This document shows, in pieces, positions 1 through 64,000 of a stretch of 64,000 bases of DNA. The notes below the pieces were generated by a model. It had not been told where the DNA came from and made no database searches. It saw only the letters and a list, made by a program, of their open reading frames with translations. Position 1 is the first letter of the stretch, and every line of letters begins with the position of its first letter. Source of the DNA: Glycomyces terrestris (GTDB taxonomy: Bacteria > Actinomycetota > Actinomycetes > Mycobacteriales > Micromonosporaceae); assembly GCF_003933745.1 (NCBI RefSeq), contig NZ_RSEB01000007.1:124001-188000 (forward strand). Reading direction: 5' to 3'. The translations under genes were made by a program, and so were the position numbers.

Positions 1-348
<348 letters not shown>

Positions 349-459
349 CAGTGCACCCTATCCACCGCGCCCGGCGCGGCAATCGTTATCCCAGAGGCTG
401 GATCCTATAGGAAGTGTGATACTCGCAAGGTGAACGCCAGGTGACGGCGCTCGGCGCGC

Positions 460-1146
460 TCAGGCGTGCGGGTCGAACTTGTATCCGAGGCCGCGGACCG
501 TGACGAGGTGGCGCGGCTTGCCCGGCTCGGGCTCGATCTTGGAGCGCAGGCGCTTGACGTGCACGTCGAGGGTCTTGGTGTCGCCCACGTAGTTCGCGCC
601 CCAGACCCGGTCGATGAGCTGGCCGCGGGTGAGCACGCGCCCGGCGTTGCGCAGCAGCATCTCCAGCAGCTCGAACTCCTTGAGCGGCAGCTGCACGTCG
701 CCGCCGCCGACGGTGACCGTGTGGCGGTCGACGTCCATGCGCACCGGCCCGGCCTCCAGGACCGTGACGATCGGGTCGTCGGGCTCGGCCGAGCGGCGCA
801 GGACCGCGCGGATGCGCGCCACCAGCTCGCGCGAGGAGTACGGCTTGGTGATGTAGTCGTCGGCGCCCAGCTCCAGCCCCACCACCTTGTCGACCTCGGA
901 GTCCCGGGCCGTGACCATGATGATCGGGACGTTCGAGTTGGCGCGCAGCTCCCGGCAGACCTCGGTGCCGGACTTCTCCGGCAGCATCAGGTCGAGCAGG
1001 ACCACGTCGGCGCCGGCGCGCTCGTACTCCTTGATGGCGGCGTCGCCGTCAGCGGCGACCGCCACCTCGAAGCCCTCCTTGCGGAGCATGTAGGAGAGGG
1101 CATCGGAGAACGATTCCTCGTCTTCAACTACGAGCACGCGGGTCAC
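460..1146 (-). CDS. regX3: Response regulator RegX3 (OmpR/PhoB family)
   Basis: A 228-residue regulator. The receiver domain (about 1-120) carries acidic residues E8/D9, phospho-acceptor D52 in VVLLDLMLP, T79 and K101. The winged-helix DNA-binding domain (about 130-226) ends in VTVRGLGYKF. The GTG start at 1146 has AGGAAGG about 9 bases upstream. The senX3 stop is 12 bases away, so the pair is one transcript. In mycobacteria and Streptomyces (there PhoP/PhoR) this pair controls the phosphate-starvation response. The mycobacterial gene order gpm-senX3-regX3 is kept here. Function is inferred from family and synteny. Confidence 0.95.
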   Translation of the reverse strand: MTRVLVVEDEESFSDALSYMLRKEGFEVAVAADGDAAIKEYERAGADVVLLDLMLPEKSGTEVCRELRANSNVPIIMVTARDSEVDKVVGLELGADDYITKPYSSRELVARIRAVLRRSAEPDDPIVTVLEAGPVRMDVDRHTVTVGGGDVQLPLKEFELLEMLLRNAGRVLTRGQLIDRVWGANYVGDTKTLDVHVKRLRSKIEPEPGKPRHLVTVRGLGYKFDPHA

Positions 1147-1158
1147 GAGTGAACCTTC

Positions 1159-2400
1159 CTAACGGCCGGGCTTGCTGGTTGTTCCGATTTCAGCCGAGTC
1201 CGGTGCCGTGGCGTCGGACGGAAGGGAACGCGCAGGCAACATCAAGGTAAACACTGACCCGGCATCGGGCATACTGGACACTTCAACCCTACCCCCGTGA
1301 TTGACCGCCACATGCTTGACGATCGCCAGGCCGAGGCCGGTGCCGCCGGTCGCGCGCGACCGGGCTGCGTCCACCCGGTAGAAGCGCTCGAAGATGCGGT
1401 CCAGCTCCTCCGCGGGGATGCCGATGCCCTGGTCGCGCACGGCGATGCACACCATCTTGACCCCCGCGAGGTGCCCGTTCGGGGACGTCACGGAGGTCTC
1501 CACCTCCACGGCCGTGTCGTCAGGTGAATAGGAGATGGCGTTGCCGACGAGGTTCTTCACGGCGGTGACGAGCTGCGGCTCGTTCCCGAGCACCTCGGTG
1601 CCCTCGACGCCGGTGAGGCGCAGCTCGATGCCCTTCTCCTCGGCCGCTATCCGCGTCTGGTCGAACGCCTCCATGACGATGCGGTCGACCTCGACCGGCT
1701 CGGGGTCCGGGAGCTTCTCGGCGCCCTGGAGCCGCGACAGCTCCAGCAGGTCGCTGACCAGGTGGTTCATGCGCTTGGACTCGGAGCGGATGCGGTCGGC
1801 GAAGCGCGCGGCCGCGTCCGGGTCCTCGGCGGCGTCCTTGAGGGCCTCGGACAGGATCTGCATCGCGCCCACGGGCGTCTTGAGCTCGTGGCTGATGTTC
1901 GCCACGAAGTCGCGCCGCACCCGCTCGACGCGGTGCAGCTCGGAGATGTCCTGGAACTCGGCGACCGACACGCCGTCGGGCAGCGGCGTGATGCGCACGC
2001 TCACAGCGCTCGGCTCGCCCATGACCTGCTTCGGGACCTCGATCTCCGCGTCCCGGTAGCGGCCGGAGCGGCGCGCCTGCGCGAGCAGGGCCCGCAGCGT
2101 CAGGGACACGATCTCGTGGTCGTCGACGAGGCCGAGGTCGCGGGCGGCGCGGTTGGTGTACAGCACGCGGTTGTGGTCGTCGACCAGGCAGACGCCGGTC
2201 CGGAGGAGGCCGACGGCGGCCTCCCACGGGCGGGTGTCGGGGACGGGGGCGGTGCGCGGCTCGGGGTGGGGGGCGCCCCGGTGCCGGATCCTCATGAGTG
2301 CGGTCGCGGCGGCGCCGAAGGCGGCGCCCGCGGCGAGACCGGTCAGGACGCGCCCGACGCCTCTGCCGAGGGTCGTGGGCTGCGGTTCGTTGTGGGCCAC
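1159..2400 (-). CDS. senX3: Sensor histidine kinase SenX3
   Basis: 413 residues from a GTG at 2400. A hydrophobic stretch at about 18-37 is the only obvious membrane segment. A PAS-like domain (about 57-155) and a DHp domain with phospho-accepting H171 in ISHELKTP follow. The HATPase domain shows an N box (VKNLVGNAISYSP), DQGIGIP and GTGLGLAIVKH. Mycobacterial SenX3 is usually drawn with two membrane helices, so the single segment here is either a simpler anchor or a missed upstream start. No strong ribosome site precedes the GTG. It phosphorylates the adjacent RegX3. Confidence 0.93.
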   Translation of the reverse strand: MAHNEPQPTTLGRGVGRVLTGLAAGAAFGAAATALMRIRHRGAPHPEPRTAPVPDTRPWEAAVGLLRTGVCLVDDHNRVLYTNRAARDLGLVDDHEIVSLTLRALLAQARRSGRYRDAEIEVPKQVMGEPSAVSVRITPLPDGVSVAEFQDISELHRVERVRRDFVANISHELKTPVGAMQILSEALKDAAEDPDAAARFADRIRSESKRMNHLVSDLLELSRLQGAEKLPDPEPVEVDRIVMEAFDQTRIAAEEKGIELRLTGVEGTEVLGNEPQLVTAVKNLVGNAISYSPDDTAVEVETSVTSPNGHLAGVKMVCIAVRDQGIGIPAEELDRIFERFYRVDAARSRATGGTGLGLAIVKHVAVNHGGRVEVSSMPDAGSVFTLMLPARSLPSDATAPDSAEIGTTSKPGR

Positions 2401-2420
2401 GCCCCCAGACTAGGCAGGAA

Positions 2421-2447
2421 ACGGCCCGGCGTCGAGCGCCGGGCCGT
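2421..2447 (-). terminator. Hairpin after gpmA
   Basis: An 11-base perfect inverted repeat (2421-2431 with 2437-2447, loop TCGAG) lies between the gpmA stop and the senX3 start. It is GC-rich with little T behind it. A partial terminator separating gpmA from senX3-regX3 is the simplest reading. Confidence 0.6.
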
Positions 2448-2488
2448 GATCGAGGCCGCTCCGATGCGGCGCAGAGCGGACGTTCGGG

Positions 2489-3283
2489 CTATTTCTTCTC
2501 GGCCTGCTCCAGGCCCTTGTTGTCCTCGCGCTTGGCCTTGCCCTGGTTCGCGACGGCGGCGGCCGCGGCGGCGGCGGCCTCGGGGTCGAGGTAGGCGCCG
2601 CCGGCGGTGACGGGCTTGAGGGTCTTCTCGTCGAGCTCGTAGAGCAGCGGCATGCCCGTGGGGATGTTCAGGCCCACGATCGCCTCGTCGCTGATGCCGT
2701 CGAGGTGCTTGATGAGGGCGCGCAGCGAGTTGCCGTGCGCGGCCACGAGCACGGTCTGCCCGGTCCGCAGGTCGGGCACGATCCCGTCGTACCAGTAGGG
2801 GAGCATCCGCTCGATGACGTCCTTGAGGCACTCGGACGAGGGGCTGACCTCGGGCGCGAGGGACGCGTAGCGGTCGTCGCCGTCCTGGGAGAACTCCGAG
2901 CCGGGCTCGATCGGCGGCGGCGGCACGTCGAAGGAGCGGCGCCAGATCATGAACTGCTCCTCGCCGAACTCGGCGAGCGTCTGGGCCTTGTCCTTGCCCT
3001 GGAGGGCGCCGTAGTGGCGCTCGTTCAGGCGCCAGGAGCGCTTGACCGGGATCCAGGACCGTGCGGCCTCGTTCAGCGCCAGCTCCGCGGTGTTGATGGC
3101 GCGGCGCAGCAGCGAGGTGTGGACGACGTCGGGCAGCAGCCCGGCCTCGGCGAGCAGCCGCCCGCCCCGGCGGGCCTCCTCCTCGCCGGAGGGCGACAGC
3201 TTCGCGTCGACCCAGCCGGTGAACAGGTTCTTGGCGTTCCATTCGCTTTCGCCGTGGCGAAGCAGCACGAGAGTGTAGGTCAT
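2489..3283 (-). CDS. gpmA: 2,3-bisphosphoglycerate-dependent phosphoglycerate mutase
   Basis: Interconverts 3- and 2-phosphoglycerate in glycolysis and gluconeogenesis, in the cytosol. The family start [16 protein letters not shown] fixes the ATG at 3283, although the reading frame stays open upstream. The R-H-G motif has catalytic H10, [11 protein letters not shown] carries the catalytic Glu, and [10 protein letters not shown] the second His. The product is 264 residues, about 15 longer than usual. The extra residues are an Ala run and a Lys-rich tail at the C-terminus, probably flexible. The neighbouring senX3-regX3 matches mycobacterial order; the gene upstream does not (caspase-kinase instead of the ybjN side). 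Confidence 0.95.
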
Positions 3284-3500
3284 GCCCCCATACTGCCGCC
3301 TCGCCGCGCGGGCGGCCCCCCGGTCGGCGCGAAGGTGTGGCGGCCGTCGCCTCTCGACGAGCATCTCGGCATCACCGTGCCTCGCTGCCGCGAACCAAGC
3401 CGAAGGCGCGGCGGAAGAATTGAGCATCGTCCAGAATCCCGGTGCGACAGCGCAGGGCGCATTGAAACTCGAACTCGCAATCTCGAGCTTGTCATGCGGC

Positions 3501-3681
3501 TCAGGAGCCACCCCAGTTCTCAATACCGTTGACGGTTGTGGTGATCACTTCGCAGACTCGATTCACGCTCGTGATATGAAACTTGACGTCCGACACGTTG
3601 ACGAAGACCTGATAAGTGCCCTTCTGGCCGTTATGCCGCCGCACTGTATGCCCAAACCGCTTCTGAAGGAGCTTGTCCAGA
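3501..3681 (-). other. Out-of-frame continuation of the caspase-kinase gene (probable frameshift)
   Basis: Downstream of about 3681 the +1 frame of the minus strand gives protein-like text: LDKLLQKRFGHTVRRHNG, then GTYQVFVNVSDVKFHITSV, closing at a TGA at 3503-3501. The annotated frame instead ends in the low-quality tail GQAPSEAVWAYSAAA at 3631. Skipping one base after the AAC-AAG codons at 3687-3682 joins the two as REQINK-LDKLLQKRFG, with no stop in between. This suggests a one-base insertion, two-base deletion or sequencing error. The intact protein would be about 748 residues. Confidence 0.6.
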
Positions 3682-5748
3682 CTTGTTGATCTGCTCGCGC
3701 GCCTTCTTGCCTGTTTTGAATGACGGCACCAGCATGTTCTGCGTCATCGAGAACTCGAGTTCCACCTCCGCGATCCCTCGCGTGGACACGTGCTTGAACC
3801 GGCCGATGACCTCGACCTGCTTAGACATGTTGGTGGTCCACATCTTGTCGGTATCGGCCTCGTACTTGCCGAGACCGGCATATGCGTGTCCGACCCTCCG
3901 CCAGAAGTCGTCCTCCGGTACGTCCTCAGAGTCGCTCGCGAGCTGGATGAACATCTCAGCCTTCCGCAACGGTGTGAGGAAATCAGTGACCGTCTGCGGG
4001 CGCTCCGAAGGCTCTTTCGAGCTGGCTTGCTCGTACATTTCCAGCAGAGGCTCCGATGCACGGTCGTCTACCCAGTTGGTGAGCGTGTGGGTGAGCTTCT
4101 GGATGTTCCTCGCGGGACTCGCCGGCGAAGGGTCTTCTCCGACGATCAGAAAGAACATCAATTGGGCGAGGCTGTAAACATCAACGGTCATACTGCGGGC
4201 AGCCGAGGTGTTGTGGGCGTACAGCTGCTCTGGAGCCGCGTAATTGAGGACGCCTCCGACGCCTTCTCCCGCGGTCATCGTCATGGTACGATTTGTCTCG
4301 TGGTACGCCAGGTCGAAGTCGGTCAGGTACGGTGTGAGACTCCCCTCCGAATCGCGTTCGAGAATGATGTTCTCGGGTTTGATGTCGCGATGGAGGACGC
4401 CCTGTGAATGGGCGTATTGGACCGTCTCGCATATTTCGATCATCAGGCGCAGCACGATCTCGGCATTGCCTTCCTTCTCGATGTACGCCCTGCGCAGATT
4501 ATCGCCCGGGATATACTGCATTAGGAAGCCGAATGGGGCTTTTGTCATCTCGTAGACTTGGACAATGCGCGGGTGGTCAAGCTTGCGCATACTGGCGTAT
4601 CCGTTGGAGAACCGGCGGACCTTTACGCCGAGGTGGAGCTCATTGCCGTGGAAGATCTTCAGGGCTTTAAGTTGGCCTGTCCCGTTCTCAACGGCCCACA
4701 CGTTCCCGAATGCGCCGTCGCCGATTTTGAACTTGACCTTGCCGAACCGGTTGTCCTCCCCGACGCTGATGTCGGACAGATGCTTCCTAAAGACCAACAA
4801 GCGGTCGTTGAGCTCACTCCAGTCCGAGTGCGAACGGATGTCAGGGCTGCTGCGCTCGGTATCCTCGAACCAGTTCGCCACGGCCTCAAGTTCGCTCGCG
4901 CATCGTTTCGAGCCGCCGGCAAGCCGGGTGCCGCGGTCGGTGAGCTCAGTGAATTCCAGATTGTGGTAGTGGTCCACGAGGCGCTGCGCCTTCGCAATGA
5001 TCTTGGCCAGCTCGCTCTTCTCGATGGGGCGACCTTGCCGAGGCTCAAATCCTCTGCCGAGAATGACAGTTCCCGCTACGTCGCCCTTGAAAACGGGCGT
5101 TTGCGCCCCTTTGGGCAGGGCAGCCGCGATGTACTCGTAGACCCCCATGAGCGTGACGTCGCCGTCCCAGTTCACCGCGTCTCCGAGGAGCGCATCTATC
5201 AACCTGGTGGTGAATACGCCACGGCTGTTCTCCTCGAGCGCCAGCTCCTCAGGACGGCATGCGGCAAGCACGCACCGACTCTCGTTGACGGCTTGAATTT
5301 CACGCTCGATGTCAGAGGGTGAGAGTGGGCGGCTGTTCGTCCACGTGAACGCGGAGCCTGCGTGGCAGCAGTCGAGGATTGACACGACGTGGTCGAAGAC
5401 CAGGCTAGCGGATTCCATGACCTGGGCAAGGTGGGCCAAGGAGATCCCCGGGTCGAAATTCTCCGCGTCGTGCGTGACCAGATGGCCGGCCTGGCCAATC
5501 ACCTGGCCGTGTCCAGCGAAGTAGAAGAGAAGCGTGCTTCCTTCTCCGTAGTGCTCCTCGGCGTAGGCGGTCCGGTAGAGCTCCTTAAGAATTTCGCTGC
5601 GCGTGGCGTCGCCATCGAGTATGAGTACGCTCTCGAAGTCGTATTGCTCGAGTGAAAGGCAATCCGCTACGTCGCTTGCGTCATTGACGCAGCCGGTCAA
5701 AAGCGCCTCGGGATACGAATCGATGCCGATGATGATGGCTTTGTTCAA
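3631..5748 (-). CDS. Caspase-like protease fused to Ser/Thr protein kinase
   Basis: 705 residues from a TTG at 5748 (AGGAG 5 bases upstream). Residues 1-235 are a C14-type caspase-like domain: strand AIIIGIDSYP, catalytic H80 in FYFAGHGQ and C128 in ILDCCHAGS. Residues 240-330 are a helical linker. Residues 336-595 are a Hanks-type kinase with G-loop GDGAFG (343-348), K364, HRDIKPEN (D455) and APEQ. The usual DFG reads DFD (477-479), keeping the metal-binding Asp. Residues 600-705 match no domain I recognise, and the 3' end looks frameshifted. No membrane segment or signal peptide is seen. GC is visibly lower than in neighbours, and the gene interrupts the mshA-ybjN/gpmA block, so it was probably acquired. 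A role in regulated self-killing, defence or stress signalling is inference; substrates are unknown. Confidence 0.88.
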   Translation of the reverse strand: MNKAIIIGIDSYPEALLTGCVNDASDVADCLSLEQYDFESVLILDGDATRSEILKELYRTAYAEEHYGEGSTLLFYFAGHGQVIGQAGHLVTHDAENFDPGISLAHLAQVMESASLVFDHVVSILDCCHAGSAFTWTNSRPLSPSDIEREIQAVNESRCVLAACRPEELALEENSRGVFTTRLIDALLGDAVNWDGDVTLMGVYEYIAAALPKGAQTPVFKGDVAGTVILGRGFEPRQGRPIEKSELAKIIAKAQRLVDHYHNLEFTELTDRGTRLAGGSKRCASELEAVANWFEDTERSSPDIRSHSDWSELNDRLLVFRKHLSDISVGEDNRFGKVKFKIGDGAFGNVWAVENGTGQLKALKIFHGNELHLGVKVRRFSNGYASMRKLDHPRIVQVYEMTKAPFGFLMQYIPGDNLRRAYIEKEGNAEIVLRLMIEICETVQYAHSQGVLHRDIKPENIILERDSEGSLTPYLTDFDLAYHETNRTMTMTAGEGVGGVLNYAAPEQLYAHNTSAARSMTVDVYSLAQLMFFLIVGEDPSPASPARNIQKLTHTLTNWVDDRASEPLLEMYEQASSKEPSERPQTVTDFLTPLRKAEMFIQLASDSEDVPEDDFWRRVGHAYAGLGKYEADTDKMWTTNMSKQVEVIGRFKHVSTRGIAEVELEFSMTQNMLVPSFKTGKKAREQINKSGQAPSEAVWAYSAAA

Positions 5749-6224
5749 GGTTCTCCTAGGGGATTTCTGTGGAGATGAGGGGATTCCTTCTTAGGGGTAC
5801 GATCGGAATTCGTCCGCGAGGCGAATTCCATTCAGTCTAGCCTACGGGAATGTAGTCGGGGAGATGGAAGGGTTAGATAATTGGACCCTGCTTCACTTCA
5901 ATGCAACTCCACTCTCTTGAGCCACAGAAATCCATTTCCGTTGTAGGAGGCGGCGGGAGTAGACCTCCAGCCCAATCCAGAGCCCGATCGCCGCTTACCT
6001 CCCAAAACGATGCTCGGCCGTATTGGTCTGGCGTCTCCGGCCTTGTAAGGCGGGGCGGCCAGAGCCGCAGTCCTCGTGACGACTGAGGCCCCGGCGTACG
6101 TCTGCGGGCGGCTTCGGAGGAAAGGCCTCGTGCAGCTTGCGGGCTATGACCCTGCACAGGCAGCCCTCTGGCTTGCCAGATAAGTTGGCGGACCTTGCCG
6201 CATATGTGATTCGGCCTGGAGCCC
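5749..6224. other. Gene-free, lower-GC upstream region of the caspase-kinase gene
   Basis: 476 bases with no convincing gene on either strand. Short reading frames here have no ribosome site and no family-like text. The stretch is lower in GC than the chromosome, like the gene it precedes. It contains a perfect inverted repeat at 5805-5829 and presumably the promoter of the caspase-kinase gene. No integrase, tRNA or direct repeats marking an insertion were found. Confidence 0.6.
5805..5829. repeat. Inverted repeat upstream of caspase-kinase gene
   Basis: Eight-base perfect arms GGAATTCG (5805-5812) and CGAATTCC (5822-5829) with a 9-base spacer, 57 bases ahead of the TTG start at 5748. Position and symmetry suit an operator or a hairpin in the 5' leader. 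No repressor gene is adjacent. Confidence 0.45.
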
Positions 6225-6701
6225 TCAGTCGTCTGGGCGCAGGTGCTCGAACGCGGCGAGGTTCCGCGTGGACTCGCCGCGGGCGAGGCGCCAGCGCCAC
6301 TCGTCCTGGATGGAGGACTTGAAGCCGAGTTCGAGGATGACGTTGAACGTCTCGTCGGCGGCCGCGAGGACCTGGCCGAGGACGCGGTCGAGCTCGTCGG
6401 CGCCGATCGCGGCGAAGGGGAGGCGCCCGACGAGGTGGATGTCGTCGCTGCCGTCCACGGCGAAGGACACGGCGTACAGCTTCCCGTTGCGGCGCAGGAG
6501 CTCCGCCCACACGGCCTCGTGGTTCTCCTCGGGCCGCCGGGCCACGAACGCCTCCACGCGCAGGGCGTGGTCCTCGATCACGAGGCCGCACTCGGTGGTG
6601 AGCTTGCGCTGCCCGGGGAGGCTGACGACCACGGAGCGCGGCGTGTCCAGGCGGTAGTCGGCGCCGATCTCGTCGAGGGCGGCCGTGAGTCGCTCGATCA
6701 C
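6225..6701 (-). CDS. YbjN domain-containing protein
   Basis: 158 residues, starting at GTG 6701 so that it overlaps the mshA stop as GTGA. The text ([49 protein letters not shown]) matches the actinobacterial YbjN/type III secretion chaperone-like fold, and in mycobacteria the same gene follows mshA (Rv0487). No catalytic residues are known for the family. The four-base overlap implies translational coupling with the mycothiol glycosyltransferase, but a direct role in mycothiol synthesis is unproven. Confidence 0.85.
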
Positions 6702-7999
6702 CGGTTCAGCGTAATCGCCTGGGAGCGGCGCAGGACGGTGCGCCGGTAGGCGGCGCCGAGCCCTTCGGCGGTGGCCTGCCAGGAGAACAGCGCGGCGTGG
6801 GACCGGGCGCCGGCGGCGAGGCGCTCGCGCAGCGCCCCGTCGCGCATGAGGCGGCCGATCGCGTCGGCCCAGTCGCCGGCGCGGTGGGAGTCGACGAGGA
6901 GCCCGGAGGCGCCGTCGGCGACGGCGGTGGTCAGCCCGCCGACCTTCGCGGCGAGGACGGGCGTGCCGGCGGCCTGCGCCTCGAGGGCCACGAGCCCGAA
7001 CGACTCGTTGTAGCTGGGGACGGCGACGGCGTCGGCGGCCCGGTAGACCTGCGCGAGCGCCTCGCCCGAGCGCGGGCTGCGCCACTGGACGCGGTCGCCG
7101 AGGCCGAGTTCCCCGGCGAGCTTCGGCAGCCAGTACAGGTCGGTGTTCGAGGGCCCGCCGACGAAGACGGGGACGATGCGCTCGGCGAGCGCCGGGTCGG
7201 TCTCGCGCAGGCGGGCGAGGCCGCGCAGGAGCACGTCGGGGGCCTTGGCCGGCTGGATGCGGCCGACGAACGCGACGACGAGCGCGTCCTGGGGGAGCCC
7301 GAGGGCCTGCCGGGCCGCGTACCGGTCCCCGGGCCGGAACACGCCGAGGTCGACGCCGGGGTGGACGACTTCGACGCGGCGGGCGTCGGCCGCGTAGTAG
7401 TGCTGGAGCTCGGCGGCCTCGGCGGCGGTGTTGGCGATGAGGAGGTCGGCCTCGGTGGTGATCTGCTCCTCGCCGACGACGCGCCCGATCGGCTCGGGGC
7501 TGTCGCCCTCGGCGAGCTGCGCGTTCTTCACCTTCGCGAGCGTGTGGAAGGTCTGCACGAGCGGGACGTTCCACCGCTCGGAGGCCACCCACGCGGCCTG
7601 GCCGCTGAGCCAGTAGTGGGCGTGGATGAGGTCGTAGTGCCCGGGCCGGTTGTGGGCCTCGGCGCGCAGGAGCCCGCCGGTGAACGCGCACAGCTGCGTC
7701 GGCAGGTCGTTCTTGGACAGGCCCTCGAAGGGCCCGGCGGGCAGGTGGTGGACGAGGACGCCGGGCGCGGCCTCGACGGTGGGGGGCTCCTCGGAGCTGG
7801 TGGCGCGGGTGAAGATCTCGACCTCGACGCCGGCGCGCGCGAGCTCGCGCGCGGTGTTGAGCACGTACACGTTCATGCCGCCGGCGTCGCCGGTGCCGGG
7901 CTGCGCGAGCGGAGAGGTGTGGACCGAGACCATCGCGACCCTGCGGACCGCCTGCTTGCGGCATCGGGCCCGGAACACCGGTGTGCGCCGTTGATTCAC
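6698..7999 (-). CDS. mshA: D-inositol-3-phosphate glycosyltransferase MshA
   Basis: First committed enzyme of mycothiol synthesis: transfers GlcNAc from UDP-GlcNAc to 1D-myo-inositol 3-phosphate in the cytosol. 433 residues, GT4 fold. The N-domain has [20 protein letters not shown] and HAHYWLSG. The C-domain has [12 protein letters not shown] and the nucleotide-sugar EX7E motif (E332, E340) in ESFGLVALE. The GTG start at 7999 follows AGGAGAGG. The 15-20 basic residues before [10 protein letters not shown] are typical of actinobacterial MshA. It is coupled to the ybjN gene and diverges from the tetR gene. Its presence places the organism in Actinomycetia. Confidence 0.95.
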
Positions 8000-8291
8000 G
8001 TGTCAGTCCTCTCCTGCGGTTGCCTGTCCCCTGGAGCAACGCGCCAAACCCTCGCCATCCTTCCGCCTGGGGGTGTCCGGGCACAACCGCCGCACGCGCC
8101 GGAGTGACCAACTCCGCAATCCCGCAAGCCGCTCGGCGACATGGTCGTTTCGTTCCGTTTCGTGGCCGAATGGTGACACTCGGTCGAGGGAAGCCGGAAT
8201 TTCTCTCGCGACACGACCGGGAATGAGCCTCAAATCCGGGCAAGTCGTCCATGATGGGGAGACTTGTCATCACCAGGGGGGAGACAACACC

Positions 8292-8963
8292 ATGAGCACT
8301 GCAACCGTGCCCGCCGCCAGGCAGCCCACGATGTCGCCGGTGTCCAAGTTCGGCCAGACGCACTCGCTGCGCCGCCTGCCCGTCCAGGAGCGCTCGGCCG
8401 CCCGCGTCCGCCGCATGCTCGACGCCGCCGCCGACCTGATCGAGGAGGTCGGCTACGACCGGCTCTCGACCACCGCCATCGCGCAGCGCGCCGACGTCGC
8501 CATCGGCTCGGTCTACCAGTTCTTCGGGGACAAGCGCTCGCTCGCCGAGGCGCTGTCGCAGCGCTACATCGACCTGTACTTCGAGCGCCTGACCGCGCGC
8601 TTCGACGCCGAGCCCCCCGCCGACTGGCGGGCCGGGGTCGAGGCCGCGATCGCCGAGTACGTCCACATGTACCGCACCGCGCCGGGCTTCCGCGTCCTCC
8701 ACCTGGCCGACGCGATCGACCCGGGCCGCGCCGACGCCGTCACCACCGGCGGCGACGTCATCGCCGAGCAGATCCTCGCCGGGCTCGCCCAGCGCTTCGG
8801 GATCGGCGGCGACGACGACTTCGGCAAGACCGTCACCGTCGCCGTCGAGACCGGCCAGGCCCTCGTCCGCCTGGCGTTCCGCCGCGACCCCGAGGGCTGC
8901 GCCGCCTCGATCGCCGAGGCCAACGGCGTCGTCTGCGACTACCTCGCCCGCCGCCTCCCGTAG
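8292..8963 (+). CDS. TetR family transcriptional regulator
   Basis: 223 residues from ATG 8292, chosen because GGGGGGAG sits 7 bases upstream; the frame is open further upstream without support. The N-terminal HTH (about 38-85) reads ARVRRMLDAAADLIEEVGY, then TTAIAQRADVAIGSVYQFFGDK, typical of TetR. The C-terminal half is a variable ligand/dimer domain. It has an unusually long 35-residue N-terminal arm before the HTH. It lies divergent from mshA and upstream of the MFS-dTMP kinase gene, and could control either. A strong inverted repeat at 9017-9056 lies between it and the transporter gene. The ligand is unknown. Confidence 0.88.
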   Translation: MSTATVPAARQPTMSPVSKFGQTHSLRRLPVQERSAARVRRMLDAAADLIEEVGYDRLSTTAIAQRADVAIGSVYQFFGDKRSLAEALSQRYIDLYFERLTARFDAEPPADWRAGVEAAIAEYVHMYRTAPGFRVLHLADAIDPGRADAVTTGGDVIAEQILAGLAQRFGIGGDDDFGKTVTVAVETGQALVRLAFRRDPEGCAASIAEANGVVCDYLARRLP

Positions 8964-9016
8964 CGCTCGCGCCGGGCCTGTCGCGGGCCACTCAAACGCC
9001 GCGCCGGGACGTGCGG

Positions 9017-9056
9017 CCGCACCGGGCCGACTAGTCTCGTAGTCGACCCGGTGCGG
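9017..9056 (+). terminator. 17-bp inverted repeat between tetR and MFS-tmk genes
   Basis: Arms 9017-9033 and 9040-9056 pair over 17 positions with one mismatch; the loop is GTCTCG. No T-run follows. It could end the tetR transcript or act as a regulatory site, since it ends 22 bases before the next ATG. The two roles cannot be separated by eye. Confidence 0.5.
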
Positions 9057-9078
9057 TCTCTGACTTTCGAGGAGCAGC

Positions 9079-11229
9079 ATGGCGAACACCCTTGCCGACA
9101 TCCAGACGGTGCTGCGGATCAAGCCGTTCAGGCGGCTGTGGACCGTGCTCGGCCTCGCCTCCTTCGGCGACTGGCTCGCGCTCTTCGCCACCGCCGGATT
9201 CGCGCAGTCGCTGTTCGACGACCCGGCCGCGAAGGGCGCCGCGTTCTCGGCCACGATCGTGCTCCGCCTCCTCCCCTCCCTCGTCCTCGGCCCCGTCGCC
9301 GGCGTCTTCGCCGACCGCTTCGACCGCCGCAAGACCATGGCCGCCTGCGACATCGCCCGCTGCCTCCTCATCGCCTCCGTCCCCACCGTCTACCTCGCCA
9401 CCGGCTCCACCGCGATCACCGTGACCTGGCTGGCCGTCGCGCAGCTGTGCATCGAGGCCGCCGTCCTCATGTGGTCGCCCGCGAAGGAGGCCGCGGTCCC
9501 CAACCTCCTGCCGCGCGAGAAGTACGAGGCCGCCAACCAGCTCAGCCTCGCCACCACGTACGGCATCGCCCCGCCCCTCGCGTTCGCCGTCCTCGCGATC
9601 CTCGAACGCGGCTCCGCCGTCTGGTCCAACCTCGGCACCTGGGCCGAGCCGATGGTCCTCGCGCTCTACATCGACGCGGTCATGTTCGCGATCCTCGCCG
9701 TCACCGTCTACTTCTTCATCCCGCAGATCTCCGGCCGCTACGGCCAGACCGCCGCGAAGGCCACGAGCCTCTGGCACGACTTCGTCGAGGGCTGGTCCTA
9801 CCTGCGCACCTCCGAACGCGTGCGCGGCCTCATCGTCGGCATGCTCGGCGCGTTCAGCGGCGCCGGCATCCTCATCGGCGTCGGCACCGTCTACGCCGGC
9901 ACCCTCGGCGCCGGCGACGCCGCGTTCTACACCCTCGCCGTGTTCCTCTTTCTCGGCCTCGGCGCCGGCATCGCCCTCGGCCCCAAGCTCGTCGGCGACC
10001 TCTCCCGGCTCCGCTGGTTCGGCATGAGCATCGTCCTCGCCGGCGCCGGCCTCGCCCTCGACGCCCTCGCCCCCCACATGGTGTTCTCGATCCTCGGCTC
10101 GGTCGTCATCGGCCTCGGCGCCGGCATGGCCTTCCTCGCCGGCATCACGCTCCTCCAGCGCGAGACCGAGGACGAGATCCGCGGCCGCATGTTCGCGTTC
10201 ATCGCCGTCTCGGCCCGCGTCATCCTCATGCTCGCCATGACGGTCTCCGCCCCCCTCGCCGGCTGGCAGGCCGCCCGCCAGCTCAACCTCGGCATCACCC
10301 GCGTCGAGGTCTCCATGAGCCGCATCCTCCTCTTCGCCGCCGCCGGCCTCGTCATCTGGCTCGGCATCACCGCGTTCCGGTCCATGGACGACAAGCCCGG
10401 CGTCCCCGTCTTCGCCGACCTGTGGTCCTCCCTGCGCGGCCGCCCCCTCTCCGCCCCGCTTCCGCTCCAGAGCGACGGCTTCTTCATCGTCTTCGAAGGC
10501 GGCGAGGGCGCCGGCAAGTCCACCCAGTCCGTCAAGCTCGCCGCCTGGCTCAAACTCCGCGGCTACGAGGCCGTCCTCACCCGCGAACCCGGTGCCACCG
10601 ACATCGGCATGCGCATCCGCTCCCTCGTCCTCGACGCCAAGAACGGCGACGGGACCGACGCGTCCGCGCCGGTGCCGCGCGCCGAGGCGCTCCTGTTCGC
10701 CGCCGACCGCGCCCAGCACGTCGAACGCGTCGTCCGGCCCGCCCTCGAACGCGGCGCCGTCGTCGTCTCCGACCGCTACATCGACTCCTCGATCGCCTAC
10801 CAGGGCTCCGGCCGCGAACTCGGCAAGGACGAGGTCGCCTGGGTCTCCCAGTGGGCCACCGGCGGCCTCAAGCCGGACCTCACCGTCCTCCTCGACGTCG
10901 ACCCCGCCCAGGGCCTGCACCGCGCCAAGGCCGGCGGCGAAGGCGACCGGCTCGAGCAGGAGCGCCTCGAGTACCACGAGCGGGTCCGCGAGACGTTCCT
11001 CGGGCTCGCCGCCGCCGACCCCCGCCGCTACCTCGTCATCCCCGCGACCGGCACCCCCGACGACATCGCCGCCCAGGTCCGCGAGGCCGTCGCCGAGCGC
11101 CTCGACATCCGCACCCAGACCGCCCGCACCGACGCCGGCTGGCCCGGCCTCGACACCGACAAGGACCCCGACCGCGCCGACAGCGACTACGGCTGGGACA
11201 CCGTCGCCGAAGAGGCCGGCCGCGCGTGA
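9079..11229 (+). CDS. tmk: Fusion protein: MFS transporter-like domain plus dTMP kinase
   Basis: 716 residues, ATG 9079 with GAGGAGC 6 bases upstream. Residues 1-450 form about 12 hydrophobic segments of the MFS type, with RFDRRKTMAACD in the first cytoplasmic loop. Residues 470-685 are thymidylate kinase: P-loop FEGGEGAGKS near 474, TREPG, DRYIDSSIAYQG and a LID-like Arg/Glu-rich segment. It phosphorylates dTMP to dTDP for DNA synthesis; the transported substrate is unknown. An MFS-dTMP kinase fusion is, to my knowledge, recurrent in some actinobacteria. The stop overlaps the next start (GTGA), so it is coupled to the polymerase III delta' gene, the usual tmk-holB pairing. Confidence 0.93.
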   Translation: MANTLADIQTVLRIKPFRRLWTVLGLASFGDWLALFATAGFAQSLFDDPAAKGAAFSATIVLRLLPSLVLGPVAGVFADRFDRRKTMAACDIARCLLIASVPTVYLATGSTAITVTWLAVAQLCIEAAVLMWSPAKEAAVPNLLPREKYEAANQLSLATTYGIAPPLAFAVLAILERGSAVWSNLGTWAEPMVLALYIDAVMFAILAVTVYFFIPQISGRYGQTAAKATSLWHDFVEGWSYLRTSERVRGLIVGMLGAFSGAGILIGVGTVYAGTLGAGDAAFYTLAVFLFLGLGAGIALGPKLVGDLSRLRWFGMSIVLAGAGLALDALAPHMVFSILGSVVIGLGAGMAFLAGITLLQRETEDEIRGRMFAFIAVSARVILMLAMTVSAPLAGWQAARQLNLGITRVEVSMSRILLFAAAGLVIWLGITAFRSMDDKPGVPVFADLWSSLRGRPLSAPLPLQSDGFFIVFEGGEGAGKSTQSVKLAAWLKLRGYEAVLTREPGATDIGMRIRSLVLDAKNGDGTDASAPVPRAEALLFAADRAQHVERVVRPALERGAVVVSDRYIDSSIAYQGSGRELGKDEVAWVSQWATGGLKPDLTVLLDVDPAQGLHRAKAGGEGDRLEQERLEYHERVRETFLGLAAADPRRYLVIPATGTPDDIAAQVREAVAERLDIRTQTARTDAGWPGLDTDKDPDRADSDYGWDTVAEEAGRA

Positions 11230-12383
11230 GCACCACCGGCGTCTTCGACGAGCTCGTGGGCCAGGACGAGGCCCGGCGGGTCCTCGCCGCGGCCGCGGCC
11301 GGCACCGGCATGACCCACGCCTGGCTGTTCACGGGCCCGCCCGGCTCCGGCCGCTCCACCGCCGCGGTCGCGTTCGCCGCGGCCCTCCAGTGCCCCGACG
11401 GCGGCTGCGGCGACTGCCACACCTGCCGCACCGTCCTCGGCGGCACCCACCCGGACGTCACCCGCGTCATCCCCGAGGGCCTGTCCCTCGGCGTCGACCA
11501 GGTGCGCGGCCTCATCCTCGACGCCTCCCGCGCCCCCACGTCGGGGCGCTGGCAGGTCCTCATCGTCGAGGACGCCGACCGCCTCACCGAGGCCGCCGCG
11601 AACGCGCTGCTCAAAGCCGTGGAGGAGCCGCCGGAGCGGACCGTGTTCCTGCTGTGCGCGCCCTCGACGAACCCGGCCGAGATCTCGGTGACGATCCGCT
11701 CCCGCTGCCGCGTCATGGGCCTGCGCCAGCCGCCGCCGGGCGCGATCGCGGACCTCCTGGTCGCCCGCGACGGCCTCGACCGCCGCGAGGCCGAGCTGTT
11801 CGCGGCCGCGGCGCAGGGGCACGTGGGCCGGGCCCGCCGCCTCGCGACCGACGCCGAGGCGCGCGCGAAGCGCCACGACGTCCTCCAGATCCCGCGCCGC
11901 CTCACCGGCCTCGGCGCCTGCTTCACGGCCGCCGTCGAACTCATCGAGGCGGCGGAGGCGGAGGCGTCGGGCACGTACACCGACCGGTCGGCGGCCGAGC
12001 GCGAGGCGCTCGAGACCGCGCTCGGCAAGGGCGGCACCGGCAAGGGCGCCTCGAAGGCCGCCCGGGGCGCGTCGGCCGCGCTCAAGGAGCTGGAGAAGCG
12101 CCAGAAGACCCGCGACACCCGCGCCCAGCGCGACTCGCTCGACCGGGCCCTGGTCGACCTCGCCGCGTTCTACCGCGACGCCCTCGCAGCCGGCTTCGGC
12201 GCCCGCGTCGCCTCCGTGCACCCGGACATGGCCGACACCACCCGCGCCGCCGCCACCCGCCTCAGCGCCGAGTCCCTGCTGCGCCGCATCGACGCGATCC
12301 TGGAGTGCCGCAAGGCGATCGAAGCGAACGTCCGCCCCCGCATCGCCGTCGAGGCGATGATGCTCGCCCTCTGGCGCGCCTGA
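11226..12383 (+). CDS. holB: DNA polymerase III subunit delta'
   Basis: 385 residues from the GTG at 11226 overlapping the tmk stop by four bases. A clamp-loader AAA+ domain begins VFDELVGQDEARRVL. The Walker A region reads GPPGSGRST (37-45) with Arg replacing the Lys, so ATP turnover is doubtful, as expected for delta'. A four-cysteine zinc module lies at C56, C61, C64 and C67. LLKAVEEPPE and IRSRCR (sensor 1/SRC motif) follow. Residues 260-385 are the helical collar. It works with DnaX and HolA to load the beta clamp. It runs convergently into the next gene, with 15 bases between stops. Confidence 0.93.
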   Translation: MSTTGVFDELVGQDEARRVLAAAAAGTGMTHAWLFTGPPGSGRSTAAVAFAAALQCPDGGCGDCHTCRTVLGGTHPDVTRVIPEGLSLGVDQVRGLILDASRAPTSGRWQVLIVEDADRLTEAAANALLKAVEEPPERTVFLLCAPSTNPAEISVTIRSRCRVMGLRQPPPGAIADLLVARDGLDRREAELFAAAAQGHVGRARRLATDAEARAKRHDVLQIPRRLTGLGACFTAAVELIEAAEAEASGTYTDRSAAEREALETALGKGGTGKGASKAARGASAALKELEKRQKTRDTRAQRDSLDRALVDLAAFYRDALAAGFGARVASVHPDMADTTRAAATRLSAESLLRRIDAILECRKAIEANVRPRIAVEAMMLALWRA

Positions 12384-12398
12384 CCCGGCCGTCCCCGG

Positions 12399-12977
12399 TC
12401 ACTGGGTCCACAGGTGGTGGATGAACGCGTCCTGCGCCTTCGGGATCTGCCCGGAGCGCCGCCACCGGTACCAGGCCCGCTCCTCCACGACGCGCACGCA
12501 GAAGTCTCCGTCGGTCTCGAACGGCTCTGAGACGCACCGGAAGTCGTCGCGGAACACCCCGTCGGTCCAGTGCCACACCCGGCGCCCGATCAGGTTCGGC
12601 ACGTCGGAGGCTGGGTAGGGCCGGCGCACCGGCGGCGCGTCGGGGTCGGAGAGGCGTTCGATGAGGTAGCCGGGCCGCGGCGCGCCCGTGCCGGGCTCGG
12701 GCCGCTGCACCCACACGTCCCCGGCCGGCACCAGGCTCGCGTACGCGTCCCCGTCGCCGTCGATCGCCCGGTAGTAGTCCTCCTCGGAGATCACGGGGAC
12801 GACCAGCATCCCGTCGCGCGTCACGGGGTCGTCGGCGCGGAGGTCGAACTGCCAGCCGCACCCGGGCGCGCCGGTCACGACCCGGGAGGAGTGCAGGTCG
12901 ATCGCCCTGGCCGCGGGGACCGGGACCAGGGCCGGGGGAGGATCCGGGACCTCGAATGAGCTGTCCGACAAGCCCAA
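12399..12977 (-). CDS. Hypothetical protein
   Basis: 192 residues if translation starts at the TTG at 12977, preferred because AGGAG lies 6 bases upstream; the frame is open to 13172 without support. The protein is acidic with many aromatics. Notable segments are GAPGCGWQFDLRADDPV, SEEDYYRAIDGDGDAY and GRRVWHWTDGVFRDDFRCV. No signal peptide, membrane helix or known motif is seen. I do not recognise a family. It is convergent with holB and divergent from the DxDxDG-repeat gene. Confidence 0.65.
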   Translation of the reverse strand: MGLSDSSFEVPDPPPALVPVPAARAIDLHSSRVVTGAPGCGWQFDLRADDPVTRDGMLVVPVISEEDYYRAIDGDGDAYASLVPAGDVWVQRPEPGTGAPRPGYLIERLSDPDAPPVRRPYPASDVPNLIGRRVWHWTDGVFRDDFRCVSEPFETDGDFCVRVVEERAWYRWRRSGQIPKAQDAFIHHLWTQ

Positions 12978-13128
12978 TGGACGCTCCTGACCTTCTGTGA
13001 CAACTGCGCGCAAGGGTGACCGGAGGAAAGCATAGGGGGTTGGCACACTCTGGGGATTCACGGCCCATCCGGCAGTCGTAAAGTTCTTCTCACAAGCACC
13101 GAACACTTCACACCTGAGGATGGATGAG

Positions 13129-13758
13129 ATGAGCGAGTACGACGAGACCGCCCCGGTCGAGGAAGACGTCACCGAGGACTACACCGCCGAGGAAGAGACC
13201 ACCTACACCGAGGACTCGACCTACACCGAGGACTACACCAGCGGCGAGACCTTCGACCTGGACGGCGACGGCATCGAGGACAACACGATCTCCGTCGACG
13301 GCACCACCTACGTCGACTCGGACTACGACGGCGAGGCCGACGGCATCGCGACGGACTACACCGGCGACGGCGTCAGCGACGAGATCATCGTCGACACCGA
13401 CGGCGACGGCTACATGGAGTCCATCGCCTCCGACCTGGACGGCAACGGCACCCTGGAGACCCTCGAGTCCGACACGAACCTCGACGGCTACACCGACCAG
13501 GTCACCGTCGACACCAACGACGACGGCTACTCCGACTCGGTCGCCACCGACACGAACAACGACGGCTACACCGACGTCGTCGCCACCGACGCCAACTACG
13601 ACGGCTTCGTGGACGACATCTCGCTCGACACCGACGCCGACGGCGTCGTGGACGCGGTCCTCCAGGACTCGGACGGCGACGCGTTCCTCGACACCGTCTA
13701 CACCGAGGCGACCCCCGAGGGCGACTCCATCCAGTCGCAGAACGGTCAGGTCATCTAA
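13129..13758 (+). CDS. Acidic DxDxDG-repeat protein (putative calcium binder)
   Basis: 209 residues from ATG 13129, supported by GAGG 9 bases upstream; an ATG at 13120 lacks a site. Residues 1-45 are an Asp/Glu/Thr/Tyr-rich leader. Then eleven tandem units of roughly 11-13 residues carry a D-x-D/N-x-D-G core (DLDGDG, DSDYDG, DTDGDG, DTNLDG, DTNNDG, DANYDG, DTDADG, DSDGDA), resembling thrombospondin type 3 or dockerin calcium loops. The encoded charge is strongly negative. There is no signal peptide, membrane helix or LPXTG, so export is not apparent. A calcium-binding or surface role is inference. A strong terminator follows, so it is probably monocistronic. Confidence 0.8.
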   Translation: MSEYDETAPVEEDVTEDYTAEEETTYTEDSTYTEDYTSGETFDLDGDGIEDNTISVDGTTYVDSDYDGEADGIATDYTGDGVSDEIIVDTDGDGYMESIASDLDGNGTLETLESDTNLDGYTDQVTVDTNDDGYSDSVATDTNNDGYTDVVATDANYDGFVDDISLDTDADGVVDAVLQDSDGDAFLDTVYTEATPEGDSIQSQNGQVI

Positions 13759-13808
13759 CGACCGGGTGCTTGAGACCGGACACCCCTGGCCTCAGTTCAT
13801 CCGCAGTG

Positions 13809-13837
13809 AAGGCCGGACGCCGCTGGCGTCCGGCCTT
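13809..13837 (+). terminator. Terminator after DxDxDG-repeat gene
   Basis: Perfect 13-base stem (13809-13821 with 13825-13837), loop GCT, 50 bases after the stop codon. The arms end in AAGG/CCTT. No long T-run, as usual for actinobacteria. Confidence 0.8.
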
Positions 13838-14009
13838 CGCCGTGTCCTGGGCGCGGTCCCGCGCGATCATCGCCGCCGTGAGCGCCGTCCGCGCCGTGCG
13901 TCCGCAGTGCGCGCCGCGCTCCCCCCGGCACGACCGCACCTCTGCGCCGCGGGCCCACTCGATCGGCCTCGCCGTGCGGCGCGGACCGTTCAGCCGGTCG
14001 TCTCCGGCT

Positions 14010-14651
14010 TCAGCTGGTCGTGCCGCGCAGGAGCGACATCGCCTCGGCGCGGCTGCGCGCGTCGGACTGCATGAGGCCGCGCACCGCGGACGTCACGGTG
14101 CTGGAGCCGCGCTTCCTGATGCCGCGCATGGACATGCACGTGTGCTCGCACTCGACGACGACGATGACGCCGGCGGCCTGGAGCGACTCGTAGAGCTGGT
14201 CGGCGATCTGGCTGGTGAGCCGCTCCTGCACCTGCGGGCGGCGCGAGTACACCTCGACGAGGCGCGCGAGCTTCGACAGGCCCGCGATCTGGCCGCTCAC
14301 GCCGGGGATGTAGCCGACGTGGGCGACGCCGGTGAAGGGCAGCAGGTGGTGCTCGCAGAAGGACTGGACCTCGATCTCGCGGACGAGCACGAGCTCGTTG
14401 TGGTTCTCGTCGAAGGAGGTCTTCAGGACCTCGGCGGGGTCGACGCGGAGGCCGGCGAACAGCTCGGCGTAGGCGCGCGCGACGCGGCGCGGGGTCTCCT
14501 TGAGCCCGGGCCGGTCGGGGTCCTCGCCGACGGCGGCGAGGATCTCGCGGACGGCGGCCTCGATCCGCCCCAGGTCGACCGCGTCCTCGACGGGGCTGCC
14601 GTTGATGCGGCCGTCGATGAGGCGGGCGGCCAGGTTGTCGAGTTCAGCCAT
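14010..14651 (-). CDS. folE: GTP cyclohydrolase I
   Basis: Makes 7,8-dihydroneopterin triphosphate from GTP, the first step of tetrahydrofolate synthesis. 213 residues. Zinc ligands are C99 and H102 in [10 protein letters not shown] and C172 in [25 protein letters not shown] and [14 protein letters not shown] are diagnostic of the family. ATG 14651 starts the usual short N-terminal helix; the ribosome site is weak. It lies downstream of ftsH, as in mycobacteria (Rv3610c-Rv3609c). A hairpin between them suggests attenuation or a separate promoter. No other folate genes follow in the window. Confidence 0.95.
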
Positions 14652-14714
14652 TGCGCAAGCTTACGGTCTTCCACTGACGATACGAGTGCGCTTCGTCACG
14701 CGCTGGAAACGCGA

Positions 14715-14742
14715 GGGCCCGCCTACCTGCGCAGGCGGGCCC
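14715..14742 (-). terminator. Hairpin between ftsH and folE
   Basis: Ten-base perfect stem (14715-14724 with 14733-14742), loop of 8 bases, 14 bases past the ftsH stop and 64 bases before the folE start. It probably limits read-through from ftsH into folE. Confidence 0.65.
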
Positions 14743-14755
14743 GATAACGATCTTG

Positions 14756-16735
<1,980 letters not shown>

Positions 16736-17023
16736 TCGATTCCTCCTGCTGCGTTCGTCGCGTATTCGAGCGGGGCCGCGACCGAACTGCGCGCCGGCCT
16801 CGCTGCCGCCTTGCCGGGTTTCCTTGGCCGCAAGGCGTTGACACCTCGAACGTACACGGTGTGAAGGTTCGGCGTCCCGCAGCGGTCGCACCCCTGAAAT
16901 GGCGCTCCGCGCCGGATACCGCCCTTTACCCGCCCCGCCGATAGTCCGTAATTAGTACCACGGGCGGCTTGACTTCGCCCACCCAAGCCTGCGGCGCGGG
17001 CGAACGGGTGGCACCCTTGTTAC

Positions 17024-17656
17024 ATGACGTCGGAGTTGGCCAGCCCAGCATCAGTGCCGTCCCCCGCAGCGGAGGACGCGGTGTTCGATCCGGATTCGTG
17101 GTACGCCGAGGAGATCGAGCGCACCATCATCACCGAGGAGGAGATCCGAGCCAAGGTCGCCGAGCTCGGCGCGAAGGTCTCGGCCGACTACGCCGCCGGG
17201 CTGCTCGAGGACGGCGACGAGCTCCTGCTCGTGGGCGTGTTCAAGGGCGCGGTCATGTTCATGGCCGACTTCGCGCGGGCGCTGTCGGTGCCGGTGAAGA
17301 TGGAGTTCATGGCGCTGTCCTCGTACGGGAGCAGCACCACCTCCTCGGGCACGGTCCGCATCCTCAAGGACATCGACTCCGACGTCGAGGGCAAGCACAT
17401 CCTCGTCGTCGAGGACATCATCGACTCCGGGCTCACCCTGTCGTGGCTGCTCAAGTACCTCGAGGGCCTGCGCCCGGCGTCGGTCTCGGTGGTCTCGATG
17501 CTCCGCAAGCCGGGCGTGCAGCGCGTCGACATCCCGGTCAAGTACCTGGGCTTCGACATCCCGAACGAGTTCGTCGTCGGCTACGGCCTCGACTACGCCG
17601 AGCGCTACCGCGAACTCCCGTTCATCGGCGTCCTCAAGCCCGAGGTCTACCAGTAG
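17024..17656 (+). CDS. hpt: Hypoxanthine phosphoribosyltransferase
   Basis: Salvages hypoxanthine and guanine with PRPP. 210 residues from ATG 17024. The PRPP-binding motif is ILVVEDIIDSGLTLSWLL, with GVFKGAVMFMADFARAL and MALSSYGSSTTSSG for the pyrophosphate and flexible loops, and VGYGLDYAERYRELPFIG at the C-terminus. The first 28 residues are an Ala/Ser-rich extension, so a later start is possible; no clear ribosome site decides it. In mycobacteria hpt runs in line with tilS. Here it faces tilS, so its orientation differs. Confidence 0.94.
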   Translation: MTSELASPASVPSPAAEDAVFDPDSWYAEEIERTIITEEEIRAKVAELGAKVSADYAAGLLEDGDELLLVGVFKGAVMFMADFARALSVPVKMEFMALSSYGSSTTSSGTVRILKDIDSDVEGKHILVVEDIIDSGLTLSWLLKYLEGLRPASVSVVSMLRKPGVQRVDIPVKYLGFDIPNEFVVGYGLDYAERYRELPFIGVLKPEVYQ

Positions 17657-17687
17657 CCGCGGAGCCCCGGCTCCGCCCCCGAACCCA

Positions 17688-17719
17688 GGCCCGCGCCCCC
17701 GGCGCGGGCCTTTCCTCTT
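17688..17719 (+). terminator. Rho-independent terminator after hpt
   Basis: Ten-base perfect stem (17688-17697 with 17701-17710), loop CCC, followed by TTTCCTCTT. One of the few classical T-tailed terminators in the window. Confidence 0.85.
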
Positions 17720-17777
17720 ACTGGGAGTTCTCTCAGTTTCGCTACGAGCGGAACCGACGGCCGAAGCCTCCCGACTT

Positions 17778-17813
17778 GTCGCACCCCCGAGGCAGGGTTT
17801 TGCCCGGGGGCCC
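17778..17813. repeat. 36-base hairpin repeat, copy 1
   Basis: Shares its outer sequence with 18013-18048: GTCG, one variable base, then ACCCCCGAGGCAGGGTT, six variable bases, and GGGGGCCC. CCCCCG near the start can pair with the CGGGGG run at the end. Lies in the 442-base convergent gap between hpt and tilS. Confidence 0.7.
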
Positions 17814-18012
17814 AGAATCCGCCGCCACGAGGCGCCCGCCCGCGCCCCGAAGTCCCCTAACGACTCGAACTCCGGCGGCCCGGAAACGGTCCCATCCCCG
17901 AGCCAGAGTTGAGTCCGGGAGCCTGCACCCGGTGCCGTGAGGCGCCCGGCCCTGCCCGCGAACCCCTCGCCCCGCATCGCGGAAACCCGAGGTCGCCTCC
18001 GAAGGCCGCGCT

Positions 18013-18048
18013 GTCGTACCCCCGAGGCAGGGTTGACATCGGGGGCCC
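18013..18048. repeat. 36-base hairpin repeat, copy 2
   Basis: Second copy, 235 bases after the first, in direct orientation. The flanks are conserved while the six loop bases differ (GACATC here, TTGCCC in copy 1). Conservation of arms with a drifting loop suggests a dispersed REP-like element or a structural signal. It sits 51 bases beyond the tilS stop and could also stop transcription. The rest of the gap 17720-18098 shows no gene. Confidence 0.7.
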
Positions 18049-18098
18049 GCAGACCGCCGTCTCGATGCGCCTGACCCTGCCTGTGGTTCGGCCGCCGG

Positions 18099-19073
18099 TC
18101 ACCGCAGGGGCTGCGTGGCCGTGAGCCTGCCGCCGCCGCGCCGGACCTCGATGCCGCCGGGCAGGAACGCCGGGCCCTGGCCGCGCCAGTCGGCGACGAG
18201 CGCGTCGACCGCCGTCACATGCCGGTGGTTGAGCTCGGCCCCGTTCACCCCCGACTCCAGGAGCCAGGCCCGCACGGCCCGGGTCCGCACCGGCGCCGGC
18301 AGCGCCCCGAGTCTCCCCGCGTCGAGGCCGCCCTCGGCCCGGCACTCGTCGAGCGCCGCCAGCGCGAGCGCGTCCAGGTAGTCGGTGTCTTCGCCGACGA
18401 GCGCCGCCGTCCGCGCGAGGTTCGCCACGAGGTCCTCGCCGAGGACCGCCACCAGCGAGTCGAGCGCCGGGCGCAGCGCCGAGCGCAGGAACCGCGGATC
18501 CTCGTTGTGCGGGTCGGCCCACGGCTTGAGCCCCCGCTCGGCGCACGCCTCGTGCGTGTCGCCGCGCGCGATCCCCAGCAGCGGCCGCCGGTAGTGCCCG
18601 CGCACGGCCCGCATCCCGGCGATGCCGCGCGGCCCCGCGCCGCGCACCAGCGCCAGGAGCACGGTCTCGGCCTGGTCGTCCCTGGTGTGGCCCAACAGGA
18701 CCGCGCTGGCGCGGTGCCGTTCGGCGGCGGCGTCGAGGGCCGCGTACCGCGCCTCGCGGGCGGCCCCTTCGGGTCCGCCGCCGGCGCCGACCTGGACGGT
18801 CACGGCTTCGGCCGGTGCGAGCCCGGCCCCGCGGGCCCACGCGGCCACGGCCGCGGCGCGCTCGGCCGACCCCTCCTGGAGTCCGTGGTCGACGCTGACG
18901 AGCCCGGCCCGCAGGCCCATGCGCGGCGCGCAGAACGCGGTGGTGTCGGCGAGCGCGAGCGAGTCGGGTCCGCCCGAGCAGGCGACGAGGACGAGGGAGC
19001 CTTCGGGGAGGTCGGCGAGGCTGTCGCGGACGGCGGCGCGCAGTCGCGCCACCGAGGGCGGCAGCTTAGCCAC
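18099..19073 (-). CDS. tilS: tRNA(Ile)-lysidine synthetase
   Basis: Converts C34 of the AUA-reading tRNA-Ile to lysidine using ATP and lysine. 324 residues from GTG 19073. The N-type ATP pyrophosphatase P-loop SGGPDS lies at 33-38. SVDHGLQEGSAERA and LLGHTRDDQAETVLLALVRGAGPRGIAGM are diagnostic. RPLLGIARGD and PHNEDPRFLR follow. The start overlaps the metalloprotease stop by 8 bases, so translation is coupled. The order metalloprotease-tilS is the one found in mycobacteria (Rv3626c-Rv3625c). Confidence 0.94.
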   Translation of the reverse strand: MAKLPPSVARLRAAVRDSLADLPEGSLVLVACSGGPDSLALADTTAFCAPRMGLRAGLVSVDHGLQEGSAERAAAVAAWARGAGLAPAEAVTVQVGAGGGPEGAAREARYAALDAAAERHRASAVLLGHTRDDQAETVLLALVRGAGPRGIAGMRAVRGHYRRPLLGIARGDTHEACAERGLKPWADPHNEDPRFLRSALRPALDSLVAVLGEDLVANLARTAALVGEDTDYLDALALAALDECRAEGGLDAGRLGALPAPVRTRAVRAWLLESGVNGAELNHRHVTAVDALVADWRGQGPAFLPGGIEVRRGGGRLTATQPLR

Positions 19074-20133
19074 GGGCCCCGAGGACGCGCGCGGTCCACA
19101 GTTCGGGGCGGTCGATCTCGGTTTCGGTGGGGAGGTTCGCGGGCCGCTCCCACACCCGGTTGAACCCGGTGACGCCGTGCCCGGCGACGACGTGGTCGAC
19201 GAAGCGGCGCCCCGCCGCGTACTGGCGCATCTTGGCGTCGAGGCCGAGGAGCTGGCGCAGGAACCGCTGGAGCGTCGTGGGGTTGGCGCGGCGGCGGTCG
19301 AAGCGGCGGCGCAGGAGCTGGACGTGGTTGATGGAGGTGCGGCCGACGCCGTCCATGACGGACTCGGCGTGCCCCTCCAGCAGGGTCATGAGCGCCTGGA
19401 TCTGCGAGATCGCCTGGCGCTGTTCGGGACTGGTGACTGCGGTCATCACGTCGTGGTTCGCGCCCTCGGCGGGCTCCTCTTCGCGGGCGGAGGCGAGGGC
19501 GCGGCGGACGGCGAGCGCGAGGCTGGCCGCGGAGGAGCGCTCCGGTTCGGCGGCGTCGAAGAAGGTTTGGATGAGTCCGTGGAAGTGCGCGCGCATCCAC
19601 GGCACGGCCGTGAACTGGGTGAGGTGCGCGGCCTCGTGGACGGCGATCCACAGCCGGAACTCGCGCGAGGGCAGGCGCAGGCGGCGTTCGACCTCGACGA
19701 TGTTGGGCGCCACGAACAGCAGCCGCCCGGTGTCGGTGGAGAACGTCTCGAACTGGCCGAGGACCCGGGAGGACAGGAACGCGAGGACGGCGCCGGCTTG
19801 GACGCCGGTGATCTTGGCGGCCGCGGTGGGGGCGGCGTCGCCGGGGGCCTCGGCGCCGAGTCCGGTGAGGAGGCGGCGGAACCCGGCGATGTTGATCTGG
19901 CTCCAGCGGACGCGGTCGACGACGTCGACGGGCGCGAGCGAGGCGGGGACGAGCCCGGTGTAGTCGGTGACGAGGTCGATTGCGTTGCGCGCGTGGCGGT
20001 GCAGGTCGGCGACGACGTCGAGGGCGCCTTCGCGGCTCATGGTCGGGCCGCCCTTGCTGAACGCCCGCGAGCAAGACGCGGCGGTCCGCCAGTCGACTGA
20101 CGGCAGCATCGGGTTTCCTGCGGGCGGCGCCAT
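19066..20133 (-). CDS. Zinc-dependent metalloprotease (DUF2342 / Rv3626c-like)
   Basis: 355 residues from ATG 20133. The zinc motif HEAAH is at 166-170 in WIAVHEAAHLTQF. EGHAESVMD about 110 residues later probably supplies the third ligand. SQINIAGFRRLL and APNIVEVERRL are typical of the actinobacterial family sometimes labelled coenzyme F420 biosynthesis-associated. No signal peptide is evident. It is co-transcribed with tilS. The substrate is unknown. Confidence 0.88.
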   Translation of the reverse strand: MAPPAGNPMLPSVDWRTAASCSRAFSKGGPTMSREGALDVVADLHRHARNAIDLVTDYTGLVPASLAPVDVVDRVRWSQINIAGFRRLLTGLGAEAPGDAAPTAAAKITGVQAGAVLAFLSSRVLGQFETFSTDTGRLLFVAPNIVEVERRLRLPSREFRLWIAVHEAAHLTQFTAVPWMRAHFHGLIQTFFDAAEPERSSAASLALAVRRALASAREEEPAEGANHDVMTAVTSPEQRQAISQIQALMTLLEGHAESVMDGVGRTSINHVQLLRRRFDRRRANPTTLQRFLRQLLGLDAKMRQYAAGRRFVDHVVAGHGVTGFNRVWERPANLPTETEIDRPELWTARVLGARG

Positions 20134-20243
20134 CGGTCCAGCCTATCCAGAGCGCAGTCGTCTCGCCACCATCCCGCGCAAGCGGGTCTGAAACGGCCGT
20201 TACCGGGCGCGGCCGGTGCGCATGAATTGAAATATCGAACGTC

Positions 20244-20273
20244 TTGAAAGTTTCGGACCGGAGATGTTACGTT
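20244..20273 (+). promoter_or_regulatory. Probable promoter of the amylase gene
   Basis: TTGAAA at 20244-20249, an 18-base spacer, and TACGTT at 20268-20273. The stretch is unusually AT-rich for this chromosome. Transcription would begin near 20280, just ahead of the CTTGCAG operator-like motif. Confidence 0.5.
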
Positions 20274-20281
20274 CGCTCCGA

Positions 20282-20309
20282 GCCCGCAACATCTTGCAGG
20301 ATTGCGGGC
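20282..20309 (+). promoter_or_regulatory. Possible maltose/amylase repressor operator
   Basis: An eight-base inverted repeat (20282-20289 with 20302-20309) encloses CTTGCAG at 20293-20299. CTTGCAG elements are the sites described for the LacI-family MalR/Reg1 repressor in front of Streptomyces amylase and maltose genes. The placement, just after the predicted start site and 22 bases before the ATG, suits a roadblock operator. Confidence 0.5.
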
Positions 20310-20331
20310 AGGAATTTCACAGGGAGCAACG

Positions 20332-22110
20332 ATGCCTCACTCCATCGCCAGGCGGACGCTCGCCGCCGCAGGCGGGGCCGCCCTCGCCGCCGCCGCGGTG
20401 CTCGCGGCCGCCTACCCCCGCACCGAGCCCCCCGCCCCCGAGACCGCCCCGGCAGCGGCACTCGGCGGCGGCGACTCGATCCTCAACATGTTCGAGTGGA
20501 CCTGGAACTCCATCGCCGCCGAATGCGAGGGCCCCCTCGCCGACTCCGGCTACACCTACGTCCAGACCTCCCCGCCGAACGAGCACATCCTCGGCGCCGA
20601 CGCCACCCCCGGCGAAGAGGACGCCTGGTACATCCACTACCAGCCCGTCTCCTACGAGCTCGAGTCCCGCCTCGGCACCCGCGCCGAGTACGCGGACATG
20701 ATCGCCGCCTGCGAGGCCAACGGCATCGGCGTCATCGCCGACGTCGTCATCAACCACATGGCCGCCGGCTCCGCCACCGAGACCCGCTACGGCTGGAACG
20801 GCAGCGAGTACCGGCAGTTCCACTACCCCGACGCCGGATACGACGCCTCCGACTTCCACAACACCGGCTCCTCGTACTGCGAGATCGACAACTACCAGGA
20901 CCGCGCCGAAGTCCAGAACTGCCACCTCGTCGGCCTCAACGACCTCGACACCTCCCAGGCCGACGTCCGCGAGACCATCGCCGCCTACCTCGACGACCTC
21001 ACCAGCCTGGGCGTCGCCGGCTTCCGCGTCGACGCCGCCAAGCACATCGCCGCGACCGACCTCGCCGCCATCATGAGCCTCGTCGACGGCGACCCCTACA
21101 TCGTCCAGGAGGTCATCGGCGCCGCCGGCGAACCCATCACCGAGGCCGAGTACACGGGCATCGGCGACGTCCAGGAGTTCAGCTACTCCTACGACCTCAA
21201 GAACCACGTCAACGGCTCCTCCGAGGCCCGCCACCTCACCACCATGGGCACCGGCTGGGGCTACACCTCGCCCGCCGGCGTGTTCACCGCCAACCACGAC
21301 ACCGAGCGCGGCTCGCTCACCATGAGCTACAAGCACGGACAGGACTACCTGCTGGGCGAGGCGTTCATGCTCGCCCACCCGTTCGGCACCCCCGCCTCCT
21401 ACACCGGGTACGCCTTCTCGAACTCCCACGCCGGCCCGCCGCTCAACGCCGACGGCTCCGTCGCCGACGTCAACTGCGGCGCCGACGCCTTCACCTGCAT
21501 CCACCGCTCCCCGTACATGAGCGGCATGGCCGGCTTCCGCGCCGCCACCGCCGGCGACGCCGTCGTCAACACGTGGGGCTCGGGCGACGCGCTCGCCTTC
21601 GGCCGCGGCGACACCGGGCACGTCGTCATCAACGCCGGGACCTCCGCGATCACGCAGACGTTCACCACCTCGCTCCCCGACGGCTCCTACACCGACGTCA
21701 TCTCCGGCTCGACCGTGACCGTCTCGGGCGGGGCCTTCACCGCCGCCGTCGCCGCGAAGACCGCGCTCGCGATCCACGCCGGCGGCACCGGCGGCGGCAG
21801 CGGCGGCACGGGAAGCTGCGTGACCGTGAGCGCGTACGTGACCGGCACGAGCGTCGGCGACGAGGTCTACATCGTCGGCTCGATCCCGCAGCTCGGCGAC
21901 TGGACCGCGATCCCCTCGGCCCACCTCTCGGGCGCGACCTACCCGTACTGGAAGGGCACCGTCTCGGTCCCGGCCGGGACCACGTTCCAGTACAAGTACG
22001 TGATCGTCCGCTCGAACGGCTCCTACACGTGGGAGTCCATCGGCAACCGCACGGCGACCGTGCCGGGCACCGGATGCCTTGTCCTGAACCAGACCTGGAA
22101 CACGGCCTGA
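20332..22110 (+). CDS. Secreted alpha-amylase (GH13) with starch-binding domain
   Basis: Hydrolyses alpha-1,4 links in starch outside the cell. 592 residues; ATG 20332 with AGGGAGC upstream. Signal peptide at about 1-30 (IARR, an Ala-rich core, AAAYPR). The catalytic barrel, about 48-420, has the nucleophile D234 in GFRVDAAKH, acid/base E260 in YIVQEVIG, and D323 in TANHDTERG, with DVVINHMA as conserved region I. An aggregation-type C-domain follows to about 480. A Gly/Ser linker leads to a CBM20-type domain at about 500-592 (GDEVYIVGSIPQLGDW, FQYKYVIV). It interrupts the core order between the metalloprotease gene and dacB, so it was probably inserted there. Confidence 0.95.
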   Translation: MPHSIARRTLAAAGGAALAAAAVLAAAYPRTEPPAPETAPAAALGGGDSILNMFEWTWNSIAAECEGPLADSGYTYVQTSPPNEHILGADATPGEEDAWYIHYQPVSYELESRLGTRAEYADMIAACEANGIGVIADVVINHMAAGSATETRYGWNGSEYRQFHYPDAGYDASDFHNTGSSYCEIDNYQDRAEVQNCHLVGLNDLDTSQADVRETIAAYLDDLTSLGVAGFRVDAAKHIAATDLAAIMSLVDGDPYIVQEVIGAAGEPITEAEYTGIGDVQEFSYSYDLKNHVNGSSEARHLTTMGTGWGYTSPAGVFTANHDTERGSLTMSYKHGQDYLLGEAFMLAHPFGTPASYTGYAFSNSHAGPPLNADGSVADVNCGADAFTCIHRSPYMSGMAGFRAATAGDAVVNTWGSGDALAFGRGDTGHVVINAGTSAITQTFTTSLPDGSYTDVISGSTVTVSGGAFTAAVAAKTALAIHAGGTGGGSGGTGSCVTVSAYVTGTSVGDEVYIVGSIPQLGDWTAIPSAHLSGATYPYWKGTVSVPAGTTFQYKYVIVRSNGSYTWESIGNRTATVPGTGCLVLNQTWNTA

Positions 22111-22117
22111 CCTCGCG

Positions 22118-22153
22118 CCGCGGGCCCCGGACGCGTTCGTCCGGGGCCCGCGG
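22118..22153 (+). terminator. Terminator after amylase gene
   Basis: Perfect 15-base stem (22118-22132 with 22139-22153), loop GCGTTC, 7 bases after the stop. It can work for dacB on the other strand too, although dacB ends 107 bases further on. Confidence 0.85.
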
Positions 22154-22260
22154 TGTTCCTGAAGCGCGCTTCAGGCGGCTTCAGCGTGGCTTCAGGTCGG
22201 CCGGGCCACCATTGCCTTCACGCGATCCCCCGCACGGAACGGGAGTAGGAAAGGAGGTGG

Positions 22261-23712
22261 TCAGCAGCCGCATTCGGCGACGGCGGCCGCGACCTCGTCG
22301 AGCGCCGCCTCGATGTCCGCCTCCGCGGTCGAATGGCCGTTGGTGATGACCGAGAAGATGACCTGCCTGCCGTCGAGCGTCGTGAGCGACCCGGTCAGCG
22401 AGCTCACCCCGGTGAGCGTGCCGGTCTTGGCCCGCACCACGCCCTTGCCGCTCTCGGCCGAGCCGAACCGGTCGTCGAGCGTCCCCGAGTAGCCCGCCAC
22501 CGGGAGCGACTCGAACACCGACGACGACTGGGACCCGGCCGCGCCGAGCAGCATGAGCGTGAACGCGTCGGCGGTCATGCGGTTCGTCGGCGAGAGCCCG
22601 GAGCCGTCGTGGAAGACCAGCCCGGTGGTGTCCACTCCGAGCGCTTCGAGCGTCGCGAGGTGGACCGTGGACATCGCGGCCCACGTCATCTCGCCTTCGA
22701 CGGCCAGCGCCGTCTGGAGCGCGACCGCGTCGGCGAGCAGGTTGTCGGAGGTGAGGATGAACGAGTCGACGAGCGCCGCCATCGGCGCCGAGTAGACGAC
22801 GGCGAGCTCGGCCGCGCCCGCGTCGGCGGTCCCGAGCGCGACCGCCGCGCCGCCGAGGAGCTCGGCGAACTGCTCGGCGGCGACCATCGCGGGGTCGGCG
22901 TGGTGCGGCGAGTACTTGAGGGTGTTGTCGGTGCGGCCGCCGTCGACCATGACGGGCGCCATCGGCGCGGTCGCGGTGTCGAGGTCGCCCGCGGGGACGC
23001 CTTCGGCCTTCGGGTTGTCGGTGAAGACGCTCGTGTCCAGGTACACGGTGGCCGGCGCGGTCCCGCCGCGGGCCTCGAGCACCAGGTCGGCGAGTTCCTG
23101 GAGGCTCGCGCCCTCGGCGTACTCGTTGTAGTAGCCCTCGCCGTCGAGCGTGAGGGTCGGGTCGCCGCCGGCGACGAGCACGACGCTGTCCTCGGTCGGC
23201 CCTTCGACCACGGTCGTCGGGATGCGGTACTCGGCGCCGAGGTGCTCCAGGGCCGCGACCGCGGTGACGACCTTCATGGAGGACGCCGGGGCGAGCGCGG
23301 CGGCGCCGTTCTGCTGGAAGAGGACCTCGCCGGTGAGCGCGTCGGCGAAGGTCGCCCCGAGCGTGCCGTTGAACGCCGAGCCCGCGAGCATGCCGGTCAG
23401 CAGGGCCGACAGGTCGGGGACCGGCGCGTCGGCGTTCGAGGTCGACAGCACCGGCGCGGGCTCCGCCGGCGGGTACGCCTCAGGGGTCGTGATCGTGCCG
23501 GTCCGCGGGGCGGCGACCGCCGAGATCTGCCACACCAGGCCGCCGGCTGCGGCTACGGTGACCAGGACGGCGAGGGCCGCGAGCACGCCGGTGAGGACCC
23601 GCCGGCGGCGCCGCGGCCCCTGCTTCGAGGGCCGCGCGGCGACGGGCGCGGCGGGTCGGGCGTGTGGCGTACTACTCGCGACCTTGGGGTCGGCGTTGTC
23701 GCTGAGGGACAT
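22261..23712 (-). CDS. dacB: D-alanyl-D-alanine carboxypeptidase / endopeptidase (PBP4, DacB type)
   Basis: Trims peptidoglycan peptides outside the membrane. 483 residues. A basic cytoplasmic start (RRRRR 34-38) and one helix at about 39-67 form the anchor. The S13 serine-peptidase domain has SxxK with nucleophile S144 (APASSMK), the SDN motif in TSDNLLADA, and KTG in RAKTGTLTG. The ATG at 23712 is 55 bases from the divergent ppa start, so they share a short promoter region. The same dacB/ppa divergence is seen in mycobacteria (Rv3627c/Rv3628). The C-terminus ends Cys-Gly-Cys, which is unusual. Confidence 0.93.
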   Translation of the reverse strand: MSLSDNADPKVASSTPHARPAAPVAARPSKQGPRRRRRVLTGVLAALAVLVTVAAAGGLVWQISAVAAPRTGTITTPEAYPPAEPAPVLSTSNADAPVPDLSALLTGMLAGSAFNGTLGATFADALTGEVLFQQNGAAALAPASSMKVVTAVAALEHLGAEYRIPTTVVEGPTEDSVVLVAGGDPTLTLDGEGYYNEYAEGASLQELADLVLEARGGTAPATVYLDTSVFTDNPKAEGVPAGDLDTATAPMAPVMVDGGRTDNTLKYSPHHADPAMVAAEQFAELLGGAAVALGTADAGAAELAVVYSAPMAALVDSFILTSDNLLADAVALQTALAVEGEMTWAAMSTVHLATLEALGVDTTGLVFHDGSGLSPTNRMTADAFTLMLLGAAGSQSSSVFESLPVAGYSGTLDDRFGSAESGKGVVRAKTGTLTGVSSLTGSLTTLDGRQVIFSVITNGHSTAEADIEAALDEVAAAVAECGC

Positions 23713-23767
23713 GCACAGAGACTAGGCCATTGAGAGCACTGCACAGGAGCCTGGAGGAGGTCGGCCG

Positions 23768-24265
23768 ATGGAGTTCGACGTGACCGTCGAGATCCCCAAG
23801 GGGAGCGCGAACAAGTACGAGATCGACCACGAGACCGGTCGAATCCGCCTGGACCGGACGCTGTTCACCGCCACGGTGTACCCGGCCGACTACGGTTTCA
23901 TCGACGACACGCTGGGCCAGGACGGCGACCCGCTGGACGCGCTGGTGCTCGTCGAGCCCACGTTCCCCGGCTGCGTGATCCGCGCCCGCGCGATCGGCAT
24001 GTTCCGCATGCGCGACGAGAAGGGCGTGGACGACAAGGTCCTGTGCGTCCCCGCGGAGGACCCGCGCAAGGACCGCTTCAAGGACATCGCCGACGTCCCC
24101 GAGTTCGACCGGCTCGAGATCCAGCACTTCTTCACGGTGTACAAGGACCTCGAGCCCGGCAAGAGCGTCGAGGGCGCCACCTGGACCGGCCGCGCCGAGG
24201 CCGAGGAGGAGGTCCGCCGCTCCTTCGAACGCGCGAAGGCCGCCGGCTACCACTCCAACCACTAG
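23768..24265 (+). CDS. ppa: Inorganic pyrophosphatase
   Basis: Hydrolyses pyrophosphate in the cytosol and pulls biosynthetic reactions forward. 165 residues, full family length. [18 protein letters not shown] opens the protein. [21 protein letters not shown] (metal-binding Asp cluster) and [11 protein letters not shown] are the class I signature. The ATG has GGAGGAGG about 9 bases upstream. A His-containing tail YHSNH ends it. A GNRA-loop terminator follows, so it is monocistronic. Confidence 0.96.
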
Positions 24266-24279
24266 ACGACGAACTCCGA

Positions 24280-24313
24280 AGGGGCGGCGCGGGCGAAAGC
24301 CCGAGCCGCCCCT
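24280..24313. terminator. Bidirectional terminator between ppa and yaaA
   Basis: Outer nine-base stem (24280-24288 with 24305-24313) topped by an inner CGGGC/GCCCG stem and a GAAA tetraloop. It sits in the 67-base convergent gap and suits both genes. Confidence 0.85.
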
Positions 24314-24332
24314 CGCATATCCAGCCCCGCGG

Positions 24333-25076
24333 TCAGGCGCTCACGATGTCGAGGAGCCACGGCTTGGAGCGGGTCGCGGGCTCGGAGAGCTCGACCTTCC
24401 AGCCCTGGCCGGCGAGGAAGTCGCCCAGGTCGGCCGCGGATTCGGGGCGGGCGCCGCCGGCGAGGAGGGCCCGGGCGACTTCGCCGCGCGTCGCCTTCGC
24501 CATGTGGGTGACGACGCTGCGCCTGCCGTCGGCGTCCTCCTTGAACACGCGCACCGACACACCGCGGTCCTTCGGGCCCCACACCTGCGCATACGCGCCC
24601 GAGCGGAGGTCCACGACGAGCTCGTCGCGCGCGCCGAGCACCTCGGCCACGGCCGGGCGCCACAGCTTCGCGAGCGGCTCGGTGTCGGGCAGCCGCGCGC
24701 TCATCGGCATCCGGTACGGCGGCACCCGGTCGGACGGGCGCAGCAGCCCCCACAGCGGCGACGCGATGAGGACCTGCTCCCCGTCCGGCAGGTCGCCGAG
24801 ACCGAGCCGGTCGTACAGGACGCCGTTGTAGAGCTCCCAGGCCGCGAGGGTCGGCGCGCTGCGCAGCGCACGGTTGGCCTGGACGTAATGCCGCTGCGAC
24901 GCAGGGAGTTTCAGCGTCTGCGCAGCCGTCTCCTCGTCGGCGCACAGCTCGACGAGCCGGTCGACCAGGAGTTCGCGGATGGGGTTCAGCGCCGGAGAGG
25001 AGAGTCGCCCGAGGTCGAGGGACGGACCGTCCCCCTGGACGGCCTTCCCCTCTGACGGCGGCAGCAGTATGAGCAC
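24333..25076 (-). CDS. yaaA: YaaA family peroxide-stress-like protein (DUF328)
   Basis: 247 residues if it starts at GTG 25076, which gives the family opening MLILLPPSEGK. NRALRSAPTLAAWELYNGVLYDRL, ASPLWGLLRPSDRVPPYRM and VVTHMAKATRGEVARALL match the YaaA fold. In Escherichia coli YaaA lowers free iron and protects DNA during peroxide stress; actinobacterial members are uncharacterised. No clear ribosome site precedes the GTG. It converges with ppa. Confidence 0.87.
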   Translation of the reverse strand: MLILLPPSEGKAVQGDGPSLDLGRLSSPALNPIRELLVDRLVELCADEETAAQTLKLPASQRHYVQANRALRSAPTLAAWELYNGVLYDRLGLGDLPDGEQVLIASPLWGLLRPSDRVPPYRMPMSARLPDTEPLAKLWRPAVAEVLGARDELVVDLRSGAYAQVWGPKDRGVSVRVFKEDADGRRSVVTHMAKATRGEVARALLAGGARPESAADLGDFLAGQGWKVELSEPATRSKPWLLDIVSA

Positions 25077-25516
25077 AGCAGGCGAGTCTACCTGCCCGTC
25101 CGCCTGGTGCCGCCGGGGCCGCACCAGCGCGCCCCGCCGGTCGGGTTTTCACCCGACCGGGGGTGCACGGGCCCTAGGCGATCCGCTATAGTACATATGT
25201 TCGATTCAAGCGGGAGCGGGCCCGCCCCCACCGAGGGCCACGTGTGACGTGCGAATCGAATAGGCGCGGCGGCGGTTCTCCGCGACTGCCGCCGCGCCGT
25301 CCACAGCGGCGGAGCCGAGCCCACACCGCCCGCCGCGGGTTCCACCGCCACCGGCCCGGCGGTGGAGCTTGCCCGGAAGCCGGTGATCCGGCCGCGGCCC
25401 ATGCGAAACCTGCACCCCTGTCATGCTGCACCACCCCTCCGACAATCCGAGTGCCCCAGACCATCCCGGGCCCGCCACCTGCGCCCCGTCCTCTCTGATG
25501 CGGTAAGGTCCCCGGT
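25077..25516. other. 440-base intergenic region before tRNA-Lys
   Basis: No convincing gene. It holds a perfect 10-base hairpin (25137-25160, loop TTTC) in what would be the yaaA leader, and a TATAGT hexamer at 25187-25192 in an AT-rich spot that could be a -10 box on the plus strand. The rest is GC-rich and unstructured by eye. Confidence 0.45.
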
Positions 25517-25589
25517 GGGTCTATAGCTCAATTGGCAGAGCTGCGGACTTTTAATCCGTAGGTTGTGGGTTCGAGTCCCACTGGACCCA
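25517..25589 (+). tRNA. tRNA-Lys (anticodon UUU)
   Basis: 73 bases. The acceptor stem GGGTCTA pairs with TGGACCC at 25582-25588 (one U-G), discriminator A25589. D-stem GCTC/GAGC, anticodon stem 43-47/55-59 with loop CTTTTAA, anticodon TTT at 25550-25552. T-stem GTGGG/CCCAC with TTCGAGT loop. The 3' CCA is not encoded. A T-tailed terminator follows. No integrase or repeated tRNA end is nearby, so there is no sign of its use as an attachment site. Confidence 0.97.
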
Positions 25590-25597
25590 CGTTCGGG

Positions 25598-25635
25598 ACC
25601 GCTCCGATCGGCTTTGCCGTTCGGGGCGGTTTTTC
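25598..25635 (+). terminator. Terminator after tRNA-Lys
   Basis: Ten-base stem (25598-25607 with 25621-25630, one T-G pair) followed by a T-run. It ends the tRNA transcript. The stretch 25636-25914 beyond it shows no gene. Confidence 0.85.
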
Positions 25636-25914
25636 GTCGGGCGGCGCGGTCGGGGAGCGGTCGCCGGCGGGACGTCTGGACGGTGCCGGGCTGGGGGTCC
25701 GCTGTTGTGGCGCATGGGTTCCGGGGTTGGTGTGACCTGGCGCTCGATCGGCACCTTGGTGTTCACAATGGTTGCCCGAGGGTTTCCTGGGGCGTAATGA
25801 GCCGGTGACACCGGCCGGTCAGAGTTGAGCGCGAGGCCCGGGGGGATCGGAAACCGGCCTCATGCCGCACCGGCGCGGCACGCATCTCGCATCACCGCCC
25901 GGAAGGAAACACCC

Positions 25915-26130
25915 ATGGACCCGTACGCGTTCCTCGCAGTGCAGCTGATCAAGTCCGAGGCCGGCTCGGCCCTGCCCGACGCCCCGGTCGTTCCCGACCG
26001 GCCGTCGCTCATGGACCGGATCGTCGGCGGCTTCGCCGCCGCCCGCCACGGCTTCCTCGCCCGCGAACTGCGGGTGCGGGGCGAAGCCGCGGTCCTGCCC
26101 ACGCGAGCCGAAGTCCGCCGGGCCGCCTAG
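25915..26130 (+). CDS. Small hypothetical protein
   Basis: 71 residues from ATG 25915, preceded by GGAAGGAAA about 7 bases away, which selects this start over one further upstream. The text is MDPYAFLAVQLIKSEAGS, then RPSLMDRIVGGFAAARHGF and a basic C-terminus. One amphipathic helix is likely; there is no signal peptide or known motif. A strong terminator 16 bases past the stop supports a real monocistronic gene. Family unknown. Confidence 0.6.
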   Translation: MDPYAFLAVQLIKSEAGSALPDAPVVPDRPSLMDRIVGGFAAARHGFLARELRVRGEAAVLPTRAEVRRAA

Positions 26131-26145
26131 GTCCGCACAGCGAAA

Positions 26146-26173
26146 GGGCCGGAGAGCCGCAGCTCTCCGGCCC
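26146..26173. terminator. Terminator between small ORF and amidohydrolase
   Basis: Perfect 12-base stem (26146-26157 with 26162-26173), loop CGCA, in a convergent gap. It can serve both directions. Confidence 0.85.
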
Positions 26174-26225
26174 CGTCCGCGTCCGGGGCGGCGGCCGCAG
26201 CCTCCGCGGCGGCCGTCCCGGGCCC

Positions 26226-27368
26226 TCAGCTCACCTGGACGCCGTCGATGTACGCGCGCTCCACCGTCGAGTAGTAGTCGAGCGGGTCTCCCGACCACAC
26301 GCAGAAGTCCGCGTCCTTGCCCGCCTCGAGCGAGCCCAGCCGGTCGGCGACGCCGAGCACCTCGGCCGGGTGGATCGTGACGGCCCGCAGCGCGGTCTCG
26401 CGGTCCAGGCCCGCCTTCACGCACTCCATGACCTGCACGATCAGGTACTGGATCGGGACCACCGGGTGGTCGGTCATGATCACGAGCTTCACGCCCGCCT
26501 CGGCCATCCGCACCGCGTTCTCCGGGAACCGCTTCGCGGTCTCGACCTTCGCGCGGGCGGTCAGCAGCGGCCCGAACAGGACCGGGATCTCCTTCTCCGC
26601 CAAGACGTCCGCGAGCAGGTGCGCCTCGGTGCCGTGGTCGAGCACGAGGTCGTACCCGAACTCGTCCGCGACGCGGATCGCGGTCGCGATGTCGTCGGCC
26701 CGGTGGCAGTGCTGCCGCCACGGGATCTCGCGGTCGAGGACCCGCACGAGGTTCTCGAGTTTCAGGTCCCGGTCGGGGCGCTCGGCGGCCCGGTGCTTCT
26801 CGGCGGCCACGAACGCCGACCGGAGCACGCCCGCGGTCCCCATGCGCGTCTTCGGGGTCTGGCCCTTCTCGCCGTACACGCGCTTCGGGTTCTCGCCCAG
26901 CGCCGACTTGATGCCGGCGGGGGAGCGGACCACGAGATCGTCGACGCGGACGCTCCCGGCGGTCTTCACGACCACGCACTCGCCGCCGATGACGTTCCCC
27001 GACCCCGGGTTGATGCACGCGGTGAGCACGCCCCCGCGGAGCGCGTCGGCGAAACCGGCCTCGGCCGGGTTGATGCCGTCCAGGGCCCGCACGTGCGCGG
27101 TGTTCGGGTCGGTCATCTCGTTCGTGTCGTCGCCGGCCCAGCCCTCGCCGGTCTCGTGGACGCCCAGGTGCGTGTGGGCGTCGATGAGGCCCGGCATGAT
27201 CCACTTGCCGGTCGCGTCGACCGCCTCGACGCCCGCGGGCACCGGGAGGTCCGGTCCGCCGACGGCGCTGATGCGGCCGTCCTCGACGATGACGACGCCC
27301 TGCTCGATCGGAGCCGACGTGATGGGGAGGATCGTCGCGCCCTGGAGCGCGAACGCGGCATGGGACAT
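26226..27368 (-). CDS. Amidohydrolase family protein (imidazolonepropionase-like)
   Basis: 380 residues; ATG 27368 with GAAGG about 10 bases upstream. The fold is a small beta-sandwich plus metal-dependent TIM barrel. Metal ligands are H65 and H67 in GLIDAHTHLG, with later His in WRQHCHRADD and DHGTEAH, and the catalytic Asp in MTDHPVVP. The C-terminal GSLEAGKDADFCVWSGDPL is typical of the superfamily. It hydrolyses a cyclic amide or dipeptide-like substrate, unknown here. No histidine-degradation genes are nearby, so HutI itself is unlikely. A 16-base palindrome lies 52 bases upstream. Confidence 0.85.
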   Translation of the reverse strand: MSHAAFALQGATILPITSAPIEQGVVIVEDGRISAVGGPDLPVPAGVEAVDATGKWIMPGLIDAHTHLGVHETGEGWAGDDTNEMTDPNTAHVRALDGINPAEAGFADALRGGVLTACINPGSGNVIGGECVVVKTAGSVRVDDLVVRSPAGIKSALGENPKRVYGEKGQTPKTRMGTAGVLRSAFVAAEKHRAAERPDRDLKLENLVRVLDREIPWRQHCHRADDIATAIRVADEFGYDLVLDHGTEAHLLADVLAEKEIPVLFGPLLTARAKVETAKRFPENAVRMAEAGVKLVIMTDHPVVPIQYLIVQVMECVKAGLDRETALRAVTIHPAEVLGVADRLGSLEAGKDADFCVWSGDPLDYYSTVERAYIDGVQVS

Positions 27369-27420
27369 GGACCCGCCTTCGGTTCGACAGCAGCTTGCCG
27401 CGTCAATCCTGCCCCAACGG

Positions 27421-27436
27421 CTAGCCGGTCGGCTAG
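27421..27436. promoter_or_regulatory. Palindrome upstream of amidohydrolase gene
   Basis: CTAGCCG-GT-CGGCTAG, seven-base perfect arms, 52 bases before the amidohydrolase start. Size and position suit a dimeric repressor site. No regulator gene is adjacent. Confidence 0.4.
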
Positions 27437-27578
27437 TTGTCCGCCGAATTGTGACCGCGGCTCACCCGGCCAAAGGCCCCGAGCGCCCGCCTCGAGGGCC
27501 CGCCCGCGCGGATCTGCGGGACGCTCCTCGTCCCGGCGGCGCTCAGGCCGGCAGGGCCCGGGCCCGCCGGTCGCCCGC

Positions 27579-28499
27579 TCACGACGCCCAGCGGATGATC
27601 TCCTTCGTCACGACCTCCGGCGCCTCCTGCTGCGGGAAGTGCCCCACCCCGTCCAGGAGCTTCCACTCGTACCGCCCGTGCACGTACCGGCCCGAGCCCT
27701 GCGCCGTCCGCGGCAGCACGCACGAGTCGAGCGCCCCGTGCAGCTGGAGCGTCGGCACCGTCGTGGGCCGCTGGAGCAGCTTCACGAACCGCCGCCCCGC
27801 CAGGCCCAGCGACGTCCGGAACGGCCACCGGAACGCCTCCAGCGCGCAGAACGCGGCCTGCGGGATCTGGATGACGTCCCGGCACGCCCGCACGTACTCC
27901 TGGAAGTCCCGCGACCCCCGCCAGCCCGGGCCCGACCACGAGTACATCAAATCCGCCACCTTCCTTGCGTCCCAAGCGGTCAGCTTGTGCTCGTAGCGGG
28001 GCATCTGGAACGCGAACAGGTGCCGGGACGCCGACAGCTGCCCCTTCGGGTCCACCGCGAGCGCCGCGCGCTGGCGCAGCGGGTGCGCCGCGCCGAGGAC
28101 CACCAGCGACTTGAACTGCCTGGGGTGGAACGCGGCCGCCGCGAACGCGAGGATGCCGCCGAGGTCGTGCCCGACCACGGTCGCCTCGCGCTCGCCGAGG
28201 GCCCGCACGAGCCCCACGACGTCCGCGGCCATCGTGTACGCGTCGTACCCGGTCGGCGGCTTGTCGGAGGCGCCGTAGCCGCGCAGGTCGGCGGCGACGA
28301 TGCGGAACCCGGCGTCGGCGAGCGCGGGCATCTGGTGCCGCCACGCCCACCAGAACTCGGGGAAGCCGTGCAGGAGCAGGATCAGGGGGCCCTCTCCGTA
28401 CTCGGCCACGTGGAAGCGCGAGCCGTTGGCGTCGACTTGCCGGTGCGTCCAGGGGCCCGGCTTCAGGGCGGCGCTGTCGGCGAAGGTCTTGCGGTTCAC
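27579..28499 (-). CDS. Alpha/beta hydrolase, epoxide hydrolase-like
   Basis: 306 residues from GTG 28499. The oxyanion motif is LLLHGFPEFWWAWRHQ and the nucleophile is Asp, D112 in VVGHDLGGIL, as in epoxide hydrolases rather than esterases. The catalytic His is probably H287 in GVGHFPQQEAPE. The lid domain (about 150-225) contains the aromatic residues expected to polarise an epoxide. No signal peptide. It lies downstream of acsA; mycobacteria also have an epoxide hydrolase (EphE) close to acs. The substrate is unknown, and a haloalkane dehalogenase is a less likely alternative. Confidence 0.83.
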   Translation of the reverse strand: MNRKTFADSAALKPGPWTHRQVDANGSRFHVAEYGEGPLILLLHGFPEFWWAWRHQMPALADAGFRIVAADLRGYGASDKPPTGYDAYTMAADVVGLVRALGEREATVVGHDLGGILAFAAAAFHPRQFKSLVVLGAAHPLRQRAALAVDPKGQLSASRHLFAFQMPRYEHKLTAWDARKVADLMYSWSGPGWRGSRDFQEYVRACRDVIQIPQAAFCALEAFRWPFRTSLGLAGRRFVKLLQRPTTVPTLQLHGALDSCVLPRTAQGSGRYVHGRYEWKLLDGVGHFPQQEAPEVVTKEIIRWAS

Positions 28500-28510
28500 G
28501 CGCACAGCGT

Positions 28511-28547
28511 ACGAGGTCGGGCCCGCGCGGCGCGGACCCGACCTCGT
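28511..28547 (-). terminator. Terminator after acsA
   Basis: Eleven-base perfect stem (28511-28521 with 28537-28547), GC-rich loop, 18 bases past the acsA stop. It separates acsA from the hydrolase gene. Confidence 0.8.
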
Positions 28548-28565
28548 CACGGGGTGCTCACGGCC

Positions 28566-30524
28566 TCAGTCCTCTTTGCCCGCCTGGAGGCCGGACTTGA
28601 TGCGGCTCATGACGGTGTTGTCGGCGAGGGTGGTGACGTCGCCGATCTCGCGGTCCTCGGCGATGTCGCGCAGGAGCCGGCGCATGATCTTGCCCGAGCG
28701 GGTCTTCGGCAGCTCCGCGACGACGATGACCTGGCGGGGCTTCGCGATGGGCCCCAAGGTCTTTGCGACGTGCGCGCGCAGCTCCGCGAGGTGCTCGGGG
28801 CTCGACTCGGCCTGCCCGCGCAGGATCACGAACGCGACGATGCCCTGGCCCGTCACCGGGTCCGAGGCCCCGACGACCGCGGCCTCGGCGACGGTCTCGT
28901 GGCTGACGAGCGCCGACTCGACCTCGGTCGTGGAGATGTTGTGGCCGGAGACGAGCATGATGTCGTCGACGCGGCCGAGGAGCCACAGGTCGCCGTCGTC
29001 GTCCTTCTTCGCGCCGTCGCCGGCGAAGTACATGCCGTCGAAGTGCGCCCAGTACGTGTCGAGGAAGCGCTGGTCGTCGCCCCAGATGGTGCGGAGCATC
29101 GACGGCCACGGCTCGCGGATGGTGAGGAACCCGCCGCCGCCGTTCGGCACCGACTCGCCCTGCTCGTCCACGACGTCCACGTTGATGCCCGGGAGCGGCC
29201 GCTGCGCCGAGCCCGGCTTCGTCGCGGTGACGCCCGGCAGCGGCGACACCATGATCGCGCCGGTCTCGGTCTGCCACCACGTGTCCACGACGGGGACGCT
29301 GCCGCCGCCGATGTGCTCGCGGTACCAGATCCACGCCTCGGGGTTGATCGGCTCGCCGACCGAGCCGAGGACGCGCAGGCTCGACAGGTCGTACCGCGCG
29401 GGGATGTCGTCGCCCCACTTCATGAACGTGCGGATCGCCGTCGGCGCGGTGTACAGGATCGTCACCCCGTACTTCTGGACGATCTCCCAGAACCGGCCGG
29501 TGTGCGGCGTGTCCGGGGTGCCCTCGTACATGACCTGCGTGGCGCCGTTCGACATGGGGCCGTAGACGATGTACGAGTGCCCGGTGACCCAGCCGATGTC
29601 GGCGGTGCACCAGTACACGTCGGTCTCGGGCTTGAGGTCGAACACGGCGTGGTGCGTGTACGACGCCTGCGTCAGGTACCCGCCGGAGGTGTGCAGGATG
29701 CCCTTCGGCTTGCCCGTGGTCCCCGAGGTGTACAGGATGAACAGCGGGTGCTCGGCGTCGAACGCCTGCGCCTCGTGCTCGGCGGCGGCGCCGCCGACGG
29801 CGTCCTCCCACTTCACGTCGCGGTCGTTCCAGCCGACGTCCTGCCCGGTGCGGGTGACCACCAGGACCTTCTCGACCGACGGGCACGACTCGAGGGCCTC
29901 GTCCACCGTGGGCTTGAGCGCGAGGGGCCTGCCCTTGCGGAAGCCGCCGTCGGCGCAGATCACGAGCTTCGCGCCCGCGTCCTGGATGCGGCTGGACAGG
30001 GCGCTCACGCTGAAGCCGCCGAACACGACCGAGTGGGGGGCGCCGATGCGCGCGCACGCGAGCATCGCGACCGCGGCCTCGGGGATCATCGGCATGTAGA
30101 TGACCACTCGGTCCCCGGCCTCCACGCCCAGGTCGGTGAGCGCGTTCGCGGCCCGCTTGACCTCGTCGAGGAGTTCGGCGTACGTGACGGCGCGGGTGTC
30201 GCCGGGCTCGCCTTCGAAGTGGATCGCGACCCGGTCGCCCAGGCCGTTCGCGACGTGCCGGTCGAGGCAGTTCGCTGCGACGTTCAACTCGCCCCCCGTG
30301 AACCACTTCGCGAACGGCGGGTCGTCCCAGTCCAGGACCCGGTCCCAGTCCTTCGACCAGTCGAGTCGGCGGGCCTGCCGCTCCCAGAACGCCAGGCGGT
30401 CGGCGGCGGCTTCGTCGTAGGCGGCCGCGGTGACGTTCGCCGACTTCGAGAACTCGGGGGACGGCGGGAAGGTCCGCTCCTCCGACAGGAGGTTGGCAAG
30501 CGTCTCTTGCGGGGTATCAGCCAC
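28566..30524 (-). CDS. acsA: Acetyl-CoA synthetase
   Basis: Activates acetate with ATP and CoA, feeding the TCA cycle and acetylation. 652 residues, full length. YTSGTTGKPKG is the AMP-binding P-loop-like motif, TWWQTETGAIM binds the acyl pocket, YFAGDGAKKDDDGDLWLLGRVDD includes the hinge, and K612 in TRSGKIMRR is the catalytic Lys regulated by acetylation in the family. GTG 30524 with AGGAG 9 bases upstream. It is divergent from the Fic-like gene. The 317-base gap 30525-30841 shows no other gene. Confidence 0.96.
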   Translation of the reverse strand: MADTPQETLANLLSEERTFPPSPEFSKSANVTAAAYDEAAADRLAFWERQARRLDWSKDWDRVLDWDDPPFAKWFTGGELNVAANCLDRHVANGLGDRVAIHFEGEPGDTRAVTYAELLDEVKRAANALTDLGVEAGDRVVIYMPMIPEAAVAMLACARIGAPHSVVFGGFSVSALSSRIQDAGAKLVICADGGFRKGRPLALKPTVDEALESCPSVEKVLVVTRTGQDVGWNDRDVKWEDAVGGAAAEHEAQAFDAEHPLFILYTSGTTGKPKGILHTSGGYLTQASYTHHAVFDLKPETDVYWCTADIGWVTGHSYIVYGPMSNGATQVMYEGTPDTPHTGRFWEIVQKYGVTILYTAPTAIRTFMKWGDDIPARYDLSSLRVLGSVGEPINPEAWIWYREHIGGGSVPVVDTWWQTETGAIMVSPLPGVTATKPGSAQRPLPGINVDVVDEQGESVPNGGGGFLTIREPWPSMLRTIWGDDQRFLDTYWAHFDGMYFAGDGAKKDDDGDLWLLGRVDDIMLVSGHNISTTEVESALVSHETVAEAAVVGASDPVTGQGIVAFVILRGQAESSPEHLAELRAHVAKTLGPIAKPRQVIVVAELPKTRSGKIMRRLLRDIAEDREIGDVTTLADNTVMSRIKSGLQAGKED

Positions 30525-30841
30525 GGGTATTGGCTCCTTACAGATCTACGCGCCGATGCGCGACTGTGAGGCGGGTCTATGCCGCGTAACACTACCGCGA
30601 ACCGGCCGACACGGAACGTGCGCCGCGGTCGGCTCCGGCATCTGGGAACCTCCTGCGCCGAACGGCCCGCGAGCGGCCGCCGAGCGGTCGGATTCGTTCG
30701 TCTCGGGGACCCAGGAGCGCCGATTCGGGAGGTATCGTCGGACCGGTGCACGAGTGCGACGACCGCCGTCGACCTGTGACTGCCCTCTAGCCCGCCCGGT
30801 GCGCCGTTTGCGTGCTCCGCACTAAAGGTAAGGTTCCGCCC

Positions 30842-31594
30842 GTGGATCCTCTCGCGCCTCTCCTCGAACTCTCCGAGGTCGCCGACGCCCTTGAGAACGC
30901 CAGAGCCAACGTCGACCGGATGCTCTGGCACGAGGCCCTGCGCGGCGGCGAGGCGCTCGTGGAGGCCGAGGTCGCCCTGCACAGCGCCTCCGCGACCCTG
31001 GCGCTCGACGGGTACGACTGCGACGTGGAGCGGCTGCGCGCCGGCGACTTCGACGACCCGGTCGTCTCCGGCGTCCTCGCCGTCACCGAGGCCCTGCCGT
31101 CCCTCGCGGACGTCTGGCCCGTCTCGCCCCGGTACGTCCTCGCGAAGCTCCACCTGCTCGCCACCCGCGACCTGCCCGACGCCGGCGTCGACTTCGAGCC
31201 CGGCCGCATCGAGGTCGACGAGTCCGGGTCGGCCCGCATCAACGCCCTGTGCGCCCTGGTCACCAACCCCACCAAGGAGATCCCGGCTGCGATGGCCGCC
31301 GCCGTCGTCCACGGCGAGCTCCTGTCGGTGCGCCCGTTCCCGGTCGCGAACAACGTGGTCGCCCGCGCGGCCGCGCGCCTCGCGCTGGCCTCCAAGGGCC
31401 TCGACCCGAAGCTGCTCATCACCGTGGACGCCGGGCACCTCGAGCGCCAGCCGGAGTACGTGGGCGCGCAGCGCGCCTGGTCGACCGGCACGCCCGACGG
31501 CGTCCGGTCCTGGCTCAAGCACTACGGCAAGGCCCTGGAGGCGGGCGCGGCCGAGACGCTCCAGATCTGCTCGGAGCTGATGAAGGACGCCTAG
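30842..31594 (+). CDS. Fic-fold protein with degenerate active site
   Basis: 250 residues from GTG 30842 (AAGG upstream); an earlier ATG at 30812 is unsupported. The all-helical text has a segment, VRPFPVANNVVARAAARLAL (163-182), that aligns with the Fic core HPFx(D/E)GNGRxxR. R164 stands for the catalytic His, V168 for the acidic residue, and the Gly-Asn-Gly loop is A-N-N. AMPylation is therefore unlikely if the alignment holds. ASATLALDGYDCDVE resembles the N-terminal S/T-x-x-I/L-E-G helix. It converges with the mqnE operon, the stop codons sharing a CTAG. Role unknown, perhaps structural or regulatory. Confidence 0.65.
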   Translation: MDPLAPLLELSEVADALENARANVDRMLWHEALRGGEALVEAEVALHSASATLALDGYDCDVERLRAGDFDDPVVSGVLAVTEALPSLADVWPVSPRYVLAKLHLLATRDLPDAGVDFEPGRIEVDESGSARINALCALVTNPTKEIPAAMAAAVVHGELLSVRPFPVANNVVARAAARLALASKGLDPKLLITVDAGHLERQPEYVGAQRAWSTGTPDGVRSWLKHYGKALEAGAAETLQICSELMKDA

Positions 31595-31836
31595 GCGTCG
31601 TCCCCGGCGAGCTCGGCCCGCAGCTGCCGCTTCTCCTCGCGGCGGCGCCTGGACGCCGCGTCGATGTGGTCGATCATGGCCATCTGCTGCCTGCGCAGCA
31701 GCGTGAACCCGATGACCAGGGACGCGAGCAGGCCGATCGCGAGCGCGTTCAGCACGTTCAGGAAGAACATGAGCGGCACGGCGACGACCGCGATGATCGC
31801 GAGGCGGCTCAGGAAGTACTTGGCGATCGGGTTCAT
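31591..31836 (-). CDS. Small membrane protein, DUF4229-like
   Basis: 81 residues from ATG 31836, overlapping the preceding stop as ATGA. Two membrane helices at about 9-27 and 29-47 are followed by a charged helix rich in Arg/Glu (RRRREEKRQLRAEL). MNPIAKYFLSRLAI is typical of the actinobacterial DUF4229 proteins often found beside mqnE. It is the last gene of the mqnE operon and shares its stop with the convergent Fic-like gene. Function unknown; a link to menaquinone or the respiratory membrane is inference. Confidence 0.8.
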   Translation of the reverse strand: MNPIAKYFLSRLAIIAVVAVPLMFFLNVLNALAIGLLASLVIGFTLLRRQQMAMIDHIDAASRRRREEKRQLRAELAGDDA

Positions 31837-32234
31837 GCGACCCGTTCCTCTCCGTAGGCGCGGGCCCCGGCGTACCACAGGGGCGCGTAGACGAGTGCGG
31901 CGGTGAGCCCGGCGAGGCCGCCGGTGAGCATCGGCGGCCAGGTCGGCGGCAGCAGGACGCCGACGGCGATCCCGGCGCCGAGGCCGAGGACGACGCCGGC
32001 GAGCATGACGCCCCAGCGGGCCGCGCCGCCGTAGCGCCGGAACTGCTCGGTGTACGCCCACACGGTCGGCAGCGCGGCGATCCACCCGGAGGTCTCGCCG
32101 AAGGGCCGCCCGCTGGGGAGCACGAACAGCAGGTCGATGACGGCGAGCACGACCGCGCCCATGACGAAGTACGCCAGGACCGTGCCGACGAGCTGCGCGA
32201 GCGTCACCGGGCCCTGCGGCGCCGCCTCGGCCAC
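31833..32234 (-). CDS. Four-helix integral membrane protein
   Basis: 133 residues from GTG 32234, whose G is the last base of the mqnE stop (TAGTG overlap). Hydrophobic segments lie at about 11-37, 45-58, 74-95 and 99-121. SGRPFGETSGWIAALPTVWAYTEQ is a conserved-looking loop. No motif for transport or catalysis. Tight overlaps at both ends show co-translation with mqnE and the DUF4229-like gene. Function unknown. Confidence 0.78.
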   Translation of the reverse strand: MAEAAPQGPVTLAQLVGTVLAYFVMGAVVLAVIDLLFVLPSGRPFGETSGWIAALPTVWAYTEQFRRYGGAARWGVMLAGVVLGLGAGIAVGVLLPPTWPPMLTGGLAGLTAALVYAPLWYAGARAYGEERVA

Positions 32235-33409
32235 TAGAACGTCACCGACTGGGGCTCGGCGCGGCGCTCGGCGATCGTCTGGGGGCCGTCGTACTCGCGC
32301 ACGACCTCGTAGCGGGTGTTGCGCTCGACGGGCTGGAAGCCGGCGTCGCGGATGAGCTCGAGGAGGTCGTCGCGGGTCATCTTGTCGGGGGTGCCGTAGT
32401 CGTCGGCGTCGTGGGTGATCTTGTACTCCACGACCGAGCCGTCGAGGTCGTCGGCGCCGAAGGAGAGCGACAGCTGCGCGACGTCGAGGCCGTGCATGAC
32501 CCAGAAGCACTTGACGTGGTCGAAGTTGTCGAGCAGGAGCCGCGAGACGGCGAAGACCTTGAGCGACTCGGCCGGGCTCGCCATAGTGGTGCGGGCCTGG
32601 AGCCGGTTGCGGATCTTGCCGTCCTTGGAGTCGTGGAAGTCGTGCTGGTAGCGCAGGGGGATGAACACGGCGAAGCCGCCGGTCTCGTCCTGGAGCTCGC
32701 GCAGGCGCAGCACGTGGTCGACGCGGTGGCGGGGCTCCTCGATGTGGCCGTACAGCATCGTGGCGGGGGTGCGCAGGCCCTTGGCGTGGGCGAGGCGGTG
32801 GATGCGCGACCAGTCCTCCCAGTGGCAGTCGTGGTCGACGATGTGCTGGCGGACCTCCCAGTCGAAGATCTCGGCGCCGCCGCCGGTGAGCGACTCGAGG
32901 CCGGCCTCGATGAGCTCGTCGAGGATCTCGTCGGCGGTCAGGCCGGAGATCTTCTCGAACCACTGGACCTCGGTGGCGGTGAACGCCTTCAGGTTCACCT
33001 CGGGGAGGGTCTCCTTGAGCGCCTTGAGGACCCGCGGGTAGTAGCGCCACGGGAGCGTCGGGTGGAGGCCATTGACGATGTGGAGCTCGGTGGGGGCGTC
33101 GCCGCGCATCTGCTCGGCGAGGGCCACGGCCTGCTCGACGCGCATCGTGTACGCGTCGGCCTCGCCGGGCTTGCGCTGGAAGGAGCAGTACGCGCAGGAG
33201 GCGGAGCACACGTTGGTGAGGTTCAGGTGCCGGTTGACGTTGAACATGGTCCGCTCGCCGTTCTTGGCGGTGCGCACCCCGTGCGCGAGGCGGCCGAGCC
33301 AGGCGAGGTCGTCGACCTCGTACAGCCCCACGCCGTCCTCGAAGGTCAGCCGCTCGCCGGCCGCGAGCTTCTCCTCGATACCGGCCTTGAACTTCGCGTT
33401 GCCGTCCAT
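32234..33409 (-). CDS. mqnE: Aminofutalosine synthase MqnE (radical SAM)
   Basis: Second step of the futalosine menaquinone pathway: joins the adenosyl radical of SAM to the enol-pyruvyl benzoate made by MqnA. 391 residues from ATG 33409 (GGGAG upstream; the longer frame to 33475 has no site). The radical-SAM cluster ligands are C68, C72 and C75 in CSASCAYC. NRHLNLTNVC, VNGLHPTLPWRYYPRVL and GGGAEIFDWEVRQ are family text. It leads an operon with two membrane genes, and mqnA and mqnC lie 5-7 kb away on the other strand. Confidence 0.95.
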   Translation of the reverse strand: MDGNAKFKAGIEEKLAAGERLTFEDGVGLYEVDDLAWLGRLAHGVRTAKNGERTMFNVNRHLNLTNVCSASCAYCSFQRKPGEADAYTMRVEQAVALAEQMRGDAPTELHIVNGLHPTLPWRYYPRVLKALKETLPEVNLKAFTATEVQWFEKISGLTADEILDELIEAGLESLTGGGAEIFDWEVRQHIVDHDCHWEDWSRIHRLAHAKGLRTPATMLYGHIEEPRHRVDHVLRLRELQDETGGFAVFIPLRYQHDFHDSKDGKIRNRLQARTTMASPAESLKVFAVSRLLLDNFDHVKCFWVMHGLDVAQLSLSFGADDLDGSVVEYKITHDADDYGTPDKMTRDDLLELIRDAGFQPVERNTRYEVVREYDGPQTIAERRAEPQSVTF

Positions 33410-33719
33410 GGCGCTCCCAACGTTGTCGGTTCCCCGCCAGCGTAGCGCCGCGGCGACACCGCGGCCGCCGCGCACGCGGCGCGTGTGAGGCCGTGAACGC
33501 GCGGGGCCGCGCCGGGGGACCCGGGTCCGCGGGCCCGGCGAACGTGAACGGAGCGTCCCGGCAATTCGGACACCGGGAGGCCCCCCGAATCAATGTTCCG
33601 CGCCGGGTCCGACATCCCGTGTCGCCCAACACGATCCGTGCTCACGAGCAACCTCGGACGCGAGAGTTGCGTGTATTCGGTACAGTATCCGTGGCCTCCC
33701 CCACAGAAGGACACCTCAC
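33410..33719. other. Divergent intergenic region mqnE / NlpC-P60
   Basis: 310 bases without a gene. GC-rich repeats fill the left half. The right half is more AT-rich with TACAGT at 33681-33686, a possible -10 for the hydrolase gene, but no matching -35 at the right distance. I looked for a c-di-AMP riboswitch, common ahead of such hydrolases, and saw no convincing core. Confidence 0.4.
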
Positions 33720-35099
33720 ATGCGCGTTTCACGGTTCGGTGCCCGCATGATCGCCGCCGCCGGTGCGGCGGCCGTCGTCTTCGGCGGGGCGCTCCCCGCG
33801 TTCGCCCAGCCGGGCGTCACCGTCCCCGACGACGGCGGCCGGCCCCTCGGCGGCGCGGGCGACGACACCCCGGTCACCAACCCCGAGACGGCCGACGGCC
33901 CGCTCGGCGACCAGATCGCGGCCGCGCAGATCGAGCTCGCGCAGCTCGCCGAGGACACCACGGCCGCCCAGGAGGAGTGGCTCGCGCGCGAGACCCGCCT
34001 CGCCGACGCCCAGACCGCGTGGACCGCGACCACCGGCGAGCTCGAGGCCGCGCAGTCCGCGCTCGACCACGCCGCCGGAGAGGCCTACGCCGACACCGCC
34101 GGCGTCCCCGACACCGAGCTCCCCGACCTGTCCGGGCTCGCGCCGCTCGGCGGCGAATGGGACCTGCCCGCGCTCTCGGCCGACCTCGACGAGGCCGCGA
34201 CCGCCGAGTCCGTGGCGCGCGCCGCCTACGACGCCGCCGTCCTCTCCGCCGACCGCGCCGAGAGCCGCTACCTGGCGCTCGACACCGAGTTCGACGCCGC
34301 CCAGACCGACCTGAACGAGCTCATCGCCGACAACCGCGAGGCCCTGGAGCAGCTCGAGCGCGAGCGCGAGGCCGCCGCGGCCGACTACTCCGGCGACTTC
34401 TCCTCCGAGGTCGACGGCTGGGACGCCGCCCCCGAGGCGAAGAAGGCCGTCGAGTACGCGCTCGCGCAGCTCGGCGACCCGTACCTGTGGGGCGCCGAGG
34501 GCCCCGACGCCTTCGACTGCTCCGGCCTGGTCCAGTCCGCGTACGCGTACGCGGGCGTGAGCCTGCCGCGCGTGGCGGCCGACCAGTACAACGCGACCCG
34601 CGACAAGCCGGTCGACGTCGAGAAGCTCCTCCCCGGCGACCTCCTGTACTGGTGGGACGACCCGGGCAACTGGCAGTCGGTCTACCACACCGGCATGTAC
34701 CTGGGCGACGGCAAGATGATCCAGGCGCCCCGCTCCGGCGACGTGGTGAAGATCAGCTCGATCTGGTTCGAGAACTTCGCGGGCGCGCACCGCGTCGTGG
34801 ACGCGGTCCAGACCGACCCCGACGCCGAGGACCCGACGCAGACGCCCGGCGGCGAGGACCCCACGACCCCCGACGACGACCCGACGACCACGCCGGACGA
34901 CGACCCGACCACGACCCCGGACGACGACCCCACGTCCGAGGACCCGGACCCGACGCCGACCACCGAGGAGCCCTCGGAGACGCCGTCGCCGACCCCGTCC
35001 GCGAGCGCGCAGACCCCCACCGAGGACGAGGGCGAGTCGCCCGCCGACTCGACGTCCGACACGGCCGCGGGCATCCTGACGCGCCAGACCGAGGCGTGA
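33720..35099 (+). CDS. Secreted NlpC/P60 cell-wall hydrolase with coiled coil
   Basis: 459 residues, ATG 33720 with AAGGA upstream. Signal peptide at about 1-29, ending AFA-Q. Residues 60-222 are Ala/Glu-rich heptads forming a coiled coil. Residues 238-355 are NlpC/P60 with catalytic C267 (FDCSGLVQ) and H323 (YHTGMYLG); the third residue position reads APRSG. The C-terminal 95 residues are a Thr/Pro/Asp tail with tandem PDDDPTTT repeats. It resembles RipA/RipC-type endopeptidases that cut the stem peptide during septation. The coiled coil probably binds an FtsEX-like activator (inference). Confidence 0.9.
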   Translation: MRVSRFGARMIAAAGAAAVVFGGALPAFAQPGVTVPDDGGRPLGGAGDDTPVTNPETADGPLGDQIAAAQIELAQLAEDTTAAQEEWLARETRLADAQTAWTATTGELEAAQSALDHAAGEAYADTAGVPDTELPDLSGLAPLGGEWDLPALSADLDEAATAESVARAAYDAAVLSADRAESRYLALDTEFDAAQTDLNELIADNREALEQLEREREAAAADYSGDFSSEVDGWDAAPEAKKAVEYALAQLGDPYLWGAEGPDAFDCSGLVQSAYAYAGVSLPRVAADQYNATRDKPVDVEKLLPGDLLYWWDDPGNWQSVYHTGMYLGDGKMIQAPRSGDVVKISSIWFENFAGAHRVVDAVQTDPDAEDPTQTPGGEDPTTPDDDPTTTPDDDPTTTPDDDPTSEDPDPTPTTEEPSETPSPTPSASAQTPTEDEGESPADSTSDTAAGILTRQTEA

Positions 35100-35319
35100 G
35101 CGGCATCGCCCACGGACGCGGCCGGACCGCCGCCGGCCGCACCCCCGCGCGGTGCGGGAGCGTGCGCGGCGACGCCCCCCCGCCGCCCTTGCGGCGGCGG
35201 CGAACCGGGTGTGCGCCATCGCCGAGTAGTGGGAACGCGTGCACGGGCCGCGACCAGTTGATGGCACGATGGATACCGAGGTGCCCGATTGACGACGCTC
35301 CAGCCCCGAGGAGGCTTCC

Positions 35320-37695
35320 GTGGACGGAAACAGCTGTAGCTCCTGCGGCCAGCGACTGACGTCCGGGCAGCGCCGCTGCCCCCAGTGCGGCGCCCCCCTG
35401 CCGCCCCCGATCGGGGGCTTCCCGGCGGAGCCGCAGTACCCGCCGCCGGCGTCCTACGGGGCGCCGTCCTACGGCACGCCGTCGTACGCGCCTCCCGGTG
35501 CGCCCCAGGCGTACGGCGCGGCCGCCGTGCCCCAGTACGCCCCGCCCGGCGAGCCCCAGGGCCACGCCGCGCCCCCGGAGCCCCAGTACGCGCCGCCGGG
35601 CGCCTACCAGCCGACCGCGCCCCCGAACCAGGGCTACGCGGCGGTGCCGCCCCCGAACCAGCCGCCGTACGGCGCCCCGCAGCAGCAGTGGGGTCAGCCC
35701 GCGCAGGGCTCGGCCGCCGTGCCGCAGCACGGCCAGGCCGCGGTCCCGCAGTACGGCTCGGCCCCCGTCCAGCCGCCGCAGCCGCCCGCGTACGGGGCCG
35801 CGCAGGTCCCGCCGCCCCACCCGCAGGCGCCGCAGCACCAGGGCCAGTACCCGCCCTACCAGCCGCCGCAGCCGCCCCCGCCGTCCTACCAGTCGGCGCC
35901 CCAGTACCCGCCGCCGTACCAGTCGTCGCAGTCGCTGCCGCCGGTCGCGGCCGCCCCGCCGACCGTGCCGCCGGTGTCCCCGCCGCAGTCGTTCGCGGCC
36001 CCGCCCGCGGCCCCGCAGTACTCGGAGCCGTCCTCGCCGGTGACCGGCGCGCCCTTCGCGGCCCCGAGCGGCGGATTCAGCCTGCCCTCGTCCGAGCCGG
36101 GCGTGTTCGCCCCGCCCGGGACGCCCGCCGCGCCCGACCTGCCGCCGCCGGCCCCCGACGGCACCCAGATCCTGCGCCGCCAGCCGGCCGTCCCGCCCGC
36201 GGAGGCGCCGTTCGCCGACCCGGGCCCCACCGCGCCCGCCGTCCCCGAGTCCGCGATGCCCGGGTTCAGCGTGCCGTCCTCGTCCAGCTCGAGCCCCGGT
36301 GCCGCGTACGCGCCGCCCACGCCGTTCAGCGTCCCCGACGCCGCCCCGGCCGCCCCGGGCGCGTCCTTCGCCGCACCGCCCCCGGCCCCGCCGGCCGAGC
36401 CCGCCGCGTCCCCGTTCGCGCTGCCCGACCCCGAGCCGGCCGAGCCCGCAGTGTCGTTCAGCAGCCCCGCGTTCAGCAGCCCCGCGTTCAGCGTGCCCTC
36501 GGCCGAGCCCGAGGCCCCGGGCGCGTCGTTCGCCGCGCCGCCCGCGTTCAGCCTCCCCGGCGAGACCGCGCCCCCGGCCCCGCCCGCCGCGCCCGAGCCG
36601 CCCGCGGCGGCCGCGCCCGCCCCGGCGGCGCCCGTCACCGCCGAGGAGGACGACGACGAGGACGCCGCCTGGGACACCCTCCCCGACCCGGAGGAGCCCG
36701 ACGACGACGCCGAGCTCTCCGCCGACGACGAGGACGTCCTCGCGGGACTCGGCGACGACGTCCCCGGCGAGTCCCTGCCGCCGGCCCCGCCCGGCTCGCC
36801 CGGCCTCGCCGAGGACGGCGAGGAGCCCGAGAGCGTCGTCGAGCCCGTGCTCGAGGAGGCCCTCGCCCAGGCCGCGGTCGTCGACGCCCCGAGCCCCGGC
36901 GCCGACCTCGTCGAGGCCGCCGACGCCGCGGCCGACGTCGCCGAAGCGGTCGGCGTGCCCGTGCCCGACGTCCCCGAGCCCGCGATCGACCTCGGCGCCG
37001 ACGCGTTCGGCGAGGCCGAGCAGGCCGCCGCGGCCGCCCCGCCGGCCCTCGAGGACGGCGCCACCGTCAACGAGCGCACCGCCGAGCCCGTCGCCGAACC
37101 CACGCCGCCCCAGCCCACGCCGCCGCAGCCCGTGCCCGACCCGGTGCCGCCGGTCCCGATGCCGGAGCCGGCCCCGATCCCGCAACCGGAGCCGGTCCCG
37201 CACCCCGAGCCGACCCCGCCGCAGCGCCCCGACCCGGCCCCCGCGCCGCCGCCGGTGCCCGACCCCGAGCCGGTCCCGCGCCCCGAGCCCGCGCCGCCGC
37301 CCGCGTTCCTCGCGGCCGACAGCCCGTTCTCCGACGCCGCCCCGCTCGACTTCGAGACCCCCGAGCCGACGCCCGCCGCGGCCGAGCCCGAGCCGCCCGC
37401 CGAGCCGACCCCGCCGAGCGGGGCCCCCGAAGAGGGCCCCGCCACCGAGGCCGAATCGTCGCGCAGGACGATCGTGAACGCGCCCGACATCAGCCTCTTC
37501 GAGGAGCCGACCACGAAGACCGGCGCGCAGAAGCTCGCGCCCGCCTCCTGGCCGCCGCCCGAGGAGGACGGCTTCCGGCCCGGCCGCGCCCGCGTCCGCA
37601 ACCTCCTCGACCGCTCCGAGCTGCCCGAGCACATCCCGCTCCCGCGCCCCACCGTCTACGGCGCCAAGCCCGAGGCCGGCGACGACCAGGGCTGA
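35320..37695 (+). CDS. Large Pro/Ala-rich disordered protein with N-terminal zinc ribbon
   Basis: 791 residues from GTG 35320 (GAGGAGG 6 bases upstream). Residues 6-23 are a double CxxC zinc ribbon (CSSCGQ ... CPQCG). Residues 25-700 are low complexity: Pro/Gln/Tyr-rich to about 210, then Pro/Ala/Phe-rich with FAAP, AFS and SFAAPP motifs, an Asp/Glu-rich block at about 445-480, and Pro-Glu/Pro-Asp repeats at 590-660. The last 80 residues are ordered-looking (RTIVNAPDISLFEEP, RPGRARVRNLLDRSELPEH). No signal peptide or membrane helix. Codon bias is normal for the genome, so it is probably genuine. Function unknown; a scaffold role is speculation. Confidence 0.75.
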   Translation: MDGNSCSSCGQRLTSGQRRCPQCGAPLPPPIGGFPAEPQYPPPASYGAPSYGTPSYAPPGAPQAYGAAAVPQYAPPGEPQGHAAPPEPQYAPPGAYQPTAPPNQGYAAVPPPNQPPYGAPQQQWGQPAQGSAAVPQHGQAAVPQYGSAPVQPPQPPAYGAAQVPPPHPQAPQHQGQYPPYQPPQPPPPSYQSAPQYPPPYQSSQSLPPVAAAPPTVPPVSPPQSFAAPPAAPQYSEPSSPVTGAPFAAPSGGFSLPSSEPGVFAPPGTPAAPDLPPPAPDGTQILRRQPAVPPAEAPFADPGPTAPAVPESAMPGFSVPSSSSSSPGAAYAPPTPFSVPDAAPAAPGASFAAPPPAPPAEPAASPFALPDPEPAEPAVSFSSPAFSSPAFSVPSAEPEAPGASFAAPPAFSLPGETAPPAPPAAPEPPAAAAPAPAAPVTAEEDDDEDAAWDTLPDPEEPDDDAELSADDEDVLAGLGDDVPGESLPPAPPGSPGLAEDGEEPESVVEPVLEEALAQAAVVDAPSPGADLVEAADAAADVAEAVGVPVPDVPEPAIDLGADAFGEAEQAAAAAPPALEDGATVNERTAEPVAEPTPPQPTPPQPVPDPVPPVPMPEPAPIPQPEPVPHPEPTPPQRPDPAPAPPPVPDPEPVPRPEPAPPPAFLAADSPFSDAAPLDFETPEPTPAAAEPEPPAEPTPPSGAPEEGPATEAESSRRTIVNAPDISLFEEPTTKTGAQKLAPASWPPPEEDGFRPGRARVRNLLDRSELPEHIPLPRPTVYGAKPEAGDDQG

Positions 37696-37846
37696 CCGCT
37701 CTGTCCCGGTCCCCGCTGCAATAGCCCGAAAACGCGCCCGCCGTCCCCGCGGCCGGTCCATCCTGGTGCAGGAGGGCCGCCGCGGCGGCCCCGCGGCGGC
37801 GGGCCATCCGGCCCGGGCGCCGCAGAACCGGGGGAGGGTGAGCAGC

Positions 37847-38149
37847 ATGGCCGAGCGCCGTGTGAAAGTGACCACAGAGGTCGGCATCCAGGCGCGGCCC
37901 GCGACGGTCTTCGTCGAGACGGCCGCGCAGGCGCCGGGCGAGGTGTCGATCGCGAAGACCGGAGGCGAGCGGCACGACGCCAAGTCGATCCTCCAGGTCC
38001 TCGTGCTCGACGTGCGCCCCGGCGACGAGATCGTCCTGACCGGCGACGACGAGGACGTCCTCGACCGCCTCGCCGGACTCGTCACCGCCGAGGCCGACGC
38101 CGAGCCCGCCGAGGGCGGCAAGGACCTCGCCGACATCGACGAGCGCTGA
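37847..38149 (+). CDS. HPr-like protein with Gln15 (Crh-like)
   Basis: 100 residues, ATG 37847 with GGGGGAGGG upstream. HPr fold: VKVTTEVGIQARPATVFVE, then GGERHDAKSILQVLVLDVRPGDEIVL. In HPr the residue after G-I/L is His15, the site phosphorylated by enzyme I. Here it is Q15, the same substitution as in Bacillus Crh. The regulatory serine is kept as S47 in AKSILQ. A 15-residue Glu/Asp-rich tail follows. No ptsI, ptsK or EII gene is in the window. It cannot pass phosphate to PTS permeases if the residue is essential. It may act as a regulator, which is inference. Confidence 0.85.
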   Translation: MAERRVKVTTEVGIQARPATVFVETAAQAPGEVSIAKTGGERHDAKSILQVLVLDVRPGDEIVLTGDDEDVLDRLAGLVTAEADAEPAEGGKDLADIDER

Positions 38150-38225
38150 TCCGGCCGTGACGCCGGCGACGCCGCCCCCCTCTCGGGACGGTCCTAAGAC
38201 TCAGAGGGGGGATACCGTCGGGACT

Positions 38226-39077
38226 GTGAACCACGCGCGACGCCCGAGGGTCGGCCACATCGCCTTCCTCAACTGCATGCCCATCTACTGGGGACTGGCC
38301 CGCACGGGCGCGCTGCTCGAGTTCGACCTCCGCCGCGGCGCCCCCGACGAGCTCAGCCGCCTCCTCGTCGAAGGCGGCCTCGACATCGGACCGATCACCC
38401 TCGTCGAATACCTCCGCCACCGCGACGACCTGCTCCTCATCCCCGACCCCGCCGTCGCCGCCGACGGCCCCGTCCTCAGCGTCAACCTCGTCTCCAAGAC
38501 CCCCCTCGCCGACCTCCCCGCCGAACCCCGCGTCTCCCTCGCCTCCTTCTCCCGCACCGGCGTCCTCCTCGGCCGGATGCTCCTCGAGGAGCGGTACGGC
38601 CGCCGGCCCGCCTACCAGGTCACGCCGCCCGACCCCGAGACCGCGCTCGCCGGCGCCGACGCGGCCGTCCTCATCGGCGACGAGGCCCTCCGCGTCCACC
38701 ACGACCCCCGGGGCCGCCACGTCCTCGACCTCGCCGCCGCCTGGAAGGACTGGACCGGCCTGCCCATGGTCTTCGCCGTCTGGGCCGTGCGCCGCGACTA
38801 CGCCGAGGCCCACCCCGGGCTCGTCAAGGACGTCCACCTCGCGTTCCGCGAGTCCGTACGCCTCAGCCGCGAGGAGATCGGCGCCGTCGTCGCCTCCGCC
38901 GCCCGCTGGGAGCCCTTCGCGCCCGCCGCGCTCGCCGAGTACTTCGACCGGCTCCAGTTCGGCCTCAGTGAGCGCCACCTCGCCGGCCTGCGGGAATTCG
39001 CCTCCCGCGCCGTCCGTTACACGGAAGTGAAGGACCTTTCGCCCGAAGGGCCCGAATTCTTCGACAGCGAGGTCTGA
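38226..39077 (+). CDS. mqnA: Chorismate dehydratase MqnA
   Basis: Dehydrates chorismate to 3-[(1-carboxyvinyl)oxy]benzoate, the first futalosine-pathway step. 283 residues from GTG 38226; a GTG at 38157 would add 23 residues of poor text. The periplasmic-binding-protein-like fold shows RPRVGHIAFLNCMPIYWGL, DIGPITLVEYL, SLASFSRTGVLLG, AVLIGDEALR and WKDWTGLPMVFAVWA, close to Streptomyces MqnA. No signal peptide, as expected for a cytosolic enzyme. It is followed at 73 bases by the flavin reductase gene and then mqnC. Confidence 0.94.
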   Translation: MNHARRPRVGHIAFLNCMPIYWGLARTGALLEFDLRRGAPDELSRLLVEGGLDIGPITLVEYLRHRDDLLLIPDPAVAADGPVLSVNLVSKTPLADLPAEPRVSLASFSRTGVLLGRMLLEERYGRRPAYQVTPPDPETALAGADAAVLIGDEALRVHHDPRGRHVLDLAAAWKDWTGLPMVFAVWAVRRDYAEAHPGLVKDVHLAFRESVRLSREEIGAVVASAARWEPFAPAALAEYFDRLQFGLSERHLAGLREFASRAVRYTEVKDLSPEGPEFFDSEV

Positions 39078-39150
39078 CCCGGCCCCTGACCGGAACGACC
39101 GCAAGCCCGGCGCGCCCGCGCCGCCGACCGAGACAGGGAAGGACCGCCCC

Positions 39151-39921
39151 GTGGCCATCGAGCTGAAGCAGCCCCGCAAGTCCCGCCCGGCGTGGCACAA
39201 GCTCACCGTCAGCGCCGTCCGCCCCCTCACCGCCGACGCCGTCGAGGTCACCCTCGCCGTCCCCGAGCACCTGCGGCCCGCGTTCGACTTCAAGCCCGGC
39301 CAGCACCTCACGTTCCAGCGCGTCGAACCCGACGGGTCCGAGGTCCGCCGCTCCTACTCGCTCGCCTCCACGCCGCGCGAACTCGCCGAGCGCGGCACCC
39401 TGCGCCTGGGCATCCGCTCGATCCCGAAGGGCTCCTTCTCCGGGTACGCGAACCGGCGGCTCCTGCCCGGCGACGTCCTCGAAGTCCTCCCGCCGCTCGG
39501 GCACTTCTGCACCGACATCCGGCCCGACCGCCACTACGGCTCCGTCGTCGCCGGCTCCGGGATCACCCCGATCATCGCGATCGCCACCGCCGCCCTCGAA
39601 GCGGGCGCCACGGTCACGCTCCTGTACTCCAACCGCACCGAGGACAGCACCATGTTCGCCGCCGAGCTGCGCGAACTCGAACGCGCCCACGGCGACCGGC
39701 TCCGCCTCCACCACATCCGCACCCGCGCCGACGGCCCCACGCCGCTGCTCACCGGCCGCCTCACCCCCGAGCGCCTCCGGGAGGTCCTCGGCGCCGTCGT
39801 CGACCCGCGCGAGGTCGACGAGTGGTTCCTGTGCGGCCCGTACGAGATGGTCCTCGGCGTCAAGGAGGTCCTCGAGGCCGCCGGGACCGGCGAGATCCAC
39901 ACCGAGCTCTACACCGTCTGA
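39151..39921 (+). CDS. FAD/NAD(P)H reductase of the PaaE type lacking the 2Fe-2S domain
   Basis: 256 residues, GTG 39151 with GGAAGGA 6 bases upstream. The FAD domain has RRSYSLAST (R-x-Y-S) and GSFSGYANRRLLPGDVLEVLPP. The NAD(P) domain has VVAGSGITPIIAI, LLYSNRTEDSTMF and EWFLCGPYEMV. The text stops at IHTELYTV, where PaaE proteins continue into a plant-type ferredoxin domain, so that domain is absent rather than degraded. It would pass electrons to a separate ferredoxin or flavodoxin. Placement between mqnA and mqnC suggests it reduces the radical-SAM enzymes of the pathway (inference). Confidence 0.87.
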   Translation: MAIELKQPRKSRPAWHKLTVSAVRPLTADAVEVTLAVPEHLRPAFDFKPGQHLTFQRVEPDGSEVRRSYSLASTPRELAERGTLRLGIRSIPKGSFSGYANRRLLPGDVLEVLPPLGHFCTDIRPDRHYGSVVAGSGITPIIAIATAALEAGATVTLLYSNRTEDSTMFAAELRELERAHGDRLRLHHIRTRADGPTPLLTGRLTPERLREVLGAVVDPREVDEWFLCGPYEMVLGVKEVLEAAGTGEIHTELYTV

Positions 39922-40022
39922 CCGCGGCGGCCCCGGGCCCGCGGCGGACCGGGGGGTAACCCACGAGTCAATCCGCTCGGCCGCACTGTCCCGCAGGGCC
40001 CCGGGGCGGATACGCTTCGTGC

Positions 40023-41174
40023 ATGGCCGAGATTGACGAGGTCCTCGCCCGCGCCGCCGACGGCGGCGCCATCAGCGCCGAGGAAGCCCTGCTGCTCTAC
40101 ACCGACGCGCCCTTCCACCCCCTCGCCGAGGCCGCCGACGCGGCCCGGCGCCGCGTCATCGGCGACAACATCGTCACCTACATCATCGACCGGAACATCA
40201 ACTACACGAACGTGTGCGTCACGGCGTGCAGGTTCTGCGCCTTCTACCGCGCCCCCAAGCACGAGGAGGGGTGGGCGCACCCGATGGAGGAGGTCCTGCG
40301 CCGCTGCGGCGAGGCCGTCGGCCTCGGCGCCACGCAGGTGATGCTCCAGGGCGGGCACCACCCCGACTTCGGCGTCGAGTACTACGAGGAGCTGTTCTCC
40401 TCGGTCAAGCGCGAGTACCCGCAGCTCATGATCCACTCGATCGGGCCCTCCGAGATCGCGCACATGGCGAAGGTCTCCGGCGTCGAGATCGCCGAGGCGA
40501 TCCGCCGCATCAAGGCCGCCGGGCTCGACTCGATCGCGGGTGCCGGCGCCGAGATGCTCCCGGCCCGCCCGCGCACCGCGCTCGCGCCGCTCAAGGAGTC
40601 GGGCGAGCGCTGGCTGGAGATCATGGAGGGCGCGCACCTCCAGGGCCTCGAATCGACCGCGACGATGATGATGGGCACCGGCGAGACCGCGGCCGAGCGG
40701 ATCGAGCACCTGCGGATGATCCGCGACGTGCAGGACCGCACCGGCGGGTTCCGCTCGTTCATCCCGTGGACGTACCAGCCCGAGAACAACCACCTCAAGG
40801 GCCGCACCCAGGCGACGACCCTGGAGTACCTGCGGCTGCTGGCGACCGCGCGGCTGTTCTTCCACAACGTGAAGCACCTCCAGTCGTCGTGGCTGACGAC
40901 CGGGAAGGCCTCGGGCCAGCTGAGCCTCCACCTCGGCGTCGACGACCTCGGCTCGATCATGCTGGAGGAGAACGTGATCTCCTCGGCCGGCGCCCGCCAC
41001 CAGTCGCGCCTCTCCGAGCTCATCGGCCTCATCCGCTCCGCCGACCGCGTCCCGGCCCAGCGGAACACGCTGTACGAGCGCATGTCCGTCCACTGGACCC
41101 CCGCGGACGACCCGACCGACGACCGCATCCGCTCCCACTTCTCGACGATCGTCGCCGAGCTCCAGGTGAAGTGA
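40023..41174 (+). CDS. mqnC: Cyclic dehypoxanthinyl futalosine synthase MqnC (radical SAM)
   Basis: Closes dehypoxanthine futalosine to its cyclic form in menaquinone synthesis. 383 residues from ATG 40023. Cluster ligands are C65, C69 and C72 in CVTACRFC, preceded by IIDRNINYTNV. MLQGGHHPDFGVEYYEELF, GAGAEMLPARPR and FIPWTYQPENNHL are family text. It ends in a 19-bp hairpin that starts at the last base of the stop. With mqnA, the reductase gene and mqnE close by, most of the early pathway is encoded here; mqnB and mqnD are not in the window. Confidence 0.95.
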   Translation: MAEIDEVLARAADGGAISAEEALLLYTDAPFHPLAEAADAARRRVIGDNIVTYIIDRNINYTNVCVTACRFCAFYRAPKHEEGWAHPMEEVLRRCGEAVGLGATQVMLQGGHHPDFGVEYYEELFSSVKREYPQLMIHSIGPSEIAHMAKVSGVEIAEAIRRIKAAGLDSIAGAGAEMLPARPRTALAPLKESGERWLEIMEGAHLQGLESTATMMMGTGETAAERIEHLRMIRDVQDRTGGFRSFIPWTYQPENNHLKGRTQATTLEYLRLLATARLFFHNVKHLQSSWLTTGKASGQLSLHLGVDDLGSIMLEENVISSAGARHQSRLSELIGLIRSADRVPAQRNTLYERMSVHWTPADDPTDDRIRSHFSTIVAELQVK

Positions 41175-41215
41175 ACGGCGGCGGCGCGGACCGTCGGGTC
41201 CGCGCCGCCGCCGTT
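41174..41215. terminator. Bidirectional terminator between mqnC and serine protease
   Basis: Perfect 19-base stem (41174-41192 with 41197-41215), loop GTCG, the longest stem in the window. It begins in the mqnC stop codon and ends 21 bases before the end of the convergent protease gene. Confidence 0.9.
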
Positions 41216-41236
41216 TCGCGAGTCCCGGGGCGGGGA

Positions 41237-42472
41237 CTAGATCAGGTGGCCGATCTCGGTGCGGATCAGCTGGGCGTTCACGCCCGAGTTCGGGCAGCCG
41301 CCGAAGTGGTGCAGGGCCACGACCTCGTGCGTGTCGCGGGAGAGCACGGGGGAGCCGGACGAGCCGAACTCGGTGTCGCAGTAGTAGGACACGTCGCTGC
41401 CGGCCACGTAGCCGTCGTAGACCGCGTTCTTCACCACGCAGTTGCCGCCGTCCACCGAGGACTCCATCGCGATCTCGGTGGGCCGGCCCGCCGGGTGCTG
41501 CGGGATGTAGATCGCCTCGCCCGCCTTCGCGGCGCGGTCGGCGAGCTCGAGGTGCCCGAACTGGTCGATCCGCTCGAAGTCGTCCACGGTGAACAGCGTG
41601 TAGTCGAGGGGCTTCGACGTCTTCAGGACCTGCTCGCCGGCGACCTTCACGGGGATGTTCGCCGTGTCGTTCCCGCACGCGACGCAGTCGTAGCCGAACC
41701 ACACCTCGGTCTGCTTCGCCTCCCACGTCTCGGTGAAGCAGTGGTGGTTCGTCAGGAGCCGGTTGCCCTCCCCGACGCGGAACGCCGTGCACAGCACCGT
41801 CCCGTCGATGAGCAGGCGCGCCACCGGGTCCGCGTGCTCGACCTCCTCCGGGTACGAGCTCCGGTAGCAGGCCGAGGGCCGCTTCTCGTCGCCCGAGCAG
41901 ACGCTCTCCTCCGGCCGCGCCCGGTCCGCCCTGTCCTCCGCGAGCGCGTCCACGACGTCGGCCGCGAACCCGTAGGCGGCCCGGTCGATGAGCACGCCGA
42001 GCGCGTCCGAGACCGGGGACGACTCGGCGCGATGCAGCTCCACGACCGCGGTGTCGCCGGTGATCGAGGTCGCCCACCGGTCGACCGCGGACTCCTCGTA
42101 CCGGTACGACTCGGTCCCCTCGGGGTTCGACACCGTCACCGCGTCGCCCGCGTCGAGCAGCAGCCGCTCGAAGTGGACCTTCACGTAGGAGGCGCCGGGC
42201 TCCGACACCGTCACCGCCTCCGTCTCGCCATACGTCAGCGACTCGGTGAGCTCCCTGACCTCGCCGACGTCGACCAGGCCCAGGAGGGCGTCGTCGACCG
42301 GGAGGATCTCGGCGGCCCCGTCGAGGATCTCGGTGACCGGGTCGTCGGCGAACGCCGCCGGCACCACCACCGCCGCGCCCCCCAGAGCCAGCGCCCCGGC
42401 GGTCGCCGCCAGGACCGCCTTGCGGCGCTTCCGCCTCCCGCTGTGATCCGGTGTCCGCTCGCTCGCCGCCAC
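41237..42472 (-). CDS. Secreted trypsin-fold serine protease
   Basis: 411 residues, GTG 42472 with GGAAGGGG upstream. A Lys/Arg-rich start, hydrophobic core 19-37 and AFA-DDP at 40-45 form a signal peptide. Residues 45-190 are a beta-rich pro-region or pre-domain of the bacterial pre-peptidase kind. The protease domain (about 210-411) has H244 in LLTNHHCF, D290 in KPLDYTLF and S372 in EFGSSGSP. Six or more Cys suggest disulphides (C192/C202, C228/C245, C263/C266, C345/C365). It is most like glutamyl endopeptidase/lysyl endopeptidase S1 proteases. Specificity cannot be read with confidence. Confidence 0.88.
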   Translation of the reverse strand: MAASERTPDHSGRRKRRKAVLAATAGALALGGAAVVVPAAFADDPVTEILDGAAEILPVDDALLGLVDVGEVRELTESLTYGETEAVTVSEPGASYVKVHFERLLLDAGDAVTVSNPEGTESYRYEESAVDRWATSITGDTAVVELHRAESSPVSDALGVLIDRAAYGFAADVVDALAEDRADRARPEESVCSGDEKRPSACYRSSYPEEVEHADPVARLLIDGTVLCTAFRVGEGNRLLTNHHCFTETWEAKQTEVWFGYDCVACGNDTANIPVKVAGEQVLKTSKPLDYTLFTVDDFERIDQFGHLELADRAAKAGEAIYIPQHPAGRPTEIAMESSVDGGNCVVKNAVYDGYVAGSDVSYYCDTEFGSSGSPVLSRDTHEVVALHHFGGCPNSGVNAQLIRTEIGHLI

Positions 42473-42559
42473 TGCCGGCCCCTTCCGTGAGAGATGTGTC
42501 CACGGTTGAAACGAGCGAGCGGCCCGGAGGTTGCGCGGCGTCCCGCGAACCGGGGAGCG

Positions 42560-44371
42560 TCACACGGCGCGCTCTCCGGCGCCGGTCCGGCGCGGTCCGG
42601 CCGCCGCGGGTCCGGGCGCGCGGCAGTAGGCGCGGACCTCGTTGAGGCCCTTGCGGGTGACGAGGACGAGCAGCGTGTCCCCGTGGGCGATCTGGAAGCC
42701 CGCGTCGGGGTTCCACCGGATGCCGCCGGTCTCGCGCCGGACCGCGAGCAGCCGGTGCGAGCCGGGCACGGTCGCCCGGTGCGCGGGCACGTCGTCGAGC
42801 CACGCGCCCTCCTCGACGGTCACTTCGGCGATGTACGCGATCTGGCCGCGCACCGGGATCGTCTCCAGGATCTCGTCGTCGGTGAGCTCGCGCGCGAACG
42901 AGCCGGCCGCGACCTGCGGCGCGCTGTACGAGGAGTGCTGCGACGCCTCGTGGAGGGACCGCCCCTTGTTCAGGTTGCGGCGGATGAGGGACGCGAACTC
43001 GGGGTTGTAGATCCGCATGACCGTCCGCAGGTCCGGTTTGCACTCCAGCCCGGACAGGGCCGTCTCGAGGTTCGCCGAGTCCTGCTTCGCCATCGCCACC
43101 AGCGACCGCGAGTACTTGACCTCGGCCTCCTGGAGCGTCTCGGGCCGGCTCGCGTCGCCCAGGAGCACCTGCGCCCCGGCGGCCCGGGCGGCGCGCACCC
43201 CGATCGCGTCGCGGTCCTTCTCGATGGCGACGACCGGCACGCGGCGCTCGCGCAGCGTCTCCACGACGCGGGTCCCCATGTTGCCCAGGCCGACGACGAT
43301 GACGTGGTCGCGCACGGCCCGCACCATGCGGCCCTCGGCGAGCGCGTACCGGCGCTCGACGACGGCCTGCACGATCGCACCGGTGACGACCGGGATGAGC
43401 AGGGCCCCGGAGACGACCACGACGACGTGCGTCAGGCGCAGCTCCCAGTGGTCGGTCGTGTCGGGGTCGGCGCCGCCGGCGGCCATCATCGCGAGCATGT
43501 ACAGCGCGTCCCAGAAGTCGCCGCCGACCTCGCGGTTCGCGTTCAGGCTGTTGACGGTGAGGAGCGTGGTGAGGCCGCCGAGCATGACGGCCATGAGGGC
43601 GGCCGCGGCCACCCACAGGCCCTTGCTGAACGTGCGCCGCAGCGTGTGCAGCGACTGCCGGAACCACTGCGCGACCTTCTCGGCCGCGGGCCTGACCCAG
43701 CGGCGGGCGGCCTCGGGTTCGAGGCACAGGAGCCGGACGGCCTCGTCGGCGTCGTCGGGGAGCATGTCGACGCCGAACTCGTTGCCGGTGGCGACGACCC
43801 ACTGGGCCTGGGCGCGCGGGTCGGCGGCGCGCGCGAGGTAGAGGCGGCGGCCCCAGATGTCGATGTCGCCGGGCGGGATCTGCTCGAGGGCGGCGGCCGC
43901 GTAGGTGCGGGCGACCATGTCGGCGTCGGACTTGACGAAGACGCCGTCGTCGCCGAGGAGCTTCTGCATGTGGTCGCGCAGGCCGCGGTTGTACATGCGG
44001 ATGACGAGCCGGGGGAGGGTCTCGTCGCCGAGGTAGTGGGACATCTCGCGGATCTGGAGGGCGAGGTGGAGGTTGCCGACGTCGTCCTGGTCCATGAGGG
44101 CGACGGCGTACGCGTCGGTGAGCCCGGCCTCGCGGATGGTGTCGGCGTCGACGTGCGGGGTCTCCAGGACGGAGAGGCGCCGGTTCTCCTGGGCGGTGTG
44201 GCGGATCTCGTCGCGCTGGCCGCCGGGGCCGGCGGGGATGACGGCGATGACGTGGAACGCGAAGTTGTCGATGAGGTTCTTGATGAATCTGAGGGTGAGT
44301 CCGTTGTCGCCCACGACGATCACGCGACGGTCGGGGCGCACGTCCTCGAGCCTGGCCTGCCGGGGGTGCAT
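42560..44371 (-). CDS. RCK-domain ion channel, CASTOR/POLLUX-like
   Basis: 603 residues from ATG 44371. Residues 15-215 form an N-terminal RCK/TrkA-N Rossmann domain (VIVVGDNGLTLRFIKNL). Helices at about 252-274 and 313-335 flank a short pore loop, DALYMLAMMAAGGADP. A second RCK domain starts at 356 (VIVVGLGNMGTRVVE) and ends in a TrkA-C-like segment. The filter is AAGGAD rather than TVGYG, so the ion is not clearly potassium; calcium-permeable CASTOR/POLLUX relatives also depart from TVGYG. A domain ahead of the helices is unusual for K+ channels. The ribosome site is weak. It follows the GNAT gene at 62 bases. Confidence 0.83.
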   Translation of the reverse strand: MHPRQARLEDVRPDRRVIVVGDNGLTLRFIKNLIDNFAFHVIAVIPAGPGGQRDEIRHTAQENRRLSVLETPHVDADTIREAGLTDAYAVALMDQDDVGNLHLALQIREMSHYLGDETLPRLVIRMYNRGLRDHMQKLLGDDGVFVKSDADMVARTYAAAALEQIPPGDIDIWGRRLYLARAADPRAQAQWVVATGNEFGVDMLPDDADEAVRLLCLEPEAARRWVRPAAEKVAQWFRQSLHTLRRTFSKGLWVAAAALMAVMLGGLTTLLTVNSLNANREVGGDFWDALYMLAMMAAGGADPDTTDHWELRLTHVVVVVSGALLIPVVTGAIVQAVVERRYALAEGRMVRAVRDHVIVVGLGNMGTRVVETLRERRVPVVAIEKDRDAIGVRAARAAGAQVLLGDASRPETLQEAEVKYSRSLVAMAKQDSANLETALSGLECKPDLRTVMRIYNPEFASLIRRNLNKGRSLHEASQHSSYSAPQVAAGSFARELTDDEILETIPVRGQIAYIAEVTVEEGAWLDDVPAHRATVPGSHRLLAVRRETGGIRWNPDAGFQIAHGDTLLVLVTRKGLNEVRAYCRAPGPAAAGPRRTGAGERAV

Positions 44372-44433
44372 GACGCTCAGTGTATTGAAGATTCGCAAGC
44401 GGTTGCGGCCCCGAGCGGCCGGGAGGCGCCGGT

Positions 44434-45459
44434 TCAGCCCTTGCGGGTGAGGCGGGCGAGGAGCTTGTCGACGTCGGCTTCGTAGTCGTACCAGTCGACG
44501 TCGTGGACGAAGCCGAGTTCGCCGTTGACCCAGCGGACGTCGTCGGCGGTGTCGAGGGTCCAGGTCTGGACGTCGACGAGCTGCGGTTCGGCGCGGCGCA
44601 GCTCGGTGAGGAGGCGGGCCTTCATGGTCATGGCGAGCCCGTAGGAGCGGTGGGCGGGGGCCACGACGGTGTCGTACTGGTCGGCGCGGGTGGGGCGCTG
44701 CGCGGAGACGACGAGCTCGGTGAGGCCGACGACGTTCCCGTACGGTTCGGCGATCGCGACGGCGATGTGGGACCGCATGCCGCGGCGGGCGAGGGTCTGG
44801 AAGGAGTCGCGCAGGGCCGGGGCGTAGGCCGAGCCGCGCCATTCGGGCACGAACGCGACGTTCCCGGGCGCGGAGCGCAGGTTGGCCTTGACGTCGGCGT
44901 AGGAGTCGAGGAGCCGGTCGGGGACGCCGCCGGCGTGGTATTCGAGCCGGTACCCGGCGGCGAGGCGCCCGGCGGCGTGCTCGATCTTCTCCCAGTCGAT
45001 GTCGGCCCAGCGCAGGAGGTGGCGCTGCTCGACCGCGGAGCGCGCGAAGCCGTGCCGGTCGTAGAAGCCGACGGCGGGCGTGGTGGCGATGACCTCGACG
45101 CACAGGGTCCGGCAGCCGCCGGCCTTCGCGCACTCGGCGACGGCGCGCAGCAGGCGGGTGCCGACGCCCTTGCCGCGCGCGGACGGCCGGGTGGACATCT
45201 CGACGACGCCGGTGCCGGCCTGCTCGCCCCCGAACAGGATGAGGCTGGCGTGGCCGACGAGGTCGCCGTCGGCGTCGCGGTCGAGGAAGAGGCAGCGGCG
45301 GTCCTCGGGCAGGGTCGCGGTGAGGTACTCGCGGAGCGCGTCGGTGCGCCAGCGCGGCTCGGCGGGCATGTCGGCGGCGGTCATGTCGTTGAGCACCGAG
45401 CACCAGTCGCGGAGGTCGTCGTCCGTCATCTCGCCGGGAGCGAGCTGCTTCAGGGGCAT
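44434..45459 (-). CDS. Tandem GNAT N-acetyltransferase
   Basis: 341 residues, ATG 45459 with AAGGA 6 bases upstream. The first GNAT domain (about 1-165) has the acetyl-CoA loop STRPSARGKGVGTRLLRAV and PAVGFYDRHGFARS. The second (about 175-340) has VVGLTELVVS and TVVAPAHRSYGLAMTMKARLL, where the loop is less canonical (HRSYGLA). The two-domain arrangement recalls MshD, but MshD belongs to a different context and key residues were not matched. Substrate unknown. It probably shares a transcript with the downstream channel gene. Confidence 0.83.
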   Translation of the reverse strand: MPLKQLAPGEMTDDDLRDWCSVLNDMTAADMPAEPRWRTDALREYLTATLPEDRRCLFLDRDADGDLVGHASLILFGGEQAGTGVVEMSTRPSARGKGVGTRLLRAVAECAKAGGCRTLCVEVIATTPAVGFYDRHGFARSAVEQRHLLRWADIDWEKIEHAAGRLAAGYRLEYHAGGVPDRLLDSYADVKANLRSAPGNVAFVPEWRGSAYAPALRDSFQTLARRGMRSHIAVAIAEPYGNVVGLTELVVSAQRPTRADQYDTVVAPAHRSYGLAMTMKARLLTELRRAEPQLVDVQTWTLDTADDVRWVNGELGFVHDVDWYDYEADVDKLLARLTRKG

Positions 45460-45530
45460 CTCTTATCCTTACCCGAAATCGTCACCGAACGGAACCCCCG
45501 GCTCACGGATTGCAGCGATCGGGGGCCCGG

Positions 45531-46373
45531 TCAGGCGGTGCTCGCCCGGCCGTACTGGTCGGCGCGGTCGAACACCTTCTGCACGTAGTCGTCCCTGGGG
45601 TTGTAGGAGTGGACGGCGGCCTGCCAGCCGGCCGGGGTCGTCAGGTCGCGGTCGCCGTGGCAGAGGTAGTTCGCGGCGGCGGTGACGGCGTCGTCGATGT
45701 CGTCGGGGTTGAACACGCCGTCCTTGTCGCCGTCGGCCTTCCAGGCCTCCCATGTGCTGGGGAGGAACTGCATGGGGCCCATCTCGTCGTAGCCCGAGCC
45801 CCGGATGGGGGTGACGGTGGTGCCGTCGGACTGGATCCGGTTCCCGTTGGTGGTGCCGTGGGTGGTCTCGGTGGCGCCGATGCCGGCGAGGGTGGTCCAG
45901 GAGAGGTTGCAGCCGGGGTTCTCGACGGCGGAGACGAGCTCGGCGCGCCCGTAGGCGACGAGGGCCCGCTCGGGGATGCCGAGGTGGGCGAGGCTCCGGG
46001 CCCACGAGTCGAGGTCGGTGGCGCCGGCGGGCGTGGAGGCCGTGTCGTCGGGGGAGGCGGTGCCGACCTCCTCGATCGGGTCGGTCTCGGCGGGGAGGCC
46101 GGCGGCGGGGGCGTCCTCGGGGGTGAGGACGAGGGGGGCCTCCTCGGGTTCGGGGCTGGGCTCGGTGCCGAACGACCAGGCGGGCCCGGCGCTGGGGACC
46201 ACGAGCCAGCCGGCGGCGAGCGCCCCGGCGACCGCGAGGGCCGTGAGCGCGGCCTGGACGCCCAGGCGTCCGGCCGGGGCCCGCAGGGCGCGGACGCAGG
46301 CGCGGGCGCCCCTGCCGGCGGCCTTGAGGGCGCGCCAGGGGAGGAGGGCGGTGCGGCGGAGGAGGTGCAGCAC
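45531..46373 (-). CDS. Membrane-anchored lytic transglycosylase
   Basis: 280 residues from GTG 46373. One helix at about 38-60 after a basic start, then an acidic Pro/Glu linker to about 118. The catalytic domain has probable general acid E169 in GIGATETTHG, GYDEMGPMQFLPSTWEAW and AANYLCHGD, matching MltB/SLT enzymes that cleave peptidoglycan glycan strands. DGDKDGVFNPDD (about 217-228) is a calcium-loop-like insertion seen in this family. The ribosome site AGGAC is 13 bases away, so the start is not certain. It diverges from the cyclase gene. Confidence 0.87.
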   Translation of the reverse strand: MLHLLRRTALLPWRALKAAGRGARACVRALRAPAGRLGVQAALTALAVAGALAAGWLVVPSAGPAWSFGTEPSPEPEEAPLVLTPEDAPAAGLPAETDPIEEVGTASPDDTASTPAGATDLDSWARSLAHLGIPERALVAYGRAELVSAVENPGCNLSWTTLAGIGATETTHGTTNGNRIQSDGTTVTPIRGSGYDEMGPMQFLPSTWEAWKADGDKDGVFNPDDIDDAVTAAANYLCHGDRDLTTPAGWQAAVHSYNPRDDYVQKVFDRADQYGRASTA

Positions 46374-46833
46374 GGGAGCGGGTCGTCCTTTCTCGATCGC
46401 GGCGGCCCGATCGGGGGGCGGCGGCGCGGGGAGTGCGGCCGCCTGCGCCGAGCGCTCAGTATGCGCCCGGGCGCCGGCGGGTGCGCGGCGCCGCGGGGGG
46501 ACCGGGATGAATGCGAGTATTCCCTAGTTTCGTTCCCGCGGGCAACGCCTGAGGGGCAACAATTCTGTCCGATGCCCGCTACCAGCGGGCCCTCGGATCG
46601 TTCCCTATATCGGATCGGTGGTTGCCACGAGCAAACCCGCGTCGAGAACGCCTCACGTCCGCGCGCAGGGCACGGAGACACGGCCGAGCGGACCGCATGC
46701 GGAGTGCCAGTTCCCATCACGGCAGGTAACCGACTGAGATGGGGGTGACACTGTGAGGCCGCTGGGCAATTGTGCCCGCGCACCAGCGCGCCACAGCCCG
46801 GCATACGGGGGCTGAACGAAAGTTGATCGACAC
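46374..46833. other. 460-base divergent intergenic region with nested hairpin
   Basis: No gene seen. A nested inverted repeat at 46568-46597 (TCCGA/TCGGA around GCCCGCT/AGCGGGC, loop ACC) is followed by a second TCGGATCG at 46611-46618. AT-rich CTATAT at 46605-46610 may be part of a promoter in either direction. I tested by eye for a c-di-AMP riboswitch ahead of the transglycosylase gene and did not find its core. Confidence 0.45.
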
Positions 46834-48624
46834 GTGGATACGACTACGGCATCGCACGCCGCACTGACCTCCCTCTCGCTGCTTGGGAATGAGATATCGG
46901 CATATCGACACGAGTCCGATGTGGCCGGTGGATTCGCCGATCCCGGCGGCTCGTCCGGGCCGCGCCGGGCCCCGCTGCCCGCCGGCGACGTCACGTTCCT
47001 GTTCACCGACATCGAGGGCTCCACCCGCCTGGCCTCGGGCCTCGGCGCCGAGCGCTACCGGGTCGTCCTCCACCGCCACCGCGCCCTGGTCCGCGAGGTG
47101 CTGCGGGACGCCGGCGGCGTCGAGATCGACACCGAGGGCGACTCGTTCTTCGTGGCCTTCCACGACGCGGCCGCCGCCTGCCGCGCCGCGGTCGGGATAC
47201 AGCTGGCCCTGCGCGGCTCCACATGGCCCGAACACGGCGGCGCGCCGCTGCGCCCGCGCGTCCGCATGGGACTGCACACCGGCGAGGCCTGGCCCTCCGC
47301 GGGCGGCTACGCCACCCCGGAGGTGCACCGGACCGCGCGGATCTGCTCGGCCGCGCACGGCGACCAGATCCTCGCCTCCGCCCGGTGCGCCGCCGCCGCG
47401 GGGCTGCCGCCGGACGCGGTGCGCCGCCTGGGCGACTTCGAACTGCGCGGCCTGCCCGGCGCGACCGAACTGGTCCAGCTCACCGCGCCGGGACTGCCCG
47501 AGGACTTCCCGCCGCCGCCGGCCCGCCCGCGCCGCCACAACCTGCCGCACCCGCTCAAGCCGCCGGTCGAGCGGCCCGACGACGCGCGCGAACTGGACCG
47601 GGCCTTCGCCGTCGGCCGCATGGTCGCCCTCAGCGGCCTCCCCGGCTGCGGCAAGACCACGTTCGCGCAGGACTGGGCCCGCAAGCGCCTCGCCTGCTAC
47701 GAGCACGGCGTCTGGTACTGCCCGGCCGGACCCGACCTCGGCCGGGCCCTCCTGGACGCCCTCGACCTGCGCCCGGAGCCGCTGCGCGAACCGATGGGCA
47801 CCGTCGCCGACCACCTCCGCGACCGCCGCGCCCTCCTCGTCGTCGACGGCGCCGACCGGCTCGGCGCCGACGGCCGCGGCGCCCTCCTCGCACTCCTGGA
47901 GACCTGCCCCGGCCTGCACCTCCTCGCGGTCGGCCGCCGGCCCCTGGACCTGCCCGGCGCCGTCAAGCGCGCCCTCGACCTGCCCGCGGGCGGCGTCGGC
48001 GCGGCGATGCTCGCCGGGTTCTGCGAGGACCGCGGCGCGCCCTGGACGGCCGGCGACTGCCGCGGCCTGGCCGCCGCCGTCGAGAACTTCCCGCCCGCGC
48101 TCCTCGCGCTCGCCGACCTCGTCGCGCTCGCCTCCCCGCAGGCCGCGCTGCGGCGCCTGCGCGACGACCCGGTCGCCGTCCTCGACGCCGGCGGGCGCTT
48201 CCGCGAGGCCATCGACGAGGCGGTCGCCGCGATCTCCGGCCCGGCCCGCGCGGTCCTGCTCGAACTCGCCGCCCGCGAGCACGGCGCGAGCGTCGACGAG
48301 GTCCTCCACCTGTGCCGGCAGCGCGACGGCAGCCTCGAGGCGCTCGTGGAGCTCGTCGACGCCGCGCTCGTCGTCATCGAGCGGCCCGCGATGGACCAGG
48401 CCGTGTACCGCGTCCCGGCCCCGCTGCGGTGGCTCCTCGGCGGCCCCGGCCCCGAGCCGGCGCCCGCGCCGCTCCCGGGCTTCGCCGAGCGCCTGGTCCA
48501 CCCGGTCGCGTTCGACGCGCCGCGCCTGCGCGCGGTCGCCTTACCCGCCCGCGGCGGCGGGCTTCACGCCCGCCGCCGCCGCTCACGCGCGGCCCGCGCG
48601 GCGTGTGCGATGCTGAGGCCGTGA
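46834..48624 (+). CDS. Class III adenylate/guanylate cyclase fused to P-loop NTPase
   Basis: 596 residues from GTG 46834; GTG 46921 is an alternative. The cyclase domain (about 50-225) has metal-binding D59 in [23 protein letters not shown] and GLHTGEAW. The NTPase has P-loop [11 protein letters not shown] near 268-277, [10 protein letters not shown] as Walker B, and helical winged text to about 550. Such cyclase-STAND regulators usually continue into TPR repeats; this one stops early. The last 40 residues are Arg/Ala-rich, cross a strong hairpin, and include a TTA leucine codon at 48541-48543, rare in this genome. Its stop overlaps the hemL start (GTGA). A frameshift near 48540 cannot be excluded. 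Confidence 0.82.
48551..48579 (+). terminator. Hairpin inside the 3' end of the cyclase gene
   Basis: Perfect 12-base stem (48551-48562 with 48568-48579), loop TTCAC, 42 bases before the hemL start. It has the look of a terminator although it lies within the reading frame, so the true cyclase end may be earlier, or it may attenuate read-through into hemL. Confidence 0.55.
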
Positions 48625-49925
48625 CTGACAGGCAACGGGAACCGCTCGACCGCACCCGCTCGCAGGCCGCCGCCGCACGCGCCGCCCGCGTCATCCCCGG
48701 GGGCGTGAACTCGCCGGTCCGGGCCTTCCGCGGCGTCGGCGGGACCCCGGTGTTCATCGCGGAGGCCTCCGGCGCCCGCATGACCGACGTCGACGGCAAC
48801 ACCTACGTCGACCTCGTCGGCTCCTGGGGCCCGCTCATCCTCGGGCACGCCCACCCCGCCGTCGTCGACGCGCTCGCCGCGGCCGCCGCCCGCGGCACCT
48901 CGTACGGCGCGCCCACCGAGGCCGAGGTCGAGCTCGCCGAGCTCATCGTCGAGCGCACCCCGTGCGACATGGTCCGGCTCGTGTCCTCCGGCACCGAGGC
49001 CACCATGAGCGCCGTGCGCCTCGCCCGCGCCGCCACCGGCCGCGACAAGGTCGTCAAGTTCGCCGGCTGCTACCACGGCCACGCCGACTCCTTCCTCGCC
49101 GAGGCCGGCTCCGGCGTCGCCACGCTCGGCCACCCCGACTCGCCCGGCGTCCCCGCCGCGGCCGCCGCCGACACGATCGTCGTGCCCTACAACGACATCA
49201 ACGCGGTCGAGGCCGCGTTCGCGAAGCACCCCGGGCAGATCGCCGCGGTCATCACCGAGGCCGTCCCCGGGAACATGGGCGCGATCGAGCCGCTCGACGG
49301 CTTCAACGAGAAGCTGTACGCCGTCGCGCGCGCCCGCGGCGCGCTCCTCATCTCCGACGAGGTCATGACCGGCTTCCGCGTCGGCCCCGGCGGCCTCGCC
49401 GCCCCCGCCGACCTGTACACGTACGGGAAGGTCATGGGCGGGGGCCTGCCCGCCGCCGCGTTCGGCGGCCGCGCCGACCTCATGTCGATGATCAGCCCCG
49501 CCGGGCCCGTCTACCAGGCCGGCACCCTCTCGGGCAACCCGCTCGCCGTCGCCGCCGGCCTCGCCACCCTGCGCCTGTGCGACGACGCCGTCTACCGCAC
49601 CCTCGACGCCACGGCCGCCGAGCTCCAGCGCATGGCCGGCGCCGCCCTCGCCAAGGCCGGCGTCCCGCACTACGTCTCGGCGCCCTCGAACCTGTTCTCC
49701 GTGTTCTTCGCCGAGGGCCCCGTCACCGACTACACCGGCGCCCGGGCCCAGGACACCGCCGCGTACGGCGCGTTCTTCCACGCCATGCTCGAACACGGCG
49801 TCTACCTCCCGCCGAGCGCGTTCGAGTGCTGGTTCACCTCCGCGGCGATCGACGAGGATGCCCTGTCACACATCGAACAGGCCCTGCAACCGGCCGCCGG
49901 AGCCGCGGCTAAGGTGCGGTCATGA
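48621..49925 (+). CDS. hemL: Glutamate-1-semialdehyde 2,1-aminomutase
   Basis: Makes 5-aminolevulinate in the C5 haem pathway. 434 residues from GTG 48621, within the GTGA shared with the preceding gene. Class III aminotransferase: [39 protein letters not shown]-lysine K270 in [10 protein letters not shown], and [10 protein letters not shown]. Its stop overlaps the next ATG (ATGA). The order hemL-phosphatase-thioredoxin-ccdA-resB-ccsA equals mycobacterial Rv0524-Rv0529 and ties haem synthesis to cytochrome c assembly. Confidence 0.96.
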
Positions 49926-50575
49926 GCGGCACCAAGACCATCGTCCACCTGCTGCGCCACGGCGAGGTCCACAACCCGGAGGGACTCCTGTACGGGCGCC
50001 TCCCCGGCTACGGCCTGTCCGAGCTCGGCAGGGAGATGGCCCTCGCGGCCGCCGAGCGGCTCGCCGGGCGCGACGTCGTCCACGTCGGCTCCTCCCCGCT
50101 CCAGCGCGCCCAGGAGACCGCCGAGCCCGTCGCCGCCTCCCACCGCCTCCACGCCGTCACCTACGACGGCATCGTCGAGGCCGGGAACTCCTTCGAGGGC
50201 CTCAAGGTCGGCGTCGGCGACGGCGCCCTGCGCCACCCCCGCTACTGGTGGCGCCTGCGCGACCCCTTCCGCCCCTCCTGGGGCGAGGCGTACCTCGACA
50301 TCGCCCGCCGCATGATGGACGCCCTCGACAAGGCCCGCGCCGCCGCCGACGGCTCCGAGGCCGTCCTCGTCTCGCACCAGCTGCCGATCTGGACGGTCCG
50401 CCGCTTCGCCGAGCGCAAGCGCCTCTGGCACGACCCGCGCAACCGCGAGTGCTCCCTCGCCTCGATCACCAGCTTCGTGTACGAAGGCGAATCCCTCACC
50501 CGCATCGAGTACTCCGAGCCGGCCGCGCACCTCGTGCTCAAGTCCGCGACCGCCAAGCGGGCCAAGGGCGCCTGA
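49922..50575 (+). CDS. Histidine phosphatase family protein
   Basis: 217 residues. The phosphoglycerate-mutase fold has HLLRHGEV with catalytic His near 13, [13 protein letters not shown], and [14 protein letters not shown] with the second His. GdpM-like glycolytic residues are missing, so it is a phosphatase rather than a mutase. It is translationally coupled to hemL by ATGA. The homologue sits at the same place in mycobacteria (Rv0525). The substrate is unknown. Confidence 0.88.
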
Positions 50576-50577
50576 CC

Positions 50578-51168
50578 ATGGGGCTCCGGCGGAGGACCAT
50601 GCTGGCCGCGGCGCCGCTGCTGGCCCTCGCGGCCTGCGGCGAGGGCGGCGCCGACAGCAACCGCGTCAACGAGATCAACCGCGACCGGTACGTCTCCGGC
50701 GACGGCGCCAACTACCGCTGGGAGGACCCCGGCGACCGCTTCGCGGCGCCCCGCCTCCAAGGCGAGGACCTCGACGGGAACCCGGTCGACACCGACGACT
50801 GGGCCGGCTCGGTCATCGTCGTCAACTTCTGGGGCTCCTGGTGCGCGCCCTGCGTCGCCGAGGCCCCGCACCTCGTCGAGGCCGCCGCCGCCTCAGAGGG
50901 CCAGCCGGTCCGCTTCCTCGGCGTGAACATCCGCGACAGCCTCGACGCCGCCCAGAGCTTCGAGAACCGCTGGGGCGTCCCGTACCCGTCCCTGTACGAC
51001 GAGGCCGGCCGCGTCGCCGACCAGTTCGTCGACTTCGGACTCTCCCCGAACAGCATCCCCGCCACGATCCTCATCGACGCCGAGCACCGCGTCTTCTCCA
51101 TCTGGCGGGGCGAGCTCGCCGACGCCGAGACGCTCACCGCCGACGTCGCCAAAGCCCTGGAGACCTGA
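50578..51168 (+). CDS. resA: ResA/TlpA-like thiol-disulphide lipoprotein
   Basis: 196 residues. The lipobox LALAAC puts the lipidated Cys at C20. A thioredoxin fold follows with the active site W-C89-A-P-C92, VNFWGSWCAPC, FLGVNIRD and GLSPNSIPATILID (cis-Pro). Acts outside the membrane to reduce apocytochrome c thiols before haem attachment, fed by CcdA. The ATG is 2 bases after the preceding stop, and its own stop overlaps the next ATG by one base. Confidence 0.92.
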   Translation: MGLRRRTMLAAAPLLALAACGEGGADSNRVNEINRDRYVSGDGANYRWEDPGDRFAAPRLQGEDLDGNPVDTDDWAGSVIVVNFWGSWCAPCVAEAPHLVEAAAASEGQPVRFLGVNIRDSLDAAQSFENRWGVPYPSLYDEAGRVADQFVDFGLSPNSIPATILIDAEHRVFSIWRGELADAETLTADVAKALET

Positions 51169-51338
51169 TGCGCCAGCCGTCCAACCCCGTCGTCCGCCGG
51201 GCCGCCAAGGGCGCCGTCATGGCCGGCACCGCCGCCCTCACCGCCGTCGCCGTCGGCGCCCTCGTCAAACGCCGCCTCGACGGCCCCGCCTCCCGCAAGC
51301 CCGTCCTCGACCCGGCCCCGCGCGAGGACGCCGAGTGA
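51168..51338 (+). CDS. Small single-helix membrane protein in the cytochrome c operon
   Basis: 56 residues. MRQPSNPVVRRAAKG is followed by an Ala/Val-rich helix at about 16-34, then a basic/Pro-rich tail. Both ends overlap neighbours (TGATG before, GTGA after), which strongly supports translation. I recognise no family, and mycobacterial operons have no gene I know at this position. It could stabilise the CcdA/ResBC complex (inference). Confidence 0.75.
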   Translation: MRQPSNPVVRRAAKGAVMAGTAALTAVAVGALVKRRLDGPASRKPVLDPAPREDAE

Positions 51339-52093
51339 ACCCCGCCGAGACCGCCGCCTCCGGGCCGCTCCTGCTCGCGTTCGGCGTGGCCGCGCTCGCC
51401 GGGCTCGTCTCCTTCGCCTCGCCGTGCACGCTCCCCCTCATGCCCGGCTACGTCTCCTACGTCACCGGCATGAGCGGCAGCGAACTCGCCGCCAAGGGCG
51501 GCACCGCGACCGACCGGCGCACCGGGCGCGTCCTCACCGGCGCGCTCCTCTTCGTCGCCGGGTTCACCGCCGTCTACACCGTCGTCGTCTTCGCGCTCCA
51601 GACCGCCGGACGGGCCCTGCTCCAGAACACCGCCGCGCTCGAGACCGCCGCCGGCGTCGTCATGATCGCCATGGGCCTCATGTTCATCGGCCTCATCCCC
51701 ACCCGCGGCGGCTTCGCCCCCAAGTGGCGCCCCGCCGTCGGCCTCGCCGGCGCCCCCCTCTTCGGCGCGGTCTTCGCGCTCTCCTGGATCCCCTGCACCT
51801 CACCGGTCCTCGCCGCGATCACCAGCCTCGCCGTCGTCCAGGACGGCACCGCCCGCGGCGTCGGCCTCATGATCGCCTACTGCGCCGGCCTCGGCGCCCC
51901 CTTCGTGCTCTTCGCCGTCGGCATGCACCGCCTCGCCCGCGCCCTCGACTTCCTCAAGCGCCACGGCCGCGCCATCGCCGTCGCCGGCGGCGCCATGCTC
52001 ATCGCCGTCGGCCTCATGCTCGCCACCGGCGCCTGGGGCGACTTCACCAACTGGCTGCGCGCCACCGTCGGCACCGGGGTGAGCGCCCTGTGA
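51335..52093 (+). CDS. ccdA: Cytochrome c biogenesis protein CcdA
   Basis: 252 residues, GTG 51335. Six hydrophobic helices. Redox cysteines are C31 in FASPCTLPLMPGY and the Cys near 154 in WIPCTSPVL, at the ends of helices 1 and 4. Carries electrons from cytosolic thioredoxin across the membrane to ResA. The stop overlaps the resB start (GTGA). Confidence 0.94.
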   Translation: MNPAETAASGPLLLAFGVAALAGLVSFASPCTLPLMPGYVSYVTGMSGSELAAKGGTATDRRTGRVLTGALLFVAGFTAVYTVVVFALQTAGRALLQNTAALETAAGVVMIAMGLMFIGLIPTRGGFAPKWRPAVGLAGAPLFGAVFALSWIPCTSPVLAAITSLAVVQDGTARGVGLMIAYCAGLGAPFVLFAVGMHRLARALDFLKRHGRAIAVAGGAMLIAVGLMLATGAWGDFTNWLRATVGTGVSAL

Positions 52094-53676
52094 CCGCCAC
52101 CCTCGCCCCCGCGCCCCGCAGGCCCAAGGCCGCCAAGCGCTTCCGCGCCTTCTGGCGCCGCTGGTGGCACCAGCTCACCGCCATGCGCACCGCGCTCGTC
52201 CTCCTCCTCGCCCTCGCGCTCGCCGCGATCCCCGGCTCCACGTTCCCGCAGCGCTCCATCAGCACCGTCGACGTCGCCGCCTACTTCGACGAGCACCCCG
52301 ACCTCGCGCCCTGGCTCGACCGCCTGTGGGCCTTCGACGTCTACACCTCGCCGTGGTTCTCCGCGATCTACCTGCTGCTCATGATCAGCCTCGTCGGCTG
52401 CATCCTGCCGCGCCTCGGCGTCCACTGGAAGGCCCTGCGCGCCCCCGTCCCCGACGCCCCCAAGCGCATGTCGATCCTCCCGCACCACCGCGTCCTCGGC
52501 GTCGACGCGAACCAGGGCCGCGCCCGCGCCGTCCTCAAGCAGCGCCGCTGGCGCACCGCCGTGCGCGAGCACGAGGACGGCACCGTCGTCATCGCCGCGG
52601 AGAAGGGCTACCTGCGCGAGACCGGGAACCTCCTGTTCCACACCAGCGTCATCCTCGTGCTCGCCGGCGTCGCCGCCGGCAGCCTCATGAGCTGGTACGG
52701 CAACCGCATCCTCTCCGAGGACAAGTCCTACTGCAACAACCTCCAGCAGTACGACGAGTACGGCCTCGGCTCCTGGGTCGACGAGACGAGCCTGCCGCAG
52801 TTCTGCCTCACGCTCGACGCCTTCGACGCCGAGTTCACCGCCGGCGGCCCCACCGCCTACGACGCCGACGTCACCTACGAGACCGGCGGCGAGACCGGCA
52901 CGTACGACCTCCGGGTCAACCACCCCCTGAACATCGACGGCACCAACGTCTTCCTCATCGGCCACGGCTACACCGCCGTCGTCACCTACACCGACCGCTA
53001 CGGCCAGACCCAGACCCTCCACCAGGAGTTCCTGGCCATGGACGCGGCCCTGAACTCCGAGGGCGCCTTCAAGTTCCCCGACGCGAACGTCGACCCCGAG
53101 ACCGGGCGGGTCGACCCCGGCGCCGAGGTCGGCTTCGACGCCATCCTCGTCCCCACCTTCGACGACTCGACCGCGATGCTCCTGGGCACCGACCCCGAGC
53201 CGAACAACCCCGTCCTCGCCCTCACCGCCTACACCGGCGACCTCGGCCTCGGCGACGGCCTCCCCGAGTCGGTGTACTCCGTCAACGAGGAGCAGATCGC
53301 CTCCGGCGCCCTGCGGCAGGTCAACGACGAGGTCGAGGTCATCGGCGTCGGCGACGAGATGACCCTCCCCGACGGCACCACGCTCCGCTTCGACGGCGTC
53401 GAGCAGTACGCCGTCCTCCAGGTCCGCCACGACCCGGGCGGCCCCGTCGTCCTCGCCGGCGCGGTCCTCCTCCTGCTCGGGCTCCTGCCCGGGCTCGCCG
53501 TGCGCCGCAGGCGCTACTGGATCCGGTGGAACCCCGACGGCACCGTCGAGACCGCCGGCCTCAACCGCAACGACTTCGACGGCCTCGACGAGGAGTGCGA
53601 CGAGCTCACCGCCGCGATCGCACCCGGGCACGAGCCGCCGGGAACCGACACCGACCGACCCGGGAGCGACCAATGA
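52090..53676 (+). CDS. resB: Cytochrome c biogenesis protein ResB
   Basis: 528 residues, GTG 52090. A basic N-terminus, helices at about 33-48, 91-108 and 176-195, then a 270-residue extracytoplasmic beta-rich domain, and a last helix at about 455-475. LTAMRTALVLLLALALAAIPGS and GYLRETGNLLFHTSVILVL are family hallmarks. The His in LLFHTS probably contributes to haem handling. Forms the System II haem lyase with CcsA. The final 40 residues are acidic. Its stop overlaps the ccsA ATG. Confidence 0.93.
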   Translation: MTATLAPAPRRPKAAKRFRAFWRRWWHQLTAMRTALVLLLALALAAIPGSTFPQRSISTVDVAAYFDEHPDLAPWLDRLWAFDVYTSPWFSAIYLLLMISLVGCILPRLGVHWKALRAPVPDAPKRMSILPHHRVLGVDANQGRARAVLKQRRWRTAVREHEDGTVVIAAEKGYLRETGNLLFHTSVILVLAGVAAGSLMSWYGNRILSEDKSYCNNLQQYDEYGLGSWVDETSLPQFCLTLDAFDAEFTAGGPTAYDADVTYETGGETGTYDLRVNHPLNIDGTNVFLIGHGYTAVVTYTDRYGQTQTLHQEFLAMDAALNSEGAFKFPDANVDPETGRVDPGAEVGFDAILVPTFDDSTAMLLGTDPEPNNPVLALTAYTGDLGLGDGLPESVYSVNEEQIASGALRQVNDEVEVIGVGDEMTLPDGTTLRFDGVEQYAVLQVRHDPGGPVVLAGAVLLLLGLLPGLAVRRRRYWIRWNPDGTVETAGLNRNDFDGLDEECDELTAAIAPGHEPPGTDTDRPGSDQ

Positions 53677-54647
53677 CCGGTGCAGAAGCGGCGAACGCCC
53701 TGTTCGTCGCCACCATCCTCGTCTACGCCGCGGCGATGTTCGCCTACGCCGTCGAGTACGCCTTCGACAGGCGGGCCCCCAAGCGCGCCAAGGCCCTCGC
53801 GGCCGCCGGCGCCGGCGGGCCCGCGAGCGCCGCCGAGATCGAGACCGACACCCCCGCCGAGGCCCCGATCAGCCCCGCCGCCGCCCGCGGCGCCGGCCGG
53901 CTCGGCCTCGTCCTGACCTTCCTCGGCACCGCGGCCCTCGCCGCGAGCATCGTCACCCGCGTGGTCTACACCGGGCGCTGGCCGTGGGGCAACATGTTCG
54001 AGTACACCGTGGGCGTCGCCTTCGCGGGCATGGTCACCTGGCTCGTCCTCGTCTCCCGCGGGTCCGTGCCCCGCCGCCTCGGCCTGTTCGCGACCTTCGC
54101 GGTCACGATGGTCCTCGGCACCTCGGTCCGCGTCTACACCGAGGCCGGGCCGCTCGTGCCGGCCCTCGACTCGTACTGGATCATCATCCACGTCACGGCC
54201 GCCATCGCCGCCTCCGGCATCCTGCTCATCGGCTGCGTCTTCGCGATCCTGCACCTGCTCAAGCGCGCCTTCGACCGCCGCGTCTCCGACGGCCGGCCGG
54301 TCCGCTTCCCGCTCAACGTCGCCGAGCGCCTCCCCGACGCGACCGCCCTGGAGCGCATGACGTTCAAGATCCACGTCTTCGCGTTCCCGCTCCTGACGTT
54401 CGGCATCATCGCCGGCTCGGTCTGGGCCCACCTCGCCTGGGGCCGCTACTGGGCCTGGGACCCCAAGGAGGTCTGGGCCTTCATCGCCTGGGTCGTCTAC
54501 GCCGCCTACCTCCACGCCCGCGTCTCCGGCCGCTCCGCCAAGGCCAACGCGCCCTGGATCGCCATCCTCGGCTACGCGGTCATGCTCTTCAACCTCACCG
54601 CCGTCAACCTGGTCTTCTCCGGCCTCCACTCCTACGCCGGCGTCTGA
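53673..54647 (+). CDS. ccsA: Cytochrome c biogenesis protein CcsA (ResC)
   Basis: 324 residues, ATG 53673. About eight helices. The tryptophan-rich haem-binding WWD segment reads HLAWGRYWAWDPKEVWAF near 260-278. Conserved His flank it (IIIHVTAAIA, FKIHVFAFP, YLHARVSG). Moves haem to the outside and, with ResB, attaches it to CXXCH motifs. A 50-residue Ala/Pro/Glu loop follows helix 1. It is the last gene of the hemL operon; a hairpin follows 58 bases later. Confidence 0.95.
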   Translation: MTGAEAANALFVATILVYAAAMFAYAVEYAFDRRAPKRAKALAAAGAGGPASAAEIETDTPAEAPISPAAARGAGRLGLVLTFLGTAALAASIVTRVVYTGRWPWGNMFEYTVGVAFAGMVTWLVLVSRGSVPRRLGLFATFAVTMVLGTSVRVYTEAGPLVPALDSYWIIIHVTAAIAASGILLIGCVFAILHLLKRAFDRRVSDGRPVRFPLNVAERLPDATALERMTFKIHVFAFPLLTFGIIAGSVWAHLAWGRYWAWDPKEVWAFIAWVVYAAYLHARVSGRSAKANAPWIAILGYAVMLFNLTAVNLVFSGLHSYAGV

Positions 54648-54705
54648 ACCGGGCGCGCGTCCGCAGCACTGCGTGACGGCCCATATATATAAGGTGCAAC
54701 GGGAA

Positions 54706-54732
54706 CGGCCCCATCCGAATCGGATGGGGCCG
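54706..54732. terminator. Bidirectional terminator between ccsA and MHYT gene
   Basis: Perfect 12-base stem (54706-54717 with 54721-54732), loop AAT, in a convergent gap. An AT-rich stretch (TATATATAA) lies 20 bases upstream on the plus strand. Confidence 0.85.
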
Positions 54733-54752
54733 CTCCCTTGACGGTGCGAGGG

Positions 54753-55817
54753 TCAGTTGCCGCGGAGGTGGCGCGAGGCGCCGTAGCGCTCGGCCGTGAC
54801 GTCCAGGTCCGCCTGCTGGAAGGAGCGCTGGCCGCCGCGCGGGCGGTCGGGGACGATCCGCGGGACGTCGTCCACGCCCTGCGGGGCCGGCACCGGCGCC
54901 GCGCGCTGGTCCGGGACGTAGCCGGAGGCGCGCTCGCTGCGGTTGCGCACGCGGCCGGGGGTGCGGGGGCGCTGCGGCTGGGACCGCATGCGGTCCACCG
55001 GGATCGCGCCCGTCGCGGTCGGGAGGACCTCCTCGTCCTCGACGTGGATGCCGAGCTGCTCGCGGCGGCTCACCGTCTTCGGCGTGGTCCCCATGAGCGC
55101 GAACAGGAGCACGATGATCCCGAGCGTCGCGACCCCCAGGATCGGGAGGATGAGCATGATCGGGTCGATGCCCTCGACCGTGTCGCGGCCCTGGTTGTAC
55201 AGCGTCACGCGCACCCCGGCCATGCCCGTGTAGTGCATGCCGCAGATCGCGATCGCCATGACCACCGCCGCGGCCGTGTGCCAGCGCCAGCCGTCGAGGT
55301 ACATGCCGCAGAACAGCGCGGCCGTCGCGGCGACGACCGCGATGACCACCGAGGCGACGAAGTAGGTGCGCTCGTGGGTGATGTGCCCCGAGACGTTGAT
55401 GGCGGCCATGCCCGAGTAGTGCATGACGACCACGCCGAGGCCGGTGAGCGGCCCCGCGATGAGGATCTTGCCGACCGTGCCGCGGGTGCCGGTGCCGGCG
55501 ACCAGGAGGCCGAAGAACACCGAGCCGACGGAGGCGACGAGGCTGAGGAAGGTCTTGAGCGGGTCGTAGGCGATGTCGGAGTCGATGACCTTGAACCCGA
55601 TCATCGCGGTGAAGTGCATCATCCAGATCGCGGTGGCGCCCAAGGCGAACGAGGCCAGTGCGATCCACTGCACGCGCCGGCGGGCCGCCTTGACGGTGCC
55701 GTCCTGCCGGCGGGCCTGCGTCATGCACATGAGCGCCAGGATCGATCCTGCGAAGGCGAACCCGAACGACATGAGGGGGTTGATAAACCCGTAAGTGAAG
55801 TGACTCACGTGTTCCAC
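54753..55817 (-). CDS. MHYT-domain membrane sensor protein 1
   Basis: 354 residues, GTG 55817 with GGGGAGGA upstream. Seven helices. The MHYT motifs are WMMHFTAMIGF, VVMHYSGMAA and CGMHYTGMAG, whose Met/His are proposed to bind copper for sensing O2, CO or NO. The last 110 residues are a cytosolic Arg/Pro/Glu-rich tail without a known output domain; most MHYT proteins end in GGDEF, EAL or kinase domains. It lies downstream of a second MHYT gene in the same direction, 81 bases apart. Confidence 0.88.
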   Translation of the reverse strand: MEHVSHFTYGFINPLMSFGFAFAGSILALMCMTQARRQDGTVKAARRRVQWIALASFALGATAIWMMHFTAMIGFKVIDSDIAYDPLKTFLSLVASVGSVFFGLLVAGTGTRGTVGKILIAGPLTGLGVVVMHYSGMAAINVSGHITHERTYFVASVVIAVVAATAALFCGMYLDGWRWHTAAAVVMAIAICGMHYTGMAGVRVTLYNQGRDTVEGIDPIMLILPILGVATLGIIVLLFALMGTTPKTVSRREQLGIHVEDEEVLPTATGAIPVDRMRSQPQRPRTPGRVRNRSERASGYVPDQRAAPVPAPQGVDDVPRIVPDRPRGGQRSFQQADLDVTAERYGASRHLRGN

Positions 55818-55898
55818 AAGCGGTCTTCCTCCCCAGGCGGCTTGCCCGTATTCGGAATGTTGCGCGATTGGGATCGGCGCGATTTGAAACTTATACGA

Positions 55899-56702
55899 CT
55901 ACTGTCCGGCGGCATCCGCAAGACGGACAGTTGCACTAGGACGGTCATTTCGGTCCAACCGGTCGAGGTTCGGGGAGGCCAGCACGCCGAACACCATGCC
56001 GACCATCCCGATGAGCGCCAGGATCATGATGGGCAGCAGGAGGATCAGCGGGTCGATGCCCGAGACGTCCGCGTGCTCGGCCTCGGTGATCGACACCGAC
56101 GCCATGCCCGTGTAGTGCATGCCGACGACGGCGACGCTCATGACGCCCGCGGCCGCCGCCATCGACCCGCGCCGGTCCACCACCGCCGCGAACCGCAGCG
56201 CCACCGTCGAGGCCACCACCGCGACCGCGGCCGAGGCCGCGACGAGCGCCGGGTCGTACTCGACCCGGCCGCCCGTGGCGACGGCCGCCATGCCGGTGTA
56301 GTGCATCCCGACCACGCCCGCGCCGCACAGCAGCCCGCCCAGGACCAGGCGCGGCCAGCCGGCGCGCCTGCCCCCGGAGGCGAACAGCCCGGTCCCCACC
56401 GCGAGCACCGCGAGCCCGAAGGACAGGGCGGTGAGCGCGGGGTCGTACGCGATGTCGGCGCCGGTGACGGTGAAGCCGATCATCGCGATGAAGTGCATCA
56501 TCCAGATGCCGATCCCGCCGATGGCCAGGGCGGCCGCGAGGATCCAGCGGAGCCGTCCGGCCGCGGTGGCGGCGGCGCGGGCGCAGCGGGAGGCCGACAG
56601 GCCGAGGTAGGACCCGGCCGCGGCGAAGGCCAGGCCCATCGCGGGATTGAGCCAGCCGTAAGTGAAGTGGTGGTGCTCGAGCGTGACCGCGAGCGGGTCC
56701 AT
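55899..56702 (-). CDS. MHYT-domain membrane sensor protein 2
   Basis: 267 residues; ATG 56702 chosen for GGAGG 5 bases upstream over an ATG at 56717. Same fold as its neighbour: WMMHFIAMIGF, VGMHYTGMAA and VGMHYTGMAS. HHHFTYGWLNPAMG near the start parallels SHFTYGFINPLMS in protein 1, so the pair arose by duplication. The C-terminal tail is only about 20 residues, so there is no output domain. An extra His cluster (EHHHF) at 14-18 may bind metal. Confidence 0.86.
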   Translation of the reverse strand: MDPLAVTLEHHHFTYGWLNPAMGLAFAAAGSYLGLSASRCARAAATAAGRLRWILAAALAIGGIGIWMMHFIAMIGFTVTGADIAYDPALTALSFGLAVLAVGTGLFASGGRRAGWPRLVLGGLLCGAGVVGMHYTGMAAVATGGRVEYDPALVAASAAVAVVASTVALRFAAVVDRRGSMAAAAGVMSVAVVGMHYTGMASVSITEAEHADVSGIDPLILLLPIMILALIGMVGMVFGVLASPNLDRLDRNDRPSATVRLADAAGQ

Positions 56703-56852
56703 GGGTACCTCCTGCAAGGCGTCGTGCGTCTACGGTGCCGCAACGGGGAGGGGAGTCTGTCGCACAGGAAGTGCGAGTCGTGCCGGACGCGGTCGGGGAT
56801 GTGGAGGATCTGTCCGGATCTCGTGTGCGCGCGGATGCGCTGCGTCAGTGGA

Positions 56853-57113
56853 CTAAGGTGGCGAATCGGTCACTACGGACCGTGCGCGGACCGACCCGGA
56901 TCGTATCGACGACCTTCGTTGGATGCCGCGCAGGCCGTTGGGCTGAGCCTCATCGTCCGAGTAGTCGGTTTTATCGACCGGAAAGCCGAATACCACGTAG
57001 GCATGTGTCCGAAAGATCAGCGTTTCCAGGGGTTCGCCCTGTAACACGGTGCGATACGGAGCCGCTTTCAGTACTCCGGTACGCCCCTGGATTTCGACGC
57101 GGTCATTCGTCAT
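56853..57113 (-). CDS. Possible small protein, doubtful
   Basis: 86 codons from ATG 57113. The first 60 residues look protein-like (GRTGVLKAAPYRTVLQGEP, THAYVVFGFPVDKTD), while the last 25 are Ser/Arg-rich. No ribosome site precedes the ATG, codon use is less GC-biased than in neighbours, and it contains a rare TTA. It is the only candidate in the 557-base gap 56703-57259 between the MHYT and cvnA genes; the rest of that gap shows nothing. Confidence 0.35.
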   Translation of the reverse strand: MTNDRVEIQGRTGVLKAAPYRTVLQGEPLETLIFRTHAYVVFGFPVDKTDYSDDEAQPNGLRGIQRRSSIRSGSVRARSVVTDSPP

Positions 57114-57259
57114 GATGGAATCTGCTGGGCTTCACATGCCGCCCCCGCCGCCCCCGCGGCCGGACGGCAGCCGGCGCGCGCCGTCGGCCCGAGACCGAGC
57201 CCGGCCCGGCACGGGCCCGTCGGTCTGACACAGAGGACCACCCCAGGAGGCTAGACAAG

Positions 57260-60200
57260 GTGAGCAAGCGCAGCTCGAACCGTGCGGGTTCAGCGGCTCG
57301 ACGAGGACCGCTCGGCCTGCCCCGCATCGCCGACATGCGAATCCGGTCCAAGCTGGGACTGATCCTCCTCGTGCCCCTCGTCGTCCTGGTGGCCGTCGCC
57401 GGCCTCCGCCTCTACGACCTGGCCGACCGGGTCTTCGAGTCGAACGACATGGTGGACCTCGTCGAGTTCAACGCCGTCACGGCCGAACTCCGCTACGACC
57501 TCCAGGTCGAGCGCTCCCTCCTGGTCACCAACCTCCGCCTCGGCGAGGACCACGTCGAGGGCATCGACGAGTCCCAGTACGACGAGACCGCCGTGGCCGA
57601 GCAGCAGGCCGCCACCGACGAGGCCCTCGACCAGTTCAACGAGAAGGCCGACGCCCTCCCCGACGTCTCCGAGGACATCTCGAACCGCATCGACGCGGTC
57701 CGCACCCAGTACGAGTCCCTGGTCCAGATCCGCAGCGCCGCCGCCGAGAGCCCCGACGGCGTCTCGATCGACGCGACCTCCCGCGTCTACCAGCGCCTCG
57801 TCGACGAGCTCGTCACCATCACCGACATCTCCTCCCGCATCGTCAACGACCCCGAGATCGCCCGGAACCTCCAGGCCATCGCCTCCGCCACCACCGTCCT
57901 CGAGACGCTGGAGGAGGAGCGCGCGATCGCGATCAACGTCGGCAACGGGAAGCGGTTCATCAACAACACGCGCTGGCAGAACTTCATCGCCTTCGCGAAG
58001 CTCCGCGAGACGGCCGCCGACGAGTTCAAGACCGTGGCCGACCGCGACGAGCAGCTCGCGTTCTTCTTCAGCCCCGGCGGCCTGAACACCGCCGAGGCCG
58101 AGGCGGCCCTGACGTTCGAGAACGAGGCGGTCAACGCCGGCACCACCCAGCCGCTGACCGTGAACGCCGCCGTCATCGACTCCTACAACGCGATCCTCGA
58201 CAACGGCCTGGACTACATCAACAAGGAGTCCGAGGACGTCCTCGACGACGCGACCGCCGACCTGAACGCGCAGATCTTCCAGCTCCTGCTCGAGGCCGTG
58301 CTCATCCTCGCCGCGTTCGTCATCGCGACCGTGATCGCCCTGCTCATCGCCCGCAACATGGCGACCGGCCTGCGGCGCCTGCGCGAGGGCGCCCTGGACG
58401 TCGCGCACGTGTCGCTGCCCCAGGCGGTGGCCCAGATGCGCGACGCGGAGAGCATCGGCAACCGGACCCCGGACGAGGTCGCCGCCGACACCGGCGCGGT
58501 CATCGACATCGACCAGCGCGACGAGATCGGCAACGTGGCGCACTCGTTCAACATCGTCCACACCGAGGCGATCCGCATCGCGGCCGAGCAGGCCGCCCTG
58601 CGCGCCAACGTCTCGCAGATGTTCATCAACCTGGCCCGCCGCTCCCAGAACCTGGTCGACCGCCTCATCGGCCACCTCGACCACCTCGAGCGCGGCGAGG
58701 AGAACCCGGACCGCCTGGCCGAGCTGTTCCAGCTCGACCACCTCGCGACCCGCATGCGCCGCAACGACGAGAACCTCCTGGTGCTCGCCGGCGCGGACTC
58801 CACCCGCCAGGAGCGCTACCCGGCCCCGATCGGCGACATCCTCCAGGCCGCCCAGTCCGAGGTCGAGCAGTACACCCGCATCGAGTTCGGCAACCTGGAG
58901 GCCGAGCGGGAGATCCGCCCGGCCGCCGTCAACGACCTCGTGCACCTCATCGCCGAGCTCATGGACAACGCGACCGCGTTCTCCCCGCCGGAGTCCCCGG
59001 TCCTGGTCGAGGCCGAGCAGATGCGCACGGCCGACAGCCCGCACGGCGCGATCCGCGTCCGCATCAACGACGTCGGCATCGGCATGCCGCCCGCGCAGAT
59101 CGAGGACATCAACCGGCAGCTCTCGGAGTCGGCCGACGCGATCGACCTCGCGTCCTCGCGCATGATGGGCCTGGTCGTGGTCGCGCGCCTCGCGAAGCGC
59201 CACGACGTCCACGTCGAGCTCCGCCCCGGCGAGCAGCGCGGCACCGTCGCCGAGGTCATCCTGGGCGACGCGGTCCTCACCGAGCCGAAGCTGCCCGAGC
59301 GCGGCCTGCGCTCCGGCGTGCCCCTGGAGGGCGCGGGCGGCCGCGGCGAGCTCCCGTCCGGCTTCGAGGCCACCGGCGCCCTGCCGCGGGTCCCCGAGAG
59401 CCCGGCCGGCCTGTTCGACACCGCGCCGCCCTCGACCCCGCACTCCCCGCCGCCGTCCCAGCCGACGCCGCCCGCGTGGCAGCCGAGCGCCCCGCAGGTG
59501 CCCTCGCGCCCGAACACGCCGCCGGCCGTCGAGCCGGTCACCGGCGAGTACTCGGTGCAGCGCCCGCAGTCCCAGCAGTCGTTCGCCCCGCCCTTCGGGC
59601 AGCAGCGCCCGCCCGCGGACGAGGAGCCCGGCTTCATGTTCCGCCCCGGCGGACTCGCGGACGAGCGCAAGGCCAACGGCAAGGTCATGGAGGTGACCGG
59701 GGAGATCGTCTCCTCCGAGCACGTGGCCCTGCCGAAGATCCAGCTCGAGGCGTGGACGCCCGAGCCCGAGCCGGTGCCGCCGTCGTGGCCCGACGTCGCC
59801 GCCGCCCCGTCCGGCACGGAGGCGCCCCGCGCCGCCCGCCGCGACCGGGTGTCCGCTGTGGACGCCACGACGGAGCTGCCGATCTTCCGCGAGGTCGAGT
59901 CCGCCTGGTTCAAGGCCGTGACCCCCGCGCCGAAGAAGGTCGACGACGAGGCCCAGAAGGTCGACGACGCGCCCGAGTCGTCCCTCCGGGCGGCCTCGCC
60001 GGCCCCCGCGGAGGTGGCGGACGCTACCTCGCCGCGCTACGCTGACCAGTCAGGTGCGGCCGAGTCCGACGCCCCGGCTTGGGACGCGGCGCCGCCCTCC
60101 CCTCCGCAGCCCACGGAAGGCCCGACCATGCAGAGCACCCCCGCCGCCGACGACGCGCCGGCCGCCTCGGGTCTCGAACGACGCCGCCTCACCTCGCCCG

Positions 60201-60463
60201 AGTCCGACTCCGGGTCCTACGCCTGGCGCACCGCCGCCGACGACGGGTGGTCGCGGGTCGACAACGCCTTCGCCGAGACCATCGACGAGACGACCGCGGT
60301 CGGCCTTCCCAAGCGCCGCCCCATGGAACGCCTGGTTCCCGGCGCGGTGGAGGAATCTCAGGAGACCGTCAGCGCGCAGAAGCGCAACCCCGAGGGCATT
60401 CGGGGCCTGCTGTCGGCCTATCACCGTGGGGTGCAGCGAGGACGTGGCAATGACGGCAACTGA
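57260..60463 (+). CDS. cvnA: Conservon sensor kinase CvnA (nitrate/nitrite-sensor type)
   Basis: 1067 residues, GTG 57260 with AGGAGG 9 bases upstream. Helices at about 31-48 and 344-366 enclose a helical NIT-type sensor domain. Then a HAMP-like segment, FINLARRSQNLVDRLIGHLDHLE in place of a classical H box, and HATPase (N box ELMDNATAFSPPES near 568, NDVGIGMP). The final 375 residues are Pro/Ala/Glu-rich and disordered, typical of CvnA. No clear phospho-His is seen. First gene of the conservon; partners are the next three genes. The signal is unknown. Confidence 0.93.
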   Translation: MSKRSSNRAGSAARRGPLGLPRIADMRIRSKLGLILLVPLVVLVAVAGLRLYDLADRVFESNDMVDLVEFNAVTAELRYDLQVERSLLVTNLRLGEDHVEGIDESQYDETAVAEQQAATDEALDQFNEKADALPDVSEDISNRIDAVRTQYESLVQIRSAAAESPDGVSIDATSRVYQRLVDELVTITDISSRIVNDPEIARNLQAIASATTVLETLEEERAIAINVGNGKRFINNTRWQNFIAFAKLRETAADEFKTVADRDEQLAFFFSPGGLNTAEAEAALTFENEAVNAGTTQPLTVNAAVIDSYNAILDNGLDYINKESEDVLDDATADLNAQIFQLLLEAVLILAAFVIATVIALLIARNMATGLRRLREGALDVAHVSLPQAVAQMRDAESIGNRTPDEVAADTGAVIDIDQRDEIGNVAHSFNIVHTEAIRIAAEQAALRANVSQMFINLARRSQNLVDRLIGHLDHLERGEENPDRLAELFQLDHLATRMRRNDENLLVLAGADSTRQERYPAPIGDILQAAQSEVEQYTRIEFGNLEAEREIRPAAVNDLVHLIAELMDNATAFSPPESPVLVEAEQMRTADSPHGAIRVRINDVGIGMPPAQIEDINRQLSESADAIDLASSRMMGLVVVARLAKRHDVHVELRPGEQRGTVAEVILGDAVLTEPKLPERGLRSGVPLEGAGGRGELPSGFEATGALPRVPESPAGLFDTAPPSTPHSPPPSQPTPPAWQPSAPQVPSRPNTPPAVEPVTGEYSVQRPQSQQSFAPPFGQQRPPADEEPGFMFRPGGLADERKANGKVMEVTGEIVSSEHVALPKIQLEAWTPEPEPVPPSWPDVAAAPSGTEAPRAARRDRVSAVDATTELPIFREVESAWFKAVTPAPKKVDDEAQKVDDAPESSLRAASPAPAEVADATSPRYADQSGAAESDAPAWDAAPPSPPQPTEGPTMQSTPAADDAPAASGLERRRLTSPESDSGSYAWRTAADDGWSRVDNAFAETIDETTAVGLPKRRPMERLVPGAVEESQETVSAQKRNPEGIRGLLSAYHRGVQRGRGNDGN

Positions 60464-60508
60464 GTCGCTGATCCGCAACACGGCAGACGCTACTAAGGAG
60501 CGCAAACG

Positions 60509-60907
60509 ATGAGCACTGGTGGAACCTCGGTCCAGGACCTGGGCTGGCTGCTGGCCGGCTTCGCCGAACGCGTGCCGGGCGTGGCCCACGCCGTCGCGGT
60601 CAGCGCCGACGGTCTGCTGCTGGCGTCCTCCCGGGACCTGCCCAGGGACCGCGCCGACCAGCTGTCGGCGGTGACCTCGGGTCTGGTGAGCCTGACCCAG
60701 GGCGCCTCCCGCTGCTTCGAGGGCGGCGCCGTCCTCCAGACGGTGGTCGAGATGGACCGTGGCTTCCTGTTCCTGATGTCCATCAGCGACGGTTCCTCGT
60801 TCGCGGTGCTGGCGTCGAAGAACTGCGACGTGGGCCAGGTCGGCTACGAGATGGCCCTCCTGGTCGACCGGGTCGGCCAGGCCCTCACGCCTTCGGCCCG
60901 AAGCTGA
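60509..60907 (+). CDS. cvnB: Conservon roadblock/LC7 protein CvnB
   Basis: 132 residues, ATG 60509 with AGGAG 8 bases upstream. The roadblock/MglB fold reads [31 protein letters not shown], then [30 protein letters not shown]. MglB-like proteins act as GTPase-activating partners of small Ras-like GTPases, here CvnD. It lies 45 bases after cvnA in the same transcript. Confidence 0.93.
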
Positions 60908-61124
60908 TCCGGGCCGCTTCCGGTGCGCGCTTGGCGCAACGGGCGGCGGCACGGTAGGCTCCATTCGAGCAGAACGCAGGCACGAGTGGGACGAACTGAA
61001 CAACGACCCCTCCGTCGCATCCCCAGGCGACGGGCCGGTGCCTCCCCGGGCACGCGGTACATGGATAACTGACAAGACTGCGGCACAAGGATTGTGGGAT
61101 CTGGTGCCGTGGTTGGAGGTAACA

Positions 61125-61502
61125 ATGGTCCTCGGTGGTGATGAGCCTACTGGCTCACTCGTCAGACCGTACGCGGTCACGCGCGGCCGTACGCGGCCCC
61201 AATTGGAGATCGCCCTCGAAGCGCTGGTGGAGACCACCGCGCGCGGCCGGTCCGGGCAGTTCCTCGGCGGCAGGGAGCAGAAGGTGATCGTCGACCTGTG
61301 CGGCGGCCGGCTGCAATCGCTCGCGGAGATCGCCGCACGCATGGAGGTGCCGCTCGGCGTCGCCCGCGTGCTGGTCGCCGACATGGCGGCCGACGGCTTG
61401 TTGGCAGTGCACGAACCCACCGGTTTCGACGCGGACGGCGCCGACGAATCGGTCGGAACCGAGCTCCTTGAGCGCGTTCTCAGTGGACTCAGGAGGCTAT
61501 AG
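61125..61502 (+). CDS. cvnC: Conservon DUF742 protein CvnC
   Basis: 125 residues from ATG 61125, chosen for the GGAGG 6 bases upstream; the frame is open to 61038 without a site. SLVRPYAVTRGRTRP is the DUF742 signature, followed by a winged-helix-like segment (SLAEIAARMEVPLGVARVLVADMA) and LLERVLSGLRRL at the end. The 217 bases separating it from cvnB are longer than usual for conservons and show no other gene. Confidence 0.92.
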   Translation: MVLGGDEPTGSLVRPYAVTRGRTRPQLEIALEALVETTARGRSGQFLGGREQKVIVDLCGGRLQSLAEIAARMEVPLGVARVLVADMAADGLLAVHEPTGFDADGADESVGTELLERVLSGLRRL

Positions 61503-61508
61503 ACCCTA

Positions 61509-62096
61509 ATGAACTCACCCGCAGACACCTCTCGTGTGACCTCTGCCAAGATCGTCATCGCCGGTGGCTTCGGCGTCGGCAAGACGACCTTGGTCGGCTC
61601 GGTCTCCGAGATCACCCCGTTGACGACCGAGGCGATCATGACCTCCGCCTCCGAGGGCGTCGACGACAACAACCTGGTGCCCGACAAGGCGACGACCACG
61701 GTCGCCATGGACTTCGGCCGCATCACGATCGACCAGGACCTCATCCTGTACCTGTTCGGCACGCCCGGCCAGACCCGGTTCTGGTTCATGTGGGACGAGC
61801 TGGTGCGCGGCGCGATCGGCGCCATCGTCCTGGTCGACACCCGCCGCCTCGCGGACTGCTTCTCGGTCATCGACTTCTTCGAGCACCGCAAGCTGCCGTA
61901 CCTGGTGGCCGTGAACTGCTTCGACGGCAAGCAGCTCCACGAGATCAACGACATCCGCGATGCGCTTCAGATCTCGCACGACGTCCCCGTGATGTACACC
62001 GACGCCCGCAACCGCGAGTCCACCAAGCAGGTGCTCATCAAGCTCGTCGAGTACGTGCTGTCGATGCGGCGCACCCGCACCGTCGGCGTCCACTGA
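61509..62096 (+). CDS. cvnD: Conservon GTPase CvnD
   Basis: 195 residues, ATG 61509, 6 bases after cvnC, with AGGAGG 12 bases upstream inside cvnC. The Ras-like G domain has P-loop GGFGVGKTT (K25) and FGTPGQTRFWFMWDEL, where classical G3 has DxxGQ. The NKxD-equivalent is AVNCFDGKQ. Membrane-associated GTPase switch controlled by CvnA/B/C. A terminator follows, and no cvnE P450 gene is present. Confidence 0.94.
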   Translation: MNSPADTSRVTSAKIVIAGGFGVGKTTLVGSVSEITPLTTEAIMTSASEGVDDNNLVPDKATTTVAMDFGRITIDQDLILYLFGTPGQTRFWFMWDELVRGAIGAIVLVDTRRLADCFSVIDFFEHRKLPYLVAVNCFDGKQLHEINDIRDALQISHDVPVMYTDARNRESTKQVLIKLVEYVLSMRRTRTVGVH

Positions 62097-62187
62097 GTGC
62101 CCACAACCGGACGCACGACGACAACCGCGAACCGCGCCCCCGAGCGCGGCACCGTCTAGGCTGACCCAATCCACCTGGACCATGAGC

Positions 62188-62216
62188 AAGGACCCGAGAC
62201 ACCGTCTCGGGTCCTT
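62188..62216. terminator. Bidirectional terminator between cvnD and Nudix gene
   Basis: Perfect 13-base stem (62188-62200 with 62204-62216), loop ACC, in a convergent gap of 142 bases. Confidence 0.87.
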
Positions 62217-62238
62217 CGTTCGTTCGCCGTCGCGGGAC

Positions 62239-62937
62239 CTAGCTCTCCAATTGCATGCGGGACCGGAGCATGGCGGGATGCAAGACCTGGGCCGGCCCCT
62301 TCCGGTACAGGGCACCGGGCCGCCCGGGACCACCGTTGCGTTTCTCGCCGGTGCCTTCTAGGAATCCGTCGACGGAAGTGACCTTCCGTCGGAAGTTCCT
62401 CGAGTCCATGGAGACACCCCAGACGATCTCATACACCCGCTGGAGATCGCCGATGGTGAACACCTCGCCGCAGAAGGCGGTCGCGATCGTGGTGTGCTCG
62501 AGTCTCGACCGGGCGCGTTCGAGCGCGTCCTGCAAGATCAGATCGTGGTCGAACGCCAGTTCCGTTGAAAGTCCTGGATTGACTTCGTACCAGTCGGCGC
62601 TCGTAGCCTCCTCACCTGCTTCCGGCGTGGGGAGGTTGGGTGCGATCGCCAAGTATGACACCGTGATGACCCGGCCTCGCGGATCGCGATCGGGGCTCGA
62701 GTACACGCCGACCTGCTCCAGGTAGAGCCGGCTGCTGCTGACCCCGGTCTCCTCTTCGAGCTCCCTGGCAGCGGTCTCCTCGAGGCGCTCTCCGTCTTCC
62801 ACGAAACCTCCAGGCAGCGCTTTGCTCCCTCGGAAGGGCTCGGTGGCCCGCTCCATCAGGAGGACCTTGAGCTTGCCGTCACGAATGGTGAGGATCACAA
62901 CGTCAGCGGTGATGCTCGCGGTTATGGCTTGGGGCAC
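62239..62937 (-). CDS. Nudix hydrolase-like transcriptional regulator (NrtR type)
   Basis: 232 residues, GTG 62937. The N-terminal Nudix domain has a complete box at 44-66 (G-x5-E-x7-REUxEExGU), so hydrolysis may be intact, unlike many NrtR proteins. The C-terminal domain (about 155-215) reads FTIGDLQRVYEIVWG, then RNFRRKVTSVDGFLE, the winged helix of NrtR. NrtR proteins repress NAD genes and respond to ADP-ribose; this may sense a similar nucleotide. The gene is the third of a lower-GC operon after the XRE and deoxyribosyltransferase-like genes. No NAD-synthesis gene is adjacent. Confidence 0.86.
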   Translation of the reverse strand: MPQAITASITADVVILTIRDGKLKVLLMERATEPFRGSKALPGGFVEDGERLEETAARELEEETGVSSSRLYLEQVGVYSSPDRDPRGRVITVSYLAIAPNLPTPEAGEEATSADWYEVNPGLSTELAFDHDLILQDALERARSRLEHTTIATAFCGEVFTIGDLQRVYEIVWGVSMDSRNFRRKVTSVDGFLEGTGEKRNGGPGRPGALYRKGPAQVLHPAMLRSRMQLES

Positions 62938-62952
62938 TTCGGGTTGGCCGTC

Positions 62953-63414
62953 CTAAGAGAGTTCCGGACCGAGAAGAGTGCCTGACAGTCTACGATTCCC
63001 CAACAGACGGGTCAACTCATCGACGGTCGCGACCTGCTCATCCGATACCGGTATCGGGAGATCTTCGGGGCGCTCCGAGTAGTAGACGGGGATGCCCTCT
63101 GCATGGACGCGGCCGAGTTCGTAACTGGTGGTCCGGCCGATGTACCCGCCAGGCGCGACGACGTACACGAAGTCGGCGGAGAGGATGCGGGTGAGGGTCA
63201 CGGCCTGGATCTGATGGTCGGATGAGTTGAACGCGTCGGTCTCGAAGCGCACGAAGTCGGCACCGGGGTTGGTGATCCGGGAGATCGGCGGGGTGAGCAC
63301 TGAGATCAGGGCGCTCTCGAACTTCAGCGCGGCAGAGACGGTCTGCTCGTAGTATTGCCGGAAGCTCCCGATGATAGCCACCGTCCAAGGCGCATCGTTG
63401 GTGCCCGGTTTCAT
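62953..63414 (-). CDS. Nucleoside 2-deoxyribosyltransferase-like protein
   Basis: 153 residues, ATG 63414 overlapping the XRE stop as ATGA. A Rossmann-like fold: VAIIGSFRQYYEQT, ILSADFVYVVAPGGYIG with D81, and TSYELGRVHAEGIPVYY with E99, the position of the family's nucleophile. Members swap or hydrolyse bases from nucleosides or nucleotides. Its coupling to an XRE regulator and closeness to an NrtR-like Nudix gene suggests nucleotide or NAD-derivative turnover or sensing (inference). Confidence 0.75.
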   Translation of the reverse strand: MKPGTNDAPWTVAIIGSFRQYYEQTVSAALKFESALISVLTPPISRITNPGADFVRFETDAFNSSDHQIQAVTLTRILSADFVYVVAPGGYIGRTTSYELGRVHAEGIPVYYSERPEDLPIPVSDEQVATVDELTRLLGNRRLSGTLLGPELS

Positions 63415-64000
63415 CTGGGCCGCTCGCTTTCTTCGAGATCTGCTTGGAATTCGCGTCGGAGGGCGCTGAGTTTTCCGGCCCATCGCAGCCGGTCCTTCGG
63501 GGTGTACGGAAAGCCGCACAACTCGTGGCAGGCGCCGACGATGGCGTGCACGAGGAGCTCGTCGAGGGCATGGCGAGGGTCGCCGGCCAATGTTCGGGCT
63601 ACCCGGACATGGGAGACCGTTCCGGCTGGGCCGTGCGCAGAGTTGATGGTCTCGGCCAAATGCCTACTCGACCCTGGGATTCGCATCCGGTTGCGGCGCC
63701 GCTTAGTCGCGGACTGGGCTGAGGGCGGCCTCGAGGCCGCTGCGGCTCGCCGCACTTCAGTGATCAGCGTCGTGAGCTCCGCGGCGACCGCCGCAGCGGC
63801 CGCCGCCCGGTCGGCGACATCGCTTTGTTCCACGGGCCCGGCGGTGCGCCCGGATCCGACCTGGCGGGAGAGGGAGTTGAGGTGCGCGTTCAGCTCGTGC
63901 CACCGGAACCGCCAGCGTCGGATGTTCCCGCCGCATGCTCGAACGTATGCCAAGACGACTGGGAGTGTCGGCATGCGCGAACCCGAGGCCGCTTTGGCGA
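63411..64000 (-). CDS. XRE-type helix-turn-helix protein, 5' end outside window
   Basis: The frame is open to the window edge, so the first residues are missing; the ATG at 63974 lies inside the domain. The visible start, AKAASGSRMPTLPVVLAYVRACGGN, then WRFRWHEL, is the last part of the actinobacterial XRE HTH module that usually opens such proteins. A basic linker (KRRRNRMRI) and a helical domain with HALDELLVHAIVGACHELCGF and KLSALRREFQADLEE follow. Probably regulates the two genes coupled to it. Lower GC than the chromosome. Confidence 0.75.
   Translation of the reverse strand, partial: AKAASGSRMPTLPVVLAYVRACGGNIRRWRFRWHELNAHLNSLSRQVGSGRTAGPVEQSDVADRAAAAAAVAAELTTLITEVRRAAAASRPPSAQSATKRRRNRMRIPGSSRHLAETINSAHGPAGTVSHVRVARTLAGDPRHALDELLVHAIVGACHELCGFPYTPKDRLRWAGKLSALRREFQADLEESERPR

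Follow-up and report, generated by a model that had tools for sequence, protein, structure and literature searches.

The closest described relatives of the gene analysed here are the caspases of bacterial conflict systems and certain defence kinases. In the EACC1-caspase two-gene system, which is prevalent in actinobacteria, an N-terminal caspase is likewise followed by a C-terminal signalling part, and the accessible text of Kaur et al. (2020, PMC7159879) proposes an auto-proteolytic release of the C-terminal effector and counts 'signaling enzymes' among the C-terminal partners, of which there are up to 50. As such enzymes may include kinases, a fusion of the type reported below may be known in outline. 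PD-T4-6, a single-gene system according to the accessible text of PMC11514479, and MADS6 gave the best PADLOC matches of our kinase domain (128.5 and 120.3 bits), the similarity being limited to that domain; the NCBIfam model of MADS6 scored 107.7 bits, far below its cut-off of 460, and PADLOC sets no cut-off for PD-T4-6. Bacterial metacaspases and orthocaspases share the Peptidase_C14 domain with its His-Cys dyad, but lack the kinase and the C-terminal domain that are fused to it here; one solved relative, Metacaspase-4 (6w8s), was found by sequence (E 0.00037).

In the window, that is, the whole stretch of 64,000 nucleotides from Glycomyces terrestris that was analysed, we identified a gene that, judging from its sequence, encodes a caspase, a linker and a kinase in one polypeptide, followed by a C-terminal domain (CTD) specific to its family. 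Such a family was not described in the literature searched (text without figures and supplements, including the accessible parts of PMC3501461, PMC10907252, PMC8195603 and PMC7159879), nor did we find there its solitary form, its kinase signature or its predicted chaperone-fold tail; the word kinase is absent from PMC8283722. A coarse motif test found both the caspase and the kinase motif sets in one ORF in none of 83 other loci retrieved by caspase motifs, a few of which were matched by a kinase. Membership of the EACC1 system was ruled out on two grounds. The window caspase scored 75.4 bits against NCBIfam NF047832 ('caspase, EACC1-associated type'), and the four proteins scanned gave 64.5-89.5 bits, all four below the cut-off of 140. 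In addition, while EACC1 (PF19953) was over its cut-off in 10 of 12 fusion-bearing genomes, it adjoined the fusion in none of the 12, the nearest copy on the same contig being more than 0.6 Mb away.

Domain organisation and the frame break in the window copy

The sequence-only reading had placed a caspase-like protease and a Ser/Thr kinase in one polypeptide, and this was borne out by Pfam, since both domains lie above gathering in the single ORF 3631-5748 (Table 1). Peptidase_C14 (PF00656) covers residues 2-192 with 67 bits (gathering 21.4, E 2.6e-18), and the protein kinase domain (PF00069) covers residues 339-585 of the same 705-codon frame with 109.7 bits (gathering 31.7, E 2.2e-31). The catalytic residues that it had named (H80, C128, K364, D455 and D477) are correctly positioned; the His-Cys dyad of the predicted protease is constant in all 14 aligned family members, and the three kinase residues are likewise invariant in 14 of 14. 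On the minus strand, the TTG start codon of the window gene is preceded by AGGAGA.

Table 1. Coordinates of the gene, its parts and its surroundings in the window
Feature	Position	Strand	Remark
gpmA, block neighbour	2489..3283	-	
Acquired segment	3354..6224		absent from the seven congener intervals that were compared
CTD, second part	3504..3680	-	59 codons, different frame; stop at 3501-3503
Caspase-linker-kinase-CTD gene, state in window strain	3631..5748	-	705 codons, TTG start
Frame-change zone	3680..3690	-	relative to close orthologues
CTD, first part	3685..3948	-	residues 601-688, kinase frame
Hanks-type kinase	3949..4746	-	residues 335-600; K364, HRD455, N460, DFD477-479, Gly383 at alphaC Glu position
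Linker	4747..5052	-	residues 233-334; three long helices in G. sambucus orthologue model
Caspase (Peptidase_C14) domain	5053..5748	-	residues 1-232, H80 and C128
Perfect 12-nt inverted repeat	5761..5933	-	arms 5761-5772 and 5922-5933; just before ribosome-binding site
ybjN, other neighbour	6225..6713	-	start approximate

The linker stretch gave no match in the Pfam scan, and the helices modelled for it in the G. sambucus orthologue have pLDDT values mostly of 92-97. In the family alignment, mean identity is 0.50 for the linker and 0.47 for the CTD, as against 0.64 and 0.62, i.e. linker and CTD change faster. The hinge after the caspase carries an arginine, R237, that is kept in 13 of the 14 members. 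One could envision that the caspase is the trigger, and that a self-cut in the hinge would free a kinase-CTD effector, which would then phosphorylate cell proteins. Both the conserved hinge arginine and the match of the caspase to the EACC1-associated type (75 bits), for which effector release has been proposed in the accessible text of PMC7159879, are consistent with such a proteolysis-gated kinase. However, whereas the C-terminal part of EACC1 systems is exchangeable and highly variable, the kinase and the CTD are constant here and stay coupled to the caspase; moreover, no EACC1 partner lies beside the fusion, and the structural model shows the linker as a stable unit of helices. We regard this order of events as rather unlikely.

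The gene had also been read as extending from 3501 to 5748, with 748 residues, an extent that has to be corrected: it spans 2248 bases, which is not a multiple of three, and joins two frames, the ORF stopping at 3631. The CTD profile matches the window genome twice, in two frames, with model positions 2-90 (E 1.5e-22) and 81-146 (E 3.7e-18), and the closest relatives extend about 50-58 residues beyond the point where the window copy departs from the family sequence. Twelve of 13 close orthologues keep a single frame up to their end, and the thirteenth (L085) is cut by the contig end. Since the C-terminal end of the family protein is encoded in another frame (3504-3680), the window copy appears to be frameshifted, and since the tail is kept as well as the body (64.3% identity to the G. 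sambucus gene over 56 codons and 65.5% over 686 codons, respectively), the break would be either recent or a sequencing or assembly error. As the frameshift breaks the putative sensor domain, inactivity or an altered function is probable for the window copy, provided that the frame break is not an assembly error. A stronger version of this argument would hold that the gene in the window strain is a decaying remnant whose function was ended by the frameshift; the position of the break within the CTD would suit it, as would a relative in another genome (L199) that is cut by a transposase gene. Nevertheless, neither the body nor the tail of the window copy contains a further stop, the two are equally well kept, and decay in one strain leaves the family unexplained, and we consider it improbable.

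Kinase signature and the C-terminal domain

The description of the second domain as a nearly complete Hanks kinase holds in one part and fails in another. PF00069 and the K, HRD, N and D residues are found in 14 of 14 family members, but the alphaC Glu is a Gly (Gly383) and the third residue of DFG is an Asp (Asp479, giving DFD), again in all 14. The same searches supplied 25 kinases for comparison, of which 21 have Glu at the alphaC position and all 25 have the Gly of DFG. Conversely, the family has a constant Glu, E370, six positions beyond the lysine, which is a candidate for taking the place of the alphaC Glu; a residue is present there in 23 of the 25 comparison kinases, and in none of these 23 is it a Glu. 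Three members of a distant clade that were inspected have the same Gly and DFD. The predicted enzyme may belong to a separate kinase subclass that deviates from two textbook motifs throughout the family.

The CTD is found solely in the caspase-kinase fusion family; caspase and kinase were also found beside it in Streptomycetaceae loci. It is predicted to adopt the fold of the type III secretion chaperones and YbjN (TY-chaperone fold): 12 of the first 14 VIA-align rows for the CTD model belong to the TY-chaperone superfamily (YbjN, DR1245, AmyR and the class I type III secretion chaperones), with which the model shares the order of helices and strands. The CTD differs from that superfamily in that no sequence similarity was detected and in that it is fused to two enzymes. 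Pfam gave no YbjN or chaperone match for the CTD in the 14 members, the PDB sequence search gave a single match (E 0.47), and the BFVD search had no match at or below 0.001; the 50 matches listed by Foldseek for the whole model are all protein-kinase entries. A search with the CTD gave 0/146 in the phylum of a cyanobacterium (G770) and 0/151 in the phylum of a Caldilineaceae MAG (G771), both run without a positive control there. Derivation of the CTD from the neighbouring ybjN could be ruled out, the hhalign probability to the Glycomyces YbjN alignment being 0.3. The ligands of type III secretion chaperones and YbjN are peptides or unfolded stretches of their partner proteins, and the CTD is predicted to bind peptides.

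Landing site, distribution and surroundings of the gene

In the sequence-only reading the gene split a conserved housekeeping block, and a comparison of the locus across relatives was proposed. Most congeners lack the gene, and its flanks do not form a block that is undisturbed elsewhere. Between ybjN and gpmA lie 71-178 bp in 8 of 21 congeners, 622 bp in one and 1.7-10.7 kb in 12, and these interval sizes across the genus rule out a conserved block split by one insertion. Since 12 of the 21 intervals are of 1.7-10.7 kb, the landing site is a variable site in Glycomyces, and other DNA occupies it in 13 of the 21 congeners. In the seven intervals compared, congener homology resumes about 70 bp before gpmA, and the acquired segment (about 3354-6224) carries the fusion gene alone. 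The variable cargo site is seen in window positions 3284-6224 and in loci L053-L066. Five cargo genes from the larger congener intervals were tested with Pfam, giving DUF234 (over cut-off), HATPase_c with HSP90 (HSP90 below cut-off), HSP70, an ABC transporter ATPase and, for the fifth, no match, while the remaining cargo genes were only read as sequence; an 'ESX-like' label for cargo was dropped, having no Pfam match.

The gene is present in one of the 21 other congeners, G. sambucus, where it lies on a different contig from that strain's own ybjN, and is absent from the remaining 20, including the two with the highest YbjN identity. At E <= 1e-40, 9 of the 354 family genomes, that of the window among them, have a relative, as do 2 of 396 genomes of the phylum sample, both among those nine. 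A scan of 84,980 species genomes, with two caspase motifs as patterns, by which more distant relatives are missed, gave 275 stretches encoding a relative, the best 80 of which fell into 77 loci; 13 of these 77 are relatives over caspase and kinase, with 48-65% identity. Six are from Streptomyces and one each from Glycomyces, Actinomadura, Bailinhaonella, Catenuloplanes, Rhodoglobus (MAG), Arthrobacter and Mycolicibacterium. They occupy about eleven different places, if a Streptomyces trio with shared surroundings (L077, from Streptomyces nymphaeiformis, L078 and L088) is counted once, and among the genes next to them are msrA, smc, tuf, hisE and aspS. The lower GC noticed from the sequence proved to be general: the window gene has 59.1% GC, compared with 72.3% elsewhere in the window, and the GC of the gene is below that of its flanks in 14 of 14 loci, window included. 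In the gene tree (19 rows, with G024 left out), the two Glycomyces genes are sisters (100/100), while two from Streptomyces cluster with those of Actinomadura and Bailinhaonella (98/95), a pattern indicative of transfer between families. Two Streptomyces pairs have dN/dS of 0.079 and 0.087, and synonymous sites are saturated between the two Glycomyces genes. Presence in one of 21 congeners, lower GC in 14 of 14 loci and a family-mixing gene tree support the acquisition that had been proposed, and the opposite outcome, in which all relatives would carry the gene at this locus with the same GC, did not occur. The picture supported by these sequences would be that of a solitary, horizontally acquired gene moving between actinobacteria.

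No clear defence island was recognised around the orthologues (neighbours read by sequence, partly with Pfam), and in a home-made set of 241 neighbour ORFs none of the 25 largest clusters was common to more than three of the 13 loci. DUF6338 occurs near the fusion in two loci, alpha/beta-hydrolases in three (directly downstream in L086, 6-8 kb off in the other two), and the other shared neighbour families are general, e.g. transposases and regulators. In L086 the hydrolase gene (12538-13332) follows the Arthrobacter orthologue, and alpha/beta-hydrolases accompany caspases in VMAP conflict systems, as far as the accessible description of these goes. In G. sambucus (L051 2831-14260), the orthologue and a DUF6338 membrane protein gene lie between two DDE_5 transposase genes, and a large protein nearby has sub-threshold NB-ARC and AAA matches. 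In a distant Streptomycetaceae member (L199 4810-8379), a transposase gene sits inside the kinase part, and the caspase, the kinase halves and the CTD are still recognisable. Carriage of the whole fusion by plasmids or phages was ruled out for the collections searched, since none of 58 plasmid and none of 32 phage matching records cover 80% of the query; the plasmid collection had no DNA match to the fusion gene, and the 19 IMG/VR matches are confined to parts of residues 1-251. Stand-alone plasmid caspases (Rhizobium, E. coli, Klebsiella, Providencia and others) are about 33-36% identical to the caspase part, and two of these records match also under a TIR-domain annotation.

We agree with the earlier observation that no partner gene is adjacent: two upstream ORFs had no Pfam match, and the window has no hydrophobic same-strand ORF of at least 45 codons upstream. 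Upstream of the 13 orthologues there are two such ORFs, one inside smc (L085) and one just over the threshold (L084). The inner arm of the window's inverted repeat ends just before the ribosome-binding site, and a repeat as long arose in 1 of 500 base shuffles of the 300 nt; the window's repeat is absent from the 13 orthologues, and other inverted repeats of at least 10 occur in L077 and L083. In the Streptomyces trio, GC-rich hairpin-like sequence lies about 25-55 bases before the start codon, before the ribosome-binding site, apparently with changes on both arms (by eye), and could be an msrA terminator or serve translational control. No promoter or terminator was found in the scan for them, and no shared upstream element was seen on aligning the 14 upstream stretches.

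Streptomyces, Actinomadura and Glycomyces are of filamentous habit, and the presence of several hosts in these genera, together with the predicted chaperone-like fold of the CTD, may hint at a stress or developmental regulator of actinobacteria, i.e. a protein-quality switch sensing unfolded protein, with no role in conflict. YbjN-type proteins have indeed been linked to stress and aggregation (accessible text of PMC3575483). However, the patchy presence (9/354, 7/345 and 2/396), the differing sites, the low GC and the horizontal transfer fit accessory cargo better, and some of the hosts, namely Arthrobacter and Mycolicibacterium, are not known to form a lasting mycelium. Such a regulator thus seems a poor candidate.

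Proposed direction of the signal and comparison with known systems

The reading we prefer, with a probability of roughly 0.4, is that the gene encodes a self-contained signalling and killing switch of the sensor-kinase-protease type, moving alone between actinobacteria. The domain order, the constant active sites, the faster change of linker and CTD and the absence of any recurring partner gene suggest a path in which the signal would enter at the CTD, pass the kinase and end at the protease. In such a pathway, the CTD would sense a protein ligand, e.g. a phage protein or a stress-exposed protein, and thereby alter the state of the kinase, which is situated between this sensor and the protease. 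Either the kinase itself or its autophosphorylation, relayed via the helical linker, would then license the caspase, which would cut cell proteins, after basic residues as metacaspases do, and halt growth. Phosphorylation-gated proteolysis, as had been suggested for this locus, is possible, and from the constancy of the catalytic residues and the nature of the closest described relatives, conflict-system caspases and defence kinases, we infer a cell-death or defence switch.

It is tempting, if more speculative, to see in this family an immune or suicide switch contained in one protein: a sensor with a chaperone fold, a kinase belonging to a subclass of its own (alphaC Glu missing, DFD in place of DFG) and a caspase would form a closed circuit that spreads as a solitary gene. 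If so, it would be a single-chain bacterial parallel to the receptor-kinase-caspase signalling of animal cell death: sensing, phosphorylation and caspase cleavage would be joined in one polypeptide, whereas animals spread these steps over several death-signalling proteins. It would also offer a small, portable object for directly testing the order of kinase and protease action, and a kinase subclass that constantly departs from two textbook motifs. Such joining would, moreover, be achieved without the EACC1 partner of the described actinobacterial caspase conflict system.
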